This document shows, piece by piece, positions 1 through 41,520 of a stretch of DNA of 41,520 nucleotides. The number at the start of each line of letters is the position of its first letter. The first letter of the stretch is position 1. Both the position numbers and the translations under genes were made by a program. Under the pieces are notes generated by a model that was not told where the DNA came from, did not search any database, and saw nothing but the letters and a program-made list of their open reading frames with translations. The stretch is from Nitrososphaeria archaeon (GTDB taxonomy: Archaea > Thermoproteota > Nitrososphaeria > Nitrososphaerales > JACAEJ01), in contig JARVKB010000021.1 of assembly GCA_029775925.1 (NCBI GenBank), forward strand, positions 1-41,520, written 5' to 3'.

Positions 1-3000
1 GTAGATCTTGTTGATGTAGATGTTCCTCGACTCTCAGGAATCTCATTAAAGAGAATTGAAAGTCACAATTGCATGGTTCCCTGAGAAGGACTATATAACC
101 CGAATCTCATTAAAGAGAATTGAAAGCAACTGTAAAGCCTTGATTCTGCAGTGCGGTTATTTCCTCAGAATCTCATTAAAGAGAATTGAAAGCTACAACT
201 GTGAAATAAGTAACAGAACCATCCGGCTCTGGAATCTCATTAAAGAGAATTGAAAGTATAATGTTTACAAAGTCTCATTCTTTCACCTTCTCCAGAATCT
301 CATTAAAGAGAATTGAAAGGTCACGGTGCCACTAAGGGCGAATGTACCCCTAACTCTCAGAATCTCATTAAAGAGAATTGAAAGTTCGCCATTGATTATT
401 TAGTATTCCGTACTGCAACAGTGAATCTCATTAAAGAGAATTGAAAGTAAACATTCTTATTGTTGCTTCATCAAAAACTTTAAGAATCTCATTAAAGAGA
501 ATTGAAAGTTAACGGAAAGTGAGATTGTAGCTATCAACTCATTCTTGAATCTCATTAAAGAGAATTGAAAGCTGGTACATCAGACACCAGTTATAATACT
601 ACACTCTCACTGAATCTCATTAAAGAGAATTGAAAGTGAGGAAAAACCGTCTATTCCAGAAACCCCCACCGGAATCTCATTAAAGAGAATTGAAAGTTTT
701 ATTGTTTTCGTACACTCCGAAGAACTTAATCCTGATGAATCTCATTAAAGAGAATTGAAAGTTACTAAAAACGGAATGTTTACGAGATGAATGTGCATGA
801 ATCTCATTAAAGAGAATTGAAAGATATGGAGTAGCCCAATTTTCGAACTTCGGTAGGTAGTAGAATCTCATTAAAGAGAATTGAAAGTGAAACTACATCA
901 TAACCTTTATCTTTGAAGTACTTGAGGAATCTCATTAAAGAGAATTGAAAGGGTACTTTAGTAGGCTGGCCTTGAACCTCGACGGTTGTTGAATCTCATT
1001 AAAGAGAATTGAAAGTTTTCTATCATTTTTTGAATCTCTTTATCAGCAACATGAATCTCATTAAAGAGAATTGAAAGAAAAGAAATGTTAGCCATGATTC
1101 AAACAATAAGCCTGGAATCTCATTAAAGAGAATTGAAAGAGGACAGATTATGCACATTTGAGAAAAGAATTATCACCTGAATCTCATTAAAGAGAATTGA
1201 AAGCAAGAAGTGAAAGAGTGAATAGGCATTGCATATTGATCTTGAATCTCATTAAAGAGAATTGAAAGAGATTGCCTCATAAAATTTAAGTGGTTCTAAT
1301 TCAACTGAATCTCATTAAAGAGAATTGAAAGCTTTTATTCTCAAATGTCAGATAATATATGTCGTTGTCGTGAATCTCATTAAAGAGAATTGAAAGTATC
1401 TCTTTTTCAGTAAATCCTATTTGTTTTAATAGAATCTCATTAAAGAGAATTGAAAGTGGCAACCAGCGATAGCAAGACTAAATCCCTCTGAGAATCTCAT
1501 TAAAGAGAATTGAAAGTATAGCATCATGAAGATCTTTAGGCCTGAATTCAAAAGAATCTCATTAAAGAGAATTGAAAGACTTGTGGATTTATGTTAGTTG
1601 TAGATACTCCTATGAGAATCTCATTAAAGAGAATTGAAAGTATAGCATCATGAAGATCTTTAGGCCTGAATTCAAAAGAATCTCATTAAAGAGAATTGAA
1701 AGACTTGTGGATTTATGTTAGTTGTAGATACTCCTATGAGAATCTCATTAAAGAGAATTGAAAGCTGTCAGGTGTTGGGGCAACTGAAAGTGGCCCATAG
1801 TGAATCTCATTAAAGAGAATTGAAAGGTAGTGATTTCACTTGGTATTTGGGTCCATGATGCTGAGAATCTCATTAAAGAGAATTGAAAGCATATTGCACC
1901 AACATCATCTTTCATAAGTTTTGATGAATCTCATTAAAGAGAATTGAAAGAAAAATACGGTTTAAGTGCTGTAATCGAACCACCATATAGGAATCTCATT
2001 AAAGAGAATTGAAAGATGAAAATTATGTTCATACCATGATTGTTGAAACTATTTGCGAATCTCATTAAAGAGAATTGAAAGTAGTAGGGCTATATTAATA
2101 TAGCCTCCTACTCCCGTAGGAATCTCATTAAAGAGAATTGAAAGAAAAGGAATAACGAAGGCGCAAGCAGATAGTCTTTATGGAATCTCATTAAAGAGAA
2201 TTGAAAGATAAAGAAAACTGAATACTTTAATAAAATAGCTAAAGAGAATCTCATTAAAGAGAATTGAAAGTCCTTTATATTAAAAATATAATCCCATATT
2301 TCATTATTAGAATCTCATTAAAGAGAATTGAAAGAACATCACTTGTATCATTGCTATGAATAACGCCCTTTCGTGAATCTCATTAAAGAGAATTGAAAGT
2401 GAATGTCAGCCTTATGGGCATCTTATTGTAATATGAATCTCATTAAAGAGAATTGAAAGATTTGCTGAAGTATCTTTATAGCCAATTGTAGATCGTTGAA
2501 TCTCATTAAAGAGAATTGAAAGTCAAAAGCTGGGTAATCAAGATAGCAACAGTTCGGAGGAATCTCATTAAAGAGAATTGAAAGTGAAAGATCAAAATGA
2601 CATTTTCTACCGCACTTTGGACGAATCTCATTAAAGAGAATTGAAAGTGAGGGCAAGGGGGGCAGTTCCAATCTCCTGCCCAAGAATCTCATTAAAGAGA
2701 ATTGAAAGATAGGAGTGAGCGATTGCGGTGCAACATCAACGCTAAATTGAATCTCATTAAAGAGAATTGAAAGCAGCAATCTTCAAGTATCCACTTCCTT
2801 ATGTCATTATGAATCTCATTAAAGAGAATTGAAAGTTATAGAATTTGAACACTTTTTCTCCTATCCACTCCTTTGAATCTCATTAAAGAGAATTGAAAGT
2901 CATATATCGTGTATGATGTTCACCATCAACATGGAGATCTCGGAATCTCATTAAAGAGAATTGAAAGCTCTAAATTCAATCTCATATCGTTTCGAGACTT

Positions 3001-3474
3001 CTTGAATCTCATTAAAGAGAATTGAAAGTATTTTATATGTGCCCTCTTCTTTGGTTGGACTCCAGATGAATCTCATTAAAGAGAATTGAAAGCAAGAGCT
3101 TTATTATTCATTTCTTTTTGGGTCATCTTTGAATCTCATTAAAGAGAATTGAAAGCTAAGTAAGAATAGTGCTTACAAAGTCTCATTCTCTCACGAATCT
3201 CATTAAAGAGAATTGAAAGCTTTTGTATCTGCCCAGTAACCATCAGTCAAAACCACCATAATGAATCTCATTAAAGAGAATTGAAAGTCTGTTCCAGAAG
3301 TTGTTATTCCTACCCCAACAGGAGAATCTCATTAAAGAGAATTGAAAGATCGTTGTTAAAACTCCAGCATGGTGAGACCAATACGAATCTCATTAAAGAG
3401 AATTGAAAGATTATGTTCTTGTCTAATACTTCTTTTGTAGCTAATATCTGAATCTCATTAAAGAGAATTGAATG
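1..3474 (+). CRISPR. CRISPR array, at least 55 repeats, truncated at left edge
   Basis: A 25-nt repeat that begins GAATCTCATT and ends AGAATTGAAAG recurs 55 times, first at 38-62 and last at 3450-3474. Spacers are 35-41 nt. Bases 1-37 are part or all of a further spacer, so the array continues to the left of the window. The last repeat has one substitution near its 3' end (ATTGAATG instead of ATTGAAAG), which marks the leader-distal end. The repeat 3' end ATTGAAAG matches the 8-nt crRNA 5' tag known from Sulfolobales type I-A/III systems, so transcription is rightward with the leader outside the window. Inside the repeat, TCTC and GAGA can pair around ATTAAA. The 124-bp unit 1492-1615 is repeated exactly at 1616-1739. 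The array converges on the cmr operon. Confidence 0.98.
1492..1739 (+). repeat. tandem duplication of two CRISPR repeat-spacer units
   Basis: The 124-bp segment 1492-1615 (two repeats and two 37-nt spacers, starting tatagcatcatg and acttgtggattt) is followed directly by an apparently exact copy at 1616-1739. This is a recombination product inside the array, not two independent acquisitions. Confidence 0.93.
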
Positions 3475-3955
3475 GAGAGCTTTATTCTCATTAGTAATAC
3501 TAAGCAACAAGAAGTTAAAAAGCCCTAGCTGTTTGGTTCTGTTGCATAATGCCTTACCTTCTGACAAAATTGTCCTACCTCTTTGCCAGTATCTTATTAA
3601 AGAGGAGTAATATCGTGTAATTTTCGTGAAGAGAGGCTCTAATTCTAGGTGTAAGTTACGCTTAGTGTGCCATTCCAAAACCATTTCATACTTTTTCAGA
3701 CAACTTGTTGTTTTATTGCTTGAGAGCACGCTATTTTTCTCTTTTACACCTGCATCTACCTGCTTAAATTATTTGAGCAATTTAATAAGAAATTAAGTTG
3801 TTATTAACAATTGTATTTTTGTTTCTGTTAAGAAGATACATCAGGACTTTTATCATTTACAGCTTTATCATACTGTATCCTCTATGCTTAAAGTAGGGCA
3901 TAGTAATACCTACCATGTCCCTTTGATCTCGATAACACGCACAGATTAATTTTCA
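3475..3955. other. intergenic between CRISPR trailer and cmr3
   Basis: About 480 bp separate the last repeat from the cmr3 stop codon. An open frame on the minus strand (3729 down to about 3477) runs on into the last repeats. Its non-repeat part contains RYWQRGRTILSEGKAL and similar text, but I do not recognise it, and its C-terminal part is only translated repeat. No tRNA or second repeat array is visible. Both converging transcripts must end here. Confidence 0.6.
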
Positions 3956-3964
3956 TTAATCTGT
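3941..3964. terminator. perfect hairpin at the end of cmr3
   Basis: ACAGATTAAT and ATTAATCTGT form a perfect 10-bp inverted repeat with a 4-nt loop, spanning the cmr3 stop codon. It sits where the rightward CRISPR transcript and the leftward cmr transcript converge. No T-run follows on either strand, so a classical terminator role is uncertain. It could instead be an mRNA 3'-end structure. Confidence 0.35.
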
Positions 3965-5020
3965 AGTAGGTATGATAGGCACAGGTATGATAGTTCCATA
4001 ACCTAAAACACTAGCCTCGCCAAAGGTCTTTTGATAAATCTCTTGAAGATCAAAATCTCCTTCTAGGAAGATAATGCTACCTGGCTTTAATGAAGTGTAA
4101 ATAGGCTTCCTCTTTTTCTCACTTATCATAAATCCGGCACCAAGAACCGTAGATTCTCCAATAATACCTTTAAACTTGAGATTCAAATTCTCGGTCCACT
4201 CTTTTACGTATTCTTCCACTTCTTTACCTCCCTTAAAGAGGGCTGGAGTAGCCAAATATAAAGCTAATAAACCATAATGCTTCTCTTGGCCATCCCAAAG
4301 CTGCTTCTTAATTTCATCCAAAATCTTATAGCCTTGCTGAAATGAAAGAAGAGCTATCCTTCCTTCGCCTCCAAATTTGACTGGTAGCTCTCGAGCTGAA
4401 GATAAACGTTCGACAATTTTGCCTCTAATTTCCGCTATAATGTCAATAAAGATCTTTTCAATCTCCTTACTTTTATCTATCATATAGTCGAGGTATTCAG
4501 CACTATAAAGAAAACCTTCCTTTGTAATTTTCATAATAATTCCTTCTCTCATCTGCAACCTAACACCAACTCTTATATTCTTTCTCACTTTAACATTAGG
4601 CTCGAACTTTTCCTTTTCCAGGTAGTTATCAAGTTGATTCAATAAGTTAGGTTTATAGGCTATTTTCTTCCATTTTTGTTCACATTTTTGCCTTATCTTT
4701 TCCATATTTAAGAAACCTTCAGATAGGCTATCTTCAACCATCAGCTCACGATTTAGCTTAATTAATGGCCCTCTCACTATTATATCACTTTCCAGAATAC
4801 TGATGTATTGTTCAAACCATTCCCCAGAGATAGGTGCAGGCTTTCCTAATTCTGAAACACAATATGTTGCTAGGGTTCCTGCTACCGTTGAGGGTGAGGG
4901 CATTGCTAAAGTTATAGCTCTGCTATAGGTGCCTCTAACAAAAGGATCGAACTCGCCTGCACCACGAAACATCATGGGTTCAATTATTCTAAAGATTATT
5001 GACACAGCCTCAGCCATCAC
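3956..5020 (-). CDS. cmr3: Cmr3, type III-B Cas5-like RAMP subunit
   Basis: The 354-residue protein is the Cas5-type RAMP that grips the 5' tag of the crRNA at the foot of the Cmr complex. The N-terminal text FRGAGEFDPFVRG (18-30) followed by PSPSTVAGTL (41-50) is the Cmr3 signature, and a C-terminal glycine-containing stretch (LGYGTIIPVP) matches the family end. The start overlaps the cmr2 stop (ATGA), so translation is coupled. A second ATG follows at once and either could be used. It is the last gene of the leftward cmr operon. Length is typical for the family. Confidence 0.92.
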   Translation of the reverse strand: MMAEAVSIIFRIIEPMMFRGAGEFDPFVRGTYSRAITLAMPSPSTVAGTLATYCVSELGKPAPISGEWFEQYISILESDIIVRGPLIKLNRELMVEDSLSEGFLNMEKIRQKCEQKWKKIAYKPNLLNQLDNYLEKEKFEPNVKVRKNIRVGVRLQMREGIIMKITKEGFLYSAEYLDYMIDKSKEIEKIFIDIIAEIRGKIVERLSSARELPVKFGGEGRIALLSFQQGYKILDEIKKQLWDGQEKHYGLLALYLATPALFKGGKEVEEYVKEWTENLNLKFKGIIGESTVLGAGFMISEKKRKPIYTSLKPGSIIFLEGDFDLQEIYQKTFGEASVLGYGTIIPVPIIPTTD

Positions 5021-8000
5021 TCTACACCTCTTAGACCAGACCTATAAAGCATCAGAGCTAGAAAGAACTGTTCCAAGAAAGGTAGTTCGTTATGGTCTAT
5101 CTTACATATTACATCGTAGTCTTGCATGAGCTTTTTAGTCCACGTCTCAACCATTTCCTTACTTTTCTGACTATTCTGAATCCTACAATTTCTTTCAAAG
5201 ATCCTCTTGAGTAGCTTTTCTAATAAAACTCCATTATTTCTATTAACAAGTGGTTTGATCGTATCAAGATTGTTATAGAGATCATATATTAATGATAAGG
5301 AAAAATTGTTTTTCTCTATCTCCAAGATAAGTTCATCAATATGCTTAAGACTTTTAGCTAGATTTTGATCTGGAGTCTTAATGTCTGAAAGGGGGAGTAG
5401 AGAGTAACACTCACCACCTTTCGGACTGTATAAAAGAACGATAGCATCTTTCTTCCTCGTCTCGCTATCTATCATCCACTTCGACTCTTTAGCTATCTCA
5501 TCCAATAACTCGGCCGATCTACTGATCGCTGTATATAGTGGGAACATATAATGGGTAAGGTATATGGAAAAGCTTCTACTAGCGGTAACCAAAGATGGTA
5601 TTAAGTATTTACTTATCTGATAAAAGCCCTTATATCGTTCTGATGGAAAGCTGAACTTCTCTCTTAGTTCTTGAACTGCATGTAATGAATCCTTGACAGG
5701 CGTTATAGCGAGAAGATCATCCCCTCCCACATAAATAGTTAAACCATCATGTTCATCGATTATCTTACTATCTCTTATTGCACTAGCCATCAAGGCCTTA
5801 CTAAGGGTTGAATGATACGATGGTGAAATTATAATCTCGTTTTTATCTTGAAGCTTAATAATGATATTTGATATTTCCTTTATTTTTTCGTCGATTTCCT
5901 TTACGTTATTTTCTTCACATATCTTTTTTGCTTTCTCGATATCGTTATTTACTATGGCTTTTACCACTTCTTTAGCAGATCCTTCCAACAAATTGCAAAG
6001 GTAATCTTTTATAGTAATTCTGAACCCATCTTCAACCTTGCCATGTATGATCTTACCTAAATTATCTCCATCACACCTTATAATAGCATAATAAGTGTTT
6101 AAATCCTCAATTCTCCTGTGTTTATGAATCTTTTTTCTAATTTCTAACCAATCTCTTCTTGGATTATAATATTTCTCTTGTCCATTCTCCTTGAATATAT
6201 GGGTTTTTAAAAAGCATTCTTCAGCATCTAAATATAATAACATCTCAAGATCTTCTTTTAATTCATCAGATTTCAAATTTCTAATGCTTTCTGCTAATTT
6301 ACGTTCGATATGTGTTATAGGCTCTCTACCAACTAGAGGTATTCTTTTTACTTTTATTTTCTCCCAGATTTCCTTAATCCATCCATTTAGCTCATTAGTA
6401 AGATCTTGAATATTGTCAATTTTCATAGCATTATTAATAAATGATTTTTTGAATGGCATGAGTGCTATATCGGAAACAGACGGAAATCTAAATTTAGGCA
6501 ACTTTTCTGAAATTTTTCCTAACAACCCATCCATGACTGATTTAAGCACTTTGCTAGTACTTATGAATCTTTTAATTAGACAATAAGGGCAAAGACGTTC
6601 GCCCATGCCAAAAATAGGTTCGATTTCCCTCTTTAAGTAACTCTTGTAATCGTTCTCATCTGAAGGAATAATGATAATTGCTGGTAAATAACCACATACG
6701 CTACAGTACTCAAAGCCCCTATCTGATTTCTTCGGCCAGGTTACAATAGGCTGTGAAGTCATCTCAAAAAGCTTCAAATCCTCTTCTGGCCTAAATTTAT
6801 AGAGCTTCCTCCTATGTTCTTCATAGCTTAAAAGTTTGAACATATAGTGGTATATACTGTATCGCCCTTCTTTAAAGTCCAGCTCACGAAGCTTATTGGT
6901 GTGAAGTGCTATGACCCTAATTGGTAATGGAGGAGTTGTATCAAACCCAAATTTTTTACATTCGTTTAAAAGCCTTTCCGCTTCTATAGCTAAATTACCA
7001 AATTCGCTTTGTAAATTCTTACAATTTTCAATAACTTTATCGTAAACGTTTTTCCATACTTCCTGATACTTTTTCTTCACAAACTCCTCTAGACTTTCTA
7101 GTCCCTTTTCAACTTCAATCTCCTTGAACTCATTAAACTCCCTTAGTTGCTCTAGCTCTGGTAGCATAAATGTGGCTGTTACTGGAACTACGGCATACCT
7201 TGGTATTGCATCAATATCTGGGTTGTAGTCTGCAAATTCATTTGATATTCTTTTAATCTTTTCTATTACATCCTCATTAATACCGTTTCCAGTTAGCAAT
7301 GAAATCAAGCTGTGATAATAAAACGAATTTCCTCTACATGTAGGTAAAACCATTACATCAGGGCCAAGTGCTCTTACAAAAATCCAAAAGATGCTCCAAG
7401 CAAGTGCAGAAGCAAGATAACTCGATAACCAAAGGTCTCTGAGCTTTCTTGAGCTTGATATGAACTTTTGTACCCCTCCTAAATCTATATATAATAGTAT
7501 TCCCTTAGGTTCTTCGTTTTCTAGGAGCCAGTTCATCATCGATGCAGTTGCATAATTATGATCGAAAATACTATGAGAAGGTGCTCTGGTATCTGCGGGA
7601 CTGACTGGAAGCCCTAGTTGTATCCATGTAGTCTCATAGCTAGCGTATAGTACGTGATAGGCAAGTTGGGGATCGAGTATATGCTCAATAACCTTCTTTA
7701 AAGCCTCGATAAATTCTTTTGTAGGGGTTTGTTCTTGCTCAATCTTCTGGGAAAATTTAGGGTTAAATATGTTCTTGAGTTTAATCTCATTCTCTCGAAA
7801 TTTACCATATTCTTTACCTATAAGCTTGCTCAGTAACCATCTATCAACACTTGAAGCTAGCATATCAGCTGGCTTTGTGATCTCCTCCATTCTTTCTATA
7901 GCTTCTTTAAGACATGTATTCTCTAAAACATTAGTGGCGATGTATCTTGCTTCCTCTTTATGATCCCTATCATCTCTGATGAGCCAAGCTTTATTTGGAG

Positions 8001-8049
8001 GATCGTGGAGCAGGCAAGCTGTCTTTAAAATGAAGATATTCTTGATCAA
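5017..8049 (-). CDS. cmr2: Cmr2/Cas10, large subunit and cyclic oligoadenylate synthase
   Basis: This is the 1010-residue Cas10 of a type III-B effector. The N-terminus carries LLHDPPNK with H15-D16, the HD-domain signature of Cmr2. A zinc finger is formed by C449/C452 and C487/C490. Two palm domains follow: the first has DGDN (660-663), the second GGDD (775-778), the catalytic motif for making cyclic oligoadenylates from ATP when target RNA is bound. Because GGDD is intact, second-messenger signalling is expected, and the CARF gene at the head of the operon fits that. Whether the HD domain cuts DNA cannot be judged from sequence alone. It starts 4 nt after cmr6 and overlaps cmr3. Confidence 0.96.
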   Translation of the reverse strand: MIKNIFILKTACLLHDPPNKAWLIRDDRDHKEEARYIATNVLENTCLKEAIERMEEITKPADMLASSVDRWLLSKLIGKEYGKFRENEIKLKNIFNPKFSQKIEQEQTPTKEFIEALKKVIEHILDPQLAYHVLYASYETTWIQLGLPVSPADTRAPSHSIFDHNYATASMMNWLLENEEPKGILLYIDLGGVQKFISSSRKLRDLWLSSYLASALAWSIFWIFVRALGPDVMVLPTCRGNSFYYHSLISLLTGNGINEDVIEKIKRISNEFADYNPDIDAIPRYAVVPVTATFMLPELEQLREFNEFKEIEVEKGLESLEEFVKKKYQEVWKNVYDKVIENCKNLQSEFGNLAIEAERLLNECKKFGFDTTPPLPIRVIALHTNKLRELDFKEGRYSIYHYMFKLLSYEEHRRKLYKFRPEEDLKLFEMTSQPIVTWPKKSDRGFEYCSVCGYLPAIIIIPSDENDYKSYLKREIEPIFGMGERLCPYCLIKRFISTSKVLKSVMDGLLGKISEKLPKFRFPSVSDIALMPFKKSFINNAMKIDNIQDLTNELNGWIKEIWEKIKVKRIPLVGREPITHIERKLAESIRNLKSDELKEDLEMLLYLDAEECFLKTHIFKENGQEKYYNPRRDWLEIRKKIHKHRRIEDLNTYYAIIRCDGDNLGKIIHGKVEDGFRITIKDYLCNLLEGSAKEVVKAIVNNDIEKAKKICEENNVKEIDEKIKEISNIIIKLQDKNEIIISPSYHSTLSKALMASAIRDSKIIDEHDGLTIYVGGDDLLAITPVKDSLHAVQELREKFSFPSERYKGFYQISKYLIPSLVTASRSFSIYLTHYMFPLYTAISRSAELLDEIAKESKWMIDSETRKKDAIVLLYSPKGGECYSLLPLSDIKTPDQNLAKSLKHIDELILEIEKNNFSLSLIYDLYNNLDTIKPLVNRNNGVLLEKLLKRIFERNCRIQNSQKSKEMVETWTKKLMQDYDVICKIDHNELPFLEQFFLALMLYRSGLRGVE

Positions 8050-8053
8050 GAAA

Positions 8054-8941
8054 TCACCTTACAGGTTCATAGCTTACTATCTCGAATCTTGAGTAACCTA
8101 CTGCTGTCTTAGCACCAACGCCTCTGTAGAAGGAGTAGAGCAAACCACGATCTAATATGCCTAGCTTGTTGATGTCTTGAACTGGAGTTTCAGCCAGATC
8201 GGATTCTTGTGAATCTTTTATAATGAGTCGCCTCTTCCTCTCACCACCCCCTCTTTCCTTTTTATAGAAAAGATAGAACTGAAATTTAGTTCCTGGTGCT
8301 ATGGTAAGATAAATTATTGGTGTAGGTGATACATCCAGCTCTGTAGCTGTATCGCTTTTATAGTGGGGAGACATTACATCAGGGTAGAGTAGATAGCCCT
8401 TCTCACCCTTCTCAATGGGATATGCATCAGTAAAACCGATAAGACCAGCGCTTTTATCATCACCGAAGAGCCTCCCACACTCCCTATTGGCTTCTTTCTT
8501 AGAAGCCTTCTGCTTAAGTAGTAAATCAAATACTCCAGAACGAACAGCACCTTTTATCGTTGAGCCTGGTATGTAAGGAACGTTCAATATCGGGTCAAAG
8601 TATAAGCCCACCTCGAATGGTATCTCGCCAAAGGTCTCTGCCGTTCCTATAAGACCCCTAGATATAGCTTTAATTTTCACGCTTCTTAACTCGTAAGCAC
8701 AGCTTAGAAAAGCTTGCCGAGTATTCTCAAGAATTTGGCTAATTTCTTTAGTGGGTAACCCCGCCTTTTTGATTATATATTCTAATATTTTATATTCTAA
8801 TATTTTTCGCTCTTCTTCTTTTACCTTCTCTCGCTCCTCTTTAGCTTTCCTTATCATCACACCATAACCAGCTAACGCTATATAGCTCCATAAATTAGGC
8901 TTAGTTAATGAATCAAAATCAATATCAATCATATTTGACAT
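8054..8941 (-). CDS. cmr6: Cmr6, RAMP subunit
   Basis: This Cas7-like RAMP of 295 residues belongs to the backbone head of the Cmr complex. The motif YIPGSTIKGAVRSGVFDLL (123-141) is the RAMP glycine loop, and FGDDKSAGLIGFTDAYP is typical of Cmr6. Residues 48-56 contain a small repeat (ILEYKILEY) produced by a short tandem duplication in the DNA near 8775-8806. The start overlaps the end of cmr1 by 13 nt. A second in-frame ATG at codon 4 is possible. Confidence 0.92.
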   Translation of the reverse strand: MSNMIDIDFDSLTKPNLWSYIALAGYGVMIRKAKEEREKVKEEERKILEYKILEYIIKKAGLPTKEISQILENTRQAFLSCAYELRSVKIKAISRGLIGTAETFGEIPFEVGLYFDPILNVPYIPGSTIKGAVRSGVFDLLLKQKASKKEANRECGRLFGDDKSAGLIGFTDAYPIEKGEKGYLLYPDVMSPHYKSDTATELDVSPTPIIYLTIAPGTKFQFYLFYKKERGGGERKRRLIIKDSQESDLAETPVQDINKLGILDRGLLYSFYRGVGAKTAVGYSRFEIVSYEPVR

Positions 8942-10479
8942 AATTTTTTAACCTTTTCGAATGCGTAATCATAAACATTTTGAAGAAAATTGCCCTTTTG
9001 AGGAGAATTGCCAATAGGAATATCTCTGACCAACTTTTCACGATCCGGTTGATTTTTACGCCTAATGTGCAATAGATCTTTTGGCCAGTCATCAGATAGT
9101 AGCCCAAAGACAATGATGAAGTTCTTACTTTGAGTCTTAAAGCATCTAGCGCCGATGGATGATATTCTTCTTAGAGTTTCATACTCATAATTTATTTTTC
9201 TAGCGTATCCTGTTTCTTCTTGGAATCTGGGTAATCCTAATATCCAAGTATGTAGATTCCTCCCTTTCATTTTAAAACTTTGTTTCCAAGTCTGTTTAAC
9301 AAAAGCATTTCCTATCTTAACGGGATCTAAGGACGAGCATTCAATCACTTCTATCTTGATGTTGCTTAATGATGGGACAATAGGGATATCATTAAATTCT
9401 TGTATCCCGCTTATATTAAGTAGCCTTTTAGCAAAGTTGATTGTAATATTACATAGATCTTCGAGCGTCTCCTTTAGCTCATCCTTAGTGAACTCCTTGC
9501 CTTGCAAATCTTGAAAAATCTTTCGAATTTCTTGATTAATTTTAAGCTCATCCTTAAATCTAAATGAGAGTAATCTTAACGAACCAAAAGCTCTCTTTGT
9601 CATCGAACCGACACCCCCTAAAATTAAGGAGAGCAAAAGGGATGAGAGAGCAAAGTTGACTTTTTCTGAGTCTTTGTTCCCATAAAGTAAAATCTTGAAC
9701 TTTAACCCCTTGCTCACTAATGCTGCCATTTCTTCCTTCACCCTTTCCATGTATCTTGTTATTTTTTCGGAATCGATATTAGTCCGGTTGAGACTATCTT
9801 CTTCCTCCTTTCCTCGTTTCATTAGTAATAATCTTACCCTAGGTATTTGCAGATAGTCATTCGATTTAGGGAATCGTAAAGTAATAACAATCCTGTAGTC
9901 TTTTTTCCCTAGCTTACTACTAAGAAAGTAATCCTTTAAGGGACCTTGCTTAATTAATTTGTCTATACGATCCTTATGTTGGTTTAATGGTATTCTATCA
10001 TGTTCTATAATTACAGCACTAGTAGAAGGATTTAATGTTACTGAGACTTTAGTATTATTTGGTAAACCCAATTGTGCCTCTTGATTCATCAAGAAATCTT
10101 TAGCTTTCTCGTAAAAATTGTCTATCTCATTATTGATTTGGGTTAGGTTAGCTTCTAAATTTGTAGGAAAGTCAAAGATTTCTAACCTAAATAATGAAAC
10201 TCCTTTGTCTGGACTGACTAAGATCTTATTTAATTCTTCGTTCGCTTTTTTATAATTAACTTTTCCATTATAGGCACCAACGATAGCAGTTCTTGCCCAC
10301 CATCGCCAAACACCTTTCAAGGACTTAGCTGTTAGTGCATTAAGAAGGTTTAGCTTTAAGCTATAAGGTGTAGCTTTGTAACCACCTATTCTTGTAAAGG
10401 TGATAGTTTCTACATCGATTTCAGCTATAAATTCATGATCTTTTGCTATCTTTTCTTGGATCAATAGCCAAGAACTCAT
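8929..10479 (-). CDS. cmr1: Cmr1, RAMP subunit
   Basis: The protein has 516 residues. The segment IGGYKATPYS (31-40) followed by SLKGVWRWWAR (53-63) is the diagnostic Cmr1 signature. Cmr1 is a double-RAMP protein at the head of the type III-B complex that engages the 3' end of the guide and target RNA. A second glycine-rich stretch, LILGGVGSMTKRAFGSLRLL, in the middle of the protein fits the second RAMP half. The start overlaps the cmr5 stop by 4 nt and the end overlaps cmr6 by 13 nt, consistent with one transcript. Confidence 0.93.
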   Translation of the reverse strand: MSSWLLIQEKIAKDHEFIAEIDVETITFTRIGGYKATPYSLKLNLLNALTAKSLKGVWRWWARTAIVGAYNGKVNYKKANEELNKILVSPDKGVSLFRLEIFDFPTNLEANLTQINNEIDNFYEKAKDFLMNQEAQLGLPNNTKVSVTLNPSTSAVIIEHDRIPLNQHKDRIDKLIKQGPLKDYFLSSKLGKKDYRIVITLRFPKSNDYLQIPRVRLLLMKRGKEEEDSLNRTNIDSEKITRYMERVKEEMAALVSKGLKFKILLYGNKDSEKVNFALSSLLLSLILGGVGSMTKRAFGSLRLLSFRFKDELKINQEIRKIFQDLQGKEFTKDELKETLEDLCNITINFAKRLLNISGIQEFNDIPIVPSLSNIKIEVIECSSLDPVKIGNAFVKQTWKQSFKMKGRNLHTWILGLPRFQEETGYARKINYEYETLRRISSIGARCFKTQSKNFIIVFGLLSDDWPKDLLHIRRKNQPDREKLVRDIPIGNSPQKGNFLQNVYDYAFEKVKKLCQI

Positions 10480-10940
10480 CTTCTTTCGCCTTCTGCCTTA
10501 AATACTGCTTCAGATAATTTCTTCATCTGAACTATATAAGGCCTAAGAAGTCTGTTTGCTACCCTTTCTTTTCCTTCTGAAATCTTTTCTAAAGCCTTGA
10601 TAGGATCATCCAAATAAGTTTCTTCTATCAGCTTAAGTTCCTTCAACCTTTTTAGCATTAAATAAAAATAGATACCATAGCCTTTCTCCGTAGGATTATT
10701 TCCATCAATCTTACCTCCTTTTCTCAATTCGCTCTTTACCTTTTCATAAATATCCTTACTAGCTTTTGCATAACAAAAGCTAAGAGCTGGAACGAGACCT
10801 ACATCCTCTATAAGGCTTGGTATCTCTCTACACCTGCTTCTAAAGCTCTTACCTATTTCGCTTTGTTCTTTATTCTCTAATGATTCTAATAAATCCTTGA
10901 AATCTTTTATGGCGATAAGTATGTGGTCATTTGTACTCAT
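10476..10940 (-). CDS. cmr5: Cmr5, small (Cas11-type) subunit
   Basis: This small helical protein of 154 residues forms the minor filament alongside Cmr4 and Cmr2. The pattern FRSRCREIPSLIEDVGLVPALSF (33-55, basic residues, P, G) matches the Cmr5 family. It overlaps cmr4 upstream by 14 nt and cmr1 downstream by 4 nt. Family assignment rests on size, helical composition, this motif and operon position. Confidence 0.88.
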   Translation of the reverse strand: MSTNDHILIAIKDFKDLLESLENKEQSEIGKSFRSRCREIPSLIEDVGLVPALSFCYAKASKDIYEKVKSELRKGGKIDGNNPTEKGYGIYFYLMLKRLKELKLIEETYLDDPIKALEKISEGKERVANRLLRPYIVQMKKLSEAVFKAEGERR

Positions 10941-11877
10941 TTAACTTTTCCCCCATGAATTCAAGCTTTACTATACCTCTCCCAATGGTCTCATTACCGC
11001 CTATAATCAGATAGTTCCCCGTTCTACTGAGTAGTTCATGGACCTTTTCCTTAACTTCACACGCTCTTTCCAATCCTCTCCCAATTTTCTTAGCCTTGGA
11101 ATATAAGAACATTGTAGCAAAGGTTGTGTTCCAAGGAACGTACTCCTCTGTCCATAAAGCACCTTCCTTAGCCGTTTTACTTTCTCTATCAATGGCTATT
11201 CGAGTTACTCTGACCAAAGATTTCTCTAGAGCTCTTAATGCATCATTATCATTAAGTATGATAAGCCTCCCTTGCTCTATATCAAATAATTTTTCGAGCT
11301 TTTCAATATTATCGGATTGATCAGTTTTACATTCTACACATATCTCTTCATTGATAACTAGTTTATTATTTAATACCTTAACTCCAAGAAGATCTTCAGC
11401 CTTTTTGGATGTTTGACATATACCATTACTTATCGATATATTTGATAATTCTTTTACATATTCATGCTTATTACTAATAATTCTCAAGAACTCGCTAAGA
11501 CGCTTAATTAATAATGGAGAAGTCACAAATGCATATACTCCTTCTAGACTCCTTACTGGAAATGTAACTGTAAATGCATCGAGTAGAGCTACTGCTGATG
11601 TGAACTTTTCTTCATCAGGTTCAGGACCAAATAGAACCTTTACATCATCTTCATCTTTACTTACATTAGGGAGTTGCCAAAATGCACTCTTTAAAGCTCC
11701 TTTAAGGCTTGATGAATATATAATGGGAAAACCAAGGTTATCCTTTTGAACTGGTAGGTCGATAATTCCACCTATCTTTCCTACGCCAGGATGAAGATTT
11801 GTAATAGCTTTAATTAAAACCAGTTCAAAATCCTCATACGGGCTTATAACGATATCATTTACACTCATTGTCCTCAA
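10927..11877 (-). CDS. cmr4: Cmr4, Cas7 backbone and target-RNA nuclease
   Basis: This is the repeated backbone subunit that cuts target RNA at 6-nt intervals. The text HPGVGKIGGIIDLPVQ (29-44) followed by GFPIIYSSSLKGALKSAF is the Cmr4 signature. D40, in the IIDLP turn, sits where the catalytic aspartate of the family is expected. Length (316) is usual. The longest frame starts with TTG overlapping the upstream stop (TTGA); an ATG three codons downstream (11868) is an equally good start, preceded by GAGG. It follows the CARF gene with no gap, suggesting coupled translation. Confidence 0.93.
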   Translation of the reverse strand: MRTMSVNDIVISPYEDFELVLIKAITNLHPGVGKIGGIIDLPVQKDNLGFPIIYSSSLKGALKSAFWQLPNVSKDEDDVKVLFGPEPDEEKFTSAVALLDAFTVTFPVRSLEGVYAFVTSPLLIKRLSEFLRIISNKHEYVKELSNISISNGICQTSKKAEDLLGVKVLNNKLVINEEICVECKTDQSDNIEKLEKLFDIEQGRLIILNDNDALRALEKSLVRVTRIAIDRESKTAKEGALWTEEYVPWNTTFATMFLYSKAKKIGRGLERACEVKEKVHELLSRTGNYLIIGGNETIGRGIVKLEFMGEKLNEYK

Positions 11878-12671
11878 CTTCCAAACATTACATGGTAGAG
11901 AAGTCTTCCTATAGGTGATATTTCATAGTAACCATCAACCTCTTTTATGAGCCAGTAATCGTCTTCCATTTGTTCAGCTAATTCTATGCCAAATTTTTTA
12001 TAAAAATCGTTCTTATCGATTCTCTTATTGATAAGCTCTATGAGAGGAGCAGAGAACTTTTCCATTAATTGGTAACGCCATTCGACAGGAAAACCAGGTA
12101 TGGCTACATGCATCTTAAAAAATTCATGCCTATAATATACCGGGATACCTTGAAGATTTGCTATTAAAGTCACAATTGAAGTCTCAGGTTTGAAACCACC
12201 AGTAGCACATATGTAGACCTTGTCATGTCCTTTATGCTTTTTTATAAGTCCCCATGTCTTTAAAGCTAGATTAGGTATTCCTTCGCGCTGAAATGATATC
12301 TCATCTTTATATCCTTTGATTACCTCTCTTATCGTATAAACCCCACGCTTTTTTAAATAGGATTGAAGAGCATATGAGCAAACATCGCCAACTTCTGTAT
12401 CTGTGTAAAGTAAGTAAGCTTGGTCGATCTTGCCCTTATCTAGAAAAGCCCACATAGTAGCTAACTCTGCGCATGCAGTATCTTTCTTATTCTCTAAGTA
12501 TTGCAATAACTTATTATGAAGTTCGTTTCTGTTTATAACTCCTGCTGTTAATCCTTTCTCTATATCCTCTATTCTTGTCGTGTTCTTTAAAATTTCTTTT
12601 ACTTCAACAACCTGACTCGCTGCGTTACTTATTAAACTCGCACCAACAGTAACAATATGGATTTTACTCAT
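11874..12671 (-). CDS. CARF-domain protein, APE2256-like; possible ring nuclease
   Basis: This 265-residue protein opens the cmr operon. Its Rossmann-like CARF fold shows the two ligand loops VTVGASLISNAA (7-18) and ICATGGFKPE (154-163). These are the hallmarks of the APE2256/Sso1393-type CRISPR family, which binds cyclic tetra-adenylate. S12 and K161 correspond to residues important in Crn1 ring nucleases. There is no HEPN domain (no R-x4-6-H) in the C-terminal part, which looks like a small winged-helix tail. A ring nuclease or a signal-sensing regulator is therefore more likely than a Csx1/Csm6 RNase. GGTGAT lies 7 nt before the ATG and a TATA box further upstream. Confidence 0.82.
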   Translation of the reverse strand: MSKIHIVTVGASLISNAASQVVEVKEILKNTTRIEDIEKGLTAGVINRNELHNKLLQYLENKKDTACAELATMWAFLDKGKIDQAYLLYTDTEVGDVCSYALQSYLKKRGVYTIREVIKGYKDEISFQREGIPNLALKTWGLIKKHKGHDKVYICATGGFKPETSIVTLIANLQGIPVYYRHEFFKMHVAIPGFPVEWRYQLMEKFSAPLIELINKRIDKNDFYKKFGIELAEQMEDDYWLIKEVDGYYEISPIGRLLYHVMFGS

Positions 12672-12716
12672 AAATTATATCACCATTGCTTTTAATCCTT
12701 TTATTCCCTTTTGGCT

Positions 12717-12726
12717 TAATATATAG
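12717..12726 (-). promoter_or_regulatory. TATA box of the cmr operon
   Basis: On the minus strand the sequence reads CTATATATTA, about 50 nt before the CARF start codon. The identical 10-mer precedes pstS, which supports it as the local consensus. A ribosome binding site GGTGAT (12679-12684) lies 7 nt before the ATG. Confidence 0.6.
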
Positions 12727-12796
12727 TTTTACAAGATATTTGTGGTCTCAATAGTAAAACGATCTTTTTTAGAAAAATAAGTAAAAAAAGGAATCA

Positions 12797-12821
12797 GAAT
12801 CTCATTAAAGAGAATTGAAAG
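12797..12821 (+). CRISPR. solitary perfect CRISPR repeat
   Basis: All 25 bases match the consensus of the large array, in the same orientation, over 9 kb away from it. It stands about 125 bp upstream of the CARF start codon and about 70 bp beyond the cmr TATA box, pointing away from the operon. It could be a one-repeat array that can still accept spacers, a leftover of a collapsed array, or a regulatory element. Confidence 0.9.
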
Positions 12822-13043
12822 TATCAAAATTGAGAAATGATCTTGCTAAGAAGATTGAGAATTAAATTAATACTTTAATGTAAAAAGATTAACAAAAAAC
12901 TTCTAGACAAACATATAAAGTTAAAATCAGCATCTTTCAGCATGCTCTCACAGAAAATTCTATCAAAAGATGTAGGGTACAACCTTTTAAGAAGATATTT
13001 ATATTTGCAAAATATTTCTATCATAAGTATTTAATATTGAAGG

Positions 13044-13391
13044 ATGAGAAAGTCTATGAAAGCCAAGAAAATGAATTATAGTTTAGGTGCACTTTTCGTT
13101 TTCGCCGTATCTTTAGGTGTAGCAGCAATAGTTTACAGTGGAGGTTTTCTCGCATTTGATCCATTAAACTTAATTGCATTTATCATCATCCCTCTTGGGG
13201 CCTACACGCTTATCTACGCTTTAAAAGTGCAGAGAGACTACTTGTATTACTTGAGTTGGGGGCTAATAATGTTTATCTTAGGTCTATCCTTCGCTCTTTA
13301 TAGGCTTGTGAATGTAATAGTATTGTTTGGCCTTTTACTTATTCTTCTTGCATCTCTAGGTTTGCTTGAATATTGGAGGAGAAAGATATGA
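13044..13391 (+). CDS. small membrane protein, four predicted helices
   Basis: The protein has 115 residues and no recognised family. After a short basic N-terminus it shows hydrophobic stretches near residues 12-32, 42-60, 68-85 and 88-108, separated by short charged loops, and ends with YWRRKI. It overlaps the next gene by ATGA, and that gene in turn abuts the SPFH/zinc-ribbon gene, so the three are probably one operon. A role as membrane anchor of that module is inferred from position only. An in-frame ATG at codon 5 is an alternative start. Confidence 0.75.
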   Translation: MRKSMKAKKMNYSLGALFVFAVSLGVAAIVYSGGFLAFDPLNLIAFIIIPLGAYTLIYALKVQRDYLYYLSWGLIMFILGLSFALYRLVNVIVLFGLLLILLASLGLLEYWRRKI

Positions 13392-13933
13392 ACGGAGAGA
13401 AGAAATCGGAAAAATTGGATAAGGTTCGTGAAGAAATGGGGTTGCTGGAAAGAATAGTTAGCTACGTTCCTGGGTATCGAGGATATAAGGAGAAAGAGCT
13501 GCGTAGGGAAAGTGATAGGCTTGTTAGGATGGCGATCGTTAACAGGCTTAGGATAGCTAAAGATAATATAAGAAAAAGCCTGGCTAACCCTGTTATTGTG
13601 CAGAAAATTTCTAGTGAAGATGTTTGGAGGTTTGATACGCTTGTATCCCGCCTTGATAGGGTAATACAGCGTATAGATAAGGCTGTTGCTGGATATGCTG
13701 GTATGTTCGATGCCGTCAAAGTTAGGGAGGATAAGCTTGACATGGTTGTTCAGCATGATTCGAGCTTAATAGAGAAGGCTGAAGCATTTAAGGCGAATGT
13801 TGAATCCATAGTCAGATTAGATCCTGGAAGAGAAGAGTGGAGAAGACTTATGGATGACTTAATATTAAGGACCGAGGAACTAGACACATTAGTCGATAGG
13901 AGGGTTGAAATTCTTAAGGGGTTGATGGATTAA
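13388..13933 (+). CDS. coiled-coil-like cytosolic protein of the SPFH module
   Basis: This soluble, charged, mostly helical protein of 181 residues carries the text LLERIVSYVPGYRGYKEKELRRESD near the N-terminus and GYAGMFDAVKVREDKLD in the middle. I associate this pattern with an uncharacterised family often found beside zinc-ribbon SPFH proteins. No catalytic motif is visible. The ATG overlaps the stop of the upstream membrane protein (ATGA) and is preceded by GGAGGA, so I prefer it to an upstream TTG. The next gene begins directly after its stop codon. Confidence 0.75.
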   Translation: MNGEKKSEKLDKVREEMGLLERIVSYVPGYRGYKEKELRRESDRLVRMAIVNRLRIAKDNIRKSLANPVIVQKISSEDVWRFDTLVSRLDRVIQRIDKAVAGYAGMFDAVKVREDKLDMVVQHDSSLIEKAEAFKANVESIVRLDPGREEWRRLMDDLILRTEELDTLVDRRVEILKGLMD

Positions 13934-14977
13934 ATGCCTAAGGTTATTGAATGGGTTGATATGAAAGAAAACGACATAGTCTGGAGGTATCCTAATGAGG
14001 AGATCGCTTGGGGAGACAATCTAATTGTTCACGAGTATGAGGCAGCTGTCTTCTTTCGAGATGGAAAAGCATACGATGTCTTCAGGGCTGGGAGACATGT
14101 CCTGACAACAGCAAACTTACCTTTGCTCACAAAGATATTATCGGTTATATCCGGGTTTGATAAAGTTCCATTTAGAGCGACAGTAATATTTGTCTCGCTA
14201 AAGCAGTTTTTGGGAAGATTCGGGGCCCAAGGCCAGACTAAGGAGCTAGCTCCCCTAAAGTTTTATGGCAGCTTCTGGTTTAGAATTGAGGAGCCTAACC
14301 TTTTTGTGAACGAGGTTATTGGCGGGCAGAGAGCATATACTACAAACAGCCTTCAAGACTTTCTTAGAGGATACTTCAATGAGAGATTAATCGACACATT
14401 GAGCCAATACTCGCTAACCGAAGTTTATGGTAAACTCGATGAAACCAGCTTCTTGGCGAAGAACATCCTTTATGATGCCTTTAAGAGGATAGGGTTAGAG
14501 TTAATCGATGTGAAGTTTGAAGGGATCGACACGACTCCTGAGTGGAGAGACAGAATATTCTTCTTAAGAACCGGGGTTTCAGCCAACGAGGTCTTGAGGA
14601 TGCAGACCGTTCAAAAGACTGCTGAGAGTCTATCGAAGAGCCCTGGTGCAGCTGTAGGCGCAGGTGTAGTAGTGATCCCACCATTATTCCAAACACCAGC
14701 AGCTCCAGCCACACCAGCGCAGCAATTTATATTATGTCCAAAATGTGGCTTCCAAAATCCATCAACAGCAAAGTTCTGTAGCAATTGTGGCGCTCCCCTA
14801 CAAGCAGCTACAGCTAGTTTAACATGCCCGAAATGCGGGACAACGAACCCAGCAGGAGCAAAATTCTGCATAAATTGTGGCTCACCACTACAATCTTCAA
14901 TTAAATGTCCGAAGTGTGGAAGCGAAGTTCAGCCAGGATCAAAGTTCTGCCAAAATTGTGGGGAAAAGCTGACTTAA
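13934..14977 (+). CDS. SPFH-domain protein with three C-terminal zinc ribbons
   Basis: Residues 1 to about 225 form an SPFH/band-7-like domain (EWVDMKENDIVWRYPNEEIAWGD, EYEAAVFFRDGK, AGRHVL). This is the 'virion core protein-like' type found in bacteria and archaea. After a Pro/Ala-rich linker come three CPKCG...CxNCG zinc ribbons at the C-terminus. SPFH proteins assemble into membrane-associated oligomers, and the ribbons may recruit partners. It is the third gene of a tight set with a four-helix membrane protein. The convergent neighbour also ends in a zinc ribbon. Confidence 0.85.
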   Translation: MPKVIEWVDMKENDIVWRYPNEEIAWGDNLIVHEYEAAVFFRDGKAYDVFRAGRHVLTTANLPLLTKILSVISGFDKVPFRATVIFVSLKQFLGRFGAQGQTKELAPLKFYGSFWFRIEEPNLFVNEVIGGQRAYTTNSLQDFLRGYFNERLIDTLSQYSLTEVYGKLDETSFLAKNILYDAFKRIGLELIDVKFEGIDTTPEWRDRIFFLRTGVSANEVLRMQTVQKTAESLSKSPGAAVGAGVVVIPPLFQTPAAPATPAQQFILCPKCGFQNPSTAKFCSNCGAPLQAATASLTCPKCGTTNPAGAKFCINCGSPLQSSIKCPKCGSEVQPGSKFCQNCGEKLT

Positions 14978-15067
14978 TAGATCCAAACAATAACAAGTAA
15001 CCTAACAGGCAATTGGGTGCCTACATCAATTTCTCAGATTTTATTCCATAAGGTTAGGGAAAGCAGT

Positions 15068-15664
15068 CTACGTTGTTCTTCTAGCGCTGCAATGAGGGCA
15101 TACCGTCTCTGTTTGTGGGAAGAGCGTTCCACAGTATTTACATGGAACCATAACTACTTCACGGATAACTTCCTTCTCCTTTATAACTGGAGCCGCTGCT
15201 GGCTGGGCAACTTGGATCTCAAGCGTCTGGCTCACGGCATCCGGCCTACCTTTAACTGCTACGACTCCCTTAATCGTCCATTTAACCATTCTATCTATTC
15301 CCTTTGAAGTCGGCTTCATAGTGATTGGGATTGGGATACTGAAGGGAAAGCTGCCTGAAAAATCCTTTGAGATATGCATGGGTCCACTAAGGCTTGGTTT
15401 TGTTGAGTATAGCGTAGCGGACTCCCAAACCTCCATAACAACATCTCTTTTCAAAGCTTGATCGTAAAACCTTTTCTGAACTTTAGCTGACTCAACACAC
15501 TGAACTTCACACCTGATGCCTTCAGCATCAAAATCCTCATTAGAAGACACTATTAGCTCTCCTTTAAGATCACTGCCGAGAAAGAAGACACTCTCGCTAA
15601 GATTTAACTTTAAGCTGACCTTTGGGGGCGTAACCTTCTCAGCCAGCTTCTTCAGAAATGACAT
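15068..15664 (-). CDS. arrestin/Spo0M-like protein with C-terminal zinc ribbon
   Basis: The 198-residue protein has a beta-rich body resembling the arrestin fold: LKLNLSESVFFLGSDLKGELIVSS, then FPFSIPIPITMKPTSKGIDRMVKWTIKGV. It ends with a short zinc ribbon, CKYCGTLFPQTETVCPHC. Bacterial relatives are annotated as Spo0M-like sporulation-control or arrestin-domain proteins. It converges on the SPFH gene, which also has zinc ribbons, so the two may act in the same membrane-associated process. That link is inference. Confidence 0.75.
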   Translation of the reverse strand: MSFLKKLAEKVTPPKVSLKLNLSESVFFLGSDLKGELIVSSNEDFDAEGIRCEVQCVESAKVQKRFYDQALKRDVVMEVWESATLYSTKPSLSGPMHISKDFSGSFPFSIPIPITMKPTSKGIDRMVKWTIKGVVAVKGRPDAVSQTLEIQVAQPAAAPVIKEKEVIREVVMVPCKYCGTLFPQTETVCPHCSARRTT

Positions 15665-16237
15665 GATGACCCTCCAACACTCTCTAAAACTGTAAAGCGT
15701 TAAGACTTAAAATATTTGCGCTTTGAGTAGTTTAACGATCCCTTCTCTCTTTGGGTAAACATATGTTAATTCTTAGGCTAGGTAAAAATGTTCATTTACT
15801 TTTATGTGAGGATGATCATTCTGTATCAGGTCATTAATGAGATATAGAAGCATGCTGCCGAAACAGTGAAGATAGCATTAAAAGCCAGCTCACTACCTGC
15901 CCTTGTATATGTCCAAAGATTGGAAATTAGTAGGAAACCATACAAGAATAACAGTCTCTATGAGTATACAGGAGGCTACCATCCAGCTATTATGCTTTTT
16001 AATGAATCTAAGAAAAAGCTAGTAGAGAACCCTAAATCAATTGAAAAATGCTTGTAAGAGAAATTGAAGAAAAATATGTATTTCTTTTCCCTTATGTAAA
16101 GAATCTCATTAAAAAATTGACTTTATATAGGAAGGGGGGATATCTTGGTTCATAACGGAGATATCATTAAAAAATTGAAATTAATTAAAAGTCTGTCATA
16201 ACTATTTATTAATATCATTAATTATGAAGTTCACATA
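15665..16237. other. intergenic region with decayed CRISPR repeats
   Basis: This AT-rich stretch has no convincing gene. An open frame at 15866-16057 (63 codons, GTG start) looks like neither a known protein nor a well-translated gene. The notable content is a pair of repeat-like sequences at 16101 and about 16160. Confidence 0.6.
16101..16182 (+). CRISPR. decayed two-repeat CRISPR relic
   Basis: GAATCTCATTAAAAAATTGA at 16101 and GATATCATTAAAAAATTGAA from about 16160 both resemble the array repeat GAATCTCATTAAAG...AATTGAAAG, with the same few bases lost in the middle. They are about 58 bp apart, close to the 60-66 bp array period, and in the same orientation as the large array. Best read as the remains of a second small array. 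Confidence 0.55.
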
Positions 16238-16702
16238 ATGAACGAAAAAATAAAAAAATCGATTGAAATTTTAGAAAAAGAGAATGTAAAATATAAATTG
16301 GTAGAGTTGCCTAAAAGCGGGATAACTTCAAAATCTGTTAAGGAAATGATAAATGTTAAACTTGAAGATATATGTAAAACGATAGTCCTTACTGATGGAA
16401 ATAAGAATTTTGTTGCAGGTTTTTTACAATCTAACAAAAATATAGATTTAGAAAAGATGAAAAAAATTTTTAATTTCAAAGAAATTAGATTGGCAAGAGC
16501 AAAGGAGCTTAAAGAATTTTTATGTTTAGCTCCAGGCGAAGTCTGCCCTTTATTGCTAAAAATCCCTATAGTTTTTGATTCTTCAGTCCTAAAAAAAGAA
16601 ATGGTTCATCTCGGATCTGGTGATATTCATTATGACCTTGAACTTAATCCAAAAGATCTCTTAAAGCTTGTAAATGCTAAAATTGAAAATATAAGCGAAT
16701 AA
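16238..16702 (+). CDS. YbaK/ProX-type aminoacyl-tRNA deacylase
   Basis: This 154-residue single-domain protein of the YbaK/EbsC superfamily hydrolyses mischarged aminoacyl-tRNA in trans. Family-typical text: CKTIVLTDGNKNFVAGF, then IDLEKMKKIFNFKEIRLARAKELKEF, then LAPGEVCPLLLKIPIVFD and GSGDIHYDLELNPKDLLKL. The conserved lysine in CKTIVL is the residue usually needed for activity. It stands alone, downstream of the CRISPR relic. Which amino acid it edits cannot be told from sequence. Confidence 0.88.
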   Translation: MNEKIKKSIEILEKENVKYKLVELPKSGITSKSVKEMINVKLEDICKTIVLTDGNKNFVAGFLQSNKNIDLEKMKKIFNFKEIRLARAKELKEFLCLAPGEVCPLLLKIPIVFDSSVLKKEMVHLGSGDIHYDLELNPKDLLKLVNAKIENISE

Positions 16703-16971
16703 ATATGGAGATTAAAATTAATAATTAAAGGCAATAGCTAAAATTGGATCTTTTTTACGTTAGGAGAATTAGAAAATCTAAGTAAAGACTCTGCTTAAAT
16801 CAAATTTTCATTTCAATTTTGCTATTCTATCTTCGGACTGATGATCCTTGAATTTTATAAAGAGTTAAACATAAAGTAAATGATGAGGTTAAAGCAACTG
16901 AAGTGATGTATCAAAAATTAAACTAGATAAGATAATAGTAGATAATAAAGTAATATGAAAATTCGATAAAA

Positions 16972-17703
16972 TTAAATCTTTGAGAGTATGCTTGAATATT
17001 TCTCCATTCTCATTATCTTCCCTTCAGGCTGTACTAACCATGTCATCCAGCAAAGCTCTATTGGTCTATATCCACATTCTAATGCAATCTCTTCAACTCT
17101 TTTGATAAATTTTATATCATCGTTAACAGGATCTAAACCAGCCTTAACCAAGATCTCATTTATTACCCTTTTAACTATTTTATCAGGCATTACAGTATCT
17201 ATTCCGCCCATCATTCTTAAGTATTGGAATGTTATCAGTCCAACGCCCTTGATTCTTCCAATAGGGTCTTCTCTCCATTTTTCAAGGCTAGCATTTTTAG
17301 CCCAAGTTCTTAATGCTTTTTTATCATCATCACTTAGAGTTGATAAGTAAGAAGCAATATTCTTAGCAATGATCCATGATCTCTCATTTTTCCATACCTC
17401 TCTTAATTCGTTGATATTCGCACTAGAAAGTTCTTTCAAATTTCTTATTCTTCCATTTTCTATGAATTTTTTGTTGAATTCCTCAACTTTTGGAACAACG
17501 GCTGTAAAGTAATTTAAGCCTATTGAAGTGAAGGATGCATCAACAACCATTAAAACTACGCTGCCTTTCCATCTTTCTGTTTTTAAGCATCTATCACAAT
17601 GCTCTTTTAATCCAGAAACTTTTTGCATATAAATATCAATAATCTCTTTTAACAAAGTTTTAACACATCCTAAAATAGAGCTTAAATATTGATATAAATG
17701 CAT
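16972..17703 (-). CDS. helix-hairpin-helix (HhH-GPD-like) protein of unknown role
   Basis: The 243-residue protein is mostly helical. The region DPIGRIKGVGLITFQYLRMMGGIDTVMPDKIVKRVI resembles the hairpin and following helix of HhH-GPD DNA glycosylases (PGVG...VDTH), with an aspartate at about the right place. The lysine and iron-sulfur cysteines of endonuclease III are not evident. N-terminal C36/C39 (DRCLKTERW) are the only paired cysteines. Function unknown; DNA repair is a guess from fold only. It is monocistronic, with an AT-rich gap before the MNT gene. Confidence 0.6.
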   Translation of the reverse strand: MHLYQYLSSILGCVKTLLKEIIDIYMQKVSGLKEHCDRCLKTERWKGSVVLMVVDASFTSIGLNYFTAVVPKVEEFNKKFIENGRIRNLKELSSANINELREVWKNERSWIIAKNIASYLSTLSDDDKKALRTWAKNASLEKWREDPIGRIKGVGLITFQYLRMMGGIDTVMPDKIVKRVINEILVKAGLDPVNDDIKFIKRVEEIALECGYRPIELCWMTWLVQPEGKIMRMEKYSSILSKI

Positions 17704-17760
17704 CTTTAAAGAAGAAAGAGTTTAATGTTATATATTAAAGCTAGATAATCTTAAAATTTA

Positions 17761-18075
17761 TTAAACTTTGAAAATCAAAATACCCTTCTCTTCTATTTCT
17801 TTAACAAAAGAAGGTCTATTCATTTTTAGCTTTTCATACTCATCAACAGTATAAAGGTGAAGTTGGAGATTACTGATTCCTAAACCTTCATAAATTTTTC
17901 TATAAATTTTATCCTTATCCTTGTTTTCAACAACAGCAAAGATATCAACATCACTTGCAACTGTATATCTATTTATAGCATAAGATCCAAAAAGCATGGC
18001 TAATCTTATTGGTAATTCTTTTGATAAATTCTTAACTCTATCCTTGAGAAGGGAAATAAGTTCGTCTTTACTCAA
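17761..18075 (-). CDS. MNT-type nucleotidyltransferase, antitoxin partner of HEPN
   Basis: This is a minimal nucleotidyltransferase of 104 residues. G30-S31 and D42-x-D44 (FGSYAINRYTVASDVDI) form the catalytic signature of the pol-beta superfamily. MNT proteins are encoded with HEPN proteins as toxin-antitoxin pairs and in known cases inactivate the HEPN partner by adenylylation. The start is TTG, overlapping the TGA that ends the ancestral HEPN frame (TTGA), so the two genes were translationally coupled. The catalytic motif is intact although the HEPN gene is not. Confidence 0.85.
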   Translation of the reverse strand: MSKDELISLLKDRVKNLSKELPIRLAMLFGSYAINRYTVASDVDIFAVVENKDKDKIYRKIYEGLGISNLQLHLYTVDEYEKLKMNRPSFVKEIEEKGILIFKV

Positions 18076-18458
18076 TTTTGTATATTCTTACAGAATTTGA
18101 CGATTTCTTCAGCATATGATATTAACCTCTTAGCCTCATATTAGTATAAACTTCAAATGGTGCTCCTTCAGGAATAGCGTTTGGATATCTTGTTGGTATG
18201 TATGCTTTATCTAGCTCCATTGCCTTGTTCCTTAATTCTTCTTCAACCTTATAGGTTTCTGGTAAATTAGAAAGAAGACCTGAGATGCTATGACCAAATG
18301 CTTCAGCACCGAGCCTTTGGTATACAGACTTTAACGCTTTTTCTGCTGCTTTCTGACTTAAGAAACATGCCCACTCAAAAATCCTCTCCCATCCCAAATT
18401 TTGCGTTCTGCAAATCTCTTTCTGCTTGTTTCATCCAGTCTCGGCTTCTCTCAACCAT
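18072..18458 (-). pseudogene. HEPN-domain gene with two compensating frameshifts
   Basis: The ATG at 18458 opens a frame reading MVERSRDWMKQAERDLQNAK, the usual HEPN start, but this frame soon stops. The protein continues in a shifted frame after a run of five T (complement of 18377-18381) as WACFLSQKAAEKALKSVY, the HEPN core. Near 18137-18145 it must shift back to the first frame to read EAKRLISYAEEIVKFCKNIQN, ending in a TGA that overlaps the MNT start. First and last frames are the same, so a +1 and a -1 change cancel. Reading through gives a normal 128-residue HEPN protein. Possible causes are real inactivation, assembly error or recoding. Confidence 0.8.
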
Positions 18459-18511
18459 TAATCTCCATTTTTTAAATGCTTTAATAGAATAAAAAGCTTA
18501 GCAATTACATT

Positions 18512-19747
18512 CTATGCTAGGGTTTTTAAACTACCATATACTATATCTCCATTTATCATGACTGCTTGAATATCATCAGGTCTAACTCTATGTACTATTG
18601 CATTGATAGGATCTTTTATCGATTCAAGATTCTTTGTATTAATTTTTATAAAAATAGCATCAGCTTTCTTTCCTTCTTCTATTGTGCCTATCTCTTTATC
18701 CAACTTTAAAGCTTTTGCAGAATTTATAGTTACCATTCTAAAAATATCCTTCGATGATACTATTGATGGATCTCTCTCTAAAGCTCTTAAAATTCTTGAT
18801 GTGTAATCCATCTCACGAAATAGATCTGGTGAATTTAACATAACATTATCAGTTCCAAGAGCAATTAAAATTCCTTTTCTCATCATCTTAATTATTGGAG
18901 GAAATCCTAAGCCTAAAATAGAGTTTGCTCTTGGACAGCAAACTATTGGTATATTTGCTTTTGAAACTAATTCTATATCATCATCTCTTGCTTGAGTTAA
19001 ATGAACGATAAAATCTGGTTCAAAGTTTTTTATAGCTCTCTCAACCTCACTTTGATTGAAATTTTTTAAAGAGAAATCCATTGAGTATTTATCTTCACAT
19101 GCATGAATTGCACAAATCTTATTCTTAATTTTTGCTAATTTCGATAATTCTCTCATAGCTTTATCTGTATATTCATTAGGACCACTTAATCCAATTCCAT
19201 CACAAACATCTAATATCTCATTTACTTCTCTAATTCTATCTTCTGGCATCCCATTATTTTTTAAAACATTATCCTCATCGAAATAGTAATCCGGTCTTCC
19301 CAAAATTATAGCTCTGATTTTTAATCCATTCATCGCTTTCTTGATCATCATTATCCCTCTTTTACCTCCTTCTCTAAAATCAGAAAAAGTTGTAATGCCA
19401 CATCTTAACATATTGAGCATCGAACTTCTCATGGATTTTATTATCAAATTCTCATGAGTTGATGATAATAACTTATGCTTTAAACCATTTACTGGTTTAA
19501 AAAGTTCTTTAAGAGATTTACCTATGCCAAGATCCTTGAAAAAAGAATCTCCTATGTGTATGTGAGCGTTTATTAAGCCTGGAATCATGAGCATACCTTT
19601 TGCCTTATACCTTAAGAATCCTGATGAGTTTGAATAATCTTCTTTAATCTCTTTAAAATAGCCATCTTCTATTTTTATGAATGCATTATCTATTAAATCA
19701 AAACTATCTTTTACTATTGCTTTTACTCCTTCTACTATTACTCTCAT
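18512..19747 (-). CDS. amidohydrolase (cytosine/guanine deaminase-like) in the riboflavin operon
   Basis: This 411-residue metal-dependent amidohydrolase has all expected ligands: H62-x-H64 (NAHIHIG), H215 (IHACE), H249 (VHLT) and D300 (GTDN). The H215-x-x-E218 pattern and CPRANSILGLGFPP (271-284) place it with hydrolytic deaminases such as cytosine, guanine and S-adenosylhomocysteine deaminases. Its ATG overlaps the stop of GTP cyclohydrolase III by 4 nt, and it is the last gene of a ribB-ribC-ribH-arfA operon. I infer a role in the archaeal riboflavin branch, most simply the pyrimidine deaminase step, or else deformylation of the GTP cyclohydrolase III product. Alternatively it is a nucleoside-salvage deaminase. 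Confidence 0.88.
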   Translation of the reverse strand: MRVIVEGVKAIVKDSFDLIDNAFIKIEDGYFKEIKEDYSNSSGFLRYKAKGMLMIPGLINAHIHIGDSFFKDLGIGKSLKELFKPVNGLKHKLLSSTHENLIIKSMRSSMLNMLRCGITTFSDFREGGKRGIMMIKKAMNGLKIRAIILGRPDYYFDEDNVLKNNGMPEDRIREVNEILDVCDGIGLSGPNEYTDKAMRELSKLAKIKNKICAIHACEDKYSMDFSLKNFNQSEVERAIKNFEPDFIVHLTQARDDDIELVSKANIPIVCCPRANSILGLGFPPIIKMMRKGILIALGTDNVMLNSPDLFREMDYTSRILRALERDPSIVSSKDIFRMVTINSAKALKLDKEIGTIEEGKKADAIFIKINTKNLESIKDPINAIVHRVRPDDIQAVMINGDIVYGSLKTLA

Positions 19748-20493
19748 GATAACTCATAGATTTCATGAACAGCACTTTTCAATTTACCATTTCTAATAAA
19801 ATCCAATCCTTTAGTAGCAAGCTCTATAGCTTTACGGGCAGTTCTTGCTACTCCTATCCCAGCCTTTAAAGTGAGGTTGAGCTTCCTACCGGCTCTCTCA
19901 ATAATATCTTTAACTTCATCCTTTGAGACTCCATTCGCTACTACCATGAAGTTATCTCCTCCACAAAAAAACGTTAAAGCTTTATATTTCAAAAAAAGTT
20001 CGCTTAAAATTACATTTAATTTATTCATAATCAAAGCTGTCTCATAAGCTGATAATCTATTTATTATATTTCCTGTTATATTGTTTACATCTATATGAGC
20101 TATCTTCACATTCTTCTCATAAGATTCATTAAATTCACCTACAACTCTTTTATAATTTCCATTTTTTTGCAATGCTTTAGTAGCCATTTCTAAAGCATCG
20201 TAAGGCTTCTCAGCTACACCAATACCCATGCTTATAGTGAATGGATAATTTTTTGATACTTCATCTTGCATTCTTAAATGATCTTCTAAAGAAATTCCAT
20301 TGCTTATGGCAACCATCTCATCAAATCTATTATAAAATAGAGCACCTTCTTTCTCAGCAAATAACCTTTGTAAATGAGCATAAAGCTGGGCTTGAAGTAT
20401 CTGTAATTTATACTCTCTATCATTACCAAGCTTTAAAGTCCATGGACCATAATCGTCTATTCTGATTAAAGTCATCTTTAATTTGCCACTCAT
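19744..20493 (-). CDS. arfA: GTP cyclohydrolase III (first step of archaeal riboflavin synthesis)
   Basis: The enzyme converts GTP to 2-amino-5-formylamino-6-ribosylaminopyrimidinone 5'-phosphate in archaea. The N-terminus MTLIRIDDYGPWTL is diagnostic. The protein is built of two related halves, each resembling a nucleotide cyclase palm: YNRFDEMV (54-61) and FFCGGDNFMV (175-184). Length 249 is normal. A start at M7 is possible. It lies 2 nt after ribH and overlaps the amidohydrolase gene (ATGA). No ArfB-type deformylase (creatininase family) is in the window. Confidence 0.93.
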   Translation of the reverse strand: MSGKLKMTLIRIDDYGPWTLKLGNDREYKLQILQAQLYAHLQRLFAEKEGALFYNRFDEMVAISNGISLEDHLRMQDEVSKNYPFTISMGIGVAEKPYDALEMATKALQKNGNYKRVVGEFNESYEKNVKIAHIDVNNITGNIINRLSAYETALIMNKLNVILSELFLKYKALTFFCGGDNFMVVANGVSKDEVKDIIERAGRKLNLTLKAGIGVARTARKAIELATKGLDFIRNGKLKSAVHEIYELS

Positions 20494-20495
20494 GA

Positions 20496-20948
20496 CTACT
20501 CAACTATAGCAGGATATCGAGTTACTTCCATCTCTTCTAAACTTTTTGATCTTTTTACCATCTTTACAGCAGACTCGACTGCTCTCTTTGCATACTCGTC
20601 TATTCTTTCTATTCCTTGAAGCCTTGTCATACCTGGTCCTGATATGCCTAAAGAAACTGGCTTTCTATATTGAACTGATAAATCAGATATCTTTCTTGCT
20701 ACATGCTGAGCTATTATCTCATCATGCTTTGTATCTCCTTCAACTATGGCACCAAGAGTTACAACAGCATCAACATCTTTTTTATCCAATAAAGATTGTA
20801 TCAATAAAGGCATATCGAAGGATCCAGGAGCCTTACAAATATATGTGATCTGAGCTCCTAAAAATGCTGCATGCTCCTTTGCTCTCTCAAGCATAAGATA
20901 TGATATGTCAAAATTGAACTCAGAAACTACGATGGCTATTTTTACCAT
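20496..20948 (-). CDS. ribH: 6,7-dimethyl-8-ribityllumazine synthase
   Basis: The enzyme condenses 5-amino-6-ribitylaminouracil with 3,4-dihydroxybutanone phosphate. The 150-residue protein shows SEFNFDISYLML (substrate loop), PGSFDMPLLIQSLL, LGAIVEGDTKHDEIIAQHVARKI with the catalytic histidine of KHDE, and VSLGISGPGMT. It follows ribC by 11 nt, with a GGAGGTGAT site before its ATG, and is followed by arfA after 2 nt. Confidence 0.95.
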   Translation of the reverse strand: MVKIAIVVSEFNFDISYLMLERAKEHAAFLGAQITYICKAPGSFDMPLLIQSLLDKKDVDAVVTLGAIVEGDTKHDEIIAQHVARKISDLSVQYRKPVSLGISGPGMTRLQGIERIDEYAKRAVESAVKMVKRSKSLEEMEVTRYPAIVE

Positions 20949-20959
20949 TTTATCACCTC

Positions 20960-22154
<1,195 letters not shown>

Positions 22155-22188
22155 TATAGAATCTTGCTAAATTTTTGTATTTAAGTAT

Positions 22189-22225
22189 TACCAAAAAATT
22201 ATTATCTACCAAAAAAATTGTAATA
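22189..22225. promoter_or_regulatory. repeated element upstream of ribB
   Basis: TACCAAAAAAT at 22189 recurs as TACCAAAAAAA at 22207, 18 bp on. The pair is flanked by TATTAC (22186-22191) and GTAATA (22220-22225). It lies between the cbiO stop and the ribB start and could be a regulator site for the riboflavin operon. No riboswitch fold is seen. Confidence 0.3.
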
Positions 22226-22228
22226 ATG

Positions 22229-23068
22229 CTATTGAGGATTTTTTAACAATCTTTTTATTTCTTGTAAAGCTTGCTCTATTGTCAAAGGGATAGGTTTGAC
22301 CTTATCTGATCCCATGAATTCGTTTATGAATTCAAAAAGGCGAGTTACAGTAGGCAGATCCAAACCTGCTTTCATCATCATGTCAGAATCAGAGAATATA
22401 TCTTCTAAATTTCCTTCAGCTATTATTCTTTTATTTAAAATATATGCTCTATCAGCGATTAAAGGGATAAAATCCATATCATGTGTTGCAATAATTAGAG
22501 TTATCTTTTGATTTTTATGAAGATTGTCTATAATCTTTACAAGCTCTTTCTTACCCTTTGGATCTAGATTGGCTGTTGGCTCATCAAGAATTAAGATTTT
22601 AGGCTTCATGACTAGAACTGTAGCTATTGCTGCTTTTTTCTTCTCACCAGCACTTAAATGATGTGGCGCTCTTTCTTCATAACCATCTAAACCAACCATC
22701 CTTAAAGCTTCTTTACCTCTTTTTACTACCTCATCTTCACTTAAACCCATGTTTAAAGGTCCAAAAGTTACATCTTCCCACAAAGTTGGACAAAAAAGCT
22801 GGTCATCAGGATCTTGGAATACAATTCCAATTTCTGATCTTATTTTATGTATGTTCTCATCTATGGGCCTACCGAGAATATGAATAGAACCTTTGGATGG
22901 CTTGAGCAATCCGCTTATGAGCATTAATAGTGTAGACTTGCCTGCACCATTAGGTCCAAGGATAGCAACTCTCTCATTTAAGATTACCTTTAAACTAACC
23001 CTATCGAGAGCTAAAAATCCATCAGGATACGAATAACTTAAATCTTTAACTTCTATCGCTAAATCCAT
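22229..23068 (-). CDS. cbiO: ECF transporter ATPase CbiO/NikO
   Basis: This is an ABC ATPase of 279 residues: Walker A GPNGAGKST (38-46), Q-loop FQDPDDQ (84-90), signature HLSAGEKKKAA (137-147), Walker B ILILDEPTANLDP (158-170) and switch histidine in ATHDMDF. It energises the metal-uptake complex with CbiQ and CbiM and is immediately downstream of cbiQ. The FQDPDDQLF text is typical of ECF-type A components. Metal specificity is set by CbiM; the adjacent nikR suggests nickel. Confidence 0.95.
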   Translation of the reverse strand: MDLAIEVKDLSYSYPDGFLALDRVSLKVILNERVAILGPNGAGKSTLLMLISGLLKPSKGSIHILGRPIDENIHKIRSEIGIVFQDPDDQLFCPTLWEDVTFGPLNMGLSEDEVVKRGKEALRMVGLDGYEERAPHHLSAGEKKKAAIATVLVMKPKILILDEPTANLDPKGKKELVKIIDNLHKNQKITLIIATHDMDFIPLIADRAYILNKRIIAEGNLEDIFSDSDMMMKAGLDLPTVTRLFEFINEFMGSDKVKPIPLTIEQALQEIKRLLKNPQ

Positions 23069-23866
23069 TTACGAAACACCTAGAAAGTACTCTGAAGATA
23101 GTGCTATAATGCAAATGAATAAAACGATGAGAATAAATACAACATCTCTACGATTTATGCTCATCTTTTCAAGATTATTTACGCTTCCATTATAACCTCT
23201 GGCCATCATGGCAAGATAAACTCTTTCACCTCTTTCATAAGATCTTATGAATAAAGTACTTAACATGCTCGCTAAAGTTTTTATTTCTTTTAATCTGCTC
23301 TCTTTTTTAAAAGTCCTTGACTCTTTTGCTAAAAGCATTCTATAAGCCTCGTTAATTGATAGAAATATGAATCTATAAGTTATTGAGATCATCACTGTAA
23401 ATATCTTTGGAATTTTTAACTTCTCCATAGCATTTATTATATTTGAGAATTTTGTAGTCAATGTTAAAAGAATCAAAGAATTCACACAAGTCCAAACCCT
23501 CAATATGAAGATTAAAGCTTTATGAACTCCTTCTGTTGTTATATTGATAAAATTTAAATTTAAAATTTGATTACCTGGAGTTATAAAAATTAATGGCAAA
23601 GCTATCAGGGTAGTGAATAAAGGGATAAGGGAAGTTCTAATCAAGAAGATTTTTAAAGGAATCCTAGATACTATGGAGAGAATGAATATTATACTTGTTA
23701 GAATAATCAAAGTTAAAATACTCTTGGCCAAGATTGCTATTGAAATGAGTGCTATTGATGAGAAAATCTTTACTCTAGGATCTATCTTTTGAATGATAAA
23801 ATTTAAAGATGAATATTTCTCATTAAAGAAGATATCTTCAAACAAATTTAGAAAATTACTTATCAT
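23069..23866 (-). CDS. cbiQ: ECF transporter transmembrane protein CbiQ/NikQ
   Basis: The 265-residue membrane protein has several hydrophobic segments in the first 140 residues and ends with one more helix. The cytoplasmic coupling region contains KIPKIFTVMISITYRFIFL and a later SYERGERVYLAMMARGYNG, the conserved A-R-G motif with which T components dock on the ATPase. It overlaps the upstream small membrane gene by 4 nt and abuts cbiO. Confidence 0.92.
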   Translation of the reverse strand: MISNFLNLFEDIFFNEKYSSLNFIIQKIDPRVKIFSSIALISIAILAKSILTLIILTSIIFILSIVSRIPLKIFLIRTSLIPLFTTLIALPLIFITPGNQILNLNFINITTEGVHKALIFILRVWTCVNSLILLTLTTKFSNIINAMEKLKIPKIFTVMISITYRFIFLSINEAYRMLLAKESRTFKKESRLKEIKTLASMLSTLFIRSYERGERVYLAMMARGYNGSVNNLEKMSINRRDVVFILIVLFICIIALSSEYFLGVS

Positions 23867-24138
23867 TTCTTTTTTAATGCTTTACCCATTGTAAATGTTA
23901 AAGCAAATATCATAATTGTCGATGCTATTCCTATTGCCAAATTTGTAAATAAATTTCCTTCAAGACCAGGTAGCTCGTAATCTGGAAGAAGCCCCTCCCA
24001 TAAAATAGATTCTGATAAACCGAATTCCTCGGCAACTTTATCTAAAGTCTCTTGAGATGATGAAAGGTATACACATCCAATTAAAACGAATATTACTGAT
24101 ACAATTATCCCAATTAAAATCATTCTATTCTTTATCAT
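23863..24138 (-). CDS. small PDGLE/CbiN-like membrane subunit
   Basis: This 91-residue protein has two membrane helices (about 7-27 and 65-85) separated by an extracellular loop with ETLDKVAEEFGL, the pattern of PDGLE-domain proteins. In nickel/cobalt ECF systems this position is held by CbiN or NikN, needed with CbiM for uptake. It overlaps cbiM (4 nt) and cbiQ (4 nt), so the genes are coupled. Confidence 0.85.
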   Translation of the reverse strand: MIKNRMILIGIIVSVIFVLIGCVYLSSSQETLDKVAEEFGLSESILWEGLLPDYELPGLEGNLFTNLAIGIASTIMIFALTFTMGKALKKK

Positions 24139-24821
24139 TTAGATCCCCTCAAATCTATAGAAGGTAACCATCTAGGAGCCATCTTTTGTAATTGTAGTAG
24201 ATCAGATCTTTTACTCAATAAAATTGATAAAATCATCACTGTTGCTATTCCCTCTCCAATCCCTATGACAGAGTGATGAACCCCCATGGCCATAACAGCT
24301 ATCTGAACATTATACGGAAAATTTATCGTTGATAATCCGAGCTCTAATCCTGCAAATATAGCTGCTAAAACATCTCCTAAAAATGCTCCTAAAAATGCTC
24401 CTATCAACATACCTTTCTTATTTCTCATAATCTTCATAAAAATAATAAATACAAGATAAGGGATGAATACGCCTATTACTCCCATATTCCAAACATTAGC
24501 ACCGAATGTAATTAGCCCACCATCTCCAAAGAACAATGCTTGAATAAATAGAATTATCGTCATAGATATTAAACCTGCGTAAGGTCCAAGAGTAATAGCT
24601 AATATGGGTCCTCCTAAAAGATGAGCAGTAGTTCCTCCAATTATTGGATAGTTCATCATTTGAGCAGCAAAGAACATAGCCGTCAATGTAGCCATAAGAG
24701 GGACTTGCTTATCACTCAAAACGCTTCTTACTCCTTTAATGGAAAAGATCCAAAAAGGTATCACTAAAAGGAACATTATCGTGCTAATAGATAAATCCAA
24801 AAAGCCATCTGGTATATGCAT
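24135..24821 (-). CDS. cbiM: nickel/cobalt substrate-binding membrane protein CbiM/NikM
   Basis: The 228-residue protein begins MHIPDGFLDL. The extreme N-terminus with its histidine is the metal-binding site of CbiM/NikM and fixes this start codon. Later histidines in GGTTAHLLGGP and AMGVHHSVIGIGEG are also conserved. About six hydrophobic segments are seen. It is the first gene of the uptake operon, with a NikR-type operator only 8 bp before its ATG. Repression by nickel-loaded NikR is therefore expected. Confidence 0.95.
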   Translation of the reverse strand: MHIPDGFLDLSISTIMFLLVIPFWIFSIKGVRSVLSDKQVPLMATLTAMFFAAQMMNYPIIGGTTAHLLGGPILAITLGPYAGLISMTIILFIQALFFGDGGLITFGANVWNMGVIGVFIPYLVFIIFMKIMRNKKGMLIGAFLGAFLGDVLAAIFAGLELGLSTINFPYNVQIAVMAMGVHHSVIGIGEGIATVMILSILLSKRSDLLQLQKMAPRWLPSIDLRGSK

Positions 24822-24829
24822 ACTCCATC

Positions 24830-24859
24830 AGTATTACTAAATTTAAGTTTAGTAATACT
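24830..24859. promoter_or_regulatory. NikR operator between cbiM and nikR
   Basis: A perfect inverted repeat has 12-bp arms (AGTATTACTAAA and its complement) and a 6-bp centre. It contains GTATTA-N16-TAATAC, the same half-site spacing as the E. coli NikR site GTATGA-N16-TCATAC. Going by the predicted TATA box, it would overlap the transcription start of cbiM. Confidence 0.85.
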
Positions 24860-24867
24860 ATAAAAAG
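24857..24867. promoter_or_regulatory. shared TATA region of nikR and cbiM
   Basis: ACTATAAAAAG reads as a TATA box rightward, about 31-41 nt before the nikR ATG. Its complement CTTTTTATAGT reads leftward, about 36-46 nt before the cbiM ATG. It borders the NikR operator, so both genes may be repressed together. Confidence 0.45.
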
Positions 24868-24897
24868 TTTTTCTAATTATATAATGATCAAATAAAT

Positions 24898-25308
24898 ATG
24901 GTTAAAAAAGGAGTTTCAAGAATTAGCATCTCTTTACCCCCAGATCTACTCGATGAGTTTGATAAAGTAATAAAACAGATTGGTTATGATAGATCAAAAG
25001 CTATCCAATTATCTATTAGAAACTTCTTGACAGAAAATAAGTGGATGCACGAAGAAAAAGGTATTGTTATGGGTGCTTTAGCCATGATATATGATCATGA
25101 AGTTAAGGGTTTAGAAGAGTCTTTAACAGATACTGAGCATATTTATAGTGATATAATAAGCTCATCCATGCACATTCATTTGGATGAGAGAAAATGTCTA
25201 GAGATAATTGCATTAAAAGGAAAGGTTGAATCTATCCGTGACCTTACTCAAAAATTAATGGGTAAAAGAGGAGTAATGCAGATAAGACTAGCGATAGTTA
25301 AACCATAA
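24898..25308 (+). CDS. nikR: nickel-responsive repressor NikR
   Basis: The 136-residue protein has a ribbon-helix-helix DNA-binding N-terminus (RISISLPPDLLDEFDKVIKQIG) and a C-terminal ACT-like metal domain. The nickel ligands H81, H92, H94 and C100 (EHIYS, MHIHLDERKCLEI) match E. coli H76, H87, H89 and C95 with a constant offset of five. It is divergent from the cbiM operon across a perfect palindromic operator, so it probably controls that operon and itself. Confidence 0.95.
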   Translation: MVKKGVSRISISLPPDLLDEFDKVIKQIGYDRSKAIQLSIRNFLTENKWMHEEKGIVMGALAMIYDHEVKGLEESLTDTEHIYSDIISSSMHIHLDERKCLEIIALKGKVESIRDLTQKLMGKRGVMQIRLAIVKP

Positions 25309-25341
25309 TGTTGTTATTAATATTTCTCTTCGGTGATAAGA

Positions 25342-27000
25342 TTGCAACCCTTTCTTTTTAGAGAATTCTCTTATTTATGTGAGAGGATAAAGGCAACCAG
25401 TAAGAAGTTAGAGAAGGTTGATATTCTATCAAGCTACCTTAAAAATCTTGATAAAAATACGATTCAAATAGTTTCTAGATTCCTCTCAGGTATGATCTTC
25501 CCAAAGGGAAGTGATAAAGAAGTGTATATTGGTTACTCTACTCTAATAGATTTAATACTTGAAATTTCTAGTAGAAATAAAAGAGAATTCGAGAAATTTT
25601 ATTTAAAGTATGGAGACCTTGGCTCAACAGCTGAAGAACTCTTTAGTCACAAATCTCTTCTACCTGTTGTTAGAAGAGAGCTAACTTTGATCGGTGTTTA
25701 TCAAGAATTCGATAAGATGGCATCTATAAAAGGTAAAAAAGCAGTGGAAGGGAGAAAAAGCATTTTAAGGGGACTTCTTCTTGATGCAAGCCCTATTGAG
25801 GCAAAGTATTTGATAAAGATACTGATAGGAGAACTAAGAATCGGTCTTACTGAAGGGCTTGTAGAAGAATCTATAGCAAAAGCCTTTAACTACAAATTAA
25901 AAGAGATAAAGAAAGCTCAATTGGTTACTGGAGATATAGGCATAACTGCCCTTTTAGCCTTTGAAAAAAGAATTCATGAAGCAAAACTAAAGCCTTTACA
26001 ACCTTTGAGCTATATGCTTGCTGATTCTATGCCAAGTGCTAATGATATAGAACAGTATTATAAAAAGGAGCTTTACGCAGAATTCAAGTATGATGGAATA
26101 AGAGTTCAAGCTCATAAGTTCGATGATAAATTAGCTATATACTCAAGAAAGCTTGAAGATATAACTAATGATTTTCCTGAAATTTTGGAAGAGCTTAAAA
26201 AAATTAATCATGATTTCATATTGGATGGAGAGATAGTCCCATTCAAAGATGATGCGCCCTTACCATTTAATGAACTTCAAAGAAGGCTTAGAAGAAAAGA
26301 GATCGATCATAAAATATTGAATGAAGTTCCTGTAGCTTTATTTATTTACGACATACTTTATCTTGATGGAAAAGTTCTTTTAGATGAACCCCTCTTTGAA
26401 AGGAGAAAAATCCTTGAATCTTTAGCTTTTGGTAATTCTATAAAAATATCATTTATGAAGAAAGTAAAAAGTGCTAATGAGATAGAAGAATTATTCGATC
26501 TGAGCAAGAAGATAGGCTATGAAGGACTTGTTCTCAAAGATCCATCATCTCCTTATACTCCGGGAAAAAGGGGAAAGAAATGGGTTAAGCTTAAGAAAGA
26601 ATTGGATACTTTAGATGTTGTAATCGTAGCAGCTGAATATGGTCATGGTAAGAGAGCAGGTCTATACTCTGATTACACCTTTGCTGTAAGGGATGATAAT
26701 AATTTAAGGGTAATTGGAAAAGCCTACTCGGGTTTAACGGATGATGAGATTATTGATATGACGAATAGGCTTAAGAATCTGGCTTTAGAGGATCATGGTT
26801 CTATGCTAATAGTTAAACCTAAGATAGTTTTAGAAGTAGCCTTTGATAGCATTCAAAAGAGTGATCGCCATGATAGTGGCTATGCTTTACGCTTTCCCAG
26901 GATTAAGAGGATTCGTTATGACAAAGGACCTATGGATATCGATTCTTTGGATAAAGTGAGGAAAATTTACCAAACACAGCATGGCAAAGAAAAATATTAA
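25342..27000 (+). CDS. lig: ATP-dependent DNA ligase
   Basis: This archaeal replicative/repair DNA ligase has about 552 residues. After an N-terminal DNA-binding domain of about 240 residues comes motif I, FKYDGIRVQ, whose lysine is adenylylated. Further motifs are FILDGEIVPF (III), IGYEGLVLKD (IV) and KWVKLKK (V), followed by the OB-fold. GGTGAT at 25332-25337 suits the TTG at 25342; the GTG at 25333 overlaps that ribosome site and is less likely. It converges on pstA, with 3 bp between the two stop codons. Confidence 0.95.
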   Translation: MQPFLFREFSYLCERIKATSKKLEKVDILSSYLKNLDKNTIQIVSRFLSGMIFPKGSDKEVYIGYSTLIDLILEISSRNKREFEKFYLKYGDLGSTAEELFSHKSLLPVVRRELTLIGVYQEFDKMASIKGKKAVEGRKSILRGLLLDASPIEAKYLIKILIGELRIGLTEGLVEESIAKAFNYKLKEIKKAQLVTGDIGITALLAFEKRIHEAKLKPLQPLSYMLADSMPSANDIEQYYKKELYAEFKYDGIRVQAHKFDDKLAIYSRKLEDITNDFPEILEELKKINHDFILDGEIVPFKDDAPLPFNELQRRLRRKEIDHKILNEVPVALFIYDILYLDGKVLLDEPLFERRKILESLAFGNSIKISFMKKVKSANEIEELFDLSKKIGYEGLVLKDPSSPYTPGKRGKKWVKLKKELDTLDVVIVAAEYGHGKRAGLYSDYTFAVRDDNNLRVIGKAYSGLTDDEIIDMTNRLKNLALEDHGSMLIVKPKIVLEVAFDSIQKSDRHDSGYALRFPRIKRIRYDKGPMDIDSLDKVRKIYQTQHGKEKY

Positions 27001-27003
27001 TGT

Positions 27004-27849
27004 TTACTTTTTGTATCTTTCTCTTGATATATATCTCACACCTATGTTCAATAAAAGGACAAAGCTAACGAGGATAAAGGCTGCCCCCCATGCTTGAGCC
27101 TGCCAATTAGCATATGGAGAAATTGCGTATCTATAGATGATTAATGGTAGAGCAGATATTGGTTTATTCAAACCTGTAGCCCACACATCACTACCAAAGG
27201 CAGTGAAAAGAAGTGGAGCAGTCTCACCTGCTATTCTGGCTATTGATAGCATTATTCCTGTTATTATCCCACTTTTTGCAGTACTTAACACAATGAATAA
27301 TATCGTCTTCCACCTTCTAATCCCTAAAGCCATCGAAGCTTCCCTTATTGAGTTAGGAACGAGTTTTACGGACTCTTCAGTAGTTCTCGTTATTATTGGT
27401 ATCATAATTATGCCTAATGCTATTCCTCCTGAAAGGGCTGAAAAGCTACGAGTAGTTAGGACTACTGCAACATAAACAAATAATCCCATTATTATGGATG
27501 GTACTCCGGATAAAACATCAGCCATAAAGCGCACTAAAGATCCAAACCTATTATCTCCATATTCAGCCAAATAGATTCCTGCTAGCACTCCGATGGGTAT
27601 GCCAATCATTGATGCCAATCCTATAAGAATTAATGTTCCTTGTATGGCATTACCAATGCCTCCTCCTATTTCATCTGGAGGTTTTGGTAATGAAATCAAG
27701 AATTCTAAATTTATAGCAGAAAGTCCTTTAGATGCAACAAAGATTAACACTCCAGCAAGAGGTATCATCGCTATTATAACGGAAAGCGAAGAAAGGAAGA
27801 AAACCAATTTATCGATAATCTTCCTTTTAGTAATTCGCTTGTGAATCAT
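27004..27849 (-). CDS. pstA: phosphate ABC transporter permease PstA
   Basis: This 281-residue integral membrane permease has about six helices. It shows GIYLAEYGDNRFGSLVRFMADVLSGVPSIIMGLFVY, the PstA signature, and the cytoplasmic EAA-like loop EASMALGIRRWKTILFIVL that contacts the ATPase. It overlaps pstC by 4 nt. The expected ATPase gene pstB does not follow; the DNA ligase gene converges directly. Confidence 0.94.
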   Translation of the reverse strand: MIHKRITKRKIIDKLVFFLSSLSVIIAMIPLAGVLIFVASKGLSAINLEFLISLPKPPDEIGGGIGNAIQGTLILIGLASMIGIPIGVLAGIYLAEYGDNRFGSLVRFMADVLSGVPSIIMGLFVYVAVVLTTRSFSALSGGIALGIIMIPIITRTTEESVKLVPNSIREASMALGIRRWKTILFIVLSTAKSGIITGIMLSIARIAGETAPLLFTAFGSDVWATGLNKPISALPLIIYRYAISPYANWQAQAWGAAFILVSFVLLLNIGVRYISRERYKK

Positions 27850-28817
27850 TCTTTAGCACCTCTAAATATCTTCATCATTCTCCAAACGAGAAGCCTTGCA
27901 AAGATATTCATTAACAAAGTAATTATGAAGAGCAAAAGACCTATCTCAATTAGGGCTGAAAGGTAGAGTTCTTGAGTAGCTTCAACGTATTCTGATGCTA
28001 TAACCCCTGACATAGTGTATGCTGGTTCAAATAAAGATAGAGATATATTGGGTCTATTTCCTATTACCATGATTACTGCCATCGTTTCTCCTAAAGCCCT
28101 TCCCAAACCAAGCAATATGGCACCTATTATGCCCGTTTTTGCATACTTGAAAACAGAAACTCTAATCATCTCCCATCTTGTAGCACCAATAGCAAAAGCA
28201 GCTTCTCTTTGAGCGTTAGGGACAGCTAGCATAACCTCCCTTGATACAGCTGATATTGTAGGTATGATCATTATGGCAAGAATTATTCCTCCTGCAAGCA
28301 TCCCTATCCCAAACTTTGGACCTTGAAAAAAAGGTAGAAAACCAAGTATTGATTCTAAAAAAGGCTGTAAATAATCTCTAATCCATGGGACCATCACAAA
28401 TAAGCCCCAAAGACCATAAACTACACTAGGAACAGCAGCAAGAAGCTCTACCATAAATGAAAGGGGGGACCTAAGATATCCTGGAGCAAGTTCAGAAAGA
28501 TAAATAGCAATACCAAGGCTTATGGGAACAGCGATCATTAGAGCGATAATGGATGAAGTTACTGTACCATATATGAAAGGTAGAGCTCCAAAGATCCCCT
28601 GCACAGGATCCCATTCTCTTCCAAAAAGAAAACCAAGACCAAATTTATTTATTGATAATTGAGATCTTGAGTAAAGTTCATAAAATACCAATATGGCTAA
28701 AGATAGAACAAAAAGAGCGAATATTAGTGTTATATTCTTAAAGATAAAATCACCAGAAAGAATTCTTTTAATCTTTTTTAATTTTATTTTTCTAAAAAGA
28801 AAAAAAGAATGCGGCAT
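27846..28817 (-). CDS. pstC: phosphate ABC transporter permease PstC
   Basis: The 323-residue permease has a long N-terminal extension with one extra helix. Typical stretches are IYLSELAPGYLRSPLSFMVELLAAVPSVVYGLWG and the coupling loop REAAFAIGATRWEMIRVSVF, followed by GLGRALGETMAVIMVIGN. It forms the channel with PstA. It lies 15 nt after pstS and overlaps pstA by 4 nt. Confidence 0.94.
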   Translation of the reverse strand: MPHSFFLFRKIKLKKIKRILSGDFIFKNITLIFALFVLSLAILVFYELYSRSQLSINKFGLGFLFGREWDPVQGIFGALPFIYGTVTSSIIALMIAVPISLGIAIYLSELAPGYLRSPLSFMVELLAAVPSVVYGLWGLFVMVPWIRDYLQPFLESILGFLPFFQGPKFGIGMLAGGIILAIMIIPTISAVSREVMLAVPNAQREAAFAIGATRWEMIRVSVFKYAKTGIIGAILLGLGRALGETMAVIMVIGNRPNISLSLFEPAYTMSGVIASEYVEATQELYLSALIEIGLLLFIITLLMNIFARLLVWRMMKIFRGAKE

Positions 28818-28832
28818 GATTTTCGGTTTTGT

Positions 28833-29942
28833 TTAACTGGTAATTATATGTTGCCCATTATAGGTTATCGATCGGAGCAATTCTTCACATATCTCTATTA
28901 CTTCTTGAGGCAATTTAGCGTAGTATAAACCTTCAGAGTAATCTTGTCCATCATGTACTATCCACCACATGAAATCCAACAATGCTTTAGCTTTTCCCAT
29001 ATCCATCTTTTCTCCATATACATTCATTTCTTTATAGAGAAGTATGTATGTGAAGGATGTTATTGGGTAAGAATCTGGTTCTGGAGAATTCACTATAGAT
29101 AATCTAACATCATTTTTCATTTGATTTAAGAAGCCTTTTGCTGCTTTGGATATTGATTCAAGAGTAGGCTCTATAAATTCTCCTGAAAATTCATTCTTTA
29201 TCCATGCATAAGTTATGTTATTAAGCATGGCGTATGTGATTTCCATGTAACCTATCGAGTAATGGTAATTCTTAACAATGCCCGCTACTCCTGGATTACC
29301 TTGTGCTCCTACTCCAACAGGCCAATTGACAGATTTTCCTTTACCAACTCTCTTAGCCCATTCCTCATTTATTCTTGATAGATAATCTGTGAATATGTAT
29401 GTAGTCCCACTTCCATCTGATCTGTGAGCCACGAGTATATCCTGATTTATATCAATTAATCCTGGGTTTAAAGCAACTATTTCTGGATCGTTCCATTTAG
29501 TTATATTCCCTAAGAATATTTTTGCTATAGTATCTCCATCAAGCTTTAGCGTTTCTGTATAGCCTGGTATATTATATGCAACAACTACAGCACCTAATGT
29601 TTCTGGGATGTGGACCAAATATCCTGTAGTCATATCTTCATCTTTTACTGGTGCATCAGTACCTGCAAAGTCCACTATCTTTTCTTTGATCTGTTGTATC
29701 CCTCCTCCACTACCTATTCCTTGATAGTCTATCACTATTGAATGATTAATTTTGTTGTACTCACTCGCCCATTTCTTTATTAACGGTTCAGGGAAGGTTG
29801 CTCCTGCACCATTCAAAGTTATAGTTTGAGTTTTTGGGGTTAATGCATAGTATGCTGCTACTGCTCCTGTGATTATTAAGATTATTGCTAATGCCATCAT
29901 GATCTTGCTGATCCCACTTTTACTTTTCATAGCCATAGACAC
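28833..29942 (-). CDS. pstS: phosphate-binding protein PstS
   Basis: The 369-residue extracellular binding protein is anchored by a single N-terminal helix (about 13-34); there is no lipobox cysteine. The phosphate-binding loops are GAGATFPEPL (45-54), YQGIGSGGGIQQI (73-85), FAGTDAP (92-98) and HRSDGSGTTYIFTDYL. It is the first gene of a pst operon divergent from a PhoU gene. A TATA box about 28 bp before the ATG suggests a leaderless or nearly leaderless message, which supports this start. Confidence 0.95.
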   Translation of the reverse strand: MSMAMKSKSGISKIMMALAIILIITGAVAAYYALTPKTQTITLNGAGATFPEPLIKKWASEYNKINHSIVIDYQGIGSGGGIQQIKEKIVDFAGTDAPVKDEDMTTGYLVHIPETLGAVVVAYNIPGYTETLKLDGDTIAKIFLGNITKWNDPEIVALNPGLIDINQDILVAHRSDGSGTTYIFTDYLSRINEEWAKRVGKGKSVNWPVGVGAQGNPGVAGIVKNYHYSIGYMEITYAMLNNITYAWIKNEFSGEFIEPTLESISKAAKGFLNQMKNDVRLSIVNSPEPDSYPITSFTYILLYKEMNVYGEKMDMGKAKALLDFMWWIVHDGQDYSEGLYYAKLPQEVIEICEELLRSITYNGQHIITS

Positions 29943-29965
29943 TCATCCTAAAAAATTTCTAATTT

Positions 29966-29975
29966 TAATATATAG
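29966..29975 (-). promoter_or_regulatory. TATA box of pstS
   Basis: Minus-strand CTATATATTA, identical to the cmr operon TATA box, centred about 28 bp before the pstS ATG. Confidence 0.6.
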
Positions 29976-30008
29976 TTTATCAACATAATTTTAATACTCT
30001 ATTATTGA

Positions 30009-30018
30009 CTATATACTA
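30009..30018 (+). promoter_or_regulatory. TATA box of the AbrB-PhoU gene
   Basis: Plus-strand CTATATACTA lies 44-53 bp before the ATG at 30062. This supports that ATG, upstream of the amber codon, as the original start. Confidence 0.45.
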
Positions 30019-30061
30019 TATTTAGGAATTCTTTATCCAATAGAGTATTTTCAAATAAACT

Positions 30062-31105
30062 ATGCTTAAACCACAAATAAGGAAGATACAGTTAACTGGT
30101 GGGACTACTTACACGATCTCTCTACCAAAGGAATAGGCTAATCAGGTTAAAATCAAACCTCAGCAACAAGTAGCTTTGATACCTCAAGCCGGTCTATCCC
30201 TTTTACTAATCCCTAAAGAAAGGGTAGAAAGGATTGTAAAAGAAACCTTAGTGGAATATCGATCTTTGGTTGATAAAGATGTTATCGTAAGAGATTTCAT
30301 ATCGCACTACCTTGCAGGATACGATGTGATAAGAGTAAAGTTCGAAAAATCAAATATCGAGATTAAAACCTTCTTAAAAGACTTATTAAGAAAGAAAATT
30401 GTAGGCGTTGAGATAGTAGAAGAATCCTCAGAAGAATTGGTTGCTCAATGCCTGCCCGCCTATTTTGAACTTCCTTTTAAGAGAGTTTTAAACCGCATGG
30501 CGATTATAGTTTCATCAATGCATAAAGATGCCATCATATCTTTTAAGAATCAAAACCATGATCTCGCTAGGGATGTTATAGATAGGGATGATGAGGTGGA
30601 TAGGTTCTACCTCTTTTCTATTAAGCAGTTAAAGATAGCTGTAATGGATAGAACGATGATAGAAAGCATTGGTTTGAAGTCTGCGGTAGAGTGCTTGGGC
30701 TATAGAATAATTGCAAAAAGCATTGAGAGAATAGGAGATCATGCAACTAGAATTGCAAGATCTACTCTAAACCTTAAAGAAAAACCAGATGAAAATTCTA
30801 TCGATCAAATATTAAAGATTAGTGATCTTGCAAAAGAGGTTTATGATAAATCTCTAAACGCATTGAATAAATTTGATTCTAAAATTGCTCATGAGAACAT
30901 AATTAAAGCATCTTATGTGGTGAAGGCTGAAGAAGAGAGTACCCAGAAAATTTTTGAATCGAAGCAAAGTACAAGAACTATAGTTGAATTAAAGCTAATA
31001 CTGGAAAGTTTAAAGAGGATCGCTGTCTATTCTGCAGATATATCTGAAGTAACTTTAAACATGATCGTGGCAACAAAGGCAAAAGAAAATAGAACTTACT
31101 TATAA
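30062..31105 (+). CDS. AbrB-PhoU phosphate regulator with in-frame amber codon
   Basis: From the ATG at 30062 the frame reads a SpoVT/AbrB-like domain (RKIQLTGGTTYTISLPKE), then TAG at 30134-30136, then in the same frame ANQVKIKPQQQVALIPQAG and two PhoU helical repeats (IAKSIERIGDHATRIARS is the metal-site helix). Archaeal relatives have tryptophan at the amber position (LPKEWA), so TGG changed to TAG. The rest of the gene is intact to 31105. A TTG at 30176 could restart translation and give a 309-residue protein lacking the AbrB domain. PhoU proteins modulate Pst transport, and the gene is divergent from pstS. Inactive allele, restart, readthrough or sequence error are all possible. Confidence 0.82.
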
Positions 31106-31492
31106 AATCTCCAAGAGTTCTTTTACCTTATTCTCTATATTGTCTCTTATCTCTCTGACTTTTTCTATCGGCTTTCCTTTCGGGCCTTCTATCTCCCAAT
31201 TTATAGCTTTCTTTAAAAAAGAAGCAGGGCAAGAATCTTCTAATTCACATCCCATGGTTATTATCAGATCTGCTTTTTCAGCCATCTCAGCGTTAAGAGG
31301 CTTTGGCTTATTTTTTGAAATATCAATCCCCTTTTCAGCCATGACTTTGACGACGATTGGGTTGATCTTTTCAGCTATCTTGGTTCCAGCGCTATACGCT
31401 TCCACTTTCCCCTTTCCATAATGATTTGCAAAAGCTTCAGCCATCTGACTTCTTGCTGAGTTCTCTACACAAACAAAAAGAATCTTCTTCAT
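31100..31492 (-). CDS. arsC: arsenate reductase / low-molecular-weight phosphatase family
   Basis: The 130-residue protein has the phosphate loop C8-VENSA-R14 (FVCVENSARSQMAEA) and two further cysteines, C82 and C88 (MGCELEDSCP), as in thioredoxin-coupled arsenate reductases. Its end overlaps the end of the PhoU gene by 6 bp on the opposite strand. The divergent neighbour is a BASS-family permease that could export arsenite, which favours arsenate reduction over protein phosphatase activity. Confidence 0.88.
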   Translation of the reverse strand: MKKILFVCVENSARSQMAEAFANHYGKGKVEAYSAGTKIAEKINPIVVKVMAEKGIDISKNKPKPLNAEMAEKADLIITMGCELEDSCPASFLKKAINWEIEGPKGKPIEKVREIRDNIENKVKELLEIL

Positions 31493-31587
31493 TCTTCCAT
31501 CTGTGCTAATGTGAAGTATAAGTATTATTTTTATATTTTCTTTCCTATAAATAAATTAATTAATATAACTAATGAAGATGTTTTCTA

Positions 31588-32469
31588 ATGGCATCAAGGA
31601 ACATAGGCTTATCTTTGATCGTATTTTCGGGACTATTATTAGGTCTCATCTTTTCCCAAATAGGTCTATTTTTTAAACCATTTTTAGCTTATCTTTTAAT
31701 GATATTAATGTTCTTTACATGTTTGAAGATAGATTTAGCCGATTTTAGAAGGATCAAAATAGAAGTAATCTTCGTTGCTTTATTTTTAATTCTAGTATTT
31801 ATGCCTTTATTGTCATTAGTAGGGATTATATTTAAACCCTTGATTTTCACAGGAATTCTACTAGCATTTAGTTGTCCATCCGCAGTTTCAACAGCCTTTT
31901 TCTCAGATGCACTTAAAGGAAATTCATCTCTAGCAATTGTTCTTACGATGATAACAAGTTTGATTTCTATAGTGACTTTGCCTATTACTATGCTTATTGG
32001 TGTTGGAACGATGATAAAATTTGATGCCTTTTCAATGATAACTAACTTGATTCAAATAGTTCTTATACCTTTGTTGGCTGCAATTTCGATTAGAAGATAT
32101 TTCAGGAGAGCATCTGAAAGTGTATTAAAATATGGAAATTTTCTCTCTAATATTTTATTAATATTTATCCTTTGGGGAGGAGTAGCTAGTGGAATCAATC
32201 ACATAGAAATTGATATGAAAGAATTTCTAGTGATTAATCTCGTCATAACTTTTTTATTGACTATTGCTCTCTTAATATCATACAATTTAGGAAAGATGTT
32301 TAGTAGAAAAGATGCCATAACATTAGCTATAGCAACATTGATGAAAAATTCTGTATTGGCGTTGGTCATTGGCATCATTACATTTGGCTCTGAAGTGATG
32401 CCAGCATTGGTTGCACATCTCATAGGTCAAAATGTATTGCTTATACCTTTAGTGTTATTTTTAAGGTAA
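31588..32469 (+). CDS. BASS/SBF-family transporter, possible arsenite exporter
   Basis: The 293-residue protein has about nine or ten hydrophobic segments. CPSAVSTAFFSDALKGNSSLAIVLTMITSL is the conserved core helix of the bile-acid:sodium symporter superfamily, to which the arsenite pump Acr3 belongs. It is divergent from the arsC-like gene over 95 bp, so the two may be a minimal arsenic resistance pair. The Acr3-specific cysteine signature is not obvious, so substrate assignment is uncertain. Confidence 0.75.
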   Translation: MASRNIGLSLIVFSGLLLGLIFSQIGLFFKPFLAYLLMILMFFTCLKIDLADFRRIKIEVIFVALFLILVFMPLLSLVGIIFKPLIFTGILLAFSCPSAVSTAFFSDALKGNSSLAIVLTMITSLISIVTLPITMLIGVGTMIKFDAFSMITNLIQIVLIPLLAAISIRRYFRRASESVLKYGNFLSNILLIFILWGGVASGINHIEIDMKEFLVINLVITFLLTIALLISYNLGKMFSRKDAITLAIATLMKNSVLALVIGIITFGSEVMPALVAHLIGQNVLLIPLVLFLR

Positions 32470-33047
32470 TTGGTATTTTTATGGATTTTCCGCATTTTTG
32501 AATTTTTCACTCGCTTTTTTCCTGCCTGCTCCTCAATTTTCCATCAAAATTTCATGAATAACAACTTCAACAAGTGCACTCATATCATTAAAGACTTCGG
32601 TTATGCTTGATATTGCCTTTTTAGCCTCGTTTAAGAATTCCTTCCATACATTTATGTTGATAATCGACATGATTTTAATTTCTTTATGCTATGTGCGCGC
32701 TTCTTTTCAGCTTTTTAGCATAGAAACATATGACTACTAATTGCGAAAGATAACAATTTTTAGCGAAACCATATTTAGAAAGTAGTCTCTACTATGCCTG
32801 ATTAAAGGATGCTCTCATCATATTACAACCTTGGAAATGACATAGTGGTTTTAGCCGGAGGATTGTAAAAATTTTACTACTGGCAAATTAATAATACAAT
32901 GCAGAATCACTCGGAACGAAAGGTCTAACAGAGAGTTGCCCATCAAGCTGTTTATTTAGATATTATTTTCTCAAAAGGATCATGATCCGTTTATGAGGTA
33001 GATCTAGAAAATGGTTGTTCCTTTATTTATATCAATTAAAAATTATG
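32470..33047. other. intergenic region with no recognised gene
   Basis: The stretch between the transporter and tRNA-Ala is 578 bp. It has a short open frame at 32533-32670 on the minus strand and a 12-bp palindrome GGATCATGATCC near 32977. I see no other gene, repeat array or RNA. Confidence 0.6.
32533..32670 (-). CDS. possible 45-residue small protein or gene remnant
   Basis: The ATG at 32670 opens a frame reading NVWKEFLNEAKKAISSITEVF and ending in VIHEILMEN. The composition is like a real amphipathic helical protein, but there is no recognised family and no operon partner. It could be the remnant of a longer gene. Confidence 0.3.
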   Translation of the reverse strand: MSIININVWKEFLNEAKKAISSITEVFNDMSALVEVVIHEILMEN

Positions 33048-33122
33048 TGGACCGGGTGGGATTCGAACCCACGACCTCCTCTATGCCAAAGAGGCATCAC
33101 TACCAGGCTAGACGACCGGCCC
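33048..33122 (-). tRNA. tRNA-Ala (anticodon GGC)
   Basis: Minus-strand cloverleaf: acceptor GGGCCGG/CCGGTCC with the alanine identity pair G3-U70, anticodon stem CCTCT/AGAGG with loop TTGGCAT (GGC), T arm GTGGG-TTCGAAT-CCCAC, discriminator A at 33048. The D arm (GTCTAGCCTGGTAGTGAT) has one base more than usual. No CCA is encoded and no intron is present. Confidence 0.95.
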
Positions 33123-33177
33123 GTCTTGTTATGTTTAACTTTACCCATTAAATCTTTTCTATTTATGATTTGTTAAA

Positions 33178-34068
33178 TTAGGTTAAAACTATTGCGCCTC
33201 TTTCAGTTGGTATTAAAGTATGTTCAAATTGAGCTACAACCTTTCCTGACGCTTCAACGAGAACAGGATATGCATGCAAAATCTTCATTTGGGTGAGCTT
33301 ATCCAACATCTTCTTTATCTCTTTTTTATCAAAAATATCTATGAGCCATCTTGCAGTAAAAGGTAAAGTTTTAAATCTTTTCCATATCTCCTCAACCAAA
33401 AAATCTAAACTTTTATTGCCCGTTCTTTTCCTTCCAATCAATGCATATATGTTTCTTTTATTATCATTTACAACAAATCCTGATCCATCCAAAGTCGTTA
33501 AAAAAGGTTCAATAGCATATACTTCATTTGCTTTTAATGGAGGAGTACTTGCTACCCATACATTAGGTATCGATACTCCTCCATGAATTTTGTATTGCTG
33601 TAAAAGATGACCGCTAAGGTTCGATATAGGCTTGAATCCTCTTCTACTTGCACCGTTTTCAATAACTTTTCCTATTTCCCCTACTCTAACACCACTTCTT
33701 ACAATGCTTATAGCCTCTTCTAATACATCCTTTGTGGCTTTTACCATAAAATCATAATTAGGGTTAAAAGATAGAGTAAACGCAGTATCTGCTATGTATC
33801 CATTTATATGAACTCCAAGATCTATCTTAACAACATCACCATTTCTTATAATGCTCTCATCATCTATTTCAGCAGTGTAGTGAGCAGTTATGCTGTTTAT
33901 CCCGATATTACAAGGAAAGGCAGGTTCCCCTCCTAAATTCTTTATCATGCTCTCGACTTTATTGCATATATCATAAGCTCTATCTCCTATTGAGATGCTT
34001 TTGGCTATCTCTTCACAGACTTTTGATGCTATCTTACCAGCTTTGAAATACTCTTGAGGAACACTCAA
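33178..34068 (-). CDS. map: methionine aminopeptidase, type II
   Basis: The enzyme removes initiator methionine from new proteins. Metal ligands D83 (KIDLG), D94 (IADTAF), H154 (SGHLL), E187 (AIEPF) and E282 (QFEHT), with catalytic H63 (TAHYT) and H162 (KIHGG), are all present. The insertion between about 190 and 260 and the length of 296 are those of archaeal type II enzymes. The PPAT gene is divergent, starting 54 bp away. Confidence 0.96.
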   Translation of the reverse strand: MSVPQEYFKAGKIASKVCEEIAKSISIGDRAYDICNKVESMIKNLGGEPAFPCNIGINSITAHYTAEIDDESIIRNGDVVKIDLGVHINGYIADTAFTLSFNPNYDFMVKATKDVLEEAISIVRSGVRVGEIGKVIENGASRRGFKPISNLSGHLLQQYKIHGGVSIPNVWVASTPPLKANEVYAIEPFLTTLDGSGFVVNDNKRNIYALIGRKRTGNKSLDFLVEEIWKRFKTLPFTARWLIDIFDKKEIKKMLDKLTQMKILHAYPVLVEASGKVVAQFEHTLIPTERGAIVLT

Positions 34069-34122
34069 AACAATTTACCAAAATCAATTATGCTTATTAA
34101 ATTATTAATTTGTCTATTCGAT

Positions 34123-34602
34123 ATGGGCTTTAAATTTAAAAAAGTTGCAGTAGGTGGGACATTTGATCATCTTCATATTGGTCATAAAGCCTTATTAAAA
34201 ACTGCTTTTGAATATGGTGAGTTTGTGGTGATAGGATTATCGTCAGATGCTTTTGCAAAGAAATTAGGTAAAGAGATTGTACAAGAATTTAGCTTTAGAA
34301 TTGAAAGATTGAGGAATTTCCTAGATTCTAATTATCCTAGAAGATATGAGATACATAAATTAGAAGATCATTTTGGACCTATTTTAGTTGATGAGAGTAT
34401 AGATGCCATAGTAGTTAGCGAAGAGACTTTAAGCAGAGCAAAGGAGGCTAATGGATTGAGAAAGGCTAAGGGATTAAAACCATTAGAGATAATATTGATT
34501 GATACAGTTTTAGCTGATGATGGTTTGCCAATATCGTCAACTAGAATTAGAAATAAGGAGATAGATGAGGAAGGGCATAAATTAACAGAAGACTTGAATT
34601 AA
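34123..34602 (+). CDS. coaD: pantetheine-phosphate adenylyltransferase, archaeal type
   Basis: The enzyme transfers AMP to 4'-phosphopantetheine in coenzyme A synthesis. KVAVGGTFDHLHIGHKALL holds the nucleotidyltransferase TxxHxGH-type site. SSDAFAKKLGKEI, VSEETLSRAKEANGLRKAKGL and the ISSTRIR box are typical of the archaeal family. The start MGFKFKK at 34123 fits the family better than the 23-residue longer frame from 34054, which overlaps the map gene. Confidence 0.93.
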   Translation: MGFKFKKVAVGGTFDHLHIGHKALLKTAFEYGEFVVIGLSSDAFAKKLGKEIVQEFSFRIERLRNFLDSNYPRRYEIHKLEDHFGPILVDESIDAIVVSEETLSRAKEANGLRKAKGLKPLEIILIDTVLADDGLPISSTRIRNKEIDEEGHKLTEDLN

Positions 34603-34744
34603 AATCATAAAAAATAAGGGGAGCTCTTTTAGAAGATGGGTTGACCTAATCCTTCCGTTGTTGTGATGCAAAGACGAAAGTTGCCACTAACTATCCTGTG
34701 GCTGTATCATAGACATTATCACATCTTGGAAGAAGTTGTAAAAA

Positions 34745-35049
34745 TATGAAAATAGAATTCCTAAATTATATAGAAGATATAATTTGAGGCTATTGATGGT
34801 GCTTTGAGTTTCGTAGAAGAAAGACCATCTATACATTCATCAGAGCTATAGAGATTATTGGAGAGGCTGTGAAAAAGATACCTGACTGGGTGAAAAACCG
34901 CTATCAAGGAATCTTGGAGAGAAATTGATTCACGAGTACTTCGAAGTAATTTAAGAGCAGTTTAGCATACAATAAAACAAGATATTCTCAAATTAAGACC
35001 TTCGTTTTATAAGATTTTAAGCAATAATGCTTTCGGCTACTATCGTTAG
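34745..35049 (+). pseudogene. decayed HepT-like (DUF86) HEPN ribonuclease gene
   Basis: Fragments in three frames line up with HepT/DUF86 proteins: MKIEFLNYIEDII, then AIDGALSFVEER, then TFIRAIEIIGEAVKKIPDWVKNRY, then LIHEYFEV, then NLRAV(stop)HTIKQDILKLRP. There are at least three frameshifts, and a TAG (34963-34965) stands where tryptophan is expected. This is a dead toxin gene. No MNT partner could be made out upstream. Confidence 0.75.
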
Positions 35050-35157
35050 AGTTAATCTGATCTTGTCAAAATTTCCAATAAAAATATTATTTTTTTACTG
35101 TATCTGGTTCTGATGCACATTCATGGTATATATTAGAATGGTTCTTAATTGATGCCG

Positions 35158-35290
35158 ATCTGCAAATATTTCAGATTAATGAAAAAATAGAGCTACTTTT
35201 AAAGTTACTGCGAAAATCTATACTAATCTGCAGCTGGTTGCAGATTGATTTAAATTTTGTGCAGATTGACGTAAAATTGTTTGCAGATTA
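35158..35290. repeat. cluster of TGCAGATT repeats at 21-22 bp spacing
   Basis: TGCAGATT occurs as direct repeats at 35239, 35260 and 35282, spaced 21 and 22 bp (two helical turns). The same motif is inverted (AATCTGCA) at 35225. Related copies ATCTGCAA (35158) and TCAGATTA (35171) lie upstream. The flanks of the first two direct copies are also alike (GA..TAAA.TT). The arrangement resembles replication iterons or a multi-site operator. It ends about 140 bp before trpS. Confidence 0.7.
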
Positions 35291-35430
35291 GTAAGCTACA
35301 CATAAAATGCTAAAAACTCTACCTCTAACCCTACCTCTTAGCATTAATTCATGCCATAATACACATCAGAACCCTATATCTATTTAGAAAATTATTAAAA
35401 GGGTATAATGCTCAATCTAAAACGAGTAAC

Positions 35431-36555
35431 ATGGAAGATGAGAGAGAGTTCATAGTTACTCCTTGGGAAGTTAGGGGAGAAGTTGATTATGACAAATTAA
35501 TAAGAGAATTTGGCACTATGCCAATAAACGATGATCTTCTTAATAGAATTAAAAAGCATACTAACGATCTGCATCCTTTTTTAAGAAGGAAGATATTCTT
35601 CTCTCATAGAGATTTTGATTGGATTCTTGATAAATATGAGAATAATGAGAAATTTTTCTTATATACTGGTAGGGGTCCTTCTGGGCACACTCATCTAGGT
35701 CATTTAATACCATGGATATTTACAAAATATTTACAAGATAAGTTTGATACTGAGCTATACTTTCAAATGACTGATGATGAAAAATTTCTTCATAATCCTG
35801 AATTAAGCCTTAATGAGACTATAAATTATGCATATGATAACGCTTTAGATGTTATAGCTTTAGGCTTTGATCCAAAAAAGACATTTATATTTTTAGATAC
35901 TGAATACATGAAGACTATATATAAAATTGCTATTCAATTCTCAAAGCATGTAACCTTCTCAACAGTAAAGGCTGCCTTTGGATTTAATTCAAGCACAAAT
36001 ATTGGTATGATCTTCTTTCCTTCTATACAGGCTGCACCTTGCTTCTTTCCATCAGTATTAAAAGGTAAAAACATTCCTTGCTTGATACCTGCTGCAATAG
36101 ACCAATCAGTATATTGGAGAGTAGCTAGGGATGTTGCTCCAAAATTAGGATTTTACAAGCCTGCTGAGATTCATTCAAAATTCTTTCCAAGCCTTATGAA
36201 GGGTGGGAAGATGAGTGCAAGTGAGCCAGAGTCAGCAATATTCACAACAGATTCATTAGAGCAAGCTGAAAGAAAGGTAAAGAATGCCTTTACTGGAGGG
36301 CAAGCAACTATAAAAGAGCAAAAAGAAAAAGGTGGTAATCCAGAAATATGCCCTGTATACTTTTACGATTATTTCTTGTTCGATTTTGATGATAAATCTT
36401 TATCTGAAACATACAATAATTGTAAAAATGGCTGCTTACTATGTGGTGAGCATAAAGAAAGATTGGCAAAGAGCGTTAAAGATTTTCTTTCCGATCATCA
36501 AAAGAAAAGGGAAAAAGCGAAGAATATAATAGATAAATTCATTTTAAGAGATTAA
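35431..36555 (+). CDS. trpS: tryptophanyl-tRNA synthetase
   Basis: This is a class I synthetase of 374 residues. The HIGH-type site is PSGHTHLGH (83-91) and the KMSKS-type site is GKMSASEPES (259-268). YTGRGPSGHTHLGHLIPW and AAIDQSVYWRVARDVA are characteristic of archaeal/eukaryotic TrpRS. The start ATG follows an AT-rich region with a group of repeats. It is followed after 41 bp by pheS, in the same direction. Confidence 0.95.
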   Translation: MEDEREFIVTPWEVRGEVDYDKLIREFGTMPINDDLLNRIKKHTNDLHPFLRRKIFFSHRDFDWILDKYENNEKFFLYTGRGPSGHTHLGHLIPWIFTKYLQDKFDTELYFQMTDDEKFLHNPELSLNETINYAYDNALDVIALGFDPKKTFIFLDTEYMKTIYKIAIQFSKHVTFSTVKAAFGFNSSTNIGMIFFPSIQAAPCFFPSVLKGKNIPCLIPAAIDQSVYWRVARDVAPKLGFYKPAEIHSKFFPSLMKGGKMSASEPESAIFTTDSLEQAERKVKNAFTGGQATIKEQKEKGGNPEICPVYFYDYFLFDFDDKSLSETYNNCKNGCLLCGEHKERLAKSVKDFLSDHQKKREKAKNIIDKFILRD

Positions 36556-36596
36556 TGCATAATCCTTAAAAACTGTATTGATAAGTTTGAGTTAAA

Positions 36597-38096
36597 TTGA
36601 AACCCTTACATGGATTGGAGAGAAAACTTCTCTTATCATTAAAAGATGGTGGAGGCTTACTTGAGGATATAGCATCAAGAGCTAATATGAATATCGATCA
36701 AGCAAGAAGGGCAGTTGAATGGTTAAAATCAAAAGGTATGATAAATATTGATGAAAAGGTTCATAATAAGATCGAGATTTTAGAGGAAGGAAAGAAAGCA
36801 GTAGAGAAAGGTCTTCCAGAGAGAAGATTGTTAGAAATTTTAAAGAGGTTAAATGGAGAAGCTAAACTTGATGAATTAAGTAAAGCTTTTGGCTCAACTT
36901 CTCAAGAATTCTCTGCAGCTCTTGGTCATGCAAAATCAAAGGGATTAATAAGCACATTAAGCATTGAAGGAAAGGTAATAGTAAGATTAAAGTATGATCA
37001 AGAATTGATAGAAGAGTCTTTACTTAGAAAAATAAATGAGAAAGTATTATTTTTTGAAGAATTATCGGAGGAAGAGAAAAAAGCATTAAATGGTTTAATG
37101 AAAAGACCCAATTATCTTACAATAAAGCCATTTAAAATTATCAATATTTCTCTAACAGAGCTTGGTAAGAAGACTGCTGAAGCTATAAAGGAAGTAAAAG
37201 AAATCGATTTTCTTACTTCTGATCTTATAATAAGCGGAAAGTGGAGAGAGCATAAGCTTCGTCCACTTGATTTAGAAGCAAAAACTCCAACAATTTATCC
37301 TGGTAAAAAACATCCTGTACAACACTTTATAGATGAAGTTAGGGAAGCTTTTGTTGCACTAGGTTTTGAAGAAATTTTAGGACCAATAATTCAACCAGCC
37401 TTTTGGAATTTTGATGCTTTATTCGTTCCTCAAGATCATCCTGCTAGAGAGATGCAAGATACTTTTTATGTATCAAAATTAAAAGAAATTAAAATTGCAA
37501 ACTCAAATTTAATAGAAAAAGTATCAAGAACTCATATTAATGGTTGGAATACAGGCTCTAAAGGATGGGGATACAATTGGGTTTTAGATGAAGCAAAGAA
37601 GCTCGTTTTAAGAACTCACACAACTGCTGTGACTGTTAAATACCTTGCAGACCATAAAGTATCTGAAGCAAAAGTATTCTCTGTAGATAAAGTATTTAGA
37701 AACGAGAAGCTTGATCCAAAGCATCTTGCTGAGCTTCATCAGATAGAAGGAATAATGGTTGGAAAGAAAGTTAATCTTCGTGATCTAATGGGAATTTTAA
37801 GTGAGTTTTATAAAATACTTGGTTTAAGAAAAGTAAAGTTTTGGCCTACATACTTCCCTTATACTGAACCTTCATTACAATCAATAGTTTATGTTGAGGG
37901 ATTTGGCTGGATGGAATTGTGTGGTATGGGCATATTTAGACCTGAAGTAACCTTACCTTTAGGTGTTAAGAATCCAGTATTAGCATGGGGAGGAGGCTTA
38001 GAGCGTATAATAATGGCTAAGTTAAAGCTAGATGATATAAGAGAGCTTTATGAGAACAATCTTGGCTGGCTTAGGAAGGTACCTTTATGCCTGTAA
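36597..38096 (+). CDS. pheS: phenylalanyl-tRNA synthetase alpha subunit
   Basis: The 499-residue class II catalytic subunit has the archaeal N-terminal winged-helix repeats (about 1-200) followed by the catalytic core: HPVQHFIDEVREAFVALGFEE, FDALFVPQDHPAREMQDTFY, VLRTHTTAVTV, VDKVFRNE (motif 2) and GWMELCGMGIFRPEV, then AWGGGLERIIM (motif 3). The start is TTG; no nearer ATG is in frame. The end overlaps pheT by 10 nt. Confidence 0.95.
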   Translation: MKPLHGLERKLLLSLKDGGGLLEDIASRANMNIDQARRAVEWLKSKGMINIDEKVHNKIEILEEGKKAVEKGLPERRLLEILKRLNGEAKLDELSKAFGSTSQEFSAALGHAKSKGLISTLSIEGKVIVRLKYDQELIEESLLRKINEKVLFFEELSEEEKKALNGLMKRPNYLTIKPFKIINISLTELGKKTAEAIKEVKEIDFLTSDLIISGKWREHKLRPLDLEAKTPTIYPGKKHPVQHFIDEVREAFVALGFEEILGPIIQPAFWNFDALFVPQDHPAREMQDTFYVSKLKEIKIANSNLIEKVSRTHINGWNTGSKGWGYNWVLDEAKKLVLRTHTTAVTVKYLADHKVSEAKVFSVDKVFRNEKLDPKHLAELHQIEGIMVGKKVNLRDLMGILSEFYKILGLRKVKFWPTYFPYTEPSLQSIVYVEGFGWMELCGMGIFRPEVTLPLGVKNPVLAWGGGLERIIMAKLKLDDIRELYENNLGWLRKVPLCL

Positions 38097-39757
38097 TCAC
38101 ATTATACTATGATAAACTGAAGAGTTTGATAAAAGGAGAATTATCAGAAAAAGATCTATTGGATAAAATACCATACATTGGCGTTACTCTTGAAGAAGCT
38201 ACGGATGAATATGTAAAGATAGAATACAATCCTAATAGGCCTGATTTCTCAACAATTTATGGAATTGTAAGATCTTTAAATGGTATATTAGGCTTTGAGA
38301 AAGGTGCACCAAATTATGTAATAAAAAGTGGAGAAGTTGAGATTATTGTTGATGAATCGACACAAATTATTAGACCATTCATTGTTGGACTTGTTGCTAG
38401 AGGAATTAATCTAAACGATGAATCGATTCAAGAAATAATATCTATGCAAGAAGACCTTCATGAAGGAATTGGAAGGCGTAGAAGAAAGATGTCTATTGGT
38501 ATTCATAACTTTGATGTTTTAAAGCCTCCTATAAGATACACTACAGTATCTCCAGAATTCAAATTCATTCCTTTAGGAGAGGAAAATGAGATGAGCATGA
38601 AAGAAATATTAGAGAAGACAGAAGTTGGTAGAGAGTATGGATATATAGTATCGAGTTTTGATAAATATCCTTTGATAATTGATAGTTTGAATCATGTACT
38701 GTCATTTCCTCCAATAATAAATGGAGAACTTACTAGATTAACTCCAGAAACAAAGAATTTATTCGTTGAGATAACAGCAACGAATCTAAAAGCTGATGAA
38801 GATGCACTATCAATAATAGCTTCAGCTTTAAGCGATATGGGTGCTAAAATTGAATCTGTAAAGATTAGAATTGGTAATTCAATTAAAATAACTCCTGATA
38901 TGAGCCATCAACAGATAGAGGTTAATAGAAAACTTGCAAACGATCTTTTAGGGTTAAGACTTGATGATAAAGAAATTATTGAGTGTTTAGAGAGAAGTAG
39001 AATAAGTGTATTATCAAAAGATGGAAAGTTGATCGCTCTAATACCGAGGTATCGTGTTGATATATTACATCAAGTCGACTTGGTTGAGGAGATAGCTTAT
39101 GGATATGGATTTGATAAGCTAACTCCAACTTTACCTTCATCTAAGAAGACAGGAAAGTATAATGAGAATTTATTATTGATAAGATCAGCTAGAGATGTTA
39201 TGATAGGCTTAGGCTTTATAGAGGTCATGAATTATCATTTAATAAGCCAAAAAGCCCTTTACGATTTTACAAGAAGAAAGGCTAAAAAGATGATTAAGGT
39301 TGAAAATCCAAAATCGATAGAATATGAATTTCTTAGAGATAATATATTCCCATCGTTGCTTATAGTCTTATCAAAAAATTTACATGAAGAATATCCACAA
39401 AAAATATTCGAAATATCAAAAGTATTCTATAGTGATTTAAGAGCTCCTAATGGAATTAGGGAGGATTATCATCTTGCTACAGCAGTATCTCACTCTACAG
39501 CAAACTATACAGAAGTCAAGTCTATTCTTAGCTCTCTTTTCCTTCAAGCTTTTAATCTTAGTGTAGATACTATCCCTACTTATCATCCATCCTTTTCATC
39601 AGGCAGAGTTGCAAAGATAGTATCAATGAAGCAAAATATTGGTATGATTGGAGAGATTCATCCTTTAGTTTTAGAGAACTTCAGATTGAGAAATCCTGTA
39701 TCAGTCTTTGAAATCAATTTAAGTAGAGTTATAGATATAGTAAAGCAAAATTACTAA
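38087..39757 (+). CDS. pheT: phenylalanyl-tRNA synthetase beta subunit
   Basis: The 556-residue archaeal-type beta subunit partners PheS. It shows YNPNRPDFSTIYGIVR near the start, a B3/B4 editing region with MSIGIHNFDVLKPPIRYT, a B5 domain (EVNRKLANDLLGLRL) followed by IPRYRVDILHQVDLVEEIAYGYG, and a class II-like fold at the C-terminus. The ATG lies inside the end of pheS, so the subunits are translationally coupled. Confidence 0.95.
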   Translation: MPVITLYYDKLKSLIKGELSEKDLLDKIPYIGVTLEEATDEYVKIEYNPNRPDFSTIYGIVRSLNGILGFEKGAPNYVIKSGEVEIIVDESTQIIRPFIVGLVARGINLNDESIQEIISMQEDLHEGIGRRRRKMSIGIHNFDVLKPPIRYTTVSPEFKFIPLGEENEMSMKEILEKTEVGREYGYIVSSFDKYPLIIDSLNHVLSFPPIINGELTRLTPETKNLFVEITATNLKADEDALSIIASALSDMGAKIESVKIRIGNSIKITPDMSHQQIEVNRKLANDLLGLRLDDKEIIECLERSRISVLSKDGKLIALIPRYRVDILHQVDLVEEIAYGYGFDKLTPTLPSSKKTGKYNENLLLIRSARDVMIGLGFIEVMNYHLISQKALYDFTRRKAKKMIKVENPKSIEYEFLRDNIFPSLLIVLSKNLHEEYPQKIFEISKVFYSDLRAPNGIREDYHLATAVSHSTANYTEVKSILSSLFLQAFNLSVDTIPTYHPSFSSGRVAKIVSMKQNIGMIGEIHPLVLENFRLRNPVSVFEINLSRVIDIVKQNY

Positions 39758-39989
39758 TCTAATTTTTTAATCTTTTAATAGATTTCATCGTTATTGTTCC
39801 TGCAATCATCTTTACTAGTGGAAGATTATCAAAAATTTTTCAAATCTTTCTATAATTTTCATTGTTCTGAGTTTGTAATTAAGCTTAGGTGGTAGAGGAA
39901 CCAAGACAACACCTTGAATTCTCAAAATCTTAAGTCCCGCATTTTTATGCATGATTTGTAATTTCCATGGGATAAACCTCAGAGCACAC

Positions 39990-40193
39990 ATTCTTTTATT
40001 AAGAGAGAGGAAGATACCTTTAGAAGATCTGGCCTTCAATGTGATGATAGGAAAACCTCCAAGCAAGTATACAGAAACAACACCCCAACATGTAAAAGCA
40101 GCTCAGTTATTAATAAGCAGAGGCCAAGAAGTAAAAGCTGGAGAGATAATATCTTTTGTTAACATTCTTCATTCTAAATATTTTCTCTTTTAA
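39990..40193 (+). pseudogene. C-terminal remnant of a family-B DNA polymerase
   Basis: The frame reads LRERKIPLEDLAFN, then KYTETTPQHVKAAQLLISRG, then QEVKAGEIISFV. The pattern Y...TPQHVKAA..L...G..VK.G..I..V is the thumb/C-terminal end of family-B DNA polymerases. Upstream exonuclease and palm motifs are absent: pheT ends 230 bp earlier. The piece is therefore a fragment left by deletion or insertion, and the tail diverges from the family. Confidence 0.75.
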
Positions 40194-40250
40194 AACTATA
40201 AAAGCATATTAGGAGAAAAGCTTAACCTATAGCATTTAATTAAATTTTAT

Positions 40251-40335
40251 GGCTCCTGTCGTAAAGCTCGCTGACGGCCCTAGCAGATAAAAGATGAAGT
40301 ATAGGGTTTACCCAGGCGAGCGACAGACAGGAGCT
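40251..40335 (+). ncRNA. candidate structured RNA with long hairpin
   Basis: GCTCCTGTC (40252-40260) pairs perfectly with GACAGGAGC (40326-40334). After an internal loop (GTAAA/GACA), GCTCGC (40266-40271) pairs with GCGAGC (40316-40321). Further in, CCCTA (40278) pairs with TAGGG (40302). The region is much more GC-rich than its surroundings, as expected of a stable RNA in a thermophile. The order of stems and internal loops resembles a guide RNA (H/ACA-like), but no clear ACA box follows. A small mobile element with terminal inverted repeats is an alternative. Confidence 0.55.
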
Positions 40336-40929
40336 AAAAATTTGGATTTGTTTATAATCATAGTTAAATCAATATAGAGTTGGATAAAGCATCTATAAGC
40401 AAAGAGCCAGAGCTAAGGCCAACGATATCATTTCAAATAATTCTTCATAACAAATCAGATAGACTGTAAAGTCTAATAGTATTAAATATGCAATCCACTT
40501 TAATCTACCAAAAGAAGATGGTAATTCAGAATTTAAAATAATAGCTCGTGGTTCTATTCTTACAAAGTTTTTAATAGTACTGAATCGAGCATTCCTATTA
40601 CTTTAGAGATCGAGATTCCGCATTTTAAGAGTGCTTTATCTAAGTAAAATAATTAAATCATCGATATAAGGTAAGTTAGAAATATGTGCATTTTTTGATC
40701 AAATCCGAGTACCTTATCAGCCTCCCTTTTCTAGAGATTGTATCCTTGCTTATGAGTACTTGCCAGACTTTCCTATTAGTGGTATAGTTTGTAGAATTCA
40801 GAGTCCCTATAGAAGGATGGGAAGTATTTGCAAAAAGGGTTGAATTATTTTTCTTTAGCCTTAAAAATGAAAATAATACTTATATTCATAAAAAATCTTA
40901 ATAATTATTAATTTACTTAAAGGGTTATC

Positions 40930-41349
40930 ATGATAGAGGATATGTTGAATCAGGATACACTCCAAGAATTAATTCTATTTACACGTAAGTTGAATGATGA
41001 ATGTAAAAATGGGGCTTTAGTCGTCGTCGAGGGGCAAAGAGACGCAAAAGCCCTTGAGTCGATAGGCTTTAAAGGAGATATCTTTTTGCTTTGCCATAAT
41101 GAGAGCTTAGTAAAATTAGCATCTAAATCTGAAGAATACGAAAAGATAATACTTCTTCTCGACTTTGATAAGAAAGGAAGAATATTAACAAAAAAGGCTG
41201 CTACGATCCTTCAAGAAAAGAGAAGCAAGATAGATCTATTCTTCAGAAGAGAACTTTCTAAGGTTTGTAAAGGGAGAGTAAAGCATGTAGAAGAGCTGAG
41301 TAAATTTAGTGATTATCTTCAAAACTTGGCCTATCCCGTTTATTTATAG
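40930..41349 (+). CDS. TOPRIM-domain protein (UPF0292-like)
   Basis: The 139-residue protein is a lone TOPRIM fold. VVVEGQRDAKALESIG carries the conserved glutamate, and ILLLDFDKKGR carries the DxD pair, the magnesium-binding signature of topoisomerase/primase domains. Small archaeal TOPRIM proteins of this type are related to RNase M5 and are of unproven function. It is followed by, and overlaps with, a JAMM/MPN gene. Confidence 0.85.
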   Translation: MIEDMLNQDTLQELILFTRKLNDECKNGALVVVEGQRDAKALESIGFKGDIFLLCHNESLVKLASKSEEYEKIILLLDFDKKGRILTKKAATILQEKRSKIDLFFRRELSKVCKGRVKHVEELSKFSDYLQNLAYPVYL

Positions 41350-41520
41350 TAAACCATGTTTAAGAAAAATTACCTTCAAATCCTCAGTTATAGATAGCTT
41401 ATTAAGCTATGCTGAGGCATTTTATCCGAATGAGGGAATTCTTCTTCTTAGAGGAAAGATGAGCAAAGATGAAATTTTAGTAAAAGAGATAGTAATACCT
41501 CCTCTTGCTATTCATGGTAT
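41309..41520 (+). CDS. JAMM/MPN-domain protein, partial at right edge
   Basis: The frame reads LRKITFKSSVIDSLLSYAEA, then FYPNEGILLLRG, then ILVKEIVIPPLAIHG, the N-terminal part of an MPN/JAMM isopeptidase-like domain; the metal-binding HxH...D lies beyond the window. The start is unclear: in this frame the first usable codon is a GTG at 41309, inside the TOPRIM gene. The better-placed ATG at 41356 is one base out of frame, so an extra T in ATGTTTA is possible. Confidence 0.65.
   Translation, partial: MIIFKTWPIPFIYSKPCLRKITFKSSVIDSLLSYAEAFYPNEGILLLRGKMSKDEILVKEIVIPPLAIHG

Follow-up and report, generated by a model that had tools for sequence, protein, structure and literature searches.

A probable box H/ACA guide RNA of Nitrososphaeria with a candidate target in the peptidyl-transferase centre

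Archaeal H/ACA particles carry Cbf5 as their catalytic protein, and the canonical H/ACA guide pocket leaves two target nucleotides unpaired. According to the published rule, a GA stem of 10 pairs lies 14-16 nt from the ACA box, with 14-15 nt being productive (PMC4652768). In the haloarchaeon Haloarcula, m3U2584 and psi2586 have been described, and a Pf7/Pab40-related (HgcG-type) H/ACA hairpin of Haloferax (H. volcanii) has been proposed to guide psi2586, with a second hairpin proposed for 1915/1917 (PMC2584109). The guide RNAs of Nitrososphaeria, including those of the abundant ammonia-oxidising archaea, are scarcely annotated. Here we describe an element at positions 40251-40335 of a stretch of 41,520 nucleotides from a Nitrososphaeria archaeon (contig JARVKB010000021.1 of assembly GCA_029775925.1; hereafter, the window) that resembles these RNAs in its architecture and departs from them in its geometry.

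Structure and copy number of the element

The plus strand of positions 40241-40345 folds with an energy of -44.3 kcal/mol, compared with -23.2 +/- 3.2 for 200 dinucleotide shuffles, none of which folded as well (z -6.5); the minus strand of the same segment folds more weakly (z -4.9). A sequence-only reading had described a 9-bp outer stem, a 6-bp inner stem and a third stem stacked with internal loops, and folding recovers just this arrangement, in which the 9-bp outer stem is lengthened by A-T pairs and the third stem is formed by GG(CCCTA) / (TAGGG)TT. That reading was also right in placing the GC content far above the neighbourhood (0.548 in the element against 0.295 in the flanks; 0.341 in the whole window). 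An Rfam search of the element and its surroundings produced no family at or above threshold (tRNA, RNase P, SRP and others), which rules out tRNA and 5S identities and agrees with the earlier failure to see a tRNA, 5S or SRP match. RNase P RNA (RF00373) and SRP RNA (RF01857), neither of which gave a covariance match at the element, are found at separate loci elsewhere in the same genome.

The earlier choice between a structured RNA and a small inverted-repeat element can be settled in favour of the former. The element occurs once in its own genome, with no dispersed copies of the kind that would mark a mobile element, and compensatory changes, whose absence from relatives would have told against an RNA, are abundant there. 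A long inverted repeat lying amid decayed genes could be taken for a mobile element, yet the single copy per genome found throughout refutes this explanation, and the strong covariation, conserved loops and conserved gene neighbour also oppose it, so that its probability is negligible. It is nearly certain that the element is a structured, conserved RNA gene. The features of the locus, in window coordinates, are as follows.

40213..40229, plus strand: promoter-like stretch GAGAAAAGCTTAACCTA, predicted from sequence, about 23-30 nt upstream of the outer stem
40252..40260, plus strand: outer (basal) stem, 5' strand GCTCCTGTC; folding, compensatory changes in 9/9 basal pairs within the family
40266..40271, plus strand: lower stem of the putative H/ACA unit, 5' strand GCTCGC; compensatory changes in 5/6 pairs
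40272..40277, plus strand: predicted 5' guide TGACGG; ACGG in 30/30 covariance-model rows, complementary to 23S CCGUC
40278..40285, plus strand: GA stem, 5' strand; compensatory changes in 8/9 upper-stem pairs
40286..40297, plus strand: kink-loop GA UAAAA GAUGA, as read from sequence; GAUGA conserved in the alignment
40298..40306, plus strand: GA stem, 3' strand AGTATAGGG; folding and covariation
40310..40315, plus strand: predicted 3' guide ACCCAG; ACCCA in 30/30 covariance-model rows, complementary to 23S CUGGGU
40316..40321, plus strand: lower stem, 3' strand GCGAGC; covariation
40323..40325, plus strand: ACA box, 8 nt after ACCCA; spacing identical in all covariance-model rows
40326..40334, plus strand: outer (basal) stem, 3' strand GACAGGAGC; folding and covariation
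40930..41349, plus strand: gene for a small TOPRIM protein; Pfam Toprim E 4e-10, NCBIfam PRK04017 models, synteny

The promoter-like stretch is kept as GAAAAGCTTAACCT in the family relatives L002-L007, and TATA-like A/T stretches occur at a similar distance upstream in other families. Positions 40252-40334 are the predicted transcript of a small RNA gene.

Conservation and H/ACA features of the hairpins

BLAST-level searches detected copies with 87-96% identity in six genomes from the window's own family, and showed that another family shares the short conserved core GGTTTACCCAGGCG.GCGACAGAC. With a covariance model of the window hairpin, hereafter hairpin I, 71 of 400 genomes of the order gave a match, always as a single copy (model R1), and a broader model (R3) found one copy in 34 of the 41 near-complete Nitrososphaerales genomes. 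Family f10 is represented among the latter, by which the carriers appear to include ammonia oxidisers. R3 also found copies elsewhere in the phylum (families f20, f22, f56 and more). Five genomes of family f8 searched with R3 (G013, G027, G036, G044, G051) gave no hairpin I match: here the hairpin either has been lost or is too divergent for the model to detect; families related to f8 do carry it.

Among 30 model-aligned homologs (set A6), pairing holds in 93.7% of cells, 23 of the 29 base pairs have changed on both sides, and 170 cells show both-side changes, compared with 51 +/- 7 in shuffles (0 of 500 as good), all counts being biased toward the model structure to which this alignment was fitted. 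The signal vanishes when the pairing partners are slid. In the outer stem, covariation is visible by eye (CTCCTGTC/GACAGGAG, TCCCTATC/GATAGGGA, TCTCCATC/GATGGAGA, ATGCCCGC/GCGGGCAT, TTCAACAA/TTGTTGAA). Covariance-model alignments were used because MAFFT did not align the ACGG strand correctly from one family to another. The invariance of ACGG and ACCCA is claimed for the 30 model-found rows only, and rows gathered by regular expression were set aside for this purpose, since both motifs are fixed there by construction.

The constant unpaired parts are the 5' ACGG and 3' ACCCA strands, the ACA that follows the latter and the apical GA ... GAUGA. Hairpin I can be read as an H/ACA unit with a lower stem of 6-7 bp, a pocket made of ACGG and ACCCA, and a stem-loop-stem architecture with a kink-turn or kink-loop, the ACA box lying 3' of the lower stem. 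In homologs from families f16 and f2 (L086, L098-L100), the GA stem counts 10 pairs up to the second G.A pair; its cap is a kink-turn in f11, as in many other relatives that have a full kink-turn in place of the window's kink-loop. With the pocket read in this manner, 16 nt separate the GA stem from the ACA, and hairpin I thus combines a 10-pair GA stem with a spacing inside the 14-16 nt range; if two invariant G.U wobble pairs are closed, the distance becomes 14 nt, as is typical of productive folds (14-15 nt), and the GA stem 12 pairs. The genome encodes Cbf5 (410.6 bits). A C/D box guide was considered and rejected, as GAUGA belongs to the kink-turn and a CUGA-like word is not conserved.

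Judged by these sequence features, the element is very probably an archaeal box H/ACA guide RNA, which takes a one-hairpin form in the genus of the window (g1). The initial hint at an archaeal guide RNA thereby gains substance from the H/ACA features, and the accompanying remark that box motifs were not clear has to be amended: an ACA box is present after all, at 40323-40325, and had been missed because it lies in an internal loop, shut off by the outer stem, and not at a free 3' end. In a partial coverage of the literature, we found no description of an archaeal H/ACA RNA whose ACA is enclosed by an outer stem. In an assembled particle, the ACA box would be the binding site of Cbf5 and the kink-loop that of L7Ae.

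Outside genus g1, a second H/ACA unit, hairpin II, lies 3' of hairpin I; it ends in ...GTCAGAG(A/G)CGGGnnACA, and 8 of its 12 RNAalifold pairs are compensatory. The hairpin II pocket fits 23S AGUAACUCUGAC-U-C-UCUUAAGG, with the ACA 14 nt away, and follows the two-sided complementarity rule (U and one nucleotide unpaired) at U1921 in E. coli numbering, as counted from 1915/1917. This site is the clear best in three genomes (score 26.6 versus 18.3 for the next), and the target pattern has no occurrence in shuffled rRNA. The yeast equivalent of 1921 is 2264, by the offset in PMC2584109. In several lineages the 5' half of the pairing is weak, and in parts of f10, f13 and f17 the 3' guides have drifted; the f10 versions read GUCAGUG, GUCAGGU and GUCAGAG (L170, L175, L176, L180), and the 23S site, where readable, is unchanged. 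At three loci (L193 in G012, L199 in G008 and L204 in G424), the 23S gene is interrupted immediately ahead of CUUAAGGUAGC, at a point within or adjoining the hairpin II target; these interruptions are probably introns, whose splicing could interact with guide access. A hairpin II model (R2) matched 7/7 tested genomes outside g1 and 0/3 within it, from which we conclude that the genus of the window has lost hairpin II.

In most families (L007, L011, L019, L020, L086-L091, L177 and others), including f20 outside the order, a PRK04017-like TOPRIM gene lies 3' of the RNA on the same strand. Its kin are uncharacterised PRK04017 proteins, and RNase M5 is included among its NCBIfam relatives at a low score, a faint and distant similarity. 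Given such a neighbour, the RNA might form the leader of the TOPRIM gene or regulate it in cis, or might serve the RNase M5-like protein as a substrate, but the conserved loops fit H/ACA features and 23S, not a ribosome-binding site or terminator, 600 nt of decayed sequence intervene between the RNA and the gene in the window, and several families (e.g. L094, L095, L100) have no TOPRIM match within the fetched flank. We regard this explanation as highly improbable next to an H/ACA guide; a functional link of the association with RNA processing is possible. The intervening segment, at 40368-40865, is a decayed gene copy with frameshifts and stops, and G001 and G002 carry an intact version of this gene (~180 aa) in the same place. 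On the other side of the RNA, a short ORF at 39951-40193 resembles the C-terminal part of family B DNA polymerase (PF00136, E 4.6e-5, just below the curated cut-off) and is apparently a gene fragment. Farther away, positions 2423-12671 hold ORFs containing repeats, in which LSILFNEI / FQFSLMRF is the recurring motif (a read-through of CRISPR-like repeats), adjoining a minus-strand gene run that resembles a type III CRISPR-Cas set, both as judged by eye.

A candidate 23S target of hairpin I

The two pocket strands of hairpin I, ACCCAG and (U)GACGG, are complementary to 23S CUGGGU-UUAGA-CCGUC on both sides of a gap. We take CUGGGU to be E. coli C2579-U2584 and CCGUC to be C2590-C2594, so that U2585 and U2586 lie in the gap. 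This numbering agrees with 2584/2586 in PMC2584109. The pattern CTGGGT-N0-7-CCGTC has a single occurrence in 23S, at the peptidyl-transferase centre (PTC); of shuffled 16S+23S sets, 0.7-1.3% contain it. Among 18 23S genes, 17 have the CTGGGTTTAGACCGTC site, the remaining one (G424) having U in place of the initial C of the site (TTGGGT...). Uninterrupted 23S genes show no variation at the target sites. The energies of the two PTC duplexes are -7.9 and -8.9 kcal/mol. Another candidate, 16S CCGCCUGGGGAGUACGG, had a close score in some genomes and was dropped, as it does not go with the conserved guide in all of them. On this complementarity, the PTC is probably the target of the window hairpin.

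The predicted PTC pairing leaves five target nucleotides (UUAGA) and three guide nucleotides on the 3' side (UUU in the window) unpaired. A scan of 16S and 23S under the strict rule (psi and one unpaired target nucleotide) found no target for hairpin I, and looser scans gave many weak matches before the conserved PTC site stood out. Five unpaired target nucleotides are outside the published productive geometry, which, together with the strict-rule result for 16S and 23S, would fit an H/ACA-derived RNA that no longer serves, or never served, PTC pseudouridylation and acts as a folding chaperone of 23S domain V or as a guide for a U in tRNA or another RNA. Against this stand the preservation of the complementary strands and the ACA spacing across the phylum, the pseudouridylation of the same spot in haloarchaea (PMC2584109), and the adjoining hairpin II, which targets 23S canonically. 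We therefore consider such a role unlikely and prefer a guide directed at the PTC.

As a PTC guide, hairpin I would pair its strands UGACGG and ACCCAG with 23S CCGUC and CUGGGU, presenting U2585 or U2586 for isomerisation. We favour U2586 over U2585 because it is placed 14 nt from the ACA, as is the hairpin II target, and is a known archaeal pseudouridine; this choice implies a U.U mismatch at 2585, and for psi2586 specifically as the predicted product the chances seem to us about even. A wider proposal, put forward tentatively and with less than even confidence, is that hairpin I represents a distinct, phylum-wide H/ACA class in which the ACA is clamped by the outer helix and the pocket holds UUAGA, a PTC loop of five nucleotides. 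The hairpin would either flip U2586 (or U2585) in a non-canonical manner or serve as an essential folding chaperone of domain V; genus g1, with hairpin I alone, would then reveal the part of the RNA that cannot be lost.

Relationship to described H/ACA RNAs

The Rfam model of HgcG (Pab40, RF00064) aligns end to end, over positions 1-276, with the f2 homolog L100 (28.1 bits, E 5e-6). This best homolog scores far below the HgcG gathering threshold of 77 bits, and the match, significant and sub-threshold, indicates a distant relative of HgcG and not an accepted member. RF00064 gave no match to the window element, and homologs outside f2 scored lower or not at all; Rfam thresholds were reached by none of the homologs examined. 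The kind of RNA, if H/ACA, is thus a known one; what is new is a branch unrecognised by RNA databases, half of whose gene has been lost in the lineage of the window. A phylum-wide, single-copy RNA apparently aimed at the PTC offers a concrete prediction of ribosome modification for uncultured groups, and since a PTC guide is known from haloarchaea, an ancient origin is suggested.

HgcG/Pab40/Pf7 and its Haloferax relative (HP1/HP2) likewise consist of several H/ACA hairpins per RNA and have the same order of predicted targets, the first hairpin being directed at the PTC (2586) and the second at the helix 69 region. Unlike in those RNAs, hairpin I here has its ACA shut in by an extra basal stem, hairpin II fits U1921 instead of 1915/1917, and the genus of the window keeps hairpin I only. 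The H/ACA-like sR207 of Pyrobaculum, to judge from its published description, provides a parallel in its GA stem, which has 12 pairs with two wobble pairs closed and for which a productive 10-pair alternative has been proposed (PMC4652768); its lower stem, in contrast, is short (3 bp). With the canonical H/ACA sRNAs of Pyrococcus abyssi, hairpin I shares a lower stem, a two-sided pocket, a 10-pair GA stem, a kink-turn or kink-loop and an ACA box. In the Pyrococcus RNAs, however, the ACA normally belongs to a free 3' tail and is separated from the GA stem by 14-15 nt, and the target gap is 2 nt. Hairpin I has a distance of 16 nt and a gap of 5 nt, and the geometry of its pocket is unusual when set against the accepted H/ACA rules.
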